Source: an uncultured Halieaceae bacterium (GTDB taxonomy: Bacteria; Pseudomonadota; Gammaproteobacteria; Pseudomonadales; Halieaceae). Taken from it: DNA of 64,000 bases. Location of the stretch: the NCBI GenBank assembly GCA_913031575.1, contig CAJWEV010000006.1, positions 1 through 64,000 of the forward strand, written 5' to 3'. The notes below the pieces were generated by a model. The model was not told where the DNA came from, did not search any database, and worked only from the letters and a program-made list of their open reading frames with translations. Within the stretch, counting starts at the first letter, position 1; every line of letters starts with the position of its first letter. Position numbers and translations under genes: made by a program. This document shows positions 1 to 64,000 of this stretch, in pieces.

Positions 1-973
1 CGTAGGCGTCAAAGGAGCTGTACTCCCAGGATGGCCGAATACCGACAAAGCTCCAATCCTCGTCGTAACTGTAAATTGAATCAGCATCAACGCTGCTGAG
101 CTGGAGCTGCGAATCGATCGCCTGTCCGCTGTGTCGCCATCTGAGGAAAGCCGAGGTCAGTTCTAAGCTATCCTCGCCGGGCTGGTCACTCAACGTCTGC
201 CGTGTGTTATCCAAAGAAAAAGCATCGTATCCGTTATTAATGTCGAGCCGTGTCACGCCCACATCAATAACGTCAGTGCCATAATCGTGGCGCATTGAGA
301 ATCGACTAGTCCTCTCATCTCGATGATTCGTGTTCCTGACACCGAGGAAAGTATTGTCAATCCAGCCATCCGATTCGTAGCGTTGATCGGCTAAACGAAT
401 TGAGAAAGTGTCTGTGAGCCCCATATTGGCAACAACGTTTGCGCGTCTACCGCCATAGCTCTCAATACCCAAGGCCACCGAGGCTTCGGTTTTATTTGTT
501 GGAGCGCTTGTGGTCACATTGATAAGTCCGGCGAGTGCGCCCGCACCCATTAGGGATCCCTGAGGGCCACGCAATACCTCGATCTGCGCGGTGTCGAAGG
601 TGGTGAGCGCTGCTCCCAAGCCACTGATGTCGATGCCGTCCTGCAAAATCACTACCGACGGGTTGATGGGTTCGACAAACTGGGAGCGTTCGCCAATGCC
701 CCGAATCTGAAAAAAGCGCTGGCGCGACGCACCGGCGCTTGCAGAGATATTGGGAATGGACGTTAACAGGTCCTCAAAGTGGACCGCCTCTCTGAGCGTC
801 TTTTCAGCGTTGCCTAGCTTGCTGACGCTGACCCGATTGCTGTCAGATGCCATCAGTGTGGCGGTGATAACCACCTCCTCAATCGCCGGCTCTTGAGCAT
901 GAGTCGAATGCGATGCTGTGAGAATGATCAGAGCCGTAAAGCATTGGCATTTAAAAGATGAGACCGAGTTCAT
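1..973 (-). CDS. TonB-dependent outer-membrane receptor, N-terminal part (truncated by window edge); candidate thiamine transporter
   Basis: Reverse translation from ATG at 971-973: MNSVSSFKCQCFTALIILTASHSTHAQEPAIEEVVITATLMASDSNRVSVSKLGNAEKTLREAVHFEDLLTSIPNISASAGASRQRFFQIRGIGERSQF...IEVLRGPQGSLMGAGALAGLINV: signal peptide, TonB box-like EEVVITAT, plug domain. Frame is open at the window edge (...YSSFDAY). Absent from the ORF track because it is partial. Confidence 0.9.
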   Translation of the reverse strand, partial: MNSVSSFKCQCFTALIILTASHSTHAQEPAIEEVVITATLMASDSNRVSVSKLGNAEKTLREAVHFEDLLTSIPNISASAGASRQRFFQIRGIGERSQFVEPINPSVVILQDGIDISGLGAALTTFDTAQIEVLRGPQGSLMGAGALAGLINVTTSAPTNKTEASVALGIESYGGRRANVVANMGLTDTFSIRLADQRYESDGWIDNTFLGVRNTNHRDERTSRFSMRHDYGTDVIDVGVTRLDINNGYDAFSLDNTRQTLSDQPGEDSLELTSAFLRWRHSGQAIDSQLQLSSVDADSIYSYDEDWSFVGIRPSWEYSSFDAY

Positions 974-1059
974 TGTGACAATTCCCTTACTTGCGACAGA
1001 ATGTTTACGGCTGATAAAAAACGGAGGAATCATCGAGGGAATCGAGCGTGTGCGCTCGA

Positions 1060-1147
1060 AAGTCCTGTTCCTACGCCGGTACTAGCCGGATCAGGTTCAA
1101 CGGGTTTGCTCTATAAGCATCTCAGGCAACGCCACCCCGCAGGTCAT
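1060..1147 (-). promoter_or_regulatory. TPP (THI-element) riboswitch upstream of the TonB-dependent receptor
   Basis: Minus strand reads GGGGTGGCGTTGCCTGAGATGCTTATAGAGCAAACCCGTTGAACCTGATCCGGCTAGTACCGGCGTAGGAACAGGA, containing the thi-box hallmarks CTGAGA, ACCCGTTGAACCTGATC and CCGGCGTAGGAA. Confidence 0.92.
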
Positions 1148-1466
1148 TTAAATTGTAGCAGACTGATCTCCGCAGTAGTGTGAAACCAGCGGAGATTGTG
1201 AACACGCAGAGCCACCAAGACAGGTATGCAAAAGCTAGGTAGATGCGATGAGTTCAGACAGCGATTCGAATCAGGTAAAAGACACCCAGGCGCAGCTCTC
1301 GGTCGTCGATTTTTCTAAGCCCTAAGTGGCGGAAATTATGCAGTCCGCAGTAAAAATGAGTTTGTTCGCGTTTAAGCTGAGCTTTTGAGCGACGGTAGTA
1401 ACTTTTTCGTCACCTTTTTAGACCCGACCTCAGCTACACTAGAAGCAAATCAATCTGGCACACCAC

Positions 1467-2486
1467 ATGAACGACCCGACCTCTTTGTTAACCCGGCTCG
1501 ATGCAGACGCGCGATTCCGCGGCCTCTATCGCTGGATAGCGGATGAGCGGCGTTTACCAACTTTCCAAAAAGGGCTGATCGCGCTTCTAATTTTGTGGGC
1601 TGTGAACAGTATGGCGAATATCGTATTGGCAGTCATACCAAGCTCGCCGGTAGAAGTTTCAAAGTCAATTGTCATCAATCCTCCACCATCTACTGCTAAT
1701 GCGTCTGATGATGTTGAGCTGATCGATGTGTCCTCGATTCTTGGCATGACTGTTTTTGGCGCAGTTGAACCCTCTGAGGTAAAGGACCTTCCGCCCGTTG
1801 CAACCATCGCAAATCCTCGCGAGGGGATAGAGAACGGTGCAAGAGAGACGAGTCTCGCGCTCACCTTGACTGGTATTGTGGCCTCGACGACAGATGGGTT
1901 GGGTAGTGCCATGATCGAAGCGCAAAAGAAGCAGGAACTTTATTCGGTTGGCGATGACCTTCCGGCCAACGGCAAGGTCACTCTGGCGAAAATACTGCCC
2001 AAGCAGGTAGTGATCGATAACAATGGCACCTACGAACTGATCACCTTATTTGACGATAACGGTATCGTCGGCGTCGAGCAGTCGGAAGCGTCGGTTCCTG
2101 GGCCTAATTCGTCGGAGCGGGCACCTTCATCAGTATCGGCAACATCAGCGACGCAAGCAGAGCGACAGCGCCTTGCCGCCAATTACCGCGAGCAGCTTTA
2201 CATCGACCCTCAATCCCTGGCCAGTCTCGTATCGATCAGTGCCGTTCAGTCGGATGGCGGACTTAAGGGATATCGGATGGCGCCCGGAAGAGAAGCCGCA
2301 CAATTTACAGCGCTTGGATTCAAAGCCGGTGATATCGTCACAGCGGTAAACGGTTATTCGCTGAGCGATCCCACAAACACGGTACGCTTATATCAGGTGA
2401 TGCGAGATGCCACTGACGCAACCTTCGAGATTGAACGGGACGGATCTCCTGTGTCCATTAGCGTCAGTCTGAGCAGTCTTCAGTAG
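1467..2486 (+). CDS. gspC: Type II secretion system protein GspC
   Basis: N-terminal TM, HR region, C-terminal PDZ-like domain; directly upstream of gspD. Confidence 0.88.
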   Translation: MNDPTSLLTRLDADARFRGLYRWIADERRLPTFQKGLIALLILWAVNSMANIVLAVIPSSPVEVSKSIVINPPPSTANASDDVELIDVSSILGMTVFGAVEPSEVKDLPPVATIANPREGIENGARETSLALTLTGIVASTTDGLGSAMIEAQKKQELYSVGDDLPANGKVTLAKILPKQVVIDNNGTYELITLFDDNGIVGVEQSEASVPGPNSSERAPSSVSATSATQAERQRLAANYREQLYIDPQSLASLVSISAVQSDGGLKGYRMAPGREAAQFTALGFKAGDIVTAVNGYSLSDPTNTVRLYQVMRDATDATFEIERDGSPVSISVSLSSLQ

Positions 2487-2500
2487 GAGTAACAAATAAC

Positions 2501-4489
2501 ATGCTTACCAATGCAAAAAGCCTCGTTATCGCACTTGCGGTAAGCCTGCTGTTATTTGCTAAACCGGTATTGGGTCAGGAGTTCACGGTTAACCTGAAAG
2601 ACACCGATATTCAGGAGTTCATTGAGTTCGTGGCTGATGTGACCGGCGCCACCATAGTCATAGATCCTGCCGTTAAGGGTAAGGTCAAAGTGATATCGAG
2701 CAAACCGGTCTCGCGCACCGAGCTATACGATCTCTTCCTTTCCATTTTAGATGTTCACGGCTACACAGCGGTGAGGAGTGGTGAAGTCGTTCGCGTTATA
2801 CCAAATAAGAACGCTCGTTCGGCGCCCGTGGATGTCATTTCAGGTACTTCCATCATCAATGATGAATATGTCACACAGGTCATCCGCCTAGAGAATGTGT
2901 CTGCCGCAAAGCTGATTCCCGTATTGCGACCCCTGGTACCGCAGCAAGCCCATATGGCGGCTTATGCGCCAAGTAACGCGATCATCATCTCAGATATTCG
3001 AGCCAACATTGATCGTATTGCAACAATTATCGATCGCATGGATCAGTCGGCCGTCAGAGAAACCGAAATTGTGAAGTTGCGCTATGGCGTGGCTACTGAT
3101 GTGGTGGAGATGCTCAAAACCTTGGAAAAGTCCCGAGCAGGTGAGGGCGCAGATTCCAATGATGAGGCGAGTCTTGTCGCCGATAAGCGGACGAATAGCG
3201 TGATTGTCACCGCTGATGAGGTGAGTATTGAGCGCATCAAGGGACTCATTGATTATCTGGATATTCCCTTAGAGCAAAGCGGAAATGTGAGGGTGTTGTA
3301 TCTGGAGTATGCGGATGCGACCGAAGTTGCTGAGGTACTCACGCGGGTGATGCAGAACCTTTCGCGACTCGATGATGAGAGCTCGGGCCGGACACGTGCT
3401 GCCAATGCGGCCAAATCAACTATCGAGGCGGACGCGGGCACTAATAGCCTTATTATCACTGCGGACACCGATGAGATGGTGGCACTTGAGGCCGTTATTG
3501 CCAGGCTCGATATCCGTCGCGCGCAAGTGTTGGTGGAAGCCATTATTGTCGAGATTGACGTCACCGAGGGCAGAGAGCTGGGGCTCCAGTGGTTGTTTGC
3601 CAATGACTCTGGGCTCTACGGCAGCAACATTAGTCCAGCGCGGCAGGGCAGCAACGCTGCCATTGCTCAAGCTATTTTGCCCGAGGATTCCGCATCAACA
3701 GAAATAGGTGTTCGCGATCTCGCGGGTGCTTTGTCACAAGTTCCGGGCACGACCTTCGGATGGGGTGTGGTTGATCAAAACCTCACGATGACGACCATCC
3801 TTAATACGCTGGAGAAGCAGGGCAACACCAATATTTTGTCCACACCCAGTCTGTTGACGTTGGATAATGAGGAGGCCTTCATTACGGTGGGCCAGCAGGT
3901 ACCGTTCGTCACCGGCAGTTACACCAATACCGGGGCTGCCAATGGCGTGGCGAATCCATTTCAGACGATTCAGCGCGAGAATGTCGGTGTGACCCTGCAA
4001 GTCACCCCGCAGATTAACGAGGGCGATTCGGTGGTAATGGATATCGTTCAGGAGGTGTCGAGTATCTCTCAACAGGCGCTGTCTGCCTCAGATGTAATTA
4101 CCAACGAGCGTAAAATTGAAACCAAAGTGTTAGCAAAAGACGGTGACATCGTCGTCTTGGGCGGTTTGGTAAAAGATGATATTCAAGATTCGCAGCAGGG
4201 GATCCCCCTCCTATCCGGCATACCAGTCTTAGGTCGACTTTTCCGAAATGACGTGGTGTCGGTCACTAAATCGAACCTGCTGGTATTCATTCGCTCGACT
4301 ATCATCCGTGATGATAATGATCTTGCGGGAGCGACCGCAGAAAAGTACCGCTATATCCGTGATCAGCAGCGGCAGCGACGCGATCAGGGGCTGATGTTCC
4401 TCGATGACAATCTGATCCCCGTATTGCCGACGTGGGAAGACCGGGTGCGGTCCCTGCCAGAGGTACCCGAGGAGCAAATCGACCCGTGA
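2501..4489 (+). CDS. gspD: Type II secretion system secretin GspD
   Basis: Signal peptide, repeated N-domains, secretin core (VGQQVPFVTGSYTNTG, TLQVTPQINEGDSVVMDI, VLGGLVKDD). Confidence 0.96.
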   Translation: MLTNAKSLVIALAVSLLLFAKPVLGQEFTVNLKDTDIQEFIEFVADVTGATIVIDPAVKGKVKVISSKPVSRTELYDLFLSILDVHGYTAVRSGEVVRVIPNKNARSAPVDVISGTSIINDEYVTQVIRLENVSAAKLIPVLRPLVPQQAHMAAYAPSNAIIISDIRANIDRIATIIDRMDQSAVRETEIVKLRYGVATDVVEMLKTLEKSRAGEGADSNDEASLVADKRTNSVIVTADEVSIERIKGLIDYLDIPLEQSGNVRVLYLEYADATEVAEVLTRVMQNLSRLDDESSGRTRAANAAKSTIEADAGTNSLIITADTDEMVALEAVIARLDIRRAQVLVEAIIVEIDVTEGRELGLQWLFANDSGLYGSNISPARQGSNAAIAQAILPEDSASTEIGVRDLAGALSQVPGTTFGWGVVDQNLTMTTILNTLEKQGNTNILSTPSLLTLDNEEAFITVGQQVPFVTGSYTNTGAANGVANPFQTIQRENVGVTLQVTPQINEGDSVVMDIVQEVSSISQQALSASDVITNERKIETKVLAKDGDIVVLGGLVKDDIQDSQQGIPLLSGIPVLGRLFRNDVVSVTKSNLLVFIRSTIIRDDNDLAGATAEKYRYIRDQQRQRRDQGLMFLDDNLIPVLPTWEDRVRSLPEVPEEQIDP

Positions 4490-6030
4490 ATACTGCGGCC
4501 GACAATCTCGACGTGACCGACGCGCTTGAAACGGCTGTCTCGGAAGAAACAGCGGCCGATACACGCAGCGGTCTGCTGCCTTTCGGGTTCTCGCAGGCCA
4601 AGCAAGTGGTTCTTGAATCGAGTGACGACGGCTTAATACTGAGCTATGTCGGGCGCCTTGATACAGAGACAGTACTCGAGGTGCGACGCACCGCTGGTGC
4701 TAACTTTGCGCTTGAGCAGGTCGATGAAGCTACCTTCCAAGCGCGCCTGAGTGGCGCCTATCAGCGCAACCAGAATCAGGCGGCGCAGATGGCAGAGGAT
4801 CTGTCCTCTGACGTTGATCTCGCCCAGCTCGTCGACGAGATTCCTGATCTTGGTGACCTCATGGATGCGGAGGACGATGCGCCGATCATTCGATTGATTA
4901 ACGCTATTTTGTCGCAGGCCGTGAAAGAGCAGGCATCTGATATCCACATTGAAACTTTTGAAGATCGGCTCTCCGTGCGCTACCGCGTTGACGGTGTACT
5001 TGCCGAAGTGCTTTCGCCCAAGCGTATGTTGGCGCCGCTCTTGGTATCCCGACTCAAGGTGATGGCCAAGTTAGATATTGCTGAGAAGCGAATTCCGCAG
5101 GATGGCCGTATCTCGGTTCGTATCGCCGGCCATGCCATTGATATTCGTATGTCGACTATCCCATCGGCGCACGGTGAGCGGGTGGTGCTGCGTTTGCTGG
5201 ACAAGCAAGCAGGGCAATTGGAGTTGGTTCAGTTAAAAATGAATGCGCAGGTCGGTGACGGCTACCGCGCCGCATTGGCGAGACCTCACGGCATCATTTT
5301 GGTTACGGGACCGACCGGCTCAGGCAAAACTACAACGCTCTATGCAGGGCTATCGAGTATCAATCAGAGTTCACGCAATATTCTGACGATTGAAGACCCA
5401 GTTGAGTATATGTTGCCCGGTGTAGGCCAGACTCAAGTTAATCCTAAGGTCGATATGACGTTCGCACGTGGTTTACGGGCTGTACTGCGGCAGGACCCCG
5501 ATGTGGTGATGGTCGGCGAGATCCGCGACCTTGAGACGGCCGAAATTGCAGTCCAGGCGTCGCTGACGGGACACTTGGTACTCTCAACACTGCACACGAA
5601 TACCGCGATTGGTGCCGTAACACGTTTACAGGATATGGGTGTTGAACCCTTCCTGTTGTCATCCAGCTTGGTCGCCGTCATGGCCCAGCGACTGGTGAGA
5701 CTAGTGTGTACCGATTGTCGAGAGTTGTCTGCTGCGACGTCGAGTGAACGCGAGATGTTGGGCATTAAAGGCGATGATGAGGTTCAAATTTATCACGCCA
5801 AGGGTTGCGCCAAGTGCAACATGACAGGGTATCGCGGGCGAACGGGCATCTACGAATTGATCGAAGTCGATGAAGAGCTGAGAACAGCGATCCATGAAGG
5901 CGAAGGTGAGCAGGCCATGTTGGCGGTGGCCCGTAAACAGTACCCGGGCATTCAGGCTGATGGGCTTCGCAGAATATTGGCCGGTGAGACAACGCTTGAA
6001 GAGGTTCTGCGCGTTACTTCGGTAACTTAA
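4486..6030 (+). CDS. gspE: Type II secretion system ATPase GspE
   Basis: Walker A GPTGSGKTTT, Asp/His boxes, CxxC...CxxC zinc motif. GTG start at 4486 overlaps the gspD stop, so the longer ORF at 4432 is not needed. Confidence 0.95.
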   Translation: MNTAADNLDVTDALETAVSEETAADTRSGLLPFGFSQAKQVVLESSDDGLILSYVGRLDTETVLEVRRTAGANFALEQVDEATFQARLSGAYQRNQNQAAQMAEDLSSDVDLAQLVDEIPDLGDLMDAEDDAPIIRLINAILSQAVKEQASDIHIETFEDRLSVRYRVDGVLAEVLSPKRMLAPLLVSRLKVMAKLDIAEKRIPQDGRISVRIAGHAIDIRMSTIPSAHGERVVLRLLDKQAGQLELVQLKMNAQVGDGYRAALARPHGIILVTGPTGSGKTTTLYAGLSSINQSSRNILTIEDPVEYMLPGVGQTQVNPKVDMTFARGLRAVLRQDPDVVMVGEIRDLETAEIAVQASLTGHLVLSTLHTNTAIGAVTRLQDMGVEPFLLSSSLVAVMAQRLVRLVCTDCRELSAATSSEREMLGIKGDDEVQIYHAKGCAKCNMTGYRGRTGIYELIEVDEELRTAIHEGEGEQAMLAVARKQYPGIQADGLRRILAGETTLEEVLRVTSVT

Positions 6031-6031
6031 C

Positions 6032-7264
6032 GTGGCCGCGTTTAGGTACAAAGCACTCGATACCTCAGGAAAGGTTGTTAAAGGCGTCCTTGAGGGGGAT
6101 TCAGAGCGTCAAATTCGTGCGCAACTCCGAACCAAGAGCCTGCGACCTATTGAGGTTGCTTCTGCAGGCCGTCGTGCGGCCAATAGCGGCAGTGCTGAGG
6201 GTAGTATCCGCCGCGGCCTGTTTGCACCTCGTCTCAGCGCCAGTGAGTTGGCCCTGATTACCCGACAACTGGCCACGCTCGTTTTATCGGCGCTACCGCT
6301 TGATGAGTGCCTCCAAGCTGCTGCAGAACAGACGCGTAAAGCGTCGACCAAAGCTCTGCTGCTCCAGGTCCGCTCGAAAGTCGCAGAGGGCCATACATTG
6401 GCGCACGCGATGGCACAATTTCCTCAAACCTTCGGTGATATGTACCGCGCGATGGTGAACGCGGGAGAGCAGGCAGGCCAACTAGGCCCTGTTCTCGAGC
6501 AGCTGGCTGATTACACCGAAAATCGACAGCACACGGCGCAGAAGCTTCAAATGGCCCTCATCTACCCGTTCGTACTCATCGGGGTAGCGATCGCCGTGGT
6601 GACGGCGCTCATGGTCTTTGTCGTACCCGAGATGGTGGGCATCTTTGCCCAGACCAAAACCGATTTACCACCCTTGACTGTGGCACTCATCGCAACTAGT
6701 GATTTTCTAACCAACCACGGGTGGATCCTGGGTCTTGCAATTGTGGTGCTAGTCATCATTATTCGCCGGTTGTTGAAAAACCCGTCTTACAAGAAACTGT
6801 CTGACGCCGGTTTACTGCGGGTACCTGGCATTCGACGTGTGCTCATCGGGATGGATACGGCGCGATTCTCGTCGACCTTAAGTATTTTGATGGCTTCTGG
6901 GGTACCGCTACTCGACGCGTTGCGCATCGCTGGGGCGGTGATGAACAACCTCGTATTACGGGCTGCAAGCAAAGAGGTTGCAGGTAAGGTACAGGAGGGT
7001 TCGAGCTTGAATCGTGCGCTATCACAGGAGGAGTTTTTTCCTCCCATGATGGTGCATATGGTGGCATCGGGCGAGACCAGTGGTGAGTTGGAAACGATGC
7101 TCGAGCGCTCGGCTTCGAACCAAGAGCGTGAGCTGGAAGCGACCCTGGGTACGGTTATGGGATTATTCGAGCCCATTATGGTGGTTGTCATGGGTGGGCT
7201 GGTGCTGACGATAGTCATGGCAATTCTATTGCCAATATTTGATTTGAACACGATGGTGAGGTAG
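6032..7264 (+). CDS. gspF: Type II secretion system inner-membrane protein GspF
   Basis: GspF/PilC family sequence (MAAFRYKALDTSGKVVKGVLEGDS...), GTG start. Confidence 0.95.
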   Translation: MAAFRYKALDTSGKVVKGVLEGDSERQIRAQLRTKSLRPIEVASAGRRAANSGSAEGSIRRGLFAPRLSASELALITRQLATLVLSALPLDECLQAAAEQTRKASTKALLLQVRSKVAEGHTLAHAMAQFPQTFGDMYRAMVNAGEQAGQLGPVLEQLADYTENRQHTAQKLQMALIYPFVLIGVAIAVVTALMVFVVPEMVGIFAQTKTDLPPLTVALIATSDFLTNHGWILGLAIVVLVIIIRRLLKNPSYKKLSDAGLLRVPGIRRVLIGMDTARFSSTLSILMASGVPLLDALRIAGAVMNNLVLRAASKEVAGKVQEGSSLNRALSQEEFFPPMMVHMVASGETSGELETMLERSASNQERELEATLGTVMGLFEPIMVVVMGGLVLTIVMAILLPIFDLNTMVR

Positions 7265-7268
7265 AGCA

Positions 7269-7703
7269 GTGAAAAAGCAGAGCGGGTTTAGTTTGATCGA
7301 GATTCTTGTGGTATTGGTGATCATGGGCTTGTTAATCAGTGTCGTTGCACCGACCGTCTTGAACAGTGCCGATGATGCACGCATTCAAAAGGTACAGGCT
7401 GACTTTAAATCGATTGAAACAGCGCTGAAGATTTACCGTCTTGATAATTATGTTTATCCGACGACGGAGCAGGGTTTGGTGGCGCTGGTTGAGGCGTCAA
7501 CGCTTGAGCCTGAGCCTCGAAACTTTAAAAAAGGGGGCTACTTACCCGAGGTGCCCATGGACCCGTGGGGTCGGGAGTATCTCTATCTGTCGCCCGGTGA
7601 GTACGGCGAAGTTGATATTTATTCCTTGGGCGCGGACGGTCTGCCGGGTGGCGAGGATCAGAGTGCTGATATCGGCAATTGGGGAGAGGACGACAACTCC
7701 TAA
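7269..7703 (+). CDS. gspG: Type II secretion system major pseudopilin GspG
   Basis: Prepilin motif KKQSGFSLIEILVVLVIMGLL and C-terminal GspG signature (DPWGREYLYLSPGEYGEVDIYSLGADG). Confidence 0.95.
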   Translation: MKKQSGFSLIEILVVLVIMGLLISVVAPTVLNSADDARIQKVQADFKSIETALKIYRLDNYVYPTTEQGLVALVEASTLEPEPRNFKKGGYLPEVPMDPWGREYLYLSPGEYGEVDIYSLGADGLPGGEDQSADIGNWGEDDNS

Positions 7704-7709
7704 TTCGCA

Positions 7710-8297
7710 ATGGGTGACCGGTGCGCATCGATGCGTCGAAATCAGAAGGGTTTCAGCCTCATCGAGATGCTGGCTGTGGTGTTTGTCGTTGTGCTTCTCA
7801 CCTCGCTGGTCAGTCTGAATGTCGGTTCAGGAAGTGCAGACATCAACCGAGAAAATCAGGTTCGCAATCTGGGAGCAATGTTGGGCTACGCCCTGACAGA
7901 GGCGGAGCTTAGCGGTACCGATCACGGGCTGTTAATCCATCAACTTGATGGCTTTGACGATGGGTCTTACGGTGGGCTCTGGTTAAGACGTTACGATCAG
8001 GGCTGGGCTGAACCGCTGTCGCTTAACACTGCATTCGAGGACTTGATTTTTGAACGGGGAGTTGAATTAGAGCTCCGCCTTGAGGATCAGCCCCCGGTCG
8101 ATTTTGAAGTGCTGGAAGAGGATGCCAATCCACCGCCACAGATTATTTTGTTTGCGGGTGGAGAGGTCAGCCCCGGTGAACTTGATTGGATAGATGAGCG
8201 GTCGGGTGATCTGCTCTACACCCTGCGATGGGATCTTTTTGGCCGCATGACCTTCATGCCAAAAGGTATAGAGCCTGATGATGTCTCCGAAGATTAA
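7710..8297 (+). CDS. gspH: Type II secretion system minor pseudopilin GspH (start could be 7731)
   Basis: Prepilin motif QKGFSLIEMLAVVFVVVLL; position in operon. Confidence 0.88.
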   Translation: MGDRCASMRRNQKGFSLIEMLAVVFVVVLLTSLVSLNVGSGSADINRENQVRNLGAMLGYALTEAELSGTDHGLLIHQLDGFDDGSYGGLWLRRYDQGWAEPLSLNTAFEDLIFERGVELELRLEDQPPVDFEVLEEDANPPPQIILFAGGEVSPGELDWIDERSGDLLYTLRWDLFGRMTFMPKGIEPDDVSED

Positions 8298-8694
8298 AGG
8301 CAATAAACAGCGGGGGTTCACACTGATTGAAGTCATGGTTGCTTTGACGGTGGTGGCCGTGACCTTGCCTGCTTTGCTCTTTCTGCTATCCCAGCAAATT
8401 GACGGAACCGCCTATCTGCGTGATCGCTCTGTCGCGCAATGGGTGGCCGCAGATCGTGTGGCCGAAGTTCGGCTAGCTGTTGCCAAGCAGCGCAGTGCCA
8501 GACCGGGGGTTGTTGCTGGTGAGTCCGAGCGGGCGGGGCGGACCTGGTATTGGCAAAGTAAAATTCAAGAAACGCCGGTGCCTGGGTTTATGCGATTAAC
8601 GGTGACCGTGACGGGAGAAGATACCGACGACGATTCGGTGCTGTTCACGCTCGATGCGTTTTTAAATGCGGAGGTGGTGGATGCGCCCAGCTGA
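8281..8694 (+). CDS. gspI: Type II secretion system minor pseudopilin GspI
   Basis: Prepilin motif KQRGFTLIEVMVALTVVAV; position in operon. Confidence 0.9.
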   Translation: MSPKIKGNKQRGFTLIEVMVALTVVAVTLPALLFLLSQQIDGTAYLRDRSVAQWVAADRVAEVRLAVAKQRSARPGVVAGESERAGRTWYWQSKIQETPVPGFMRLTVTVTGEDTDDDSVLFTLDAFLNAEVVDAPS

Positions 8695-9346
8695 TCATCG
8701 CCCTGAGGAGTCGGGTTTCACACTGGTCGAGGTGCTGATTGCTATGGCGATCACTGCGTTCGTGTCAGTGCTGTCTTATCAAACCTTGTCGACTGCACTG
8801 GGAGGTATTGAATCAGCGCGCGCCGAGTCCGAGCGTCTTCACGAGATTAACCGGGCCTTCACCGTGCTTTCGCGAGATATTCGTCAGATGACCAATCGAC
8901 CGGTTCGCGATGAATTTGGACAGGTAGCCTCGGCCGTGTCCGGTGGTGAGTTGGCGAGAGATCCTTTGCGCTTGACCCGCTCGGGTTGGCACAATAGTAC
9001 TGGAGCTCCTCGAAGTACGCTGCAGCGCGTGGTCTTTCGCTTAGAGGAAGACAGGCTGTTGAGATTAAGTTACCCGGTACTTGACCGTACTACCGCCACC
9101 GAGCCGACTGAAACGGTGCTAATTGAGGGTGTTGAGCAGTTTGAATTGCGATTTTTGCCGTCAATCAATGCATTAGAAGTAGATCGTAACCAGGTCATTG
9201 ATCGCCGGTACTGGCAGGAGAACTGGGTCGCGGATGTTGGCTTTACCGACAAACTCATCGACCCTCCCGCTGCAATTGAAGTACGGGTGACCCTGAGCGA
9301 TTGGGGCGCATTGGAGCGACTGTATGTCATGCCGTCATTCCAGTAA
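8681..9346 (+). CDS. gspJ: Type II secretion system minor pseudopilin GspJ (ORF track start 8666; ATG near 8681 gives a short prepilin leader)
   Basis: Prepilin motif EESGFTLVEVLIAMAITAFVSVLSYQTL; position in operon. Confidence 0.88.
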   Translation: MRPADHRPEESGFTLVEVLIAMAITAFVSVLSYQTLSTALGGIESARAESERLHEINRAFTVLSRDIRQMTNRPVRDEFGQVASAVSGGELARDPLRLTRSGWHNSTGAPRSTLQRVVFRLEEDRLLRLSYPVLDRTTATEPTETVLIEGVEQFELRFLPSINALEVDRNQVIDRRYWQENWVADVGFTDKLIDPPAAIEVRVTLSDWGALERLYVMPSFQ

Positions 9347-10391
9347 GCAGCGAGGGGCAGCTCTCGTCATTGCGCTACTCGTGTTTGCGCTGGCGGCGGC
9401 GCTGATGGTGGGTGTGCAGCGCGACTTCAATCTTCAGTTGCAGCGCAGCACCAACACCTTTTTTGCCGAGCAAGGTTGGTCATTTCTGCTGGGTGCCGAG
9501 ACGCTCGCTGAATTGGCATTGAGGTTTGATGTCGACGAGGACGCAAAAAGTGATACCCCGGTGGATTCTTTGCAGGAGTTGTGGGCGCAACCGCAGGCAC
9601 CGTATCCACTCGACGGAATCGGCTTTTTAAGCGGTGATATTTATGACCTGCAAGGCCGCTTCAACATCAACAGCCTCGTTGATCAGTCCAATAATCAGAG
9701 CAGTGACCCCAACACGCCGCTGGGTGAAGCACCCGCGCAGCCCGTGGGAGAGACGGGGGAAACTCGACGCTTCAACGCCGAGCAACGCGTGTTTTTGCGA
9801 CTGCTGCTAGCGATTGATGAAGCGGAGCTGAGTCGCAGTGAGGCGACACGTCTCGTTGAGCGCATTACGGACTTTGTCGATCCAGATCGAAACCCGCGCA
9901 TGGAGGGTGCCGAGGATGAGCGCTACCTCTCCTCGGCGTTCCCCTACCGTGCACCCAATCGGCCGCTGGCCAGCGTGAGTGAGCTCAGAGCTGTCGATGA
10001 GATCACGCCAGAGCTGTACCGCCTAATCGCCCCGTTTTTAACCGTTTGGCCCGCAGAGGGCAGCACCGTAAATCTTCTGACCGCACCGCCTGAAGTGTTG
10101 GCCGCGCTCAATGAGGACGATGCTCTGGAGCCTTTATCTGCTCAACAGGTCGCACGCATCATCGAACTGCGCGACGGCGGCATGCTCAATGAGGTCGATA
10201 CCTTCATTGAGGATGTCATGTTTTCTGATGGCACAACCGACGAGTTACGTGATCTGGTCGATATAAAGTCATCGTGGTTTCTACTCGATGCTCGTGTCGA
10301 GATTGCTGATAGAGAACGCCGCCTGTACAGTGTCTTGCATCGTCAAGGCCGCGCCATTTCGGTTGTACATCGAACCGAGGGAGAGCTTTAG
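9324..10391 (+). CDS. gspK: Type II secretion system minor pseudopilin GspK
   Basis: KQRGAALVIALLVFALAAAL, FNINSLVD and NLLTAPPEVLAAL motifs. Confidence 0.93.
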   Translation: MSCRHSSKQRGAALVIALLVFALAAALMVGVQRDFNLQLQRSTNTFFAEQGWSFLLGAETLAELALRFDVDEDAKSDTPVDSLQELWAQPQAPYPLDGIGFLSGDIYDLQGRFNINSLVDQSNNQSSDPNTPLGEAPAQPVGETGETRRFNAEQRVFLRLLLAIDEAELSRSEATRLVERITDFVDPDRNPRMEGAEDERYLSSAFPYRAPNRPLASVSELRAVDEITPELYRLIAPFLTVWPAEGSTVNLLTAPPEVLAALNEDDALEPLSAQQVARIIELRDGGMLNEVDTFIEDVMFSDGTTDELRDLVDIKSSWFLLDARVEIADRERRLYSVLHRQGRAISVVHRTEGEL

Positions 10392-10579
10392 TGATCGGTC
10401 CTTGCGCTGCGTACACATGTGGGGAAAAAACGGGTCGAGGGAATACGTGAATGGCACTGGCGTAACGAATGTCGTCGGCTACAGTAGTCGTAATCGTGGC
10501 ATGATTCTCAACGGTGCGTGCTGGTGTTATAGCTGCAGTGATAATAGTTGTTTAGTTAAAGAGAGGTGTACCGTCTGAC

Positions 10580-11731
10580 ATGCGTGGTGAAAACCCGAGT
10601 CTCGTGGTTTGGAAAGACGGAGCGCCCGTTCTGTGGCGCGCCGGTGCTACCGCGTTCGAGTCAGTCACTGAAGACACGGTTTTTCCTGAAGGTGTCATTG
10701 TAGGTCTGCCCAGTGACGATGTTCGATCGACGTTGCTCAACGTAAGTCCGGAAGAACGCAAGCATCTCGCCAAGTCACTTCCATTCATGATGGAAGAGCA
10801 GGTTGCCGAGGACGTCGAAGAGCTGCACTTCGTATCCAGTGCCCTCAACGAGAATTGCTATCTCGTGGCATTCACGCGGCGGGACAGTATGGCGGCTTGG
10901 ATTGAGCAACTGGCTTCTAACGACAGTCTAAAAGTGTTTGCTCCAGAGGCGTTGTGCTTGCCGCTTGAGGGCGATGAGTGTTGTGCCGTCGTTGATGGTG
11001 ATGAGGTTGTTTTGCGCTGGGGTGACGCGCATGGCGCTCGCGTCGATTTGTCCTTGTTTTCCATGATTTTGGATTCTTTGTTGGAGGCGCCCTCCAGCCT
11101 CGTTATCTACGGTACAGATCGAGAGCAGGTGGTAGGGCAATTAACCGATGATCAGGCTGCGCTCGTTGATTGGCGGCAAGGCGGCTGGGGCGCTGTCCTG
11201 CTCCTGACAAAGTCAGCGCCTGAGGTGAATCTACGTCATGGGAGTTTTGCACCGCCATTGCCGTTGGCGAAGTGGTGGGGTGTCTGGAAGACCGTTGCTA
11301 TTGCGGCCTCAGTAGCCTTGAGCTTGCAGTTTGTCTCCGATATCACTCAGTTTCAGATGCTAAAAGCTCAAAATCTTGAGTTGCGGTCGGCGATTCAGGA
11401 TTCGTATCGAAAGGCGAATCCTCGAGGCGCGGTTGTCGATGTTGAGAAACAGCTTGATCGTCAGATCGCAGAATTCACAGGTGAAGAAGGCGTTGCAGCC
11501 TTCACACCCGGGTTGGTTGATGTCGTCACAGCAACGATGGCAGAGAACGGTCGTGTTACATCAATCAATTACACAGCAGATCAGTTAAGGCTAAATCTTA
11601 CTGCCCAGGATTTTGCCTCAGTCGAGCAGATCCGTCAGGCGTTGGAGCGAGCCGGGCTCAAAGCTACTCTAGAAACCTCGAGCGCTCGCGGTGACGAGGT
11701 GAGGGCGCGTTTACGGGTCGAGGTATCGTAA
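10580..11731 (+). CDS. gspL: Type II secretion system protein GspL
   Basis: GspL cytoplasmic domain (LPFMMEEQVAEDVEELHFV), single TM, periplasmic domain; between gspK and gspM. Confidence 0.9.
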   Translation: MRGENPSLVVWKDGAPVLWRAGATAFESVTEDTVFPEGVIVGLPSDDVRSTLLNVSPEERKHLAKSLPFMMEEQVAEDVEELHFVSSALNENCYLVAFTRRDSMAAWIEQLASNDSLKVFAPEALCLPLEGDECCAVVDGDEVVLRWGDAHGARVDLSLFSMILDSLLEAPSSLVIYGTDREQVVGQLTDDQAALVDWRQGGWGAVLLLTKSAPEVNLRHGSFAPPLPLAKWWGVWKTVAIAASVALSLQFVSDITQFQMLKAQNLELRSAIQDSYRKANPRGAVVDVEKQLDRQIAEFTGEEGVAAFTPGLVDVVTATMAENGRVTSINYTADQLRLNLTAQDFASVEQIRQALERAGLKATLETSSARGDEVRARLRVEVS

Positions 11732-12198
11732 TGAAAGAGTGGTTTACTAATCAAAGCCCTCGAGATCAGGTCGCCTTGCTGCTACTCACGGGATTTCTTC
11801 TGGTCGTTGGACTTTTTCAGTTTGCGCTGGTGCCGGCGAGTGAAGCGCGAGGCGAAATGGCGCTAAATAATCGGGCGGCAAGCGCTCAGCTGAGTCGAGT
11901 TGAGACAAAAGTCAGCCGCTTACTGAGTCTTCGTGAAACTGGGAGTAATAATCAAAGTCAGAATCTGTCATCCACCTTAAGCGCCGCGGCGCAAAATGCT
12001 GGTCTTACCGTAAAACGACTTCAGCCAAATAGTCGCGGAGAGGTTCAAATACGGTTTGAGGCCGTTGATTTTGATGCACTGCTTCAGTGGTTACAAACCG
12101 TAGAGGGCAACAAGGGCCTCCGAATCGTCGACGCATCAGTGAGCGATGCGGGTCGATCGGGGGGGGTTAACGCGACACTCCGTGTGCGAGGTCAGTAA
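11731..12198 (+). CDS. gspM: Type II secretion system protein GspM
   Basis: N-terminal TM, small periplasmic domain; start overlaps the gspL stop. Confidence 0.87.
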   Translation: MKEWFTNQSPRDQVALLLLTGFLLVVGLFQFALVPASEARGEMALNNRAASAQLSRVETKVSRLLSLRETGSNNQSQNLSSTLSAAAQNAGLTVKRLQPNSRGEVQIRFEAVDFDALLQWLQTVEGNKGLRIVDASVSDAGRSGGVNATLRVRGQ

Positions 12199-12200
12199 GC

Positions 12201-12938
12201 GTGACTTACCGTCGAGTATCCGTGCTGGCAGCGGCGTTGACGATCATGTTACTCATTACCCGTGCGCCGGCCTCTCTGATGGGTTTCGCGATCCCACCGA
12301 CGGTTAATGCCACCGGGTTCAGTGGCACCGTCTGGAAGGGTGCGGTCGCTCACGTTGAAATTCCCCTGCAATCACGGCCGTTTGCTATGGGACGACTCAC
12401 ATGGACGCTCAACCCAGCCGGTTTGCTGTGGGGTGATCTCATTCGCGTGAAGAGCGATTGGGGAAGCCAGCGAATCGATGTTGCGGCGAGACCAGCATTA
12501 AATGGATCGGTGCAGGTCAATGAGGCCATGCTTCGGATCGATCTGGGCTGGCTACGTGAGCTTTTTCCCTTATATGTAGGCGGTCAACTTAAAACCGATA
12601 TTGAGTCCCTCAGCATCGCGGCTGATGGCACCCCGACTTCGGCTAATGGCCGTCTTGTTTGGGAAAACGCTGCCTGGCGCGCGATTGGTGGCGACGTATC
12701 GCTGGGGTCGTACGCCGTCGATGTCACGACGACTGATGCGGGTATCCGGGCAAGCATCATCACATTGAAGGGCGCACTTGAGATCGACGGTTCAGTCACT
12801 ATCGTTGGCGACAACTACCGTGTCGTGGCTAATCTATCGGGGCCGACTGCACGCAATGAGGCTTTTCAACAAGCGATCGCCTTGCTGGCAGTGCCCACCG
12901 GCAGTGGCTACCGAATCGAGTTAAGCGGTACACTCTGA
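12201..12938 (+). CDS. gspN: Type II secretion system protein GspN
   Basis: GspN-like sequence (SGTVWKGAVAHVEIP..., LTWTLNPAGLLWGDL), directly after gspM, GTG start. Confidence 0.85.
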   Translation: MTYRRVSVLAAALTIMLLITRAPASLMGFAIPPTVNATGFSGTVWKGAVAHVEIPLQSRPFAMGRLTWTLNPAGLLWGDLIRVKSDWGSQRIDVAARPALNGSVQVNEAMLRIDLGWLRELFPLYVGGQLKTDIESLSIAADGTPTSANGRLVWENAAWRAIGGDVSLGSYAVDVTTTDAGIRASIITLKGALEIDGSVTIVGDNYRVVANLSGPTARNEAFQQAIALLAVPTGSGYRIELSGTL

Positions 12939-12983
12939 CCAGATAGGCTCTGGGGCCTGCTGATACAACAATAACGAAGTGAG

Positions 12984-14276
12984 ATGCCTATGAAGTTTTG
13001 GCAGATGCTTGTTGTCCTCGTCACACTGGGAGGCGCTATGCCGACAACAGCTCAAGATACGCCTGCAGTTATGGACGGCTTTCCGCCTAGCACCGAGTCG
13101 CAGGTTACAAAGAAGAATCATCGGGATTGGCCCTACAGTCAGTGGGCGTTTCAAAATTTTGGCGCACCAAATAATACGGTCATGGTTCCCAGAGGCGGTG
13201 AGATTCATCATTTTCCTCGCGAAGAGTCCCGGCTTGATAAATTCGTCGTTGAGGGTGCATCGCTAGGCGATGTCTTCGCCGCCAACGCTGCGGATGCCTT
13301 GGTAGTCATTCATGGCGACACCTTAGTGCACGAGTCGTACTGGAACGGGATGGACGCACACCGCCAGCACATTTGGTATTCCATGACCAAGTCGCTAGTT
13401 AGCAGTATTGCAGGCATTCTGGTGGAGAGCGGGCAGCTGGATCTGACCAAAAGTCCGTCCGAGTACGTGCCAGAGCTGAAGGGAAGTGCTTTTGATCGCG
13501 TGACAGTACAAAACGTGATGGATCATGCGAGTGGCCTGGCTTTTGAGGAGAACTATGTCGATCCCAAGAGCGACTTTTTCCTCTATTACGCGCCGGCCTT
13601 GAACCTCGGGTATTTGCCCGGCGCAGCGGACCTTCAACCAGGGCAGACGGAGATTTACGGGGTCTACGATTTTCTGACGCACTTTGTGCAGCCTGATCCC
13701 GAGACCCCACCGGGCATGCGTTTCGATTATAACTCTGCAAATGCCGATGTTCTGGGTTGGATGGTGTCCCGGCTGATGGGTAAGTCCCTAAACGACATCA
13801 TTCGAGATGAGGTCTGGCAGAAGATTGGCGCAGAGCACGATGCATTTATCGCAGTTGACCGCGCTTACATCCCGGTCGCCACGGGTGGATTTAATGCAAC
13901 AGCCCGTGATGCCGCGCGCTACGGCATGATGATCCGCGACAAGGGAGTCTTCAGAGGCGAGCGAGTGCTTCCTGCGGACTGGCTTGAGCACATGGTCGAT
14001 GTAAAGGACAGCGACCGCAATGCGATGAATCTCAACCCCAATTATTCGCAGGCGGACTGGATTGCCTATCAGGACATGTGGTGGATTTTGGATGAGACGA
14101 CCGAAGAGTTCTGCGCCGTAGGTATTCACGGTCAGGTAATCTACATTAACCGAAGCACCGATACCGTGATGGTGTGGTTCTCAAGTCAGCGAGACGCAGC
14201 TTCGACACTCGCCCCCGAATTTCCCGTCAAACTCAACGCGGCGCGTGCCGCAGCAAACTATTTAGCGGAGCAATAA
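12984..14276 (+). CDS. Secreted serine hydrolase of the beta-lactamase / 6-aminohexanoate-dimer-hydrolase-like family
   Basis: Signal peptide, SMTK (SxxK) motif, Y-x-N-like motif (FDYNSAN), C-terminal beta-lactamase fold features. Confidence 0.82.
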   Translation: MPMKFWQMLVVLVTLGGAMPTTAQDTPAVMDGFPPSTESQVTKKNHRDWPYSQWAFQNFGAPNNTVMVPRGGEIHHFPREESRLDKFVVEGASLGDVFAANAADALVVIHGDTLVHESYWNGMDAHRQHIWYSMTKSLVSSIAGILVESGQLDLTKSPSEYVPELKGSAFDRVTVQNVMDHASGLAFEENYVDPKSDFFLYYAPALNLGYLPGAADLQPGQTEIYGVYDFLTHFVQPDPETPPGMRFDYNSANADVLGWMVSRLMGKSLNDIIRDEVWQKIGAEHDAFIAVDRAYIPVATGGFNATARDAARYGMMIRDKGVFRGERVLPADWLEHMVDVKDSDRNAMNLNPNYSQADWIAYQDMWWILDETTEEFCAVGIHGQVIYINRSTDTVMVWFSSQRDAASTLAPEFPVKLNAARAAANYLAEQ

Positions 14277-14279
14277 GCG

Positions 14280-15620
14280 ATGGCAGCAGGCACACCCGTA
14301 TGGTCTAGTAGTTTCGCCTTCATCATGGCCTCAGTCGGTTTCGCCGTTGGCTTGGGCAATATCTGGCGGTTCCCCTATGTCACCGGTGAGAACGGTGGTG
14401 GCGCCTTTGTCATTGTCTATCTGCTCTGCGTTTTCGCTATCGGCGTCCCGTGCGTCATGGCGGAGTTATTAGTTGGCCGACGCGGCCAGTCGAGTCCGTC
14501 AAAGTCGATGGCAACGGTTGCCGAGGAGAGTGGGCACAGCCGCGCCTGGGGCGGTGTTGGTGGTCTTGGGGTTTTCACGGCCTATACGATCTCCATCACC
14601 TACGCAGTTGTTGTGGGCTGGGTGCTTTGGTACCTCATTCAAGCGGCAATAACCGGCTTTGCTGGCGTGGATGCAGCGTCCTCATCACAGGATTTTAATG
14701 CGCTCCTGGCTGACGGATCGACCATGTTGATCATGACCATAGTCGGTAACCTGATCGTCGGCGGAATCATCTACGCCGGCGTTGCCGGGGGTATCGAACG
14801 CGCGGTGACGGTCATGATGCCTTTGTTATTTGCTCTCTTAGTCGGCCTCAGTATATACAACATGTTTGCCGGTGGTTTTGGCCAGACACTGAGTTGGCTG
14901 TTCACACCGGACTTCAGCAAGATCGATGGTCCGGTATTGTTGGCTGCAGTGGGGCAGGCGTTCTTCTCCATTGGTGTCGGCATGGGTGGCATGATGACCT
15001 ACGGATCGTACCTGCCCGCCAACTTTTCCATCACTCGGGGCGCGATGATGATTGTGCTCGCTGACACCATGGTGGCCTTACTTGCCGGTTTTGTCGTCTT
15101 CCCCATGGTCTTTAATTATGGTCTCGATATCGCCGGTGGTGCCGGCCTCATCTTCCAGACGCTCCCTGTCGCGTTTGCGCAGATGCCCGGCGGTCATGTA
15201 TTCGCGGTTCTCTTCTTTGTGATGCTGTCGGTTGCCGGCGTGACGTCCATGGTTGGACTGCTCGAATCCGTGACCAGCTGGATTGATCAGCGCACGACCT
15301 TGGGACGCGAGATTAGCGCTATTGTGGTTGTAGGGTCAGTGACCTTCTGTAGCATTGCGTCTGTGCTTTCCTACAACGTATGGCAGGACGCAACACTGTT
15401 TGGTATGAACTTCAATGCGGCATCTGAAGGGTTATACGACAAGATTACGTTACCGCTGGGAGGCTTGCTGATAGCGCTGTTTGTGGGTTGGTTTATGAAG
15501 CGCGAACTGAGTTTCTCGGAGCTTGCAACCGGTGAGCAGGTCTTCTCAATCTGGCACCTTCTGCTCCGCTTTTTGGTCGTACCCGCCATTGCCATTATTC
15601 TGATTACAGGACTGATTTAA
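14280..15620 (+). CDS. Neurotransmitter:sodium symporter family transporter (SLC6/NSS)
   Basis: N-terminal NSS signature VGFAVGLGNIWRFPYVTGENGGGAFVIVY. Confidence 0.95.
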   Translation: MAAGTPVWSSSFAFIMASVGFAVGLGNIWRFPYVTGENGGGAFVIVYLLCVFAIGVPCVMAELLVGRRGQSSPSKSMATVAEESGHSRAWGGVGGLGVFTAYTISITYAVVVGWVLWYLIQAAITGFAGVDAASSSQDFNALLADGSTMLIMTIVGNLIVGGIIYAGVAGGIERAVTVMMPLLFALLVGLSIYNMFAGGFGQTLSWLFTPDFSKIDGPVLLAAVGQAFFSIGVGMGGMMTYGSYLPANFSITRGAMMIVLADTMVALLAGFVVFPMVFNYGLDIAGGAGLIFQTLPVAFAQMPGGHVFAVLFFVMLSVAGVTSMVGLLESVTSWIDQRTTLGREISAIVVVGSVTFCSIASVLSYNVWQDATLFGMNFNAASEGLYDKITLPLGGLLIALFVGWFMKRELSFSELATGEQVFSIWHLLLRFLVVPAIAIILITGLI

Positions 15621-15623
15621 GAC

Positions 15624-17009
15624 ATGCTCGCAACCGTTACCGATTGGCTTTGGTCATATGTACTAATCGCAGCCTTACTGCTGGTGGGTCTTCGCCTCAC
15701 CTGGGAAGCAGGGTTTGTGCAGTTGCGTTTGTTCAAAGAGATGTTTCGTGGCTTGTCCGGCGGTTTCTCGGGCACCGATAAAGGACTATCTAGCTTTCAG
15801 GCATTAGTGGTCAGCGTAGCTGGACGCGTCGGTGGCGGCAATATTGCCGGGGTTGCAGTGGCGATCACCCTCGGCGGACCAGGTGCTCTGTTCTGGATGT
15901 GGCTGATTGCGCTGATTGGTATGGCTACTAGTTTGTTTGAGTGCGCCCTCGCCCAGCTTTACAAGCAGAGCGATGGATCCGAAACCTACCGGGGTGGCCC
16001 TGCGTACTTTATGCGGTTTGGACTGGGCTGGAGTGTCATGCCGGTCATTTACTCCGCGCTTCTACTCGTGACCATTGGGTTTGGGTTTAATGCGGTTCAA
16101 ACCTACTCGGTTACCAACTCCATCGAGTCAGCCTTTTCCATACCGACTTGGCAGAGTGGTCTTGTTCTGACCGCGGTCATGGCAGCCACTTTGTTCGGCG
16201 GTATTCGTCGACTTGCCGCGGTATCTCAGATCATCGTTCCCCTCATGGTCGTCGGCTACTTAATACTCGCTATTGGCATCCTCATAGCCAATATTACCGA
16301 AGTGCCCGCAGCGCTTGGCGTTATCTTCAAGTCTGCCTTTGGTCTCGAGCAGGTTGTCGGAGGTGGTGTTGCCGCCGCCATTATGCAGGGTGCGCGGCGA
16401 GGTCTTTTTTCCAATGAGGCAGGCCTGGGCACGGTGCCTAATGTCGCCGCTACGGCCGATGTAGCGCATCCGATTCAGCAGGGGCTGGTGCAAAGCCTGA
16501 GCGTCTTTATCGATACCATCATTCTCTGCACCTGTACCGCACTTATTATTTTGCTGTCTTCGGTTTACGAGCCAGACGCAGTTAATCCACAAGGTGTTGT
16601 TCTGACACAACTCGCGGTCGCTGAGCAACTGGGCGGTTGGGGAGAGTCACTCGTTAGTATTTTCCTCGTGCTTTTTGCCACGACGACGATTGCCTACAAC
16701 TGCTACCTCGGGGAAAACAGCATTGCTTATTTTGCCAACCGGCCTACATGGGCGATTCCTGCTTTCCGCATTTCAGTACTGATGATGATTGCCTGGGCCT
16801 CGGTTCAGGACTTGGGCACGGTCTTTAGTTTCTCAGATCTAACGATGGCGCTGTTGGCGATCACCAACCTGTTGGCGCTTTGGTACCTTGCACCGATTGG
16901 TATGAAGTTGCTGAACGATTTCGAGGCGCAGCTTAGAGGGGGTTCTTTGCCTGTGTTTAGGCGTGCGACGTTGCCTGAGGAGATGATTGACGAGGGGAGC
17001 TGGTCCTAA
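15624..17009 (+). CDS. Alanine/glycine:cation symporter (AGCS) family protein
   Basis: AGCS signatures GRVGGGNIAGVAVAITLGGPGALFWMW, GGPAYFM, GARRGLFSNEAGLGTVPNVAATA. Confidence 0.95.
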   Translation: MLATVTDWLWSYVLIAALLLVGLRLTWEAGFVQLRLFKEMFRGLSGGFSGTDKGLSSFQALVVSVAGRVGGGNIAGVAVAITLGGPGALFWMWLIALIGMATSLFECALAQLYKQSDGSETYRGGPAYFMRFGLGWSVMPVIYSALLLVTIGFGFNAVQTYSVTNSIESAFSIPTWQSGLVLTAVMAATLFGGIRRLAAVSQIIVPLMVVGYLILAIGILIANITEVPAALGVIFKSAFGLEQVVGGGVAAAIMQGARRGLFSNEAGLGTVPNVAATADVAHPIQQGLVQSLSVFIDTIILCTCTALIILLSSVYEPDAVNPQGVVLTQLAVAEQLGGWGESLVSIFLVLFATTTIAYNCYLGENSIAYFANRPTWAIPAFRISVLMMIAWASVQDLGTVFSFSDLTMALLAITNLLALWYLAPIGMKLLNDFEAQLRGGSLPVFRRATLPEEMIDEGSWS

Positions 17010-17080
17010 TCGCCCAGAAGGGCGGGATATTCGATACGTCCCGTTCGTGAGACAGCTCCATCACTTTAGAGGCAAAACCT

Positions 17081-17957
17081 GATATTACCAAGGAAAGTCA
17101 GCCAAAACACATCGTCATTACGGGGCCAATGGCCGGTATTGGACGCGCGAGTGCGTTTAGTTTGGCACGTGACGGCGCTGACCTAACCTTTCTTTGCAGG
17201 AATCTTGAAAAGGGCGAAGCCCTAGCTGGTGAGATCGTTGCAGTGGGCGGGACGAAACTGACCGTCATCGAGATAGAGATGAGCAGCCTCGACAGCATTT
17301 GTGGTGCGGCAGAGTCAGTACGGCGGTTGGCCAAGCCTATCGATGTGTTTTTGAATAACGCAGGCGTGATCAACGCTCACCGCCGAGTCACAGTAGATGA
17401 ATATGAAGAGACACTGGCAGTCAATCATTTCGCGCCATTTTTACTAACGGGCTTACTTACTATTACCCGCCGTGCTTGAGGCAGCCCCGGGGGCTCGTAT
17501 TGTCAACGTGGCTTCCGGAGCGCATCACTTTGTCAGGGATATGCAATTTGATGACATTCAGTCCGAGCAGAATTACAAAATCTTTGATGTGTATGGTCGT
17601 TCCAAGCTCGGAAATATTTTGTTCACACGGTCATTAGCAAAGCGTTTGAGACGTACAGGTGTGACGGTTAACTGCTTGCACCCCGGTGCCGCTGCTACGG
17701 ATATTGGTAAGCAGCATGGGAAATGGGTGGCCAGGGTCTTGCACTTAATGCTCACGCTATTGCTCAGGAGCCCATTGAAGGGCTCTGAAACATCGGTATA
17801 ACTGTGCTCAAGCGATGACGTCGCTGGGATATCAGGGGCCTACTTTGATAACTGTAAGATCAAGCGACCCACACCCTGTGCCGAAGACGATGCTGCCTCC
17901 GAGAAGCTCTGGGCGCACAGTGAGCATTGCATGGGCTTTTCTTGCGAGGCCCTATAG
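17081..17957 (+). pseudogene. Degraded short-chain dehydrogenase (retinol-dehydrogenase-like SDR)
   Basis: Conserved SDR segments (KHIVITGPMAGIGRAS, NNAG, ARIVNVASGAHHF, YGRSKLGNILFT) are split by a +4 nt TTAC duplication at 17453-17460. An in-frame TAA at 17799-17801 interrupts a recognisable C-terminus (ETSV*LCSSDDVAGISGAYFDNCKIKRPTPCAEDDAASEKLWAHSEH). No ATG/GTG/TTG precedes the Rossmann motif in frame. Confidence 0.85.
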
Positions 17958-17981
17958 AACTAGCCTTGACGCTGTCTATCG

Positions 17982-19061
17982 TTACTGACTCTCGGTTAAC
18001 TCCACGTGGAAGCTAAGAGTCTTACCAGCACGCACCGTTTCTATTGTGACGGTATCGCCGACACGATGTTTTTCCATGGCGGATAGAAAATCTTCGTTAC
18101 TGCGAACCTTCAGTCCGTCGACGCTGGTGATGATGTCGCCCAACACAATGTCGTTGCGCCCAACACGACTCGCGCCAATCATTCCGGCCCCGTCTGCAGG
18201 GAAGCCGCGGTAGGTTCGTACGATCGGTACCCCTTCAATTTTGTTGCGATTAATCCACCGGTCTGACGCGCGCTCAATACCCAATATTGGGCGGAGTATT
18301 TTTCCGTAGGCGATCAGTTGAGGTACCACCTCTCTTACGGTATTCACAGGGATGGCAAAGCCGATACCTGCGCTGGCACCACTAGGCGAATAAATAGCGG
18401 TGTTAACGCCAATAAGTTGCCCGAGGGAGTTTAGCAAAGGACCTCCGGAGTTTCCGGGGTTAATGGCAGCATCAGTTTGTATGACTCCCCTGATCTGACG
18501 TCCGCTGGGGGACTGAATTTCTCTACCCAAGGCGCTTACAACACCCACCGTCAAGGTGGTGTCGAGGCCAAAGGGATTGCCAATGGCAAGTACCTTCCGA
18601 CCTACCGATAGCTCGGATGAATCTCCGAGTGGTAACTCAACAAGTCCCTCGGGGGGGGCCAGAAGTCTGAGGACAGCGAGATCGCGCTCAGGTGCCAAGC
18701 CCACAACCTGCGCTTCGAATTCGCGTTGGTCGCCCAAGGTCACGGTTAGCCGATTGGCCCTCGCGACGACATGGTAGTTGGTGACAATTAACCCGCTCTC
18801 GTCCCATACGAAACCTGAGCCGGCACCCTGAGGAATTTCCATGACGTTCAAACTGAACATTTGGCGTCTGAGTGCCGTTGACGTCACATACACAACTGAA
18901 GGACTTGCGTTGCTAAACACTTCGGTTGTATTGGCTTCGTCGTCAGTGGCAAAGCTCAAGTAGTCGACGCTGTTGGCTGTTTGAGGTGATAAAGCGAAGA
19001 CCAACTGACTAATTATAAGAGTGAGTCCTGCAAAGGTCCTTGCTATGATCTCCCTGATCAT
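17982..19061 (-). CDS. DegS/HtrA-like periplasmic trypsin-like serine protease with one PDZ domain
   Basis: His (TNYHVV), Asp (RDLAVLRL), Ser (NPGNSGGPL) triad motifs, single C-terminal PDZ, N-terminal hydrophobic segment. Confidence 0.92.
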   Translation of the reverse strand: MIREIIARTFAGLTLIISQLVFALSPQTANSVDYLSFATDDEANTTEVFSNASPSVVYVTSTALRRQMFSLNVMEIPQGAGSGFVWDESGLIVTNYHVVARANRLTVTLGDQREFEAQVVGLAPERDLAVLRLLAPPEGLVELPLGDSSELSVGRKVLAIGNPFGLDTTLTVGVVSALGREIQSPSGRQIRGVIQTDAAINPGNSGGPLLNSLGQLIGVNTAIYSPSGASAGIGFAIPVNTVREVVPQLIAYGKILRPILGIERASDRWINRNKIEGVPIVRTYRGFPADGAGMIGASRVGRNDIVLGDIITSVDGLKVRSNEDFLSAMEKHRVGDTVTIETVRAGKTLSFHVELTESQ

Positions 19062-19936
19062 AGGAGTTGAAGAGCCTCGATGCGCTTCTCCAATGGCGGG
19101 TGCGAAGAAAAGAGTTGACCGAATTTTGCGCCTCCGGATCTTATACCGAAGGCAGTCAATTCTCCCGGTAGATCTGATGGTGTGTTCATTTCGCTTTGAA
19201 TTCGGCGCAATGCAGCGGTCATATGTGCTTTTCCAGCAAGATCAGCGCCTGCGGCATCGGCGCGGTATTCACGATAACGCGAGAACCACATTACGATCGT
19301 ACTCGCGAGAATACTTAGTAAAATCTCGGCAACGATAGTACCTATCCAATAACCGAGCCCAAGTCCACGCTCATTTTTGAATATCACGCGGTCTACTGTG
19401 TGGCCAATTACCCTCGCAAAGAACATGACAAAGGTATTGACGACGCCTTGAATCAAACTCAGCGTAATCATGTCGCCATTGGCAACGTGGCCAATTTCAT
19501 GAGCCATGACCGCTCTAATTTCCTCGGGTTTGAAGCGCCGGAGCATGCCGCTACTGACACCGACAAGCGCATTGTTTCGATTCCAGCCGGTTGCAAAGGC
19601 ATTGGGCGCATCGGATGGAAAAATACCCACCTCAGGCATGCCAATACTTGCGCTTTCTGCCAGCTGCCGAACGGTTTGAATCAGCCATTCTTCGTCGCGG
19701 TTTGCGGGAGTCTCAATGATACGTATGCGTGTGCTTCGCTTTGCCATCCATTTTGAGATAAAGAGCGACAACAGAGCACCGCCCATACCAAACAGGGCGC
19801 AGAACACGAGGAGAGCGTTGAAGTCGAGCCCAATGCCGTTAGCCTCGAGGAAACTGTCAAACCCTAACAGACGCCAAACAGTGCCAACCACAATGACAAC
19901 CGCGAGGTTGGTTAGCATAAAAAGTAGAATACGCAT
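19058..19936 (-). CDS. htpX: Membrane zinc metalloprotease HtpX (M48)
   Basis: HEIGH motif (AVMAHEIGHVANGDMITLSLIQGVVNTFVMFFAR), TM segments; ATGA overlap with the downstream protease gene. Confidence 0.94.
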   Translation of the reverse strand: MRILLFMLTNLAVVIVVGTVWRLLGFDSFLEANGIGLDFNALLVFCALFGMGGALLSLFISKWMAKRSTRIRIIETPANRDEEWLIQTVRQLAESASIGMPEVGIFPSDAPNAFATGWNRNNALVGVSSGMLRRFKPEEIRAVMAHEIGHVANGDMITLSLIQGVVNTFVMFFARVIGHTVDRVIFKNERGLGLGYWIGTIVAEILLSILASTIVMWFSRYREYRADAAGADLAGKAHMTAALRRIQSEMNTPSDLPGELTAFGIRSGGAKFGQLFSSHPPLEKRIEALQLL

Positions 19937-19981
19937 TAAGTATCTCCGAAAAAAATTGCCTACGAGTCATACGTGGAGACG

Positions 19982-20272
19982 TTAGACCGGATTTTCAACC
20001 TCGGGCTCCACACTGTCATTATCCGCCTCGTCAAATCTGGGTAATGGCACCTGGCTCACTTTCAGCTTGGGTAATCTCCCGTCCTCGAGCTGTATCTCAA
20101 GGAGTTCTGCCCGCAACCCGAAATCTTTCGAGCTCAGTTCGAACACCGTATTACTCGCCTCGTCACGATACTTGTACTGGGCAACGCGGGTGCGGTCTGA
20201 CCCGTCGATCCATTCTTTACCTCGACCCCAGTAATGCCCATCTTGATTTTTGATAATGAAGTTTCGCTCCAT
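19982..20272 (-). CDS. Hypothetical protein, 96 aa
   Basis: Coherent protein-like sequence (MERNFIIKNQDGHYWGRGKEWIDGS...), co-directional with close spacing to neighbours. Confidence 0.65.
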   Translation of the reverse strand: MERNFIIKNQDGHYWGRGKEWIDGSDRTRVAQYKYRDEASNTVFELSSKDFGLRAELLEIQLEDGRLPKLKVSQVPLPRFDEADNDSVEPEVENPV

Positions 20273-20303
20273 AATCGATGTTTCCTTATTCGGTACTCGA
20301 CAG

Positions 20304-21020
20304 TTAGTCGTTGAGCAGAATATCTTTGGCTTGATTTATCTTTGCAGCAAGAAAGTCATTACCGCCGCGATCGGGGTGAAGCTTTTGAATTAAACTTCGG
20401 TGTGCCGCGACAATTTCTTCCTCCGTTGCGCCCTCGGTTAGACCCAACGTCGCTAATGCCTCTGTTCTTGAGTTGTCGGCTTTTGCTTCACGTTGCGCCT
20501 CGCCTCGTTCTTCTTCTGCGTCATTTGCCTGCTGCGTTCGCTGATCAATGTAGGCCTGCAACAACTCGGCAGATTCTTCGTCTGCTGTTTGATAATGCTC
20601 TAGCAAGACCTTGAGTTCCTTTGTAGTTAGCTCAGAAAGCAACCAGCCTTTGTGCGGGCCTTCGATAACCTCCCCTTCAATTAGACCACTTGCATGATCC
20701 AAAGTGGCTGAAAGGTGATCGGTTTGAATTGCAGACTGACCCTGTTGAGCGCCCTGTTGCTGTCGCAGCTTGTTGAGGAACGGCAGGGCGCGTATGACCC
20801 ACGGGAGAACCTGCCTCAGGAATACAAATGCACCCGTGATGGCGGCGCCAAGCCAGTGCATTCGACCTGTGGCTGTTAGAAAAATGACCATGACCACCGC
20901 CAAACCAATAAAAAACTTAACGTAGCCCGCGCGTTGCTTGTGTGGCGGCAGACTTCGAATCCGCCAGAGGTAGGATATGGCGATAGCGGAAAGAGCAATG
21001 GCAATGACGACTCGTATCAC
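20304..21020 (-). CDS. Membrane-anchored J-domain (DnaJ-like) protein
   Basis: N-terminal TM segments and C-terminal J domain with HPD: LGLTEGATEEEIVAAHRSLIQKLHPDRGGNDFLAAKINQAKDILL. Confidence 0.9.
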   Translation of the reverse strand: MIRVVIAIALSAIAISYLWRIRSLPPHKQRAGYVKFFIGLAVVMVIFLTATGRMHWLGAAITGAFVFLRQVLPWVIRALPFLNKLRQQQGAQQGQSAIQTDHLSATLDHASGLIEGEVIEGPHKGWLLSELTTKELKVLLEHYQTADEESAELLQAYIDQRTQQANDAEEERGEAQREAKADNSRTEALATLGLTEGATEEEIVAAHRSLIQKLHPDRGGNDFLAAKINQAKDILLND

Positions 21021-21086
21021 GATGATGTCCTTTTAAAACGGCATTATGCTCGTTGAGCGACTGAGGAAGCCTGTTAACCAGTCGCG

Positions 21087-21737
21087 CTACGAGGATAGCT
21101 TGTTCAGCAGCAGTTTATCACTTTCGTGTGGCGAACCTTGCAGTGCCTTACGACCACCTAATACGAACCGCACAGCCGATCTCAATAGCTCCCGCAACCG
21201 ATCTCCACTCGCGTCATCGAGCTGTAAATGGGCACCGTTGGACAGCGCCGCCATGGAAGCGAAGCAGAGCGATGCCGTCGCGTCTCTACCTTCTTGAAAA
21301 AGAAGCAAGGGTCGTTTCGCTAGTCGGCACTGGACCGCGAGCGCGTTGAGGGTGTCAGAATTCTCCTCGCAGGCATCGCCTATGTAGACGATGGCTTTTA
21401 TCGAACTACTGCCCTCGAATTCTGCCAGGGCGTGACGCAACATACGCTCTATCTGTGTAGCCCCTCCCTTACAATAAACAGCATTCAAGGCATCCAGAAG
21501 CGGACCTGGCTGGGTCATCCAGGGCGTGGCCTCGAATTCCATTAGACCTCGAAAGTAGCAAAGCTGCAGCGCGAAGGTGGTATCCTCGGTAGCGATATCA
21601 AACAGAGCCCGATGCATCGATCGTGCGACATGCCAGGTAGGTTCTCTTGAGGCGGTCGCATCTAGAGAAAAAATCAAACGATTTTGCGCATTCGCCGCGC
21701 GCTTGAGCGCACGTGCCTTACTTACGAAGGCCGACAC
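21087..21737 (-). CDS. VWA-domain-like protein
   Basis: RLIFSLDATASREPTW (MIDAS-like DxTxS), GGATQI, VYIGDACEE; adjacent to J-domain gene. GTG start, so the N-terminus is uncertain. Confidence 0.75.
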   Translation of the reverse strand: MSAFVSKARALKRAANAQNRLIFSLDATASREPTWHVARSMHRALFDIATEDTTFALQLCYFRGLMEFEATPWMTQPGPLLDALNAVYCKGGATQIERMLRHALAEFEGSSSIKAIVYIGDACEENSDTLNALAVQCRLAKRPLLLFQEGRDATASLCFASMAALSNGAHLQLDDASGDRLRELLRSAVRFVLGGRKALQGSPHESDKLLLNKLSS

Positions 21738-21814
21738 GTTTCGAGATCGGTTTGCTATTTCCTTGGTGATGCTAGAGCCCTATCCTTTTAAGACGTTGGG
21801 CTGATAGTAGCGGA

Positions 21815-22015
21815 CTAGCGCTCTTTGAGAAGCCCCTGAGCCTCGAGCTCCTTGAGATAGTGCTGACGCGTCTGCAACTCCACAATGGCTGATTGGACGT
21901 CGATCTCGCTTTTGAGGCGAGGCTCTGCCACAGCAATAGCGAGCAGTTTTCTGCTCGACAGATTGCTTGCTGGCGTTTTAGTCGATCTGTTGGGTATGGA
22001 TACGGCAATTGGCAT
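21815..22015 (-). CDS. Small hypothetical protein, 66 aa
   Basis: Short ORF with plausible amphipathic C-terminus, co-directional and upstream of the VWA gene. Competing ORFs overlap it. Confidence 0.35.
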   Translation of the reverse strand: MPIAVSIPNRSTKTPASNLSSRKLLAIAVAEPRLKSEIDVQSAIVELQTRQHYLKELEAQGLLKER

Positions 22016-22151
22016 TCAAATTCTCCCTCGGCTTACCATCTGTCTCGGCCGATGCATTTTTTGTCTAGGCTATAGATATTAGACCCGTTTTATGACAAAA
22101 GTTCAGCGCTATACTCTGCGGTCATGAATTTCTTGTTTATGGGGTTTCGTA

Positions 22152-22811
22152 ATGAACATACTGAATATTCGACGAAAACATGCATTACCCTCAGCTGAAC
22201 AGGCTCTCCCTGGACGACAGCTTGCGATGCCGATTACTCATCATCACACCGTTCTTGGGACTTCGTTGATGGGACCCTTTCCTGAGCATTTGGAAACCGC
22301 GCAGTTTGGTCTCGGATGTTTTTGGGGTGCGGAACGCGTTTTCTGGAAGGTCTCGGGCGTTTACACCACAGCAGTCGGATACGCTGCTGGTTATACCCCT
22401 AACCCTACCTACCAAGAGGTATGTACTGGAAAAACGGGACACAATGAAGTCGTTTTCGTTGTTTTTAACCCTACGATTGTCAGTTACGCCGATCTACTAA
22501 GGGTGTTTTGGGAGAGCCATGACCCGACCCAGGGCATGCGCCAGGGCAATGACTGGGGGACACAATATCGATCCGGTATTTACACGTATTCAGACGCGCA
22601 AGCTGAGGCGGCACAAGTCAGTCGGGACGAGTATGATCATCGACTCAAAGCGGCTGGCTACAAAGGCATCACGACTGAGATTCAAGCGGCATCCGAGTTC
22701 TACTACGCCGAGGAGTATCACCAGCAATATTTGGATAAAAACCCGGCGGGTTATTGCGGTATTGGTGGCACGGGCGTTGCATGCGGTATCGGCACAGGTG
22801 TTACGGCCTAG
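22152..22811 (+). CDS. msrA: Peptide methionine-S-sulfoxide reductase MsrA
   Basis: [13 protein letters not shown] active-site motif; [13 protein letters not shown]-terminal resolving cysteines. Confidence 0.96.
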
Positions 22812-22861
22812 GGCAGTACCGTGGCGGTCGAGACCTTGTCGGTTAGCTAAACCCACTCAAC

Positions 22862-23572
22862 TTAGTAAAGATCACGAGCGAGCACGGCACAGACCGCCGT
22901 ATCGACGCTCATGATGCGATTACCAAGGTGTGCGACTGTCGCACCCAGCGATCGCGCCAATTCGATTTCGTAGTCAATGAAACCACCCTCTGGCCCAACC
23001 AGTAGGCAGCGCTGTTTTTCATCTTCGGTTTGCAGACGATACTCACCACCGGGGTGCGCTATGACCAGGTCGCGCTCCGCTGCGATGCTCGACAGTGAGT
23101 CTTCTATAAACGGTTTGAAGCGCCGGTGTTCGGTAACGACGGGAAGTATCGTGTCACCCGCTCGCTCTAAACCTTGGATGAGCGCGGACTCTACCTTGCC
23201 TTTTTTTAGGAGAGGTGATTGCCAGAAGCTTTTCTCGACTCGGTAAGAGTGGATAAGATGAAGTTCATCGACGCCAAACTCGGCCACTGTCCGCAGTATT
23301 CGGCGAAGCATCTTTGGACGCGGTAAGGCCAGCACGAGTCGTGTTGGATGGCGCGTTGGCGGCGACTCGGTCAACGCTACATCGAGTTGGACTATTGCTG
23401 AATCAATGGCGGTAACGGTCCCGATGCCCTTATGGCCATTAATCAACCCAACTCGCAGCGATTGTCCCAATGCAGGTTGAATGACGTTTATGACGTGTTG
23501 CGCCCGATAGTCGTTTAGACGGACCGAATGCTCGTCAGTCCAATCGCTCTCTCGCAATAGGATAATATTCAT
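22862..23572 (-). CDS. rsmE: 16S rRNA (uracil1498-N3)-methyltransferase RsmE
   Basis: RsmE/SPOUT motifs LVGPEGGFIDYEIELA and LGNRIMSVDTAVCAVLA; ATG at 23570-23572. Confidence 0.93.
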   Translation of the reverse strand: MNIILLRESDWTDEHSVRLNDYRAQHVINVIQPALGQSLRVGLINGHKGIGTVTAIDSAIVQLDVALTESPPTRHPTRLVLALPRPKMLRRILRTVAEFGVDELHLIHSYRVEKSFWQSPLLKKGKVESALIQGLERAGDTILPVVTEHRRFKPFIEDSLSSIAAERDLVIAHPGGEYRLQTEDEKQRCLLVGPEGGFIDYEIELARSLGATVAHLGNRIMSVDTAVCAVLARDLY

Positions 23573-23582
23573 GGCCGCCGGT

Positions 23583-23774
23583 TTACGCCGCCCAGAGGTC
23601 GTAATCGTCAGCATCAACAACGCGTCGACTGACGATGTCTCCGGGCTTCAAATTCGCGGTTTGGGCAATGTAGACCACACCATCGAGTCGCAACTGCTTA
23701 AGCGCGCGCTCTGAGTCAACGAGTGCCGTTGGCCAGCCCCAAGAGAGGAGGCCCACTTTTTGCGGATGTGACAT
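23583..23774 (-). CDS. Mini-RimO-like ORF: N-terminal tip plus C-terminal TRAM end of ribosomal protein S12 methylthiotransferase, internally deleted
   Basis: MSHPQKVGLLSWGWPTALVDSERALKQLRLDGVVYIAQTANLKPGDIVSRRVVDADDYDLWAA*. First half matches the RimO N-terminus ([28 protein letters not shown]); second half matches the RimO C-terminus ([33 protein letters not shown]). Confidence 0.72.
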   Translation of the reverse strand: MSHPQKVGLLSWGWPTALVDSERALKQLRLDGVVYIAQTANLKPGDIVSRRVVDADDYDLWAA

Positions 23775-23810
23775 GACGATCAGTCCCAAAAAAACAGGAC
23801 GGGAAGTATC

Positions 23811-24407
23811 TCACAGCGTTAGGTTTCGTTCGCTACCGAAGGTACGGATCGGTAATTGTCCGCGCAATCGCTTGAGTAAATCCTCTGCCTCATCTTTATT
23901 GAGGAATTCCCCCAAACTGGTTCTTGTTTCTTTATTGTGAAGCCATAGCGCTGGCCCTTCCCACTGGTGTTTCGCTGTAATGACATTCAACGCAGTGTCA
24001 TCACGTTCCCAAAGCCAGGTTTTCTTTGGCAAAAAATAGCCTTTCTCAATCTTGACGCTACTGTCGGAAACGGTCACTACCTGTCGGTACTCAAGGTTCC
24101 AGTTGACGTAATACAGCGCAGCTGAAAGTGCGATGAGCTCGGCACCCGCAAACGGGAGTATCGGCCACGCTCCAAGAAGCGTGAAACCAATCGCTGCACC
24201 GAGTGATGGAATGGATATGGCAATCAGTACGTAGAGATTGGCACGCCAAGTTGAGCTTTTGTTCGGCTTTACCACAATGACTCTGGCGTCGCTCTCTGTA
24301 AATTCGTCAATCACTTCGCTTCCTTGCGGTGCGGAATCACCTGGCTCTAAATTCCAAACGGTATCGGGGAAAAGGCCGAAAGCCAATTGCCTGTTGAGGG
24401 CGCGCAC
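23811..24407 (-). CDS. DUF2244 family membrane protein (start uncertain; overlaps upstream gene)
   Basis: Two central TM helices and flanking domains resembling DUF2244 proteins (VTVSDSSVKIEKGYF...). Confidence 0.7.
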   Translation of the reverse strand: MRALNRQLAFGLFPDTVWNLEPGDSAPQGSEVIDEFTESDARVIVVKPNKSSTWRANLYVLIAISIPSLGAAIGFTLLGAWPILPFAGAELIALSAALYYVNWNLEYRQVVTVSDSSVKIEKGYFLPKKTWLWERDDTALNVITAKHQWEGPALWLHNKETRTSLGEFLNKDEAEDLLKRLRGQLPIRTFGSERNLTL

Positions 24408-25045
24408 AACTTGAGTCGTGTGGAATGAAGTAGCAGGCGATCGGAGGCCTCCAACGCTTCGGGATGGGCGTACATATCGCAGCCAATAATCGGATGTCCC
24501 AGAGACTGCATGTGGATGCGCAACTGATGCGAGCGGCCTGTTACAGGTTTTAATTTGACCAAGCTTCGGTTGGTAGCCCGCTTCAGTACCTTAAAGTAGG
24601 TTAACGCGTGCTTGCCGCGTTTCTCACAGATTATTTGTTTGGGTCGGTTGGGCCAGTCGGTTGCGATGGGCAGTTCGATTGAGCCCTTGTCCTCTGCTAC
24701 CTCTCCCCACACAATCGCGGTATACACTTTTTCGATCTGGCGCCTCTGGAATTGCCGAGCCAGCTCGGAGAGGCTTTCGCGGCGTTTTGGGACCACCATG
24801 AGGCCCGAGGTATCCAAGTCTAGACGGTGAACAGCCTGTGCACCGGGGTATCGGAGTTGTAGTCGTTTGATCAAACTGTCGTGATTGAGTGGGTGTCTGC
24901 CGGGGACACTTAGTAAATGATGCGGCTTGTCGACCAGCAGTAGGTCAGTGTCTTCATAAATGAGATGGATTGGTGCTTGGCTGTGTGGAACGAGATAGGG
25001 CGGTAACTCGTCGATTGAATCGTTTGTCTGAGCTGATTTACTCAC
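24347..25045 (-). CDS. RluA-family pseudouridine synthase
   Basis: Catalytic HRLDLDTSGLMV motif; PVTGRSHQLRIHMQSLGHPIIGCDMY. Confidence 0.93.
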   Translation of the reverse strand: MSKSAQTNDSIDELPPYLVPHSQAPIHLIYEDTDLLLVDKPHHLLSVPGRHPLNHDSLIKRLQLRYPGAQAVHRLDLDTSGLMVVPKRRESLSELARQFQRRQIEKVYTAIVWGEVAEDKGSIELPIATDWPNRPKQIICEKRGKHALTYFKVLKRATNRSLVKLKPVTGRSHQLRIHMQSLGHPIIGCDMYAHPEALEASDRLLLHSTRLKLCAPSTGNWLSAFSPIPFGI

Positions 25046-25809
25046 TCGGAGGCCAGGGCGGTCAGTGCCTCTGCGTAGCGTTTGACGCTCTCCGCAAAGC
25101 CAAACCGCAGTGCATCCACTGTCAGCGCATGTCCAATGGACACCTCAAGCAAATGCGGGATGTTGAATTTGGGGAGGTTCACTAAATTCAAGTCATGCCC
25201 GGCGTTTACGCCCAAGCCTGCGGCGTGTGCAGCCGCTGCAGACTGAGAGAACCGATCGAGTACCCGGGCGTAATCGCCTGCGGCAAACGCCACTGCATAG
25301 GATTCGGTGTATAGCTCGACACGGTGGGCGCCGATCGCTGCTGCCAAGGCCATGTCTTCCGGCTCCGGATCCATGAACAAACTTACCCGGCAGCCCCAGT
25401 CTTTTAGCTGAGCGATAATAGGTGCCAGTCGATCACCGTCTTTGCGCAAGTCGAAGCCATGATCTGAGGTCAGTTGGGCATTACCATCAGGCACTAGAGT
25501 CGCCTGTGCTGGACGCGTCGCATCAATCAAAGCCATAAAGCCTGGGTAGTCAGAGATGCCCGCTCGATCGCTGGCTATAGGATCAGCAAATGGGTTGCCC
25601 TCAATATTGAACTCGACATCGATAGATTGCGCTAAAGCAAGGCAATCACTGACACGGATATGTCGCTGATCGGGCCTCGGATGCACTGTAATACCACCTG
25701 CGCCTGCTGCAATAGCGACGGCGGCAAATTCGACAGGTGAAGGGGAGGTCGTGTCGCGCGAGTTTCGAATGAGTGCGATTTTATTAAGATTAACGCTTAG
25801 AACCGTCAT
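25042..25809 (-). CDS. pdxJ: Pyridoxine 5'-phosphate synthase PdxJ
   Basis: LSVNLNKIALIRNSRDTTSPSPVEFA..AGAGGITVHPRPDQRHI; GLGVNAGHDLNLVNLP. Confidence 0.95.
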   Translation of the reverse strand: MTVLSVNLNKIALIRNSRDTTSPSPVEFAAVAIAAGAGGITVHPRPDQRHIRVSDCLALAQSIDVEFNIEGNPFADPIASDRAGISDYPGFMALIDATRPAQATLVPDGNAQLTSDHGFDLRKDGDRLAPIIAQLKDWGCRVSLFMDPEPEDMALAAAIGAHRVELYTESYAVAFAAGDYARVLDRFSQSAAAAHAAGLGVNAGHDLNLVNLPKFNIPHLLEVSIGHALTVDALRFGFAESVKRYAEALTALASE

Positions 25810-26402
25810 GGTGATACGCGCGTCACCCTCAGTAACATTATTGGATCCAGTGGTACGTTCTGCAATGGCATCTGGCCTTCGTCTGTCTTACCCACAGCGT
25901 TACCTGTGGGCGTGGAAGCCATGAAATCGACGATGCGCATACCCGTAATCACCTCACCAAAGACCGTGTATCCTGGTTTGAAAGGTGTCCAGTCGAGTCG
26001 AGGATTATTCCTTTGATTGATGAAAAACTGACTGCCAGCTGAATCCGGGTCGCTGGTGCGCGCCATAGCCAATGTGCCGCGATCGTTGTGCACCCGGTTT
26101 TTCGACTCATTGATGACTTTGCGCTCGGTTTTCTTCTGTTTTAGATCAACATCAAAACCACCGCCTTGAACCATGAAGTTGTCAATTACCCGATGAAAGA
26201 TCGTGTTTTCATAGAAGCCTTCATCGACATGAGCAAGAAAGTTTTCGACTGTTTTTGGGGCTTTATCAGCAAAGAGCACAACGGTGATAGTGCCCTCACT
26301 GGTTTCAAGCTTAACAATAGGATTCTCTGCTAGCGCTGATGAGCTAACAACAATCAGGGTGAGGCTCAGCAAGTACTTTACGAGCGTATTGAGATAGGTC
26401 AC
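25806..26402 (-). CDS. Periplasmic cyclophilin-type peptidylprolyl isomerase
   Basis: Signal peptide; FHRVIDNFMVQGGGF; GSQFFINQRNN. Confidence 0.94.
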   Translation of the reverse strand: MTYLNTLVKYLLSLTLIVVSSSALAENPIVKLETSEGTITVVLFADKAPKTVENFLAHVDEGFYENTIFHRVIDNFMVQGGGFDVDLKQKKTERKVINESKNRVHNDRGTLAMARTSDPDSAGSQFFINQRNNPRLDWTPFKPGYTVFGEVITGMRIVDFMASTPTGNAVGKTDEGQMPLQNVPLDPIMLLRVTRVSP

Positions 26403-26420
26403 TTCGGTATCCTTTAACAG

Positions 26421-27128
26421 TTATCGCCAGCCGTCATTGCGTCGGCGCTTGATAGTGAGTCGAGGGATGAGTAATGCGACGGCAATCCCTGCCAGCAGGG
26501 ACAGCACGCCCTCAAGCCGTTGTTTGTTTGCGACGCGATCCTCTAGACGAGCATTTTCAAGTTTGAGCAGGTCGTTGCGCGCGCTGGCATCCTCCAATTT
26601 ACCGGTCAACTGCTTGGTCAATTGGTCAAGCTGAATCGCATTTGCCGAGATTCGTTTGATCTCGGCGAGCTCAGCACGTGTTTCCGCGAGTGCTACAGCG
26701 GTTGAGCTCATATCAGAGTCGCTGGAGCTTAATTGCTCCATGGCCTCATCGAGGTTTTGCTGGATCGTCGCTACCCGTTCCTGACTCGCCGCCAGTTCAG
26801 CCTCTACTGCATTGAGCTGATTTGCGCGAGGTATATCTTTTTGCAGGTACTGCGCCCTCAGATAGCCGCGTGTACCACCCCTGGTTTCAACCTCGGCCCA
26901 AACGCCATCCTCAGTGGTCCCGAAGAAGTTCACCTCAGTGCCCGAGGGGAGGCCTTTATTGATGATTCGATAGTCGCCTCCAGGGCCTGTTCGGATTGGC
27001 GTAAAAATCAGATCCGTGACGTAGCGGGTCTCTCTCTCTCTGGGTACGTCGCTGGCTTCCTGCGCCAGTCCGCTTCCAGACGTCAGTATTGCCAAGCTAC
27101 TGAGTAGAGTTATTCCAAAAATTCGCAT
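26421..27128 (-). CDS. SH3-domain protein, TIGR04211-like (signal peptide, SH3b, coiled coil, C-terminal TM)
   Basis: Signal peptide, SH3b-like region, long coiled coil, C-terminal TM plus basic tail (IPRLTIKRRRNDGWR). Confidence 0.82.
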   Translation of the reverse strand: MRIFGITLLSSLAILTSGSGLAQEASDVPRERETRYVTDLIFTPIRTGPGGDYRIINKGLPSGTEVNFFGTTEDGVWAEVETRGGTRGYLRAQYLQKDIPRANQLNAVEAELAASQERVATIQQNLDEAMEQLSSSDSDMSSTAVALAETRAELAEIKRISANAIQLDQLTKQLTGKLEDASARNDLLKLENARLEDRVANKQRLEGVLSLLAGIAVALLIPRLTIKRRRNDGWR

Positions 27129-27150
27129 AGGTTGATCGCCCCCAAAGACC

Positions 27151-27792
27151 CTAAAAGGTTTTTGTTGTGTCGTTATCGTCGGCGCTGTCGGCTTCACTCA
27201 AGTAGGGTCCCATGATAATGCCAATCACTATTGCCCAAAGCACGGTGAACAGTACAGCAGACCAGAGTTTGTATGTTACCCATGTATCGATGGAGAAGTT
27301 ATAGGCCACATATAGGTTCAGGGCACCTACCATAAAAAAGTAAAAGGTTGATGCAATGGTCACGCGGTTCCATACCCGTTTTGGCATCTCTATATCGTTG
27401 GGCACTATCGCTTGAAAAAGACTTTTTCCGCGTACTACATGCCATACCACACAAACGCTTGCCAGTACCCAGTTAAACACGGTGGGTTTCCAGAAAATAA
27501 ACACGGGATCCCGCAGTAAGACTGTCGCTCCGCCGAAAAGGATAACAGCGCCGGCAACACCCAGTAGTCGCTTCTCAACAGAACCCCACACCAGCTTGAC
27601 GACCAGAACCTGCACCACTGTCGCAAGGATCAAGGCGATGGTGGCAGTGTAGATGCCATCAAAGGTGTACTCCGAGCTGCCAAGTCTCAGCGTCGTACCT
27701 GACATTTGATGGACGATGAAAAAAATGATCAGCGGTAAGAATTCTAGGAGTTGCTTCATGTTGGCTCTGGTACGATAGGACTCTGTATTCAT
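27151..27792 (-). CDS. yciB: Inner-membrane septation protein YciB/IspZ (start may be 27759)
   Basis: MKQLLEFLPLIIFFIV; FGGATVLLRDPVFIFWKPTVFNWVLA. Confidence 0.93.
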   Translation of the reverse strand: MNTESYRTRANMKQLLEFLPLIIFFIVHQMSGTTLRLGSSEYTFDGIYTATIALILATVVQVLVVKLVWGSVEKRLLGVAGAVILFGGATVLLRDPVFIFWKPTVFNWVLASVCVVWHVVRGKSLFQAIVPNDIEMPKRVWNRVTIASTFYFFMVGALNLYVAYNFSIDTWVTYKLWSAVLFTVLWAIVIGIIMGPYLSEADSADDNDTTKTF

Positions 27793-27824
27793 TACGAGCC
27801 GCTCAGGCTGCAAGTGTAGTAATT

Positions 27825-28661
27825 GTGATCGTCGACTTCCACACTCATTCTCTCGCATCCGATGGCGCCTTGGCGCCACTGGAGCTATTGCGGCGTGCGA
27901 AGGCGGCTGGCGTGCATCAATTTGCACTGACTGATCACGACACTATGGCGGGGTACCTGTCGGTCAGGCACACGAATGAAGCCAGCGAGGTGGGGCTCAT
28001 TTCGGGAGTCGAATTGTCCTGTCGGTGGGCATCCACGACGTTGCATGTTGTGGGGCTGAATTTTGATGCCGATGCACCGCAAATGATCACCATGGTCGAA
28101 CAATTAACGCAGGCACGCGAGGAGAGAGCCGAAAAAATTTCAAAACGTCTTGCGGGTTTGGGTATTGATGGTGCATTGAAAGGTGCCAAAAAGATTGCAA
28201 ATGAGAGTCAAATTGGGCGGCCGCATTTCGCCACCTGGATGGCGGAGGCGGGCGCTGTGGACTCGGCTACCGAGGCTTTCGATAAGTATCTGGGCGCTGG
28301 AAAAATAGGGGATGTCAAAATGTTCTGGCCACCCTTGTGTGACGTTGTTCAGGCGATCAGCCAAGCAGGTGGTGTGGCAATTCTCGCTCATCCTCTGAAA
28401 TATCGACTGACGGGCATGAAGCTTCGCGCGCTGATCAGCGATTTCAAAGCGGCGGGTGGGGGTGCAATCGAGGTGTTGAACGGTCGTCAGCCCGAGACCG
28501 ATCTAAAACGCTTAAGTCAGTTAGCTGAAGGTAGCGGGTTGATGTGCTCTGTCGGCTCCGATTTTCATCGGGATTTCGAGTATGGCCCGAAGCTTGGTAT
28601 CGATGTCGAACGCCTACCCGACGGCCTTTATGTCTGGCATGCAATGGAGGTCGCGGCATGA
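27825..28661 (+). CDS. PHP-domain phosphoesterase (YciV/RNase AM-like)
   Basis: VDFHTHSLASDGALAPLELLRRA; ALTDHDT; VGSDFH; GTG start. Confidence 0.9.
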   Translation: MIVDFHTHSLASDGALAPLELLRRAKAAGVHQFALTDHDTMAGYLSVRHTNEASEVGLISGVELSCRWASTTLHVVGLNFDADAPQMITMVEQLTQAREERAEKISKRLAGLGIDGALKGAKKIANESQIGRPHFATWMAEAGAVDSATEAFDKYLGAGKIGDVKMFWPPLCDVVQAISQAGGVAILAHPLKYRLTGMKLRALISDFKAAGGGAIEVLNGRQPETDLKRLSQLAEGSGLMCSVGSDFHRDFEYGPKLGIDVERLPDGLYVWHAMEVAA

Positions 28662-29278
28662 GCCAGTTTTTCTCTATACACCCCGAGACGCCACAGGGGC
28701 GATTAATCAATCAAGCAGTCGAGATTCTCCAGTCTGGCGGCGTTATTGCTTACCCAACCGATTCTGCTTATGCCCTTGGCTGCCGGCTCGATAACAAGTC
28801 GGGTGCTGAGCGTATAAAGCAGATTCGCAAGTTGGAAGATGACCACAACTTCACGCTGGTGTGTCAGGACCTATCGGAGCTGTCGCGTTACGCGCGGGTC
28901 GATAATGCGGCGTATCGGCAAATCAAGCATTCAACGCCCGGGCCTTACACATTTATTTTCGAAGCCAGCAAAGAGGTGCCGCGCCGTCTAATGAATCCGA
29001 AGCGCAAAACCATTGGTCTACGCGTTCCGGACAATGCTATCGCTCAAGCTCTGCTGCAGGATCTGGGCGAGCCCCTCATGTCAGTGACTCTTTTACTGCC
29101 TGGAGATGACTATCCGCTAAGCGATCCGTACGATATACGCATGACGCTCGAGCGGGACGTTGATTTGGTGATTGACGGGGGTTACTGCGGTTTAGACCCA
29201 ACGTCGGTGATCGATATGAGTGGCGACGAAACACAAGTTCTAAGACAGGGCTTGGGTGATACGACAGACTTTCCTTAG
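28658..29278 (+). CDS. yciO: YciO/Sua5/YrdC family protein
   Basis: GGVIAYPTDSAYALGCRLDNKSGAERIKQIRKLEDDHNFTLVC; ATGA overlap with the PHP gene. Confidence 0.92.
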   Translation: MSQFFSIHPETPQGRLINQAVEILQSGGVIAYPTDSAYALGCRLDNKSGAERIKQIRKLEDDHNFTLVCQDLSELSRYARVDNAAYRQIKHSTPGPYTFIFEASKEVPRRLMNPKRKTIGLRVPDNAIAQALLQDLGEPLMSVTLLLPGDDYPLSDPYDIRMTLERDVDLVIDGGYCGLDPTSVIDMSGDETQVLRQGLGDTTDFP

Positions 29279-29292
29279 GTTCTCGGATTGAC

Positions 29293-30210
29293 GTGACAGA
29301 TACGGACGACAACATGACTCAGGGCCCGGTTGATTCCCAACAAGGTTCAGAATTCAGCGCGAATGAAGCCACGCCTGAGGCTTTACTGCGCGTCTCCTCG
29401 GCTGTTGAAAAGCGGATGGGTCAGCCGCAGCAGGGTGAAATGCCGTTTGCCGTGGTGCAAGGTGAGGCGCTCACCGAGTTACCAAAGGACTTGTACATTC
29501 CGCCTCGGGCGCTTGAAGTCTTCCTTGAGGCCTTTGAGGGCCCACTCGATTTACTGCTTTACCTGATACGGCGGCAGAACCTCGATATTTTGGATATCGA
29601 TGTTGCGGTCATTACCGAGCAGTACATGCAATATGTCGAACTGATGGATGCCATGCAGTTTGAACTGGCAGCAGAATATCTCCTGATGGCTGCCATGCTC
29701 GCTGAGATCAAGTCACGGATGCTCTTACCCCGCTCCAATGAGGCGGATGATGAAGAGGAAGATCCGCGTGCCGGCCTGGTGCGTCGACTGCAGGAATACG
29801 AGCGCTTTAAAAAGGCGGCAGAAGACATGGCGACGCTACCGCGCGTTGAACGAGATACCTGGGTCGGATCGGCTGAGCCCCCCGTAATGGAGCGTACAAA
29901 GCCGTTGCCCGAGGTAAATCTGCAGGACCTGGTTATTGCGTTTTCAGAGGTCCTGAAGCGTGCGGATCTCTACGAGAGCCATCAGATTAGACGCGAATCT
30001 TTGTCAACGCGTGAGCGCATGGCAGATGTATTGCAGGCGCTTCAGGAGCAAGAATTCTGTTCCTTTGACTCACTGTTCAAAGTCGAAGAAGGCAGGCTAG
30101 GTGTGGTAGTTACTTTCCTGGCCATATTGGAATTAATTAAAGAATCTTTGGTGGATATTGTGCAATCAGACGAGTTTGCACCCATCCACATCAAGGCGAG
30201 GAGCGAGTAA
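29293..30210 (+). CDS. scpA: Segregation and condensation protein A
   Basis: FEGPLDLLLYLIRRQNLDILDIDVAVITEQYMQYV; EYLLMAAMLAEIKSRMLLP. Confidence 0.96.
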   Translation: MTDTDDNMTQGPVDSQQGSEFSANEATPEALLRVSSAVEKRMGQPQQGEMPFAVVQGEALTELPKDLYIPPRALEVFLEAFEGPLDLLLYLIRRQNLDILDIDVAVITEQYMQYVELMDAMQFELAAEYLLMAAMLAEIKSRMLLPRSNEADDEEEDPRAGLVRRLQEYERFKKAAEDMATLPRVERDTWVGSAEPPVMERTKPLPEVNLQDLVIAFSEVLKRADLYESHQIRRESLSTRERMADVLQALQEQEFCSFDSLFKVEEGRLGVVVTFLAILELIKESLVDIVQSDEFAPIHIKARSE

Positions 30211-30218
30211 AGCGGCCT

Positions 30219-30878
30219 ATGGGTGATCACGATTTGGTTGGAATTGTCGAAGGCGCGCTGCTGGCGGCCGGAGAGCCTTTGACTAAGAAGCAATTGGCGC
30301 AGCTTTTTGATGAGCTAGATCGACCGTCGACTGCGGATATCACGGCAGCCCTTACTGAAGTGGCGGAGCGATGTGATGGGCGTGGCTTTGAACTGGCTGA
30401 GGTGGCCAGTGGTTTCCGTTTTCAGGTTCGACAAAACCTGTCGCCATGGGTCAGCAAGCTGTGGGTAGAGCGTCCTGTTCGTTATTCGCGCGCTTTGCTC
30501 GAGACGCTGTCGTTGATTGCTTACCGTCAGCCAATCACACGGGGTGAAATCGAGGACATTCGTGGTGTTGCGGTATCAAGCAATATCATGAAGAGCCTGC
30601 TTGAGCGCGACTGGGTAAAAGTGGTGGGACACCGGGACGTGCCGGGTAAACCCGCGATGTATGCCACAACACGAGAGTTTTTGGATTACTTCAATCTAAA
30701 GTCACTGGACCAGTTGCCGCCTCTTGCAGATGTAAAAGACCTCGAAACTATGACAAGTGCGCTGCCTCTTGACGAGTTTCATGACTCGCGTGGCGAGGAG
30801 AATGAGCCCGAGGGCTCTGAATCTCAGGGTATTGCAGTCGATTCTGTGCAGGACGAAGAGGCCGTTGATACAGAGTGA
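30219..30878 (+). CDS. scpB: Segregation and condensation protein B
   Basis: RALLETLSLIAYRQPITRGEIEDIRGVAVSSNIMKSLLERDWVKVVGHRDVPGKPAMYATT. Confidence 0.96.
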   Translation: MGDHDLVGIVEGALLAAGEPLTKKQLAQLFDELDRPSTADITAALTEVAERCDGRGFELAEVASGFRFQVRQNLSPWVSKLWVERPVRYSRALLETLSLIAYRQPITRGEIEDIRGVAVSSNIMKSLLERDWVKVVGHRDVPGKPAMYATTREFLDYFNLKSLDQLPPLADVKDLETMTSALPLDEFHDSRGEENEPEGSESQGIAVDSVQDEEAVDTE

Positions 30879-31783
30879 GCAAGTCAGACATACAGACCGA
30901 AAAATTGATCGTGGGTGACGTGGTGGTCAAGCCTGATGGAGAGAAACTTCAGAAGGTGCTCGCGCGAATCGGTCTTGGATCACGGCGAAAACTCGAGGAG
31001 AGCATTCAGGCGGGCGACATTACGGTGAACGGCAAGACCGCAAAGCTGGGTGATCGGGTCGTCGCTGGCGACAAGATTAAGTTCAAGGGGCGCCCCGTCG
31101 CTAATGATCAGCTCGTGGAAAACCGAATTTTGCTGTACCACAAACCGGTTGGAGAGGTCTGCTCGCGTAAGGATCCCGAGGGACGGGCGACGGTCTTCGG
31201 CGGTTTGCCTCGCCTAAAATCCGGGCGTTGGGTGTCTGTGGGGCGTCTCGACTACAACACGTCGGGGCTACTGCTGATGACAACCGATGGTGAACTCGCC
31301 AATGCACTGATGCATCCGTCGACTCGTGTCGAGCGAGAGTACCTTGTTCGTGTCATGGGACGTGTTGATGAGGCGATGCTGGATCGCTTGAAGTCCGGCG
31401 TTGAGTTAGATGACGGTCAGGCGCGTTTTTCTGATATTCAAGAGGGTGGCAGTGATAGTGAGGGCATTAACCGCTTCTTTTACGTTGTATTATCGGAGGG
31501 ACGCAATCGCGAAGTACGTCGTCTCTGGGAGTCGCAGGGGATGACCGTATCTCGGCTTAAGCGTGTTCGTTACGGCGATGTGTTCATTCCCTCGAAGCTC
31601 AAAAAAGGACAGTGGATGGAGCTGAAGCAGTGCGATGCTGATGTGGTTTACACCATGGCCCACATGAAGCCCAAGCCCATCTACCAACCCTCAAAGAGGT
31701 CGGCAGACAAGCGAGAACGTCGGGCTAAGAAAAGTGGTAAACACATCCCTAAGCGAAATAAGAAAGAACGTGAGTCCCAATAA
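30875..31783 (+). CDS. rluB: 23S rRNA pseudouridine(2605) synthase RluB
   Basis: S4 domain (KLQKVLARIGLGSRRKLEESIQAG), GRLDYNTSGLLLMTTDGELAN, basic tail. Confidence 0.94.
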   Translation: MSKSDIQTEKLIVGDVVVKPDGEKLQKVLARIGLGSRRKLEESIQAGDITVNGKTAKLGDRVVAGDKIKFKGRPVANDQLVENRILLYHKPVGEVCSRKDPEGRATVFGGLPRLKSGRWVSVGRLDYNTSGLLLMTTDGELANALMHPSTRVEREYLVRVMGRVDEAMLDRLKSGVELDDGQARFSDIQEGGSDSEGINRFFYVVLSEGRNREVRRLWESQGMTVSRLKRVRYGDVFIPSKLKKGQWMELKQCDADVVYTMAHMKPKPIYQPSKRSADKRERRAKKSGKHIPKRNKKERESQ

Positions 31784-31904
31784 AATTGCGCAAAGGGCGA
31801 GTGCTGCCGGGCGTGCTACTCGCGAGCGGGCGCTATTGATGGTTAGCGCATTCTAACCTCTATCAAACCCTCATATTCACCAGAGGCTATTGGGTTATCA
31901 GAGG

Positions 31905-32657
31905 CTACTGAGCACTCAGTGCTTCCCCGTTGAGCTGCGCACTCGCATCACTCATGAGATACACCCACTCATGGATAATATCTTCCGGACTAGGGTTGGT
32001 TGTGGGCGGTTCAGCGGGATAAGCAGAGCGTCGCATGGCAGTATTAACGGCGCCGGGGTTAAGGCTGTTAACACGAATTGTTGACGTGGCGCCAAGCTCA
32101 TCGGCAAGTACTTGCATCAAGCCTTCCGTTGCGAATTTCGATACGGCGTAGCTGCCCCAGTACGCGCGTCCGGTTCTACCGACTCCTGAGCTGGTGAAAA
32201 CAATTGAGGCTGATGGGGCACGATCGAGTAATGGTAGCAAGGTCTGTGTGAGCATGAAGCCTGCGTTGACGTTCACCTGCATCACGTCGTGCCATGTGGC
32301 TGCTCGCGTCTGGGCAATGGGTTTTCGGTCGCCAAGCAAACTGGCGTTATGCAGCAAACCATCCAATTTGGGTAATGCCTCGCCCAGCGAGCCAGCGAGC
32401 CTGACAAAATCGTCGTGGGCCGCTTTGGCTAGGTCCATGGGTAGCAGAGCGGGCTCAGGTGCACCCAATGCCACGATCTCGTCGTAGAGGGCTTCCAGAC
32501 GTTCCTCGTTGCGACTGAGGAGCAGCACTTCCGCACCGCAGCCCGCATAGGCGAGGCTGGCGGCACGGCCTATACCCTCTGATGCACCGGTGACCAAAAT
32601 GGTTTTTCCCGATAACTGGGTTTGCGTGGGAGACCATTCACTGGGAGCGATCGGCAT
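31905..32657 (-). CDS. yciK: YciK-family SDR oxidoreductase
   Basis: TGASEGIGRAASLAYAGCGAEVLLLSRN; SYAVSKFATEG; ATG at 32657 overlaps the gph stop. Confidence 0.9.
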   Translation of the reverse strand: MPIAPSEWSPTQTQLSGKTILVTGASEGIGRAASLAYAGCGAEVLLLSRNEERLEALYDEIVALGAPEPALLPMDLAKAAHDDFVRLAGSLGEALPKLDGLLHNASLLGDRKPIAQTRAATWHDVMQVNVNAGFMLTQTLLPLLDRAPSASIVFTSSGVGRTGRAYWGSYAVSKFATEGLMQVLADELGATSTIRVNSLNPGAVNTAMRRSAYPAEPPTTNPSPEDIIHEWVYLMSDASAQLNGEALSAQ

Positions 32658-33328
32658 TACAGTTGACTCCTTATCCAATGACAGAGCGCTTGTGGCGAAT
32701 CGACACAGAGGTCTGCACCCCACTGCTCTGGATTATCGTGATCTTCGATATAGCCGTATTTCACCGCGACGGTGAAGCACCCTGCAGCATTTCCTGATTC
32801 GATATCCCGAATATGATCGCCAATGTAGACCATTGCCTCGGGTGACACATTCAGCTCGGATGCAGCGAGTAGGACCGGTTCTGGGTGGGGCTTGGCGTGG
32901 GTGACATCGCAGGGCGTAACCAGAACGCCTGCCGAGGGCTCGAACGGCATTTCATTCATTAGCGGCTCGGCAAAGCGGCGATATTTGTTTGTCACCACGC
33001 CCCATTGTTTACCCGCGCTATGAGCCGCATGTAAAGCCTCGACCAACCCATCGTAGGGCTGGGCGGTTGACCCCAGTAGTTCCTCGTACCAGTCGAGGTA
33101 TTGCTGGCGATACAGCTCCCATCGAGGATCGCCTTCCTCGACACCTGTCGCTTCCGTGACTAGACGCCCTGAGCCGTGGGAGATTAATTTCCGAGCAGCA
33201 TCGAAGGACTTCTCGCCACCCCCGAGCTCGACGCAGAGCTTCTGGTAGGCCATGATGAGCTCGCTGGCTGTATCGACAAGTGTCCCATCAAGATCGAAAA
33301 CGAAGGCGTCGAAGACGCGCTGACTCAC
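32657..33328 (-). CDS. gph: Phosphoglycolate phosphatase-like HAD hydrolase
   Basis: FDLDGTLVDTASELIMAYQKL; VVTNKYRRFAEPLM; YIGDHIRDIESGNAAG. Confidence 0.9.
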   Translation of the reverse strand: MSQRVFDAFVFDLDGTLVDTASELIMAYQKLCVELGGGEKSFDAARKLISHGSGRLVTEATGVEEGDPRWELYRQQYLDWYEELLGSTAQPYDGLVEALHAAHSAGKQWGVVTNKYRRFAEPLMNEMPFEPSAGVLVTPCDVTHAKPHPEPVLLAASELNVSPEAMVYIGDHIRDIESGNAAGCFTVAVKYGYIEDHDNPEQWGADLCVDSPQALCHWIRSQL

Positions 33329-34035
33329 GCGGGCTTGCTCGCTCGGATCATGTAATTCACGGACACATCACCCTCGACAAGTCGGTAATGCTTGGTAATG
33401 GGGTTGTAGGTCAACCCAATCATCGCCTCAACGGTTAGATCAGCAGCTCGCGCCCAACGTGCGAGCTCCGATGGTTTAATGAACTTCTCGTATTCATGGG
33501 TGCCTTTGGGAAGCAAATTGAGCACGTACTCCGCTCCCACAATGGCAAAAAGCCACGCCTTTGGGTTGCGATTGATGGTTGAAAAGTACAGATCGGCACC
33601 GGGCTTGGCCATATCAGCACAGGCTTGAATGACTTTTGACGGATCAGGTACGTGCTCGAGCATTTCAAGGCAGGTCACTACGTCATAGGTAGCAGGGTTT
33701 TCCTCGGCAATCGTTTCAGCTGTGGTTTGGCGGTACTCAATGTCGAGCTTTGACTCGAGCAAATGAATCTTTGCTACAGAAAGTGGTGCCTCGCCCATAT
33801 CAATGCCAGTAACGGTTGCACCGCGATGGGCCATGGCCTCGCTTAGTAATCCGCCACCACAGCCTACATCGATCAATTTTTTATCTCGCACTTCGCTGAA
33901 TTGGTCAATCCAACTGGCTCGCAGCGGGTTGATGTCATGCAGTGGTTTGAATTCGCTATTTTCATCCCACCATCGAGACGCCAGCGCCTCAAATTTTGCG
34001 ATTTCATCGGGGTCTACATTGCTGTACGTCGTCAT
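33325..34035 (-). CDS. ubiG: Ubiquinone biosynthesis O-methyltransferase UbiG
   Basis: ASRWWDENSEFKPLHDINPLRASWI; DVGCGGGLLSEAMA. Confidence 0.96.
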   Translation of the reverse strand: MTTYSNVDPDEIAKFEALASRWWDENSEFKPLHDINPLRASWIDQFSEVRDKKLIDVGCGGGLLSEAMAHRGATVTGIDMGEAPLSVAKIHLLESKLDIEYRQTTAETIAEENPATYDVVTCLEMLEHVPDPSKVIQACADMAKPGADLYFSTINRNPKAWLFAIVGAEYVLNLLPKGTHEYEKFIKPSELARWARAADLTVEAMIGLTYNPITKHYRLVEGDVSVNYMIRASKPA

Positions 34036-34044
34036 TTACTCATC

Positions 34045-35394
34045 TCAATCAGGCGGCTGCCTAGATATACGTCGGGAACTCGGGGAGAGTTTAGTGCGCC
34101 AGCCGGCGGCTTTGTGCCTCAATGCGTCGCTGTCTAGGCTTTGCAACTGTCCGTTTTTCACAGCGTTTTTGCCAGCGATCCAACTATGAGTTACCCCGAT
34201 CCCAGGGCCACCGTAGACAACATTGGATTCAATCTGGTGGTGGGGCGCCGTATACATGCCACTCATGTCGATGGCAATTAGGTCAGCAGACTTGCCTGCC
34301 TCGAGACTACCGGTGACATGGTCCAGCCCGAGGGCGCGCGCGCCGTCAAGAGTGGCCATTCGGATAGCCTCGCTGGCCGAGAGTGCTGTCGGCTCGCCGC
34401 TTTCTAATTTCGCCAGCAAAGCCGCTGACTGCATCTCTGCAAGGCCATTCAGTCGATTATTGCTGGCCGCGCCATCAGTGCCCAGCGCGATGTTGATGCC
34501 TGCATCTCGCAGCTTTGAGACGGGGCAAGCGCCCGACGCGAGTCTCATGTTGGAGCGCGGGCAGTGCACGACATGTGCACCATGGGCCGCCACGGTCTCG
34601 ATATCCTGCGATCCTAGAGCCGTCATATGGACACACTGTGTTCGCGGCCCCAGCAAACCAATTCGCGCTGATGAATCGATGGGACGTTCGCCAGTCGCTT
34701 CAACATGCGCTAACACCTCTGCGGTTGTCGCGTGGAGGTTGATTTGAATAGGAGCATCAAGCTCGTTCGCTAGCATGGCCGTTCGGGAGAGGAGCGACTC
34801 ATCGACGGTATAGGTCGAGTGAGGGCCAAGACCAAAACCAACGTCCACGAGCTCGTCACTTCTAAAATAATCCCGCAGCGCCAACCCTTTTTCGAAATAC
34901 TCCTCAGCACTTTTTGCCCAGGCGGTCTCGGTATCCATGACCGGAAAAACCAGTTGGGTTCGCATACCAGCAGCGCGCAAACTTTGGGCCGCGATATCAG
35001 GGAAGAAATACATGTCACTGGTAGTTGTAATGCCGCTAAGTAGCATCTCGGCCGCCGCAATTTCAGTGCCGTCTCGTACAAATTCTGGAGACATCCAGCG
35101 GGCTTCTAACGGCGAGATTTTATCGTTCAGCCAAGATGTAAGAGACATGTCACCGGTATAGCCTCTTAACAATGTCATGCCAGCATGGCCGCGCGCGTTT
35201 ACAAGGCCTGGCATGAGCACATGGCCAGGAAGTTCGAGATGATCTATATCGCTCAATGCGCGGGCTCGCGCATGAGGCATTAATGCAGCGATCAGCCCCT
35301 GCCTCACAACAATACTGTGAGATATTAGAACATTTTCAGGTCCCGAAATCGGGATGATTGCGTCTGCGTGAACCGCAAAATTAGCTGATGTCAT
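34045..35394 (-). CDS. mtaD: TRZ/ATZ family amidohydrolase (5-methylthioadenosine/S-adenosylhomocysteine deaminase type)
   Basis: VLMPGLVNARGHAGMTLLRG; GLGPHSTYTV; ALGTDGAASNN; synteny with ubiG and gyrA. Confidence 0.88.
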   Translation of the reverse strand: MTSANFAVHADAIIPISGPENVLISHSIVVRQGLIAALMPHARARALSDIDHLELPGHVLMPGLVNARGHAGMTLLRGYTGDMSLTSWLNDKISPLEARWMSPEFVRDGTEIAAAEMLLSGITTTSDMYFFPDIAAQSLRAAGMRTQLVFPVMDTETAWAKSAEEYFEKGLALRDYFRSDELVDVGFGLGPHSTYTVDESLLSRTAMLANELDAPIQINLHATTAEVLAHVEATGERPIDSSARIGLLGPRTQCVHMTALGSQDIETVAAHGAHVVHCPRSNMRLASGACPVSKLRDAGINIALGTDGAASNNRLNGLAEMQSAALLAKLESGEPTALSASEAIRMATLDGARALGLDHVTGSLEAGKSADLIAIDMSGMYTAPHHQIESNVVYGGPGIGVTHSWIAGKNAVKNGQLQSLDSDALRHKAAGWRTKLSPSSRRISRQPPD

Positions 35395-35519
35395 AAATCG
35401 TAGATTTCCGCTTTTCTGCACTGCTAAAAGTAGCCTTAAAAGGCTGAATTTGATAGTCTTTACACCTTACCAACTGCAGGGTTTTGGCGGCATGCCCGCC
35501 GATAAAAAAAGATCACTCG

Positions 35520-38135
35520 ATGTCAGATCAGCAGCAAAATTTAGCGCAAGAAGTACTCCCCATTAATATCGAGGACGAACTCAAGCAATCCTACATGGAT
35601 TATGCGATGAGCGTCATTGTCGGGCGCGCATTGCCTGATGTCCGAGATGGTTTGAAACCCGTGCACCGGCGTGTCTTGTTCGCTATGAACGAACTGAATA
35701 ACGACTGGAACAAGGCGTATAAAAAGTCCGCTCGCGTCGTTGGTGACGTGATTGGTAAATATCACCCGCATGGTGATTCCGCCGTTTACGACACAATCGT
35801 TCGTATGGCGCAAACATTCTCCCTTCGCTATCCGCTTGTGGACGGGCAGGGTAATTTTGGCTCCATCGATGGCGACTCGGCCGCGGCGATGCGGTACACA
35901 GAGATCAGGATGACCAAGTTGGCGCACTCGCTGCTGGCTGATCTCGAAAAAGAAACTGTTGATTTTGCTGAAAATTATGATGGTACTGAGCACATACCCG
36001 TCGTTCTGCCAACGCGGGTTCCGAATCTCCTAGTCAACGGCTCCGCGGGTATCGCTGTGGGTATGGCGACTAATATTCCTCCTCACAACATGCGCGAGGT
36101 CATCGCTGGCTGCTTGGCCTTGCTCGACAACCCTGAGGTCGGTATCGACGAACTAATTCGTTACATTCCTGGGCCGGATTTCCCTACGGGGGCCATTATC
36201 ACGGGCCGAGCGGGGATTATTCAGGCGTACCGCACGGGTCGGGGCCGTATTTACGTCCGAGCAAAAGCAGAAGTGGTAACTGATGAGTCCAAGGGCAAGG
36301 ACACGATCATCATTCATGAGATCCCTTATCAGCTGAATAAGGCTCGGTTGCTCGAGCGTATTGCCGAGCTGGTCAAAGAGAAGAAAATTGAGGGTATTAC
36401 CGAGCTTCGCGACGAGTCCGACAAAGACGGGCTGCGGGTGGTTATCGAGTTGCGCCGAGGGGAAGTCGGCGACGTTGTATTGAATAACCTCTACGCGCAG
36501 ACACAGTTGCAGTCGGTTGTTGGCATCAACATGGTGGCTTTGGTTGACGGACAACCCAAAGTGCTTAATCTCAAGGAGATCATTGAGGCCTTTATTCGTC
36601 ACCGACGCGAGGTTGTCACACGCCGGACGCTGTTCCTGCTCCGCAAGGCGCGAGAACGAGGGCATGTGCTCGAAGGCTTAGCCGTGGCGCTTGCGAATAT
36701 CGATGAAATCATTGAGTTGATCAAAACATCGCCGACCGCGGCCGACGCGCGCGACCGATTGGTGGCCGCTGCCTGGTTGCCTGGCGATGTCAGCGCCATG
36801 CTTGAGCGTACTGGTGACTCGGCTTGCAGGCCTGACGACCTTGAGGGTGACTACGGACTGATCGACGGCAAATATCAACTTTCGCCCGCACAGGCACAGG
36901 CCATTCTTGAGTTGCGACTCAATCGACTCACTGGTCTTGAGCACGAGAAATTACTCCAAGAGTACGCTGACAAGGTTGCCGAAATTGCAGACCTTCTCGA
37001 GATCCTTGGTGATCCAGACCGATTGAGGAGCGTCATTCGAGAGGAGCTAGAGGAGATCGTAGAGGATTTTGGTGATGATCGACTCACCGAGATCACGGAT
37101 TCTGCGCACGATCTGACCGTTGAAGACTTGATTACCGAGGAAGATCGGGTGGTCACAATCTCGCACCAGGGATACGCCAAGACGCAGTCGCTCACTGACT
37201 ACCAGGCGCAGCGGCGTGGCGGTACCGGTCGCAGTGCCACTGCGGTGAAAGATGAGGACTTTGTCGAGCACTTGTTAATTGCGAGTACTCACGCGACGGT
37301 TCTTTGTTTCTCCAACCTCGGCAAGGTGTATTGGTTAAAAGTGTTCCATATCCCACTGGCCAGTCGAAACTCACGAGGTCGCCCCATAGTGAACTTACTG
37401 CCGCTCGACGAGGAAGAACGCATCACGTCGATTTTACCGATCGACGGGTACGACGAAAATCAGTTCATCTTTATGGCAACGGCGAACGGCACCGTTAAGA
37501 AAACGGCGGCCACCCAGTTCTCCCGTCAGCGAAGCGTTGGCTTGCGAGCGATCGAGCTGGAAGAAGATGACGTGCTGGTCGGCACGGCCATTACGGACGG
37601 CAACAGCGACATCATGCTGTTTTCGACCGAAGGTAAGGCTACGCGCTTCAATGAAGGTCAGGTTAGGGCCATGGGACGTACCGCGAGAGGTGTTCGGGGA
37701 ATCAACCTTGCCTCTGGTCATAAACTTATTTCGCTAATTGTGCCTAGAGAGGGCGGTCTTATTCTGACTGTCACAGAAAATGGTTACGGTAAGCGTACCG
37801 AAAACGCGGAGTTCCCCGCGAAGGGCCGGGGCGGCAAGGGCGTTATCGCCATGTCCACGTCAGAGCGTAACGGCTCGCTTGTGGGCGCAGTCCAAGTATG
37901 GGACAGCGACGAAATGATGCTAATTTCCAATCAGGGAACTGCCGTTCGGACACGCGTTGATGAAGTGAGTCTACTAGGGCGAAACACGCAGGGTGTCAGA
38001 GTCATCCGAACCCGAGATGGTGAAGCGCTGGTGAGTGTGAGCCGAATCGCAGAGGATGATGACGCAGCAGAACCTGCTCAACCCGTCATTACAGACGAAG
38101 ACTCGGATAGCGGCAGCAACGAGACTGAAGAGTGA
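35520..38135 (+). CDS. gyrA: DNA gyrase subunit A
   Basis: [66 protein letters not shown] GyrA box-type sequence. Confidence 0.98.
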
Positions 38136-39211
38136 CCAGAGCCCATAATTTTTGCGCGGGGCCTGCGGCGCTTCCCGCCGAGGTACTTCAGCGCGTCCAA
38201 AGCGAGCTGCTTGATTGGCAGGGCGTCGGTGCGTCTATCATGGAGTTGAGCCATCGAAGCCCCGAGTTTGTCGATGTTGCTGAGCGCGCGGAGCAGTCGC
38301 TGCGCCGATTGCTCGGCATTGGCGGGGACTATGCAGTACTTTTTCAACAGGGAGGTGCATCACAGCAGTTTGCGTCCGCCCCACTAAACCTTTCGCGCGC
38401 CGATGATACGGTGGATCAGGTCATCACAGGACAGTGGTCAAAGAAAGCGCTGGCTGAGGGCAAACGCCTCGTCAACGTGAATGTCGCCTCAACATCTGAA
38501 GATTCTAACTTTTCGACCATACAATGCGAATCTGAATGGGATTTGACTGAAGGTGCGGCTTACCTTCATTACTGCTCCAACGAAACCATCGGCGGACTCG
38601 AGTTCGATTTCGTACCAGGCACCCCCGCGCCGGTTGTCGCTGATATGTCATCGACCATTCTGTCGAGACCCATCGACGTGGATCATTTTGGGGTAATTTA
38701 TGCGGGTGCTCAAAAGAACATCGGTCCAGCAGGCTTGTGTCTGGTCATCGTAAAGCGAGATTTACTAGATCGCGCGCGGGCAGATATTCCTGCCATGCTG
38801 AGCTGGAAGACAGCGGCGGATAATGACTCGATGTACAACACGCCTCCGACCTTTGCGCTGTACCTATCAGGGCTCGTGTTCGAGTGGATAGAAGCCAAAG
38901 GCGGTCTTATGGCAATGCAGGCGCTGAATGAAAAAAAGGCGTCAACGCTTTATTCCACTATTGATGACAGCAGTTTTTATAAGAATCCGGTGGACCTTCG
39001 ATATCGTTCATTAATGAATGTGCCTTTTACGCTGGCTGATGCATCACTCGATAAGCGGTTCCTGAAGGAGGCAGAGGCTGAGCAGCTGCTTAACTTAAAG
39101 GGGCATCGCTCGGTAGGTGGTATGCGAGCCAGCATCTACAACGCGGTCGAGCAATCGTCCGTTGATGCTTTGTGCGATTTCATGCATCGTTTCGAAACAA
39201 AGTACGGATAG
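38132..39211 (+). CDS. serC: Phosphoserine aminotransferase
   Basis: [34 protein letters not shown]. Confidence 0.97.
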
Positions 39212-39223
39212 AGACGATAGATC

Positions 39224-40318
39224 ATGGCGTCTGATGATCAATTAGCCGAAATTCGAGCGGACATCGATTCCATCGATAAACAGTTGCTCGAGTTGATTAA
39301 CGCGCGGGCTGAGTGCGCGCGTCGTATCGCCGAAATTAAGCTGGCCACCAGCCAAGATGGGGATGCGCTGTTCTACCGTCCCGAGCGGGAGGCGCAGATT
39401 TTACGTGCAATCCAAGAGCGTAACCCGGGGCCTTTACCCCCTGATCAGGCAGCGCGTATTTTTCGTGAGATTATGTCCAGCTGTCTGGCTTTAGAGCGCC
39501 CCTTAACTGTTGGGTTTCTGGGTCCCGTGGGCACCTATTCTCAGGCCGCCGCTCTAAAACACTTCGGGCAGTCCGCTATTCTTGAAACCCAGCCCACCAT
39601 CAGAGATGTCTTTCGATTGGCAGAAGATCGTGCTTGCGATATGGCTGTGGTGCCGGTCGAGAACTCAACCGAGGGCATGGTGGGCCAGACCCTCGATTGC
39701 TTCCTGGAGTCACCGCTTCAAATTATCGGTGAGGTTGAGCTGCCCGTCGTCCACCACCTGATCGCGAGCGCCGCTCAGGCATTTTCTGACGTATCTGTTG
39801 TTTGTGGACATGAGCAGGCGCTTGGCCAGTGCCGTGATTGGCTGGATGCCAATTTGCCCGGTGTTCCCCGAGATGTCTGCCGCAGTAACGGTGAGGCCGC
39901 ACAACGCGCGCAGAGTGAGCCTGGTGTTGCGGCGATAGCTGGCGACCTAGCCGTAGAAACCTACCAGCTAGTGAAGCTTGCAGAGGCGATTCAAGACATT
40001 GCGCACAATACAACCCGCTTTTTTGTTATCGGTCGTGAGACCGTGCCCTCGAGTGGCGCTGACAAAACATCAATTCTGATTGCTAGTAGGAACCGGCCTG
40101 GCGCACTTTTAAACTTGTTACGGCCCTTCGAGGAGCGTGGAATCAGTTTGACCCGTATTGATTCCCGACCCTCGAAAACCGAGAAGTGGACGTACATGTT
40201 CTTTATTGAGTTTGAAGGGCACCTGTCTGACGATGTTGTCCGCGAGGTAATGGCAGCACTAGAAGAAAACTCTATTCTGCTGAAGCCATTGGGTTCTTAT
40301 CCTAAAGCGCCCATCTGA
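39224..40318 (+). CDS. pheA: Bifunctional chorismate mutase / prephenate dehydratase
   Basis: N-terminal chorismate mutase; GFLGPVGTYSQAAALKHFG; ESRP-like regulatory motif (DSRPSKTEKWTYMFFIEFEGH). Confidence 0.97.
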   Translation: MASDDQLAEIRADIDSIDKQLLELINARAECARRIAEIKLATSQDGDALFYRPEREAQILRAIQERNPGPLPPDQAARIFREIMSSCLALERPLTVGFLGPVGTYSQAAALKHFGQSAILETQPTIRDVFRLAEDRACDMAVVPVENSTEGMVGQTLDCFLESPLQIIGEVELPVVHHLIASAAQAFSDVSVVCGHEQALGQCRDWLDANLPGVPRDVCRSNGEAAQRAQSEPGVAAIAGDLAVETYQLVKLAEAIQDIAHNTTRFFVIGRETVPSSGADKTSILIASRNRPGALLNLLRPFEERGISLTRIDSRPSKTEKWTYMFFIEFEGHLSDDVVREVMAALEENSILLKPLGSYPKAPI

Positions 40319-41220
40319 TGACACAATTTCAATCTCGCACCGTTGCGTTAATCGGGCTAGGCCTCATCTCGGGCTCGCTCGCTCTCGCTCTGAGAGCGAG
40401 TTCCTGGAATGGGACTTTGACGGCGTGGGGCCCCAGAGAGGCCAGTCTGAAGCGTGGGCTGGAGCTGGGAGTAATCGATCACTATTCGCTGGAGCTGTCT
40501 GAGGTTCTCGCTGCTGCCGACATGGTTGTCGTGGGAGCGCCGCCTGCCGCAACGGGAGAGATATTAAAATCTGTCGTAGGTGAGTTGAGCCGGTTGAATC
40601 GCTCCCCCGTGGTTACCGACCTCGCTAGCATAAAGGCCCACGTGATTGACTCCATGGCATCGGACTATGCGAATTTTGTTCCGGGTCACCCCATTGCGGG
40701 TTCAGAGCACAGCGGTGTTGCGTTTGCCGACAGTGCCTTATTTAGAGGACGTGAGGTGGTTCTGACACCGCTACCGCACACGGAGTCCAATGCGACTGAG
40801 CAGGTCAGGGCCATGTGGGATCTGACGGGTGCTTACATAAGACAAATGGGTGTTGAAGAGCATGATGCGTTGCTTGCGGCGAGCTCGCATATGCCGCATA
40901 TCGTCGCGTATGCACTCACACGAGCTTTAGAGAGAAATGCGGCTGAACCCATGGTTCATGGTGGTGGTGCTTTGCGAGATATGACGCGAATTGCTGGCTC
41001 CGATCCGTTGATGTGGACTGATATTTCGGTTGCCAATCAGACGGCCCTGCTTACCGCGATCGACGGGTTTCAAGACGAGATGATTGCGCTTCGGGGCTTA
41101 ATTTCATCGGCGGATGCGGCTGCGCTCAGTGATTACTTTGCGATTTGTCGTGCTCATCGCCGCGCACACGACGATATTCTTAACCCTCTTCCTGCGGGTG
41201 ATTCAGAGGAAAAATTGTGA
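40318..41220 (+). CDS. tyrA: Prephenate/arogenate dehydrogenase
   Basis: VALIGLGLISGSLALALR; GHPIAGSEHSGV; SHMPHIVAYALT. Confidence 0.93.
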   Translation: MTQFQSRTVALIGLGLISGSLALALRASSWNGTLTAWGPREASLKRGLELGVIDHYSLELSEVLAAADMVVVGAPPAATGEILKSVVGELSRLNRSPVVTDLASIKAHVIDSMASDYANFVPGHPIAGSEHSGVAFADSALFRGREVVLTPLPHTESNATEQVRAMWDLTGAYIRQMGVEEHDALLAASSHMPHIVAYALTRALERNAAEPMVHGGGALRDMTRIAGSDPLMWTDISVANQTALLTAIDGFQDEMIALRGLISSADAAALSDYFAICRAHRRAHDDILNPLPAGDSEEKL

Positions 41221-42515
41221 AGTTTTTGGTTGAGCCCGGCGGCTTGATGACCGGTTCATTGCGGGTGCCGGGTGATAAGTCAATGTCACACCGTACCATC
41301 ATGTTTGGCGCATTGGCGGAGGGTACGACCAAGGCTACAGGCTTTCTCGAGGGCCAGGATGCACTGCGCACCGTTCAAGCCTTCAAAGACATGGGTGTCG
41401 TGATTCGCGGCCCCAAGCAAGGTCGAATTGAAATCGATGGGGTTGGTATGCACGGCCTCAAGGCGCCCGGAAATGTCCTTGATATGGGGAATTCAGGGAC
41501 GAGCATCCGACTGCTTAGCGGTTTATTGGCGCCCCAAGCTTTCGATTCAGTGATGACAGGCGATGCGTCTTTGCAGAGGCGTCCGATGGGGCGCGTAACG
41601 ACTCCGCTCGCGCTAATGGGTGCGGTCGTAGAGAGCGAGGATGGCAAGCCGCCGCTTGCGATCAAAGGCGGTCAGCGCCTCAAGGGTATTCACTACGAGA
41701 TGCCAATGGCCAGCGCGCAGGTCAAATCCTGCGTGTTAATCGCAGGAATGTACGCAGAGGGACGCACGTCGATAAGCGAGCCTGCCATAACGCGAGATCA
41801 TACAGAACGCATGCTACGTGGCTTTGGTTACGAGGTGGAGTGCGAGAATGATGTGATTGGTCTTCAGGGTGGTGGTGTGCTGAAAGCAACATCACTCGAT
41901 ATTCCAGCCGATATCTCATCCGCGGCTTTTTTTTTGGTTGCGGCCTCGATTGCTGAAGGCTCGGATTTGACCCTTGAGCACGTGGGTATAAATCCCACAC
42001 GCGCAGGCGTGATTACTATTCTCGCACTCATGGGTGCCGATATTGAAGTGCTTGACGAGCGCGAAGTGGGTGGGGAACCGGTAGCCGATTTGCGTGTTCG
42101 ATCAGCACCTTTGACCGGCATCGAGATTCCGGCAGACCTCGTACCACTGGCGATCGATGAGTTCCCGGTGCTTTTTATTGCCGCCGCCTGCGCGTCAGGT
42201 AAGACAGTTCTCTCGGGTGCAGAGGAGCTGCGTGTTAAGGAGAGTGATCGTATTGCCGCGATGGCAGAGGGTCTGGCACGCCTTGGTATTGATAATGAGG
42301 TAAGTGAAGACGGCATTGCCATTACAGGCGGTCTGATCACCGGTGGCGAGGTCGATACGTTCGATGACCACCGTATTGCGATGTCTTTCTCCATTGCTGC
42401 GCTTCGCGCATCAGGACCTATCCATGTCAACGACTGTGATCACGTGGCCACCTCATTCCCCGGCTTTGCCGCGCTCGCTCGCGTCGTCGGACTAAACATA
42501 AAAGAAGTGAACTGA
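41217..42515 (+). CDS. aroA: 3-phosphoshikimate 1-carboxyvinyltransferase
   Basis: LRVPGDKSMSHRTIMFGALAEGTT; LDMGNSGTSIRLLSG; RVKESDRIAAMAEGLARLG; DDHRIAMSFSIAALRA. Confidence 0.98.
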   Translation: MKFLVEPGGLMTGSLRVPGDKSMSHRTIMFGALAEGTTKATGFLEGQDALRTVQAFKDMGVVIRGPKQGRIEIDGVGMHGLKAPGNVLDMGNSGTSIRLLSGLLAPQAFDSVMTGDASLQRRPMGRVTTPLALMGAVVESEDGKPPLAIKGGQRLKGIHYEMPMASAQVKSCVLIAGMYAEGRTSISEPAITRDHTERMLRGFGYEVECENDVIGLQGGGVLKATSLDIPADISSAAFFLVAASIAEGSDLTLEHVGINPTRAGVITILALMGADIEVLDEREVGGEPVADLRVRSAPLTGIEIPADLVPLAIDEFPVLFIAAACASGKTVLSGAEELRVKESDRIAAMAEGLARLGIDNEVSEDGIAITGGLITGGEVDTFDDHRIAMSFSIAALRASGPIHVNDCDHVATSFPGFAALARVVGLNIKEVN

Positions 42516-42521
42516 AGTCGT

Positions 42522-43205
42522 ATGGTCCCGATTATCTGTGTTGATGGTCCAAGCGGTTCAGGTAAAGGGACGCTGGCCCAGCGGCTCGCAAGTCATTTGG
42601 GTTTCCATTTGCTGGATAGCGGCGCACTTTACCGCATCGTGGGATTTGCTGCGTTAGATCAGGGTATTGCGTGGGATGACGAGCCTTCGGTCACACAGAT
42701 CGTGCGCGATTTAGATGTGTCGTTTGTTACTACGGAGCTCGGTGTTCGCGTTATTTACTGCGGCAGAGATGTCACTGACCCCGTGCGGTCCGTCCGCGGG
42801 GGCGAGGGTGCGTCAGCTGTTGCGGCTTTACCCTCTGTTCGAGAGGCCCTGCTCGCCCGCCAACGCGAGTTGGCAGTGGCGCCTGGTCTAATTGCTGACG
42901 GGCGAGACATGGGGACCGTTGTATTTCCCGATGCGTCCGTGAAGGTATTCCTAGACGCCTCAGCTATGGCACGTGCGCAGCGACGACAAAGCCAGTTGCA
43001 GCTGCAGGGCGAGGATGTTAGTCTGCCGCGCCTTTTGAAGGCCATTGAGGCTCGCGATACGAAAGATCGAACACGATCGGTATCGCCACTTGTCCCAGCG
43101 AAGGACGCCGTCATTGTCGATAGTACCGACCTGACTGCGGATGCCGTGTTTGAACGAGTGATGTCTCACGTGGTTGCTAAAGGAATAGTGCACGCGGACG
43201 ATTAA
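42522..43205 (+). CDS. cmk: Cytidylate kinase
   Basis: ICVDGPSGSGKGTLAQRLASHLGFHLLDSGALYR; ADGRDMGTVVFPDA. Confidence 0.97.
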   Translation: MVPIICVDGPSGSGKGTLAQRLASHLGFHLLDSGALYRIVGFAALDQGIAWDDEPSVTQIVRDLDVSFVTTELGVRVIYCGRDVTDPVRSVRGGEGASAVAALPSVREALLARQRELAVAPGLIADGRDMGTVVFPDASVKVFLDASAMARAQRRQSQLQLQGEDVSLPRLLKAIEARDTKDRTRSVSPLVPAKDAVIVDSTDLTADAVFERVMSHVVAKGIVHADD

Positions 43206-43301
43206 AGGCCTTACCCCTTGACTCAGTGCGTTTATAAATCGACCCAGCCGGGTAAGACGGTTGGTGCTGCGATGTTTGCAGCAACAAGACAGGTATGTTC
43301 A

Positions 43302-44975
43302 ATGAGCGAATCATTCGCCGAGTTATTCGAAGAAAGTCTCAAGACGGTTGATATGGAACCCGGTTCAATCGTTACCGGTGTGGTTATCGATATCGACAAC
43401 GAGTGGGTTACGGTCCACGCAGGTCTAAAATCTGAGGGTGTTATCCCTCGCGATCAGTTTACCAACGCTAGTGGTGAGTGTTCCTTAACTATTGGTGACG
43501 AAGTCCAGGTGGCACTCGAAACTGTCGAAGACGGTTTTGGTGAAACCAAGCTCTCACGCGAGAAGGCAAAGCGCGCAGAAGCATGGAAGACGCTGGAAGC
43601 AGCTCATGTCGCTCAAGAGGTGGTCACTGGTGTTATCAACGGAAAGGTCAAAGGCGGCTTTACAGTCGATGTTGATTCTATTCGTGCCTTCCTGCCCGGT
43701 TCACTGATTGATGTACGTCCAATTCGTGAAACTGCGCACCTCGAGGGCAAAGAGCTCGAATTCAAGGTGATCAAGCTCGATCAGAAGCGAAATAATGTTG
43801 TTGTTTCTCGACGTGCGGTAATGGAAGCAGCCAACAGCGCCGAGCGTGACGAACTGCTGCAAAACCTTCAGGAAGGTCAAAGCGTCAAAGGTGTGGTGAA
43901 GAACTTAACCGACTATGGTGCGTTTGTTGATCTTGGAGGTGTTGACGGTCTGTTGCACATCACGGATATGGCGTGGAAGCGAATCAAGCATCCAAGCGAG
44001 GTCGTTGAGGTTGGCCAGGAAATGGATGTCAAGGTTTTAAAGTTCGACCGAGAGCGTAACCGTGTTTCCTTGGGTCTAAAGCAGTTGGGTGAAGATCCAT
44101 GGGTGGAGATTACTAATCGCTACCCAGAGGGCAGCCGCGTCAACGCGCGCATCACCAATCTCACTGATTACGGCTGTTTTGCGGAAATCGAAGAGGGTGT
44201 CGAGGGTCTGGTACACGTCTCTGAAATGGATTGGACGAACAAGAACGTCCATCCATCGAAGATTGTCCAGCTAGGTGATGAAGTCGAAGTAATGGTGCTT
44301 GATATCGATCAGGAGCGCCGTCGTATTTCGCTTGGCATCAAGCAATGTCAGCAGAATCCCTGGGATGCCTTTGCCTCGCAGCACGCGACGGGTGACAAGA
44401 TCTCTGGATCCATCAAGTCAATCACAGATTTTGGCATCTTTATTGGTCTTGCCGGCAATATTGACGGCTTGGTTCACCTCAGCGACATAAGTTGGAACGA
44501 AACAGGTGAAGAAGCGGTTCGTAACTACAAAAAGGGCGATGAGATCGAGACCGTGATCTTGAGCATCGACCCGGAACGTGAGCGTATCTCGCTTGGCATC
44601 AAGCAGCTTGAGGAGGACTCTTTCTCAATCTTCTTGGGTGAAGCCGAGAAGGGCAGCATCGTGACGGGTGAGGTTACAGATGTAGATACGAAAGGCGCGG
44701 TTATCAAACTCAACGAAGAAGTTGATGGCTACATCAAGGCCGCTGATCTAAGCCGCGATCGTGTTGAAGATGCGCGCTCGGTCCTTAGTGTCGGTGATAA
44801 AATTGATGCCAAGATTGTGGCCGTAGATCGTAAGAGTCGGTCGATCGGACTCTCTATCAAAGCGAAAGACGTGGATGACGAGAAAGAAGCTGTTGCTTCG
44901 CTTAAGGAACAAGACAACGCTGCTTCACCCGGAACCATTGGGGATCTTATTAAGGCTCAAATGGACGGGAAGTAG
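43302..44975 (+). CDS. rpsA: 30S ribosomal protein S1
   Basis: [28 protein letters not shown]...; repeated S1 domains. Confidence 0.98.
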
Positions 44976-45006
44976 GTCCCCTAGCGGTATCGAAAAGCAC
45001 ATTTAG

Positions 45007-45031
45007 AAAAGCCGGTTAGCCGGCTTTTTTT
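45007..45031 (+). terminator. Rho-independent terminator after rpsA
   Basis: AAAAGCCGG-TTAG-CCGGCTTTTTTT: GC stem followed by T run, 30 nt after the rpsA stop. Confidence 0.92.
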
Positions 45032-45165
45032 ATTTGATTACTCGCTGTTATTTCAAGTCAGGTCCTTCGAGCGTATTGCAAAAACAAAAGAAATTACCTT
45101 CAGGTGGGTTCGGTACTTGTTTGCGTATAGTTGGATGTGGAAAATGGAGTTTCGAGGTAGAGATC

Positions 45166-45462
45166 ATGACGCGAAGCGAACTCATTGAATTAATGGCATC
45201 ACAACAGAACCAGCTGACTACGAAAGACGTCGAGTTGGCAGTGAAGCTCATGATAGATTTCATGGCGGAGTCTCTTGCCTCAGGGGAGCGTATCGAGATA
45301 CGAGGATTTGGCAGCTTCTCATTGCACTACCGAGAACCTCGTAAAGGCCGAAATCCCAAAACCGGTGATGCGGTTGAGCTAGAGGCAAAGCACGTCCCTC
45401 ACTTTAAGCCTGGCAAAGAATTGAGGGAACGCGTTAATCGTTCGATCAAGGCGGTATTCTAA
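45166..45462 (+). CDS. ihfB: Integration host factor subunit beta
   Basis: [59 protein letters not shown]. Confidence 0.96.
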
Positions 45463-45755
45463 TGCTCCGCTGGCTGCGCGCCGCTTTCACCCTTTTTTTG
45501 CTGTGCCTCTCCATTCTCCTAGGTGCCGTATTCGCTGCGCAAAATACTATCTCCGTGCCGTTGACTTTGGGCCCATGGGCGCTCGGTGAGCAATCCATGG
45601 CTGTTTGGCTACTCTCGTTCCTCATCGTAGGGGTTTTGCTGGGCGGTCTTATGAGCTCCTCGCTGTTGATTCAGCAGCGAGCAGCGAGCGCTTTGTTGAA
45701 GCGTGAGAACGCGCGGTTGAGTCAGCGGCTAAATAAGGAAGTCAAAGGTGGCTGA
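45462..45755 (+). CDS. lapA: LapA-domain membrane protein
   Basis: Two TM helices, FAAQNTISVPLTLGPW; between ihfB and lapB. Confidence 0.88.
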   Translation: MLRWLRAAFTLFLLCLSILLGAVFAAQNTISVPLTLGPWALGEQSMAVWLLSFLIVGVLLGGLMSSSLLIQQRAASALLKRENARLSQRLNKEVKGG

Positions 45756-46923
45756 ACCCAATACGCTGCTTCTGGTCTTGTTGTTTTTGGCCGTTGCCGC
45801 AGGCTGGGTACTTGGCAGAGGTGCCGCAAGGCGTGATGTGCCCGACGAGACGGCACCCCCCTCACAGTATTACTTGGGATTGAACTTTCTTTTGGATGGT
45901 GAGCAGGAGTCTGCGCTCAAAGCATTTAGTGAGGCACTTGCGGTCAACGCAGAAACGTTTGAGACCCACATAACCTTTGGTAGCTTGTTGAGAAAGCGCG
46001 GTGAGGTGGATAACGCGATCAAAATTCACCAATCGCTTCTGTCGAGGAGTCGCCTTCCCGATGTGCAAAAGAATCAGGCACACTTGGAGCTTGCGAAAGA
46101 CTTCATAGCGGCGGGTCTTTTGGATCGTGCTGAGCAGTTGCTAAAAGATCTACTTAAGTTATCTGCAGACCACCAATTAGACGCCAAATCGCTCCTAATC
46201 GAGGTATTTGAGGCTAGCCGTGATTGGGATCAGGCATGTGAGTTGACGGAGTCTCAGTTGGCTGAGGTTGGGGATGATGATCCTAATCAAAAGTCAGCCG
46301 CTAGGAAGGCGCGCGTAAAGTTAAGTCACTATTGTTGTGAGGCTGCGGAAGACAGAGAGTCCGCGGGTGACCTTGATGCGGCGCGTGAGCTGGCAGAGCG
46401 TGCGTTAAACTGGACTGACGAGTCGATCTGGCCGCATACAATCCTCGCGCGTTTGGACCAACGACAAAATCAGCCCAAGCCCGCGTATGATCGTTTAAAA
46501 GCAGCTGCAAAAATGTCGCCCGAGCGGCTGCCCGAGTTTGCTGCACAGCTTATTGCAGTCAGTGAAAGTGTAAACTGTCGTGATGATCTTACGCCTATGA
46601 TCGCCATGCTCTTGAACCAGCGAGAGGATCCGCACTTGCGCGTTATCTTGGCGGATGAACATAGGGTACGAGGGGACGATGCCAAGGCCCTGGATATCAT
46701 CAAACAAGGCTTGAACAAAAAGCCGAGCTCGCAACTTCTTACACAGGCGCTTACGTTGCTGGGTGAACAGGTGGCAACACCAGAAATCATAGAAGGGGCA
46801 CAAAAGCTAGCGTCGCGTCAGTCGGCTTATCTCTGTGGGGTATGCGGGTTCCATGGCCCAAGTTTTTACTGGCAATGTCCTGGCTGCAAGAGCTGGGATA
46901 CACTCCATCGGCCGGTGCGCTGA
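45748..46923 (+). CDS. lapB: LPS assembly protein LapB (YciM)
   Basis: N-terminal TM, TPR repeats, C-terminal rubredoxin-like CGVCGFHGPSFYWQCPGCKSWDT. Confidence 0.94.
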   Translation: MAEPNTLLLVLLFLAVAAGWVLGRGAARRDVPDETAPPSQYYLGLNFLLDGEQESALKAFSEALAVNAETFETHITFGSLLRKRGEVDNAIKIHQSLLSRSRLPDVQKNQAHLELAKDFIAAGLLDRAEQLLKDLLKLSADHQLDAKSLLIEVFEASRDWDQACELTESQLAEVGDDDPNQKSAARKARVKLSHYCCEAAEDRESAGDLDAARELAERALNWTDESIWPHTILARLDQRQNQPKPAYDRLKAAAKMSPERLPEFAAQLIAVSESVNCRDDLTPMIAMLLNQREDPHLRVILADEHRVRGDDAKALDIIKQGLNKKPSSQLLTQALTLLGEQVATPEIIEGAQKLASRQSAYLCGVCGFHGPSFYWQCPGCKSWDTLHRPVR

Positions 46924-46983
46924 TCTATCTATTCATGACAGATGACTTTAAAAAGGCGGGGAAAGGACAGTTAAGAAAACGAT

Positions 46984-47685
46984 ATGTTGAGCCCACTAAT
47001 TATTGCACTTGATTACTCATCGCTGGATGAGGCTCTGGTCTGTGCACAAAAATTGGACCCAACAAAAGTCCGGTTGAAGTTGGGTAAACAGCTATTCACT
47101 AGCGGAGGCCCTCGTGTGTTGGACGCGCTGCATGGGCTTGGTTTTGATGTATTTCTTGATCTGAAGTTTCATGATATTCCAAACACGGTGGCGGGTGCGG
47201 TAGGTGCGGCGGCAGATCTCGGTGTTTGGATGGTAAATGTTCATGCATCGGGTGGCCGTCGCATGATGGAGGCTGCAGCTACGGCTGTCGCTCAGCGGGC
47301 TAGCGTGCGCACGCAACTCATTGCGGTTACGGTACTTACCAGTATGGACGAAACGGATTTACTCGAATTGGGGATTTCCGAGACTCCCGCTGAGCGCGTT
47401 GGTCGGCTGGCTGCCTTAGCCCAATCCAGTGGCTTGGATGGTGTGGTTTGCTCCGCACAAGAGGCGGCAATGCTATCGAGGCAATGCGGGTCTGAGTTCG
47501 CTTTGATCACTCCGGGTATCCGCCTTCCTGAGGATTCCGCGGGAGATCAGCGGCGTGTGGTGACTCCATGGGACGCGATGGCAGGCGGTTCCACGTACCT
47601 TGTAATGGGTCGATCGATTACCGCAGCCGCCAACCCTACGGCCGTCATAGATACCATTATAGGTAAGCTCTCTTTGTCGAATTAG
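46984..47685 (+). CDS. pyrF: Orotidine-5'-phosphate decarboxylase
   Basis: IIALDYSSLDEALVCAQKLDPTKVRLKLGKQLFTSGGP; FLDLKFHDIPNTVAGAV; TPGIRLP. Confidence 0.97.
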   Translation: MLSPLIIALDYSSLDEALVCAQKLDPTKVRLKLGKQLFTSGGPRVLDALHGLGFDVFLDLKFHDIPNTVAGAVGAAADLGVWMVNVHASGGRRMMEAAATAVAQRASVRTQLIAVTVLTSMDETDLLELGISETPAERVGRLAALAQSSGLDGVVCSAQEAAMLSRQCGSEFALITPGIRLPEDSAGDQRRVVTPWDAMAGGSTYLVMGRSITAAANPTAVIDTIIGKLSLSN

Positions 47686-47834
47686 AGTCATACAGTGTTT
47701 CAAAGAGCACCGATGAGTCACGGGGGCTGCGCTTCTTCAATGCGGAAATCGAGTCTACAAGACCTCTGTCGGGGGAGAAGAAAAAATGAATTTATGCACC
47801 GGCAATTTCCTTAGGTGCGTTCCTTTTTATTGGC

Positions 47835-48088
47835 TATTCACTGGCCGTGGTCATCATTGCTTAAGCAACTGTCATGGCTGCATACGCAGCAGATACGGTC
47901 AATATCAACACAGTAAATACTGAGGTCCTGGCCGAGGAGCTGGTTGGTGTTGGTCGCGAGTAAGCAAAACGAACTGTTGATTTCATGGGGCGCTACGGCA
48001 AATTCAAGTCAATTAAAGCTCTGGCAATGTTCGCGGTATTGTCACAAATTTACTCACCAAAAACGAAGGAAAAATCGCGTTTGAGTAG
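47835..48088 (+). pseudogene. comEA: Degraded comEA-like helix-hairpin-helix competence gene
   Basis: AADTVNINTVNTEVLAEELVGVGRE*AKRTVDFMGRYGKFKSIKALA, then -1 shift to NVRGIVTNLLTKNEGKIAFE*. TAA at 47961-47963, apparent 1-nt loss at about 48026, and another stop (TAA) in the signal-peptide-like region. Located directly after pyrF. Confidence 0.82.
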
Positions 48089-48174
48089 GGGGTGTTGGCG
48101 GACCGCACGCCCAAAGACAACTTTGTGTCACTTATCTGGTAGCATGCGCTTCGCCGATCTTGTGGGGCGATTAA

Positions 48175-49128
48175 ATGGATTACGACGTTTTTAACGGCGA
48201 TGCTGACGGCATATGTGCGCTAATTCAGTTGAGGCTTGTTGAGCCCAGACCTGAAGCAACACTCATAACGGGTGTTAAACGTGATATCCAATTACTTGAA
48301 CGCATTCCTAATGAGGGCGTCGATCGTGTGGCGGCCCTTGATGTTTCTCTCGATAAAAACCGTGACGATGTTGATCGACTTTTAGCCGCTGGTGCCGATC
48401 TGTTTTTTTGTGACCATCATTTCAGTGGGGATATTCCCGAGGCGGCAAAATTGGATGCGTTGATCAGTCAAGGGCCCCAGGTCTGCACCAGTGCATTGGT
48501 GAATGGTCGTTTGCGCAGTGCATTTGCCGAGTGGGCTGTCGTGGGGTGTTTTGGCGATAACCTCGATACCACAGCCGATACCCTGATCGGTAATTTATCC
48601 TCACCAGTCGATCGTGATGCACTTAAACAGTTGGGCATTTGCGTTAACTACAATGCTTATGGATCACAACTTGTTGATCTCCATTTTCACCCGGCTGATC
48701 TCTATCAACGTATGCTGTGTCACACGTCACCCACGGCACTATTGCAGGATGACCAAGACTTGTTCGAGACATTGGTAGTCGCCTACGAGACTGATATGAG
48801 AGCCGCTCAATCGGCACCTAGGGCTGTGGAAGACGACGACATCGTGGTGGTGTCACTTCCCGACGAGGCGTGGGCAAGACGGGTGAGTGGTGTATATGGC
48901 AACGATCTGGCGAACCAGTCACCGGACAAAGCTCACGCGGTACTTACCGATATCGACGGTGGTTATTTGGTAAGTGTCAGAGCGCCGCTTAATAACCGAA
49001 AAGGTGCGGATGCTGTATGCCGGCAATTTGAGACAGGGGGTGGTCGTGCCGCTGCCGCGGGTATTAACCAGCTGCAACGAGACGAGCTAGGTCGCTTTAT
49101 TGATGCCTTGCGTGCCCAGTACATCTGA
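48175..49128 (+). CDS. DHH-family phosphoesterase
   Basis: VFNGDADGICALIQLRL; FFCDHHFSG; C-terminal GGGRAAAAG DHHA1-like motif. Confidence 0.87.
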   Translation: MDYDVFNGDADGICALIQLRLVEPRPEATLITGVKRDIQLLERIPNEGVDRVAALDVSLDKNRDDVDRLLAAGADLFFCDHHFSGDIPEAAKLDALISQGPQVCTSALVNGRLRSAFAEWAVVGCFGDNLDTTADTLIGNLSSPVDRDALKQLGICVNYNAYGSQLVDLHFHPADLYQRMLCHTSPTALLQDDQDLFETLVVAYETDMRAAQSAPRAVEDDDIVVVSLPDEAWARRVSGVYGNDLANQSPDKAHAVLTDIDGGYLVSVRAPLNNRKGADAVCRQFETGGGRAAAAGINQLQRDELGRFIDALRAQYI

Positions 49129-49140
49129 ATTTCACAAATG

Positions 49141-49812
49141 TTAGTGCTGAGAGAGTTTTGCCTCGATGCGAGCTAGTGCCTGCATAATCTCGGATGATTC
49201 CAGTCCGCTCGTGACATCACTCTTTGATGTGGGGGCATACTGGTCAAATAGTCGCATCAGATGATCAATTACCGATGGATCGAAGTCTTGCTTTCTGAGT
49301 ACCAAGGTTCGGGCTGAATGCTCCAAGGTTCCATAGAAAACATCTCGAATTTGCCAGATTGCCGTGTCGGCACTGAACTCTCTTAAATCGATGCCACGCT
49401 GCATAATCGCATCAAAAACCCGCACGTACTCACGGATTTGCGGTAGCTGCCGGCCAGGCTCGCCATTACGCATGCGGGCGCGAGAGGTAATCTCAACGAT
49501 CTTGAAATCATCGATCAACGATTGCAGGTGATAGCTGGCCAATTCATGAAGCTGTTGGTTGACAGTCGCACCTTCGGATATTGCGGCGATTGCACCTTTC
49601 GTCAACTCTCGCCAAAAACGATCTACAACAGCCTCGAGAAGCTCGTGTTTATTTTTGTAGTAGAGATAGACCGTGCCTTCAGCAACGTCTGCACGTCGCG
49701 CGATCTCAGCCATGCGTGCACCATCGACACCTGATTCACCAAATACGGCAGTTGCTGCGGCCAATATAGCTTCTTCTCTTGCCTCCAGTCGTTGTCGTTG
49801 TGTATCTGCCAT
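49141..49812 (-). CDS. TetR-family transcriptional regulator
   Basis: N-terminal HTH AILAAATAVFGESGVDGARMAEIARRADVAEGTVYLYYKNKHELLEAVVD; divergent from the Atu-like cluster. Confidence 0.94.
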   Translation of the reverse strand: MADTQRQRLEAREEAILAAATAVFGESGVDGARMAEIARRADVAEGTVYLYYKNKHELLEAVVDRFWRELTKGAIAAISEGATVNQQLHELASYHLQSLIDDFKIVEITSRARMRNGEPGRQLPQIREYVRVFDAIMQRGIDLREFSADTAIWQIRDVFYGTLEHSARTLVLRKQDFDPSVIDHLMRLFDQYAPTSKSDVTSGLESSEIMQALARIEAKLSQH

Positions 49813-49893
49813 AGTCCCTTTCGTACTCGAGGCTCATCCAAAGCGATTAAACGTGGTTATGGCTTGAAGCCACTTTTTGTTACGCCTATAGTC

Positions 49894-49918
49894 ATGAGTA
49901 TGCCTCATTATAAATGAG
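49894..49918. promoter_or_regulatory. Candidate TetR operator between the regulator and the Atu-like cluster
   Basis: ATGAGTATGCCTCATTATAAATGAG: two overlapping inverted repeats, ATGAG-n5-CTCAT and CTCATT-ata-AATGAG. Confidence 0.5.
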
Positions 49919-49964
49919 TCGTAATCATTTTTATGCTAGTCATGTTGATGAAAAGGGCGCTAAC

Positions 49965-51758
49965 GTGAATGACAAAACTATCAAGATAGGCGGGGCAACG
50001 GGTTTTTGGGGTGAGACTGATATGGCCATGTCTCAGTTCTTAGCGGAAGGTGATCTCGACTACATCGTCTTTGATTATTTGGCCGAGATAACCATGTCGA
50101 TTTTGGCTCGGGCGCGCACTTCTGATCCGACACTGGGTTATGCCACTGATTTCGTTTCAGCGATGGTGAAACCGAACCTACATCAAATTGCCGACTCTGG
50201 AGTGAGGTTAATCAGTAACGCCGGCGGCGTTAATCCAGAGGCCTGCGGTAATGCTCTGAGAGACGTTATTACCGCTGAGGGTCTCGACTTAAAAGTGGTG
50301 GTGGTGAGAGGTGACGACGTATTGGATCAACTCGATGCTATCAAAGCATCGGGTGGCACCGAGATGTTCTCAGGAGAGGCATTTCCTCCGACGGACAAGG
50401 TGGCCAGCGCGAACGCCTATATAGGCGCCTTTCCCATCGCAGCAGCTCTTGCCGCTGGCGCCGATATCGTTGTTACGGGTCGATGTGTGGACAGTGCAGT
50501 GACATTGGGTGCCTGCATTCATGAGTTTGGTTGGTCAGCTGACGAGCTAGATAAACTGTCAGCTGGATCAGCTATAGGACACTTGATCGAATGCGGTCCT
50601 CAAGCCACTGGCGGTAACTTTACAGACTGGGAGGTGGTGGCGGATACGCTTCACAATGTGGGCTATCCCATTGCCGAGGTCTCCCCTGACGGGTCCTGCG
50701 ACATCTACAAACCTAAAGACACGGGGGGCATTGTGAATCGGGGGACTGTAGCTGAACAGCTTCTCTACGAGATCGGCGACCCTGCAGCCTACATATTACC
50801 TGATGTCGTCTGTGACTTTACGCGTATCAACCTTGAGCAAGTGGCTGACAACCGGGTTCGCGTGTCGGGAGCAAGGGGGCGAGGCGTTCCGTCAACGTAC
50901 AAGACCAGTATGACGTGGGCTGATGGCTGGCGCGCAGGCACAACGTTTTGGTGCATTGGTCGCCGTGCGGCGGACAAAGCGCGCATTTTTGCAGAAGAGG
51001 CACTGGTGCGGACGCGTAAAAAGATTCGCGCCATGGGTGGGCAGGATTTTGACGACGTTGCCATTGACGTCGTTGGTGAGGAGAGCTTCTGGGGTTTGCA
51101 TGCATCCCCAGCCAGCAGTCGAGAAGTGGCATTGAAAGTGGCATGCCGCCACCAGGATGCCCGTGCTGTAGGCCTGCTTCTTCGAGAGCTATCGGGTGTG
51201 GCGTTAGGAGCACCGGCGGGAATGGCATTTTTTGCCGGTGCGCGCGCAAAGCCTTCTCCGGTCATTCGTCTGTTCTCTGTTTTGATCGACAAGTCATCGC
51301 TGGATTTGAAGCTCGTTGATGAGTCTGGAGCAGAACCATTTCACGCACCAGAAACGACCGATGAGATTAGCTCATTTGAAGAACCCCTAATCCCCGAGGC
51401 AGATCCGGCAATGGGACCGCTTACCGAGGTTCCACTTGAGGAACTTGCATGGGGACGCTCAGGCGATAAGGGTGATAAGGCCAATATAGGCATTATTGCG
51501 CGACAGCCCGAATACCTGCCATGGATTGCCGCGAAACTGACGGCTGAGTACGTCGGCGAACGGTTCGCGCACTTTATGACGTCGCCAGGTATTGACCGTT
51601 ACTACATGCCCGGTTTGCCGGCGTTAAATTTTCTGCTTCACAACGCATTGGGGGGCGGTGGCATAGCGAGTCTGAGGAATGACCCTCAGGCAAAAGCTTA
51701 TGCCCAGGTCCTGCTTGATACCCCGATTGCAATCCCACAACAACTTTTGGAGGCCTGA
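49965..51758 (+). CDS. atuA: AtuA-like (DUF1446) acyclic terpene utilisation protein
   Basis: IKIGGATGFWGETDMAMSQFLAEGDLDYIVFDYLAEITMSILARAR; C-terminal AtuA ferredoxin-like domain (WGRSGDKGDKANIGIIAR). GTG at 49965 has an upstream AAAAGGGC RBS; the ATG at 49914 lies inside the palindrome. Confidence 0.88.
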   Translation: MNDKTIKIGGATGFWGETDMAMSQFLAEGDLDYIVFDYLAEITMSILARARTSDPTLGYATDFVSAMVKPNLHQIADSGVRLISNAGGVNPEACGNALRDVITAEGLDLKVVVVRGDDVLDQLDAIKASGGTEMFSGEAFPPTDKVASANAYIGAFPIAAALAAGADIVVTGRCVDSAVTLGACIHEFGWSADELDKLSAGSAIGHLIECGPQATGGNFTDWEVVADTLHNVGYPIAEVSPDGSCDIYKPKDTGGIVNRGTVAEQLLYEIGDPAAYILPDVVCDFTRINLEQVADNRVRVSGARGRGVPSTYKTSMTWADGWRAGTTFWCIGRRAADKARIFAEEALVRTRKKIRAMGGQDFDDVAIDVVGEESFWGLHASPASSREVALKVACRHQDARAVGLLLRELSGVALGAPAGMAFFAGARAKPSPVIRLFSVLIDKSSLDLKLVDESGAEPFHAPETTDEISSFEEPLIPEADPAMGPLTEVPLEELAWGRSGDKGDKANIGIIARQPEYLPWIAAKLTAEYVGERFAHFMTSPGIDRYYMPGLPALNFLLHNALGGGGIASLRNDPQAKAYAQVLLDTPIAIPQQLLEA

Positions 51759-51759
51759 T

Positions 51760-53382
51760 ATGACAGTGCTTTCGTCGACTGTTCAGCCCGCAAGCGACAG
51801 TTTCAAGGAAAATAGATCTGCTATGTTCGAGCTAATCGATCACTGGCGATCTCTCGAACAACGTACCATTGATGCGTCGAATAAACGCCTGAAAACCTTC
51901 AGGGCGCGGGGTCAATTGTCACCTCGTGAACGCTTGGAGCGGCTGTTGGACCCTGGAATGCCGTTCCTACAGATGCATTCCATGGCGAACTACTGTGTTG
52001 AGAATCCGGATCGTGAAACAAGTGTCCCCGGCGCTTCGGTCATCGTTGGGGTTGGGTTTGTTGAGGGTGTTCGGTGCATGATCTGGGTCGATGACTCGGG
52101 TATCTCGGCGGGCGCCGCGACCGAGTCGACCGGGTTCGTATCGACGTCCATTCTCGAGATGTGCATGCGGCAGAAACTTCCTGTCATCCACTTAGTAGAG
52201 TCTGCTGGCGCCAACTTATTAAAATACAAGGTGGAATTATGGTCACGCTTCGGCAACGTATTTCGCGATCTGGCGCGCTTATCTGCAGCTGGTATTCCTA
52301 CCATGGTCGTGTTGCACGGTGGTTCAACGGCGGGTGGCGCGTACATGCCCGGCATGTCCGACTACGTCATTGGCGTAAAGGAAAACGGCATGGCCGCATT
52401 GGGTGGCGCCGCCCTCGTAAAGGCCGCAACCGGAGAGGAAGCGGATGATCGCGAGTTAGGTGGTACCGAAATGCACTCGAGCGTCTCTGGCGTTGTTGAA
52501 TACTTGGTCGAAGATGACGCGCACGGGATTCTAAAAGCGCGAGAGGTCATGAGGAGCATCGACTGGAATAAGCGAGTCACTACGGTGGTCCGACGACCTT
52601 ATGAACCCCCGCGCTTCCCGGCTGAACAACTTGCGGGCGCCATCCCTGTCGATCCAAAAGTGCCCTATGACTTCCGTGAGGTGCTTGCGCGTATTGTCGA
52701 TGACTCCTCAGTCGAGGAGTTCAAGTCACGCTATGGTGTCTCGACCGTCTGCGGCTATGCATCCATTACCGGTATCAGCTTTGGCTTCATCGGTAACAAT
52801 GGGCCCATTGATCCTAATGGCGCCACTAAAGCGGCTCAGTTTATCCAGCTCTGTGATGCCGCAGATATGCCAATCCTGTTTTTTAACAACACTACGGGTT
52901 ACATGGTGGGTACGGAGTACGAACAAGCGGGCATGATCAAGCACGGCTCGAAGATGATTCAGGCAGTATCTAATGCCCGCGTCCCCAAGATTGCGCTCTA
53001 TATCGGTGCCAGTTTTGGCGCTGGTAACTACGGTATGTGCGGCTGGTCCTATCAGCCGGATTTCTTATTTGCCTGGCCCAATGCGCGGACGGGTGTCATG
53101 GCAGGGCAAAGCGCCGCAGACACTATGTCGGAGGTGGCGCGTGTCGGCGCTGCGAGAAAAGGTCAGGAGGTGCCCGAGGAGATGCTCGAGCAGCAAGCAG
53201 CGGCCATCAGAGCCCACTTTGACGCGCAAGAAGACGCCTTCTATACCTCGGGTCGTGTGCTAGATCACGGCATCATTGACCCACGCGATACGCGAAAAGT
53301 CTTGGCTTTTTGTCTGGAGACGGTATTAGAGGCTCGTCTGCGTGAAACACGGCCGAACGCGTTCGGCGTAGCGAGGATGTAA
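51760..53382 (+). CDS. atuC: Acyl-CoA carboxylase beta subunit (geranyl-CoA carboxylase AtuC-like)
   Basis: Carboxyltransferase motifs RARGQLSPRERLERLLDPG, GGSTAGGAYMPGMSDYVI, NGPIDPNGATKAAQFIQLCD, GASFGAGNYGMCG; context with AtuA. Confidence 0.86.
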   Translation: MTVLSSTVQPASDSFKENRSAMFELIDHWRSLEQRTIDASNKRLKTFRARGQLSPRERLERLLDPGMPFLQMHSMANYCVENPDRETSVPGASVIVGVGFVEGVRCMIWVDDSGISAGAATESTGFVSTSILEMCMRQKLPVIHLVESAGANLLKYKVELWSRFGNVFRDLARLSAAGIPTMVVLHGGSTAGGAYMPGMSDYVIGVKENGMAALGGAALVKAATGEEADDRELGGTEMHSSVSGVVEYLVEDDAHGILKAREVMRSIDWNKRVTTVVRRPYEPPRFPAEQLAGAIPVDPKVPYDFREVLARIVDDSSVEEFKSRYGVSTVCGYASITGISFGFIGNNGPIDPNGATKAAQFIQLCDAADMPILFFNNTTGYMVGTEYEQAGMIKHGSKMIQAVSNARVPKIALYIGASFGAGNYGMCGWSYQPDFLFAWPNARTGVMAGQSAADTMSEVARVGAARKGQEVPEEMLEQQAAAIRAHFDAQEDAFYTSGRVLDHGIIDPRDTRKVLAFCLETVLEARLRETRPNAFGVARM

Positions 53383-53384
53383 TC

Positions 53385-54188
53385 ATGGCGACACTACCTG
53401 AAACACAAACACTGGCTTTGGATTTAGAACAAGGCTGGCTGACGGTTTGGTTCAATCAGCCCGAGCGTCGTAACCCGTTGACGGATGAAGCCGTAGAGGA
53501 CTTGGCAGTGGTCATAGATACCATCAAGGACCAGCGGGACATTCGCGGCATGACCATTCGCGGCAAAGGCGGTTTCTTCTGTGCGGGCGGCGACTTAAAG
53601 GGGTTTAACGCCATGGCCACCGGTGCGACCGAAGAATCGATGCGAATGAGCCGTCGCATCGGACATGTCCTAGCAGAGCTCAATGCGCTGCCCCAGGTCA
53701 CGGTTGCCGTGATTGAAGGTGCGGCGATGGCCGGCGGTTTAGGCGTTGCTTGCTGCTGTGACGTCACTATCGGCTTGAGTGATGCAAAGTTTGGTTTTTC
53801 CGAGACGCGCATCGGGATTACGCCAGCACAAATTGCGCGTTACGTCTTGCAGAAATGCGGGTACTCAACCGGTCGCCGGTTAATGGTGACTGCCGCTCGC
53901 TTTAAGGGTGATGAAGCAGGCCGACTCGGGGTTCTTGATTTTGTGGCGGAGAATGCTAACGCCCTGGCCGACCTTGAGACAAAGGTGAAACGCGATGTAC
54001 TTGAATGTGCCCCTGGCGCAGTGGCCGCCTGTAAAGCGCTGATTATTGGGATGCCTGCAACACCCGATAGCGAGAAGGTGGAATTTGCCGCCATGAACTT
54101 CAGCGGTTGTCTTCAGGGTGCAGAAGGAAAGGAAGGCGTTGCCTCCTTTGTCGAAAAACGCAAACCCAACTGGCACACGGAGATTTAA
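53385..54188 (+). CDS. atuE: Enoyl-CoA hydratase family protein (AtuE-like)
   Basis: Crotonase motifs GKGGFFCAGGDLKGFN and EGAAMAGGLGVACCCDVTIG; between carboxylase subunits. Confidence 0.82.
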   Translation: MATLPETQTLALDLEQGWLTVWFNQPERRNPLTDEAVEDLAVVIDTIKDQRDIRGMTIRGKGGFFCAGGDLKGFNAMATGATEESMRMSRRIGHVLAELNALPQVTVAVIEGAAMAGGLGVACCCDVTIGLSDAKFGFSETRIGITPAQIARYVLQKCGYSTGRRLMVTAARFKGDEAGRLGVLDFVAENANALADLETKVKRDVLECAPGAVAACKALIIGMPATPDSEKVEFAAMNFSGCLQGAEGKEGVASFVEKRKPNWHTEI

Positions 54189-54190
54189 CT

Positions 54191-56179
54191 ATGAAGGCAC
54201 TAACGACGTTATTAGTGGCCAATCGCGGCGAAATTGCCGTTCGGGTGATGCGTACGGCCAAGGCCATGGGTCTGAAAACGGTGGCTGTCTACTCTGAGGC
54301 AGATGCCAACGCACAGCATGTGAGGGAAGCTGATCAGTCGGTCTGCATTGGTCCAGCACCTGCAGTAGATTCCTATCTGCAGCTGGATGCCATTCTGGAT
54401 GCAGCAGAGCGCACGGGCGCCGACTGTATTCACCCCGGTTATGGTTTTCTCTCTGAAAATCAGGCCTTTGCCTCGGCTTGCGAGGCCAAAGGTATCGAAT
54501 TTATCGGTCCGCCTAATGCCGCTATCGAAGTCATGGGTGATAAAGCCAAGGCCAAGCGTGCCATGATCGAAGCCGGTGTTCCCTGTGTTCCCGGATATCA
54601 GGGCGATGACCAAAGGGTGAGTACCCTCGTGGCGGAAGCCGAAAAAATTGGACTGCCGATCATGGTTAAAGCGGCAGCGGGCGGTGGCGGGCGTGGTATG
54701 CGTCTTGTCCATGAGGTGAGTGAACTTGAAGCGGCGGTCGATATGGCGCAATCCGAGGCCAAGAACGCGTTTGGTTCAAGCGAGCTCATAATTGAAAAGG
54801 CGGTCATGCGGCCACGGCACGTAGAAATTCAGGTATTTGCCGACAAGGCGGGTAATACGGTCTACCTCGGCGAGCGAGACTGCTCTATCCAGCGTCGGCA
54901 CCAGAAGGTAGTCGAGGAAGCCCCATGCCCGGTGATGACGCCTGAACTTCGTGATGCAATGGGTAAGTCGGCCGTCGAAGCCGCAAAGGCCGTGAATTAT
55001 GTCGGCGCAGGTACGGTCGAATTTTTGCTTGACGAAGAGGGAGAATTTTATTTTCTCGAGATGAATACGCGGCTTCAGGTTGAACACCCCGTGACTGAAA
55101 TGGTCACAGGCTACGATCTTGTGGAATGGCAGATTCGGGTTGCGCGAGGGGAAGACCTACCCGCGCAGCAGGAAGATATTGAACTATTTGGACACGCCAT
55201 TGAGGTTCGTTTGTACGCAGAGGATCCAGTGTCAGGATTTTTACCAAGTACCGGTGCGATCAAGTTATTTACGCAACCTCAGGGTTCCGGCATTAGAGTG
55301 GATGCTGGCGTAGAGACGGGTGACGAAGTCACTCCGTTTTACGACGCGATGGTGGCCAAACTCGTTACCCATGGCGATACGCGAGAGGACGCGCGTCTGA
55401 AAATGAGGAGTGCGCTCCAGTGCACTGCCTTATTTGGCCCAGAAAACAATCGAGACTTTTTGATAGATGTGATGGACCGAGATGAGTTCATTTCTGGCGC
55501 CGCAACGACGGCGTTCATTGCCGATAACTATGGTGACGTATTTACGCCGCCCGAAGTGAGTAGTGCTGATCTGGCTTGCGCCGGTGCGATACAGCACATA
55601 CTGGCCATGGAAATCCATCACAGCCAGTCGGCTTCAGTTAACGAGGAGCTGCTCGACTGGGTTTCAATGGGTCGCGTGACAGATACGAGGTCGTACGACC
55701 TGGGCGAGGACACTCACGAGGTGCTCGTCGTACCACTCAACGCGGGTGAGTACGAGGTGTCCGTGGGCGCTGATAGTCATTATCTCGTGGTGACGGATAT
55801 TGACGACGACGCAATGACGTTGGAGGTTGATGGACTCTCTCAACGCTATCACTACCACCCAGAGGCACCCGCGACGCTTTATCTCGCTTCCGACTCTCTC
55901 TCGATGATCTTAGCGGACAACACACGTATTCCACCGGAGTCAGAAGAGACGGCTGGCGGGGGTACGATCATTGCGCCGATGCATGGGCAGCTATTATCGA
56001 TTGATGTAGCGACCGGTGATGCAGTTACAAAAGGACAGCGCATTGCGGTTCTCGAGGCCATGAAAATGCAACATGAGCTGATTTCACCCGGTGACGGTGC
56101 TGTCGTCGATGTGGTGGCAGAAGCAGGTAAGCAAATAGGTGCAGGCGATCTCATTATGATGTTGGAGCTAGAGGAATGA
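54191..56179 (+). CDS. atuF: Acyl-CoA carboxylase biotin-carrying alpha subunit (AtuF-like)
   Basis: Biotin carboxylase LLVANRGEIAVRVMRTAK, GGGGRGMRLV, EMNTRLQVEHPVTE; BCCP motif VLEAMKMQHE. Confidence 0.88.
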   Translation: MKALTTLLVANRGEIAVRVMRTAKAMGLKTVAVYSEADANAQHVREADQSVCIGPAPAVDSYLQLDAILDAAERTGADCIHPGYGFLSENQAFASACEAKGIEFIGPPNAAIEVMGDKAKAKRAMIEAGVPCVPGYQGDDQRVSTLVAEAEKIGLPIMVKAAAGGGGRGMRLVHEVSELEAAVDMAQSEAKNAFGSSELIIEKAVMRPRHVEIQVFADKAGNTVYLGERDCSIQRRHQKVVEEAPCPVMTPELRDAMGKSAVEAAKAVNYVGAGTVEFLLDEEGEFYFLEMNTRLQVEHPVTEMVTGYDLVEWQIRVARGEDLPAQQEDIELFGHAIEVRLYAEDPVSGFLPSTGAIKLFTQPQGSGIRVDAGVETGDEVTPFYDAMVAKLVTHGDTREDARLKMRSALQCTALFGPENNRDFLIDVMDRDEFISGAATTAFIADNYGDVFTPPEVSSADLACAGAIQHILAMEIHHSQSASVNEELLDWVSMGRVTDTRSYDLGEDTHEVLVVPLNAGEYEVSVGADSHYLVVTDIDDDAMTLEVDGLSQRYHYHPEAPATLYLASDSLSMILADNTRIPPESEETAGGGTIIAPMHGQLLSIDVATGDAVTKGQRIAVLEAMKMQHELISPGDGAVVDVVAEAGKQIGAGDLIMMLELEE

Positions 56180-57339
56180 AGCATTCACTAACAGAGACTT
56201 TCGATATCGAGTTTCCACTATTTGCTTTTAGTCATTGTCGCGACGTTGTTGCCGCCGTCTCGCGTAACGGCGGCTTCGGTGTGCTGGGGGCGGTCGAACT
56301 TACACCCGAACAGTTGCGTGTTGAACTTGACTGGATTGCCGCCCATACCAATGGACGACCGTTTGGTCTCGACCTCATCGTTCCCAACGCAGCTATCGGT
56401 AAAGACGAGTCCATTAGTGACGCTGATCTGGTGAATATGGTCCCGAACGGCCACATCGAGTTTGCAGATTCTATTCTCGAGTCACAAGGCATTGATACAT
56501 CGGACCTCGCAACAGATCGAAATTATGATCTGACCTTCACGCATAACATTCAAGGTCAAAAAACGAATGCCATGCTTGAAGTCGCCGCCGAGTATTCGGT
56601 CGCGATGTTGGTCAATGCACTGGGTGTTCCACCACCTAATATGTTCGAGTTTGCGCGCGCGCACGGCATCAAAGTGGGCGCTCTCGTGGGAACGGTTAAT
56701 CATGCGCTGAATCAGGCGAGAGCGGGTGTTGATGTCCTGATCGCCGCGGGTGGAGAGGCTGGAGGACACTGCGGTGCTGTCAGCACCATGGTCCTGGTCC
56801 CCGAGGTTTGCAGGGCTTTGAAACAACACAATCTATCTGTGCCAGTGCTGGCGGCTGGCGGTATTGCCACCGGTGAGCAAATGGCGGCGGCCATGACGAT
56901 GGGCGCAGACGGCGCATGGTGTGGGAGTGTCTGGCTTACTACCGTTGAGGCGGAGACCACACCCACTGTAAAGCGCAAGATGATAGAGGCTACGGCCAGC
57001 GATACTGTCCGAGCAAAATCAAGAACGGGCAAGCCGTCGCGACAGTTACGGTCAGCGTGGACCGACGCTTGGGAAAGCACAGGCGCTCCGGAACCACTGC
57101 CCATGCCGCTACAGTCACTTGTCTCTGAACCTGCCTTGAGAAAGATCGATAAATTAGCGGAGGGCGGACACGGGGGTGCTGAGGCACTGGCAACCTATTG
57201 GGTTGGACAGGCGGTTGGCTTAATGAATACAGAGCAGTCGGTCGCTGATGTCATGTTGGATTTCAAAACTGACTTCATTGAGGCTCACAGCAGAGTTGTC
57301 ACCTTCATTGAAGGATTAGAAGGTGCAGCAATCGATTGA
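56176..57339 (+). CDS. Nitronate monooxygenase (2-nitropropane dioxygenase-like)
   Basis: FMN/TIM-barrel features: AGGEAGGHCGAVSTMVLVPEV, VLAAGGIATGEQMAAAMTMGADGAWCGS. Confidence 0.87.
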   Translation: MKHSLTETFDIEFPLFAFSHCRDVVAAVSRNGGFGVLGAVELTPEQLRVELDWIAAHTNGRPFGLDLIVPNAAIGKDESISDADLVNMVPNGHIEFADSILESQGIDTSDLATDRNYDLTFTHNIQGQKTNAMLEVAAEYSVAMLVNALGVPPPNMFEFARAHGIKVGALVGTVNHALNQARAGVDVLIAAGGEAGGHCGAVSTMVLVPEVCRALKQHNLSVPVLAAGGIATGEQMAAAMTMGADGAWCGSVWLTTVEAETTPTVKRKMIEATASDTVRAKSRTGKPSRQLRSAWTDAWESTGAPEPLPMPLQSLVSEPALRKIDKLAEGGHGGAEALATYWVGQAVGLMNTEQSVADVMLDFKTDFIEAHSRVVTFIEGLEGAAID

Positions 57340-58120
57340 TTTTCGCGAGGAAAGCTTGACGCTCAAGACTTTGATTGCCGATCTGGATGATGTGGCCTTT
57401 GAGAAGACGACACAGTTCAAGTCCTGGACGATTAACGATGTTTTACGCCATCTCCATTTCTGGAATAAGGCCGTCATGGTGGCTACCGAGGGTGATGAGG
57501 CTTTCTCGGCGTTTTTTGAAGGTGTCGGTGCTCACATGACAAAAGGGGGTTCGCTGCCAGAATACGAAAAAGCCCATTTAGAAGGTCTGAGCGGTGGGGC
57601 GCTTCGCGAGGCATGGGCTTCATTGGTTGACGAGACGGCGGATGCTTACGCCGTGCTCGATCCCAGTGCGAGAGTACCTTGGGCAGGCCCGAGCATGAGC
57701 GCAAGGTCGGCCATATCAGCGCGCCAAATGGAGACCTGGGCTCACGGTCAGGAGGTGTTCGACGCCTTGGCTGCGGATCGTGAGGAGCACGATCGTATTC
57801 GCAATATTGTCATCTTAGGGATCAATACGTTCGGCTGGACGTTCAAGGTGAGAGGCGAAATACCGCCTGAGCCTATGCCCAACGTAAGCTTGGTCTCTCC
57901 TAGCGGTGAGTTATGGGCTTACGGCGAGTCACAGCATAGCAACTTTATTCAGGGGGATGCGGTCGAATTTGCTCAGGTGGTTACGCAAACGCGGAATATC
58001 GCTGATACCAGCCTCACCGTCATTGGTGACCCGGCGAAAGACTGGATGTCTAAAGCACAGTGCTTTGCTGGCGGCGCTAGCCCACCACCAGCGAAAGGTT
58101 CTCGCTTCAGGGCTGGTTAA
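57323..58120 (+). CDS. TIGR03084/mycothiol-dependent maleylpyruvate isomerase-like DinB-fold metal-binding protein
   Basis: FKSWTINDVLRHLHFWNKAV; ARQMETWAHGQEVFDAL. Confidence 0.8.
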   Translation: MQQSIDFREESLTLKTLIADLDDVAFEKTTQFKSWTINDVLRHLHFWNKAVMVATEGDEAFSAFFEGVGAHMTKGGSLPEYEKAHLEGLSGGALREAWASLVDETADAYAVLDPSARVPWAGPSMSARSAISARQMETWAHGQEVFDALAADREEHDRIRNIVILGINTFGWTFKVRGEIPPEPMPNVSLVSPSGELWAYGESQHSNFIQGDAVEFAQVVTQTRNIADTSLTVIGDPAKDWMSKAQCFAGGASPPPAKGSRFRAG

Positions 58121-58126
58121 TTACGG

Positions 58127-58852
58127 TTGAAAACTCTTGTCATTCAATCTGCCCCGGATAATCGATACCGATGGGTAACTGACTGCTTGTTAGGTGTTGA
58201 GGCATGGTCTAAAGATCACGGTTTTGCTTACCAACTTTTTGATGACAGCTTCTTCGAAGTGCTTCCCGATTGGTATCGGCAGAAGTTAAAAGGGCGAGGG
58301 CCTATACTCGCCGATTTAGCGCGCCTACTTCATATCAGAGCTGCCCTGGACGCGGGTGCTGATCGCGTCATCTGGTGCGACGCCGATACACTTATTATTG
58401 ATGAGAGTTGGCAGCCATCTGTAACGGCGCATTCACGGTTTGGTGAGGAGCACTGGTTGCAAAGAGATAAGTCGGGCCGGTTAGAAATTCGTCGCCAGCC
58501 TCACAATGCCTTCATGATTTTTTTGCAAGCATCGCCAGTGCTGGATTTTTTGATCCACACCATTGAGTCGATGATTGCGCGCGTCGACCCAGATCATATC
58601 GCACCCCAAATGGTGGGTCCTAAGCTGCTCAAGGTGCTTCACAATCTCGCTCAATTTGATTTGGAACCTGAAGCAGGCGCTTCGAGTCCACTGTTGCTTA
58701 AGGCGATACGTCAGGATAATGCCGAGATCGTAAAGTTTTTCCTCAAGCGAAGTGGTCATTTGCCTAAGTGTCTGAATTTGTGCGCTAGCCTGATCGAAGA
58801 GGCTGACCTAGATATTGAGGACATCCGCCATAAGATTACTTTATTGCTCTGA
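58127..58852 (+). CDS. Putative GT-A-fold glycosyltransferase-like protein (TTG start)
   Basis: DXD-type motif AGADRVIWCDADTLIID preceded by LADLARLLHIRAAL; C-terminal NLCASL. Confidence 0.6.
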   Translation: MKTLVIQSAPDNRYRWVTDCLLGVEAWSKDHGFAYQLFDDSFFEVLPDWYRQKLKGRGPILADLARLLHIRAALDAGADRVIWCDADTLIIDESWQPSVTAHSRFGEEHWLQRDKSGRLEIRRQPHNAFMIFLQASPVLDFLIHTIESMIARVDPDHIAPQMVGPKLLKVLHNLAQFDLEPEAGASSPLLLKAIRQDNAEIVKFFLKRSGHLPKCLNLCASLIEEADLDIEDIRHKITLLL

Positions 58853-58949
58853 GATGACAGGATTCTATGGGGTATGTCTTACGAACAGTGATCTGGCATA
58901 GTGAGGATCAACAGCAATAACGTACAACAACGAGTAAAAGAGAAAGCAA

Positions 58950-59741
58950 ATGACAGACTATACTGTCAAAGTGAGTGTTGAAGGCGATATCGCATCGATC
59001 ATCCTTGGCCGAGCTGAGCATAGAAACGCCCTTAATCGCGACACAATGGTGCAGCTTCGGGATGCGGCGCTGGCGATTTCGGATAGAGACGAGGTGCGTG
59101 CAGTCATCATTCGAGCCGAGGGAACGGACTTTTCTGTTGGCGCAGATTTGAAAGAGGTGTCTGCTATTGAGCCTGGTGGCTCGCTGTTGAGAGCTCGTCG
59201 CGATGCCGAGCTTGGGCAAAAGTTATTAACGGCGATCCGGGAAATTCACCAACCAACGATTTGCGCTGTGCAGGGGATTGCCATAGGGGGCGGTGCCTGC
59301 ATTGCGGCTGCCTGCGACTTTCGTATTGCGACAACGGATGCGCGCTTGGGTTTGGGCGAGGTTAAGATCGGCATGAATCTCATGTGGAATGCCGTACCTT
59401 TATTTGTCGAATTGGTAGGTTTATCTCGTGCGAAACAGCTGATCATGTCTGGAGATCTTTATGCCGCAGATCGACTGGAAAGCTGGGGCTTGATTGATGA
59501 CGTGTGTGCGGGTGATGACCTCCAGACGGTGGCGCAGGGGTGGGCCCGCCATTACGCGGATCTTCCGCCAGTGGCAGTGCAAATGATTAAGCGCAGCGTG
59601 AATCAATACGCGCTGGCATTGAGCGAGTCCATCATGCATATGGATCAGGATCAGTGGATTCTGGCTGCTCGCAGCGAGGACTTCAAAGAGTGTATTTCAG
59701 CATTTGCTGAGAAACGCTCCGCAAAGATCACAGGCCATTAA
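58950..59741 (+). CDS. Enoyl-CoA hydratase/isomerase family protein
   Basis: RAEGTDFSVGADLKEV; QGIAIGGGACIAAACDFRIATTDARLGLGEVKIG. Confidence 0.9.
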   Translation: MTDYTVKVSVEGDIASIILGRAEHRNALNRDTMVQLRDAALAISDRDEVRAVIIRAEGTDFSVGADLKEVSAIEPGGSLLRARRDAELGQKLLTAIREIHQPTICAVQGIAIGGGACIAAACDFRIATTDARLGLGEVKIGMNLMWNAVPLFVELVGLSRAKQLIMSGDLYAADRLESWGLIDDVCAGDDLQTVAQGWARHYADLPPVAVQMIKRSVNQYALALSESIMHMDQDQWILAARSEDFKECISAFAEKRSAKITGH

Positions 59742-59771
59742 TTACCATCAACAGTTTACTGGGAGTAAAGA

Positions 59772-60983
59772 GTGAATGATCCTCTCATCGGGGGCTATTG
59801 CGACCCTCGATTTCAAGCTGTTCGTGATCAATTTGCCCGAGCGCTTGCCAGTGGATTTGATACTGGTGCCTCTGTAGCGATCGAGCATCAGGGCGAAATG
59901 GTGGTCAATCTGTGGGGTGGCTACAAAGATAGGAAAAAAACGGATCCCTGGTCTAATGACACGCTTATCAATGTATTTTCAACAACGAAAGCGCTCACCG
60001 CTACGTGCTTCCTGCAGCTGATTGACCGAGGCAAGGTAGATCTCGACGCGTTAGTCGGCGACTACTGGCCCGAGTATGCCTGTCATGGCAAAGAGAAAAC
60101 CCGAGTCAGTGATTTTTTATGCCACCGCGCGGCCATGCATGGCTTTCAGGGGGGAGTGCCCCAATTCGATTATCGCGAGTGGGATAAGTGGACTCACGCG
60201 CTCGCGCAACAGCGACCCTTTCGGGAGCCAGGTACCACCCAGGGTTATCATGCATTGACCTATGGTTGGTTGGTCGGCGAGTTGATTCGACGCATTGATG
60301 GTCGAAGCGTCGGGCAGTATTTTCGCGAGGAAATAGCGGAGCCCTTCGGTCTGGATTTCAAGATAGGTCTTGAAGATGCGGATATTGAACGTTGTGGTGA
60401 TATTCTTGTTGATCCCCAGCCGACGCCATGGGCTCTTATGGTCATTGCGATCGCGCCCGACTTTGTTCTGCCCAAATCACTTCGTTCGCTAAAGTCGTTT
60501 TTGAGGATGGGTGATCTCAAAGTTGCTTTCGCCTCAAAGTCCGCGCAGCCTGGAGAGATGAATTCGCGGGAATGGCGAGAGGCTGAAATACCCTCAGCAA
60601 ATGGGCATGGCACAGCCGAGTCCCTCGCCAAACTATTCGGTATTTTGAGTATGGGTGGTGAGAGAGACGGTAAACGGATTATTAGTCGGGAAACATTAGA
60701 ACTCGGACTGACGCCTCTGTCAGAAGGTCCAGACACCGTCCTTTTAGGCGCCCCTATTCGCTTTGGTGTTGGCTACGATCTTGGACTCGGCATAACAACC
60801 ATTAGACGGACACCGCACCCCAGCCGCATTTTCGGCCATTGTGGTGTAGGCGGCTCTGTCGCTTTTGGCGACCCTGAAACGGGTCTCGGGTTCGGCTTCC
60901 TCTGTAACCGGATGCATAAACTAAAAGATCTTTACCAGACTTCTTGTGGATTGACTGATATTGTCTTGGACATCGTTAGTTAG
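59772..60983 (+). CDS. Serine hydrolase (beta-lactamase / esterase EstB-like)
   Basis: FSTTKALTATCFLQLIDRGKVDLDA (SxxK); HALTYGWLVGELIRR; FGHCGVGGSVAFGDP. Confidence 0.9.
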   Translation: MNDPLIGGYCDPRFQAVRDQFARALASGFDTGASVAIEHQGEMVVNLWGGYKDRKKTDPWSNDTLINVFSTTKALTATCFLQLIDRGKVDLDALVGDYWPEYACHGKEKTRVSDFLCHRAAMHGFQGGVPQFDYREWDKWTHALAQQRPFREPGTTQGYHALTYGWLVGELIRRIDGRSVGQYFREEIAEPFGLDFKIGLEDADIERCGDILVDPQPTPWALMVIAIAPDFVLPKSLRSLKSFLRMGDLKVAFASKSAQPGEMNSREWREAEIPSANGHGTAESLAKLFGILSMGGERDGKRIISRETLELGLTPLSEGPDTVLLGAPIRFGVGYDLGLGITTIRRTPHPSRIFGHCGVGGSVAFGDPETGLGFGFLCNRMHKLKDLYQTSCGLTDIVLDIVS

Positions 60984-60997
60984 TTTTGCCGTCGAAG

Positions 60998-61804
60998 TTA
61001 GCTCACGTCCCGAAAATTGGGTTTACGCTTTTCAATGAAGGCGCGAATACCCTCACTCACGTGCGGAAAGTCGAACAGCATTCGCTGCGTATCTTTCTCG
61101 TACTCTAGTTGCTCGCTCAAGGTATTAGCGAACGCTCGATCATGCGCCTTTACGACCGCTTTGAGACCTGCGGTAGGTCCATCGGCTAATCTGCCGGCCA
61201 AGCGTAGCGCAGCCGACATTAAGCCTTTGTCGGCCACGCAGTCCCAGATGAGTCCCCAGGCTTTCGCATCCGAGGCGGATAGATTATCTCCCAACAACGC
61301 TAGGCCGTTAGCACGTGCACGGCCAACGAGATTCGGCAAGAACCAGGAGGCACCCATGTCGGGAATGATCCCGAGGTTAGGCCCGAAGACGAGTTTGAAC
61401 TTGGCGGTCTCTGCGGCAACTACAATGTCCCCGGCGAGCGCAAGACCGACACCGCCGCCTGCGGCAACGCCATTAATGGCGGTCACGACTGGTTTTGTGG
61501 ATTGAGCGACGGCTTTGATCAAGGGGTTAAAGCCTCGCTCCATATTCGCTGCAGTGGCCTCACCCGCGGAGACGCCCTTTGAGGCTGTCCAGCTTCGCGC
61601 GTTGAGATCAGCACCGGCGCAAAAGGCACGACCGGAGCCGGTGATCACGACGGCCCTAACTGCGCTGTCAGTTTTTGCTTCATGCATTGCATCAACGAGA
61701 CCTAGTGTCAGTGATTCATCCAGTGCGTTGAGAACCTCTGGCCGGTTCAGTGTGACCGTGAGTACGCCATTGTCGGCAAGATGGGTAAGAACAGATGCGC
61801 TCAT
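60998..61804 (-). CDS. Enoyl-CoA hydratase/isomerase family protein
   Basis: ITGSGRAFCAGADLNARS; INGVAAGGGVGLALAGDIVVAAETAKFKLVFGPNLGIIPDMGASWFLP. Confidence 0.91.
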   Translation of the reverse strand: MSASVLTHLADNGVLTVTLNRPEVLNALDESLTLGLVDAMHEAKTDSAVRAVVITGSGRAFCAGADLNARSWTASKGVSAGEATAANMERGFNPLIKAVAQSTKPVVTAINGVAAGGGVGLALAGDIVVAAETAKFKLVFGPNLGIIPDMGASWFLPNLVGRARANGLALLGDNLSASDAKAWGLIWDCVADKGLMSAALRLAGRLADGPTAGLKAVVKAHDRAFANTLSEQLEYEKDTQRMLFDFPHVSEGIRAFIEKRKPNFRDVS

Positions 61805-61915
61805 GCTAGGCCTCGATTTTTGTTGTTCTACTGGGACTACTTTACGAGTACTGGCGTGGCGGTGCTAGTAGCTCTTCAAAGGCAGTCTTTAGTCAGTTAG
61901 GCCGGTAGCCCATCT

Positions 61916-62134
61916 CTAGCGAGTGGGTAACCGAAACAGGTCCTCCACAGAGCATCCTAGGGCATCCGCAATCTTCAATGCGAGCACGGTCGATGGGACA
62001 TACATGCCATTTTCAATCGCGTTGATGCTTTTGCGCGAGACCCCAGCAAATTTACTCAGTTCTGCCTGCGTTAGACCCGCCTGCCGCCGCATCACCTCGA
62101 GATTATTGAGCAGCTTTGGATGGTGTTTTCCCAT
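61916..62134 (-). CDS. XRE-family small HTH regulator (YozG-like)
   Basis: NNLEVMRRQAGLTQAELSKFAGVSRKSINAIENGMYVPSTVLALKIADALGCSVEDLFRL. Confidence 0.9.
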   Translation of the reverse strand: MGKHHPKLLNNLEVMRRQAGLTQAELSKFAGVSRKSINAIENGMYVPSTVLALKIADALGCSVEDLFRLPTR

Positions 62135-62234
62135 TGTGAAGATATCGCCGCGCTTACCTGCGGTCGCTCGCAGGCTGATGTGTGAAATTTTGGAGTATCA
62201 CAGAATAGCCGGATGTAAGATGAATTGGCCTGAA

Positions 62235-62624
62235 TTATCGCTTTTCGAACTCTTCGACCGCTTGATTGAGTTCATCACCTGTCGGTGGGTACAAGTAGCC
62301 CGCAATCACGATCCCGAGTCCAATTAAGCCTACTAGTATGCCTATCCCCTCGAAGAATTTTCCCATTGCGAGAGCCCCTAAGGCGTATATACCTATGCCA
62401 ACAAAGAGGGTAATCACCCCACTGCGTCGGTAATCCGTAGGTTCACTCTTCTTCTCATCAAGCATAGACATCAGTTCATCGAGTCTATCTGGGTCATCGA
62501 TGGTCTTGGAGATTTCCAGTATGGTCGCCCGTCGTTCTTTACCCTCGATGTACTGCCAAAAAAAGGCGGCTAAGGGGATGATGAGGCCTATCATCATGCC
62601 AAAAATAGGAGTCATCTCGCTCAT
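62235..62624 (-). CDS. Small membrane protein (DUF6249-like)
   Basis: N-terminal TM, short charged segment, two C-terminal TMs; upstream of the XRE gene. Confidence 0.68.
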   Translation of the reverse strand: MSEMTPIFGMMIGLIIPLAAFFWQYIEGKERRATILEISKTIDDPDRLDELMSMLDEKKSEPTDYRRSGVITLFVGIGIYALGALAMGKFFEGIGILVGLIGLGIVIAGYLYPPTGDELNQAVEEFEKR

Positions 62625-62912
62625 TAGATAAGTCTCGCTTAGTGGGAATGTAACGTAAACGTATCATAGTGAGGAGAGAAGTAAAGGTTACATTTTGGTT
62701 TTAAAAATTTTGTACCTTTGATCACGATATCTGTGTGGTCTGGCCTATCCGAGCATCGGTTGATGCATGCCCGATGCGAAGACAATGATCAATAACTAAT
62801 TGACTCGCATAATAAGCCCTCGGGTCTCGCGACCTTGAGTGATTAACAAACTCACCCTTGCTTGTTATATGCTTTTAGCGCGTTGCAGCAGCGAGCTGAA
62901 TTAGGGGAAGAA

Positions 62913-64000
62913 ATGAGTGTTAAACATTATGACTGGACTGCCCATCATGCAGATGTTCGTGGCGACAAAGTAGCCATCGTCGATCTCGATACAGGTAAGG
63001 AAGTGTCTTACGCAGAACTGGACGACCGAGCCAGCAAACTGGCGGGTTGGATGCAAAGTCAAGGGTTTGAGAAGGGTGATCGCGTGGCTGTGCTCGCGGC
63101 GAATTGCCCGGAAATTTTCGAAGTAGCGTTTGCTTGTGCCAAGATCGGCGCAATCTGTTTGCCGCTCAATTGGCGCTTAACTGTTCCGGAGCTCGAGTAC
63201 ATACTGAACGACTCAGCGCCGAAGCTGCTGATCAGTGACATTAAATTTTCCCGCGAGGCAACTGAGTTGGCCGCCATCTGCTCAGTTGAGCTTGCGTTGC
63301 AGCTTGACTTAGACGATGCAAATTGCACCTATACCGCCACCCTGGCTGCTGCTCATCTGGAATATACGACGGTGGAATGCACCCATGACGATGTGGCGAT
63401 GATTATGTATACCTCGGGTACCACGGGTCATCCGAAAGGCGCGATGATCACCTTTGGCATGAACTTTTATAATGCAGTGAATTTAGGTCTTCCCGCCGGC
63501 GTGAACAGTGATACCGTGCAGCTCGTCGTGTTGCCGTTGTTTCATACCGGCGGTATGAATTGCTACGCAAACCCGATTTTGCATGCGGGAGGCCGTATTC
63601 TCCTCATGCGAGACTTCGAGCCCGGTCGAGCTTTATCGGTTATAGGCGATCCCGCTCTCGGGGTGACGCATTTTTTTGGGGTGCCGGCGCCTTACCAATT
63701 TATGATGCAGCATCCTGATTTTGCTGTCACAGATTTGTCGCGTCTGCAGACAGCAGGCGTTGGCGGCGCGCCGTGCGCCGAAGCAATTCTAACGGGTTGG
63801 CTTGACCGCGGCGTGCCTCTGGTGCAGGGCTGGGGTATGACCGAGACCAGTCCTGGCGGTACCATGCTGGAGGCGACTGATGCACTGCGTAAACTGGGGT
63901 CCGCGGGCAAGTGTCTTCTGCACACGGAAGTTAAGGTGGTCGATGACAACGGCGCTGAGCTGCCGTGGGGTGAGGTTGGCGAGTTGTTGATTCGCGGGCC
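62913..64000 (+). CDS. AMP-binding acyl-CoA synthetase (truncated by window end)
   Basis: ATG at 62913: MSVKHYDWTAHHADVRGDKVAIVDLDTGKEVSYAELDDRASKLAG...; P-loop MYTSGTTGHPKGAMIT; GWGMTETSPGGT. Open at window edge, hence absent from the ORF track. Confidence 0.94.
   Translation, partial: MSVKHYDWTAHHADVRGDKVAIVDLDTGKEVSYAELDDRASKLAGWMQSQGFEKGDRVAVLAANCPEIFEVAFACAKIGAICLPLNWRLTVPELEYILNDSAPKLLISDIKFSREATELAAICSVELALQLDLDDANCTYTATLAAAHLEYTTVECTHDDVAMIMYTSGTTGHPKGAMITFGMNFYNAVNLGLPAGVNSDTVQLVVLPLFHTGGMNCYANPILHAGGRILLMRDFEPGRALSVIGDPALGVTHFFGVPAPYQFMMQHPDFAVTDLSRLQTAGVGGAPCAEAILTGWLDRGVPLVQGWGMTETSPGGTMLEATDALRKLGSAGKCLLHTEVKVVDDNGAELPWGEVGELLIRG

Follow-up and report, generated by a model that had tools for sequence, protein, structure and literature searches.

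When two ends of a conserved enzyme gene are found joined in a single open frame with the core between them missing, is the product a small protein that has been kept, or simply what is left of a gene that has been lost? The window analyzed here (the whole stretch of 64,000 nucleotides, from an uncultured Halieaceae bacterium) raises this question at a minus-strand ORF of 63 codons (23583-23774). It reads MSHPQKVGLLSWGWPTALVDSERALKQLRLDGVVYIAQTANLKPGDIVSRRVVDADDYDLWAA before its stop and joins residues 1-32 to residues 409-439 of RimO, the ribosomal protein S12 Asp88 methylthiotransferase (NCBIfam TIGR01125). The initial annotation put the missing central part at about 375 residues; measured against congeneric RimO (439 aa, 1320 nt with the stop), the exact figure is 376 codons (1,128 nt). 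The features of the locus are:

22862..23572, minus strand: rsmE, 16S rRNA methyltransferase family, intact and directly downstream of the mini-ORF (Pfam Methyltrans_RNA, E=4.6e-29)
23583..23678, minus strand: RimO C-terminal remnant, RimO codons 409-439 and the stop, covering the latter half of the TRAM domain (Pfam and congener alignment)
23679..23686, minus strand: apparent deletion junction, one remaining copy of TCGATGGT (an 8-bp direct repeat at both rimO ends in intact relatives)
23685..23774, minus strand: RimO N-terminal remnant, codons 1-30, from the start codon up to the repeat (comparison with relatives)
23811..24407, minus strand: conserved gene, immediately upstream of rimO throughout the relatives examined (identity to the G017 copy, 94%)

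Both halves are related to RimO beyond chance, as had been recognized from the sequence. Residues 1-33 of the mini-ORF match the N-terminus of congener RimO at 73% identity (E=2.0e-9), residues 29-63 match its C-terminus at 77% (E=2.9e-14), and in each congener genome these two matches sit in a single 451-aa frame. The Pfam model TRAM_2 matches residues 31-62 above its cut-off (E=1.4e-6), corresponding to the second half of the TRAM domain at the RimO end; only model positions 29-60 of 63 are present, so the C-terminal TRAM domain is incomplete. Relative to all close relatives, the N-terminal remnant carries the changes F9L, V10L, L12W, C14W, K16T, I24A, T26K and F30L, and GWPT does indeed stand where RimO has GCPK. 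The mini-ORF is therefore like congener RimO in its locus, its neighbors and its first 32 and last 31 codons, but it lacks the 376 central codons and with them the radical-SAM motif CxxxCxxC (C150/C154/C157 in G017 RimO). Of the three cysteines in the N-terminal domain of G017 RimO (C14, C50, C79), two are absent and the third is W14. Measured as a RimO, it falls short in full-length score, radical-SAM motif, N-terminal cysteines and complete TRAM domain; because the radical-SAM motif and all of the N-terminal cluster cysteines are absent, it cannot be a methylthiotransferase.

The neighboring proteins of the window were searched against 14 congeneric loci, where the gene order is peptidyl-prolyl isomerase, PdxJ, RluA-like pseudouridine synthase, the counterpart of ORF 23811, rimO and rsmE, with msrA following on the other strand. 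All close relatives examined have a complete rimO of 439 aa at the exact position of the mini-ORF, between the same neighbors, and in the closest of them its stop lies 10 nt from the rsmE ATG. The same spacing, already reported by the initial annotation, is found in the window, where the ATG is at 23572 and the identity of the neighbor is supported by Pfam. Because both the gene order and the 10-nt spacing match those of relatives, the window represents an in-place deletion rather than inserted DNA or foreign parts fused together, and the mini-ORF, which shares locus and neighbors with the intact gene at the 14 congeneric loci, can be classed as a remnant on this ground. No promoter- or terminator-like site was found near it. 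In a relative, the rsmE of G052 (L068, G052:C220, 4591-5026) seems itself to be internally deleted: a match to residues 47-171 is absent and the flanking matched pieces are ~100 bp apart.

The join falls in TCGATGGT, present at both rimO ends in near intact relatives. In G017 rimO, the two copies lie at nt 89-96 (codons 30-32) and nt 1217-1224 (codons 406-408); the window keeps one. In relatives the sequence is CGATTCGATGGTTACGAG starting at codon 29 and GAAATCGATGGTGTGGTC starting at codon 405, as against CGACTCGATGGTGTGGTC in the window; by codon, the nearest relatives have CGA TTC GAT GGT TAC at codons 29-33 and GAA ATC GAT GGT GTG at codons 405-409, and the window has CGA CTC GAT GGT GTG at the join. 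The ancestral state was inferred from G017, G018, G050 and G014, which retain the repeat at both ends; some relatives have a mismatch in one copy (the second in G047 and G063, the first in G052). A repeat at both ancestral ends with a single copy at the join is the signature of a short-direct-repeat deletion, and points to a single event of this kind, 1,128 bp in size, as what removed the rimO core. It probably arose when the two copies misaligned by slippage (or annealed as single strands), without the help of RecA. Loss of DNA between short direct repeats in the absence of RecA is documented for E. coli (PMC5426353), and there as here a single repeat copy marks the join while the DNA between the copies has disappeared, although the present case is reconstructed from relatives rather than observed as an event.

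The preserved reading frame, to which the initial annotation had drawn attention, is real in that the frame is open, but it carries no evidential weight. Read as codons, both repeat copies give (F/I)-D-G, and since their phase is identical the deletion product is in frame automatically. Further, the longest direct repeats in G017 rimO are of 8 bp and 7 of the 10 such pairs are in phase, making an in-frame product a likely outcome that is uninformative about selection.

A search for a full-length rimO elsewhere in the genome, using the family model and a congener protein as query, found none in the 79%-complete assembly, only MiaB and the two remnant halves; the sole TIGR01125 match is MiaB on contig C63 (244.6 bits, below the cut-off of 356.95), and the mini-ORF itself gives no match. 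As the metagenome-assembled genome is 79% complete, a rimO that has moved elsewhere could in principle lie in the part that is missing. Across the genus, RimO scores above the cut-off in 48 of 57 genomes; among the nine without it, some have the gene truncated at a contig end and others lack the whole locus (G001, G020 and G062 have no RimO match and no neighboring genes either, the locus being simply not assembled). At the level of the family, 55 of the 58 genomes searched, the window genome included in that number, carry RimO, the other two exceptions being contig-end fragments. No other mini-RimO frame was seen in the genus or in GTDB genomes: the matches in relatives come from fragments of complete genes or from the ends of contigs, the distant GTDB loci being judged from their search matches. 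The rimO of G065, which has a frameshift and stops, was rejected as a loss; miaB and msrA are also broken by frameshifts or stops in this genome (loci L092 on G065:C17 and L093 on G065:C10), so sequencing error is likely.

One further loss was identified, in G064 (L091, G064:C6:62000-80000, ~10280-10313), where ATGACACATCCCGATTTAGTCGTCC lies between the upstream ORF and rsmE. In this near-complete deletion roughly the first five rimO codons now abut the final few bases ahead of rsmE, and the relatives G021, G023 and G068 have an intact rimO at the locus. Because the clade and the join both differ, the loss in G064 is independent of that in the window. Nothing relevant was found in the literature on rimO loss.

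Selective constraint on the remnant was measured with a tree built from six flanking genes (in which five congeners form the sister group of the window) and a codon branch model with branch lengths taken from the same genes. Window-specific codon changes in the remnant number 13 nonsynonymous to 8 synonymous, vs. 63 to 148 in the six flanking genes (Fisher p=0.006). For the whole mini-ORF, omega on the window branch is 0.49 vs. 0.078 elsewhere (2dlnL=28.3, p=1e-7), a shift that persists when the window branch length is left free (p=0.0004). The N half has an omega of 0.63 vs. a background of 0.015 (p=3e-11) and does not differ from 1 (p=0.18); the C half has 0.40 vs. 0.16 (p=0.057) and does differ from 1 (p=0.02). 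The mini-ORF has thus lost constraint in the way expected of a pseudogene, most clearly in its N half, where C14W removes a cluster ligand; several of the changed positions hold one and the same residue in each of the 12 aligned relatives. Nine other tips were tested, none of which showed a significant omega shift in the same codons, and the flanking genes on the window branch have omegas of 0.06-0.14, five of the six without a shift. The sixth, the RluA-like gene (24347-25045 of the window), which overlaps the start of ORF 23811, has a mildly raised omega on this branch (0.14 vs. 0.065, p=0.006).

A model of deletion followed by neutral evolution places the event near mid-branch (neutral fraction 0.52, with 0.3-0.8 within 2dlnL ~2.8); a single event time shared by both halves fits (separate times, p=0.22) and zero neutral time is rejected (2dlnL=45). 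The deletion, which had been called recent, is not very recent: it falls near the midpoint of a branch on which synonymous divergence is heavy. That the frame has stayed open over this time is unremarkable. Only ~4% of random changes in the mini-ORF sequence create a stop, and in neutral simulations start, frame and stop were all intact in 52% to 29% of cases after 12 to 24 changes, so the open frame is weak evidence against a relic. Like gene-remnant pseudogenes in bacterial operons, the mini-ORF lies in place between intact syntenic flanks under relaxed constraint, but its frame is open, since both repeat copies are in one phase.

We consider it very likely that the mini-ORF is a decaying rimO remnant left by a single in-place deletion, an ordinary gene-loss relic, and we infer that the 63-codon frame makes no functional protein. 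An alternative is that the genome, a 2.14-Mb assembly of 88 contigs taken as metagenome-assembled, hides a full-length rimO through collapse or misbinning. This is extremely improbable, and the least probable of the explanations weighed here. An 8-bp repeat is far below usual assembly word lengths. A misjoin would, moreover, carry conserved RimO ends, yet the retained ends look dead, with 24 window-specific changes that include the cluster cysteine and residues invariant in 12 of 12 aligned relatives, and the neighbors look normal, with no constraint shift in five of six flanking genes (RluA slightly raised). The deletion is very probably real, judging from the sequences on both sides of it.

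The initial annotation had offered either an in-frame deletion relic or a retained miniprotein, and it is the former that synteny, the 8-bp repeat and the branch-specific loss of constraint uphold. That the N-terminal tip and half TRAM domain were kept for a new role, such as RNA or ribosome binding, is highly improbable, even with start, frame and stop intact and the half TRAM domain still above the Pfam cut-off: evolution of the N half looks neutral, a comparable frame was seen in none of the other genus members searched, and G064, which lost the gene independently, retains only about five of its codons and no counterpart of the mini-ORF. AlphaFold2, given the single sequence without an alignment, returned no confident fold (mean pLDDT 48, pTM 0.18), though this is weak evidence. 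The C half does keep somewhat more constraint than neutral, a point in favor of retention, but the deletion-then-neutral model accounts for both halves and the shared event time explains the excess adequately. The same excess, together with the unchanged 10-nt spacing and the want of any promoter- or terminator-like site nearby, could suggest a translated leader, kept to couple translation of the upstream operon genes to rsmE, and for this we see a small chance, slightly better than for a new protein role. The C half seems less relaxed than the N half, but not significantly so; inheritance alone preserves the spacing after a deletion; and G064, with almost the entire rimO removed, has rsmE next after the upstream gene. 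Translation and retention of the RimO-derived 63-aa frame in either form, as half a TRAM domain or as a coupling leader, is altogether unlikely; were it true, an enzyme gene would have given rise to a small protein through an in-frame deletion. As a gene-loss relic, the mini-ORF is instead a clean example of why two protein ends fused in one open frame cannot be taken as a sign of function: the frame is set by the very repeat behind the deletion.

For the organism, the consequence of the loss is that Asp88 of S12 is probably unmodified. The S12 gene itself, rpsL, was also looked for to see whether it had changed; it is absent from this assembly and from those of G064, G017 and G014, one of these being rated 100% complete. 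Such a loss should be tolerable, because an E. coli rimO mutant, which has no S12 methylthiolation, grows like the wild type (PMC10002905). By analogy with that mutant, and given the second loss in G064, rimO would be a dispensable ribosome-modification gene. Two independent losses of rimO in one marine genus, in a family where 55 of 58 genomes keep it, would offer natural material on the purpose of S12 methylthiolation.
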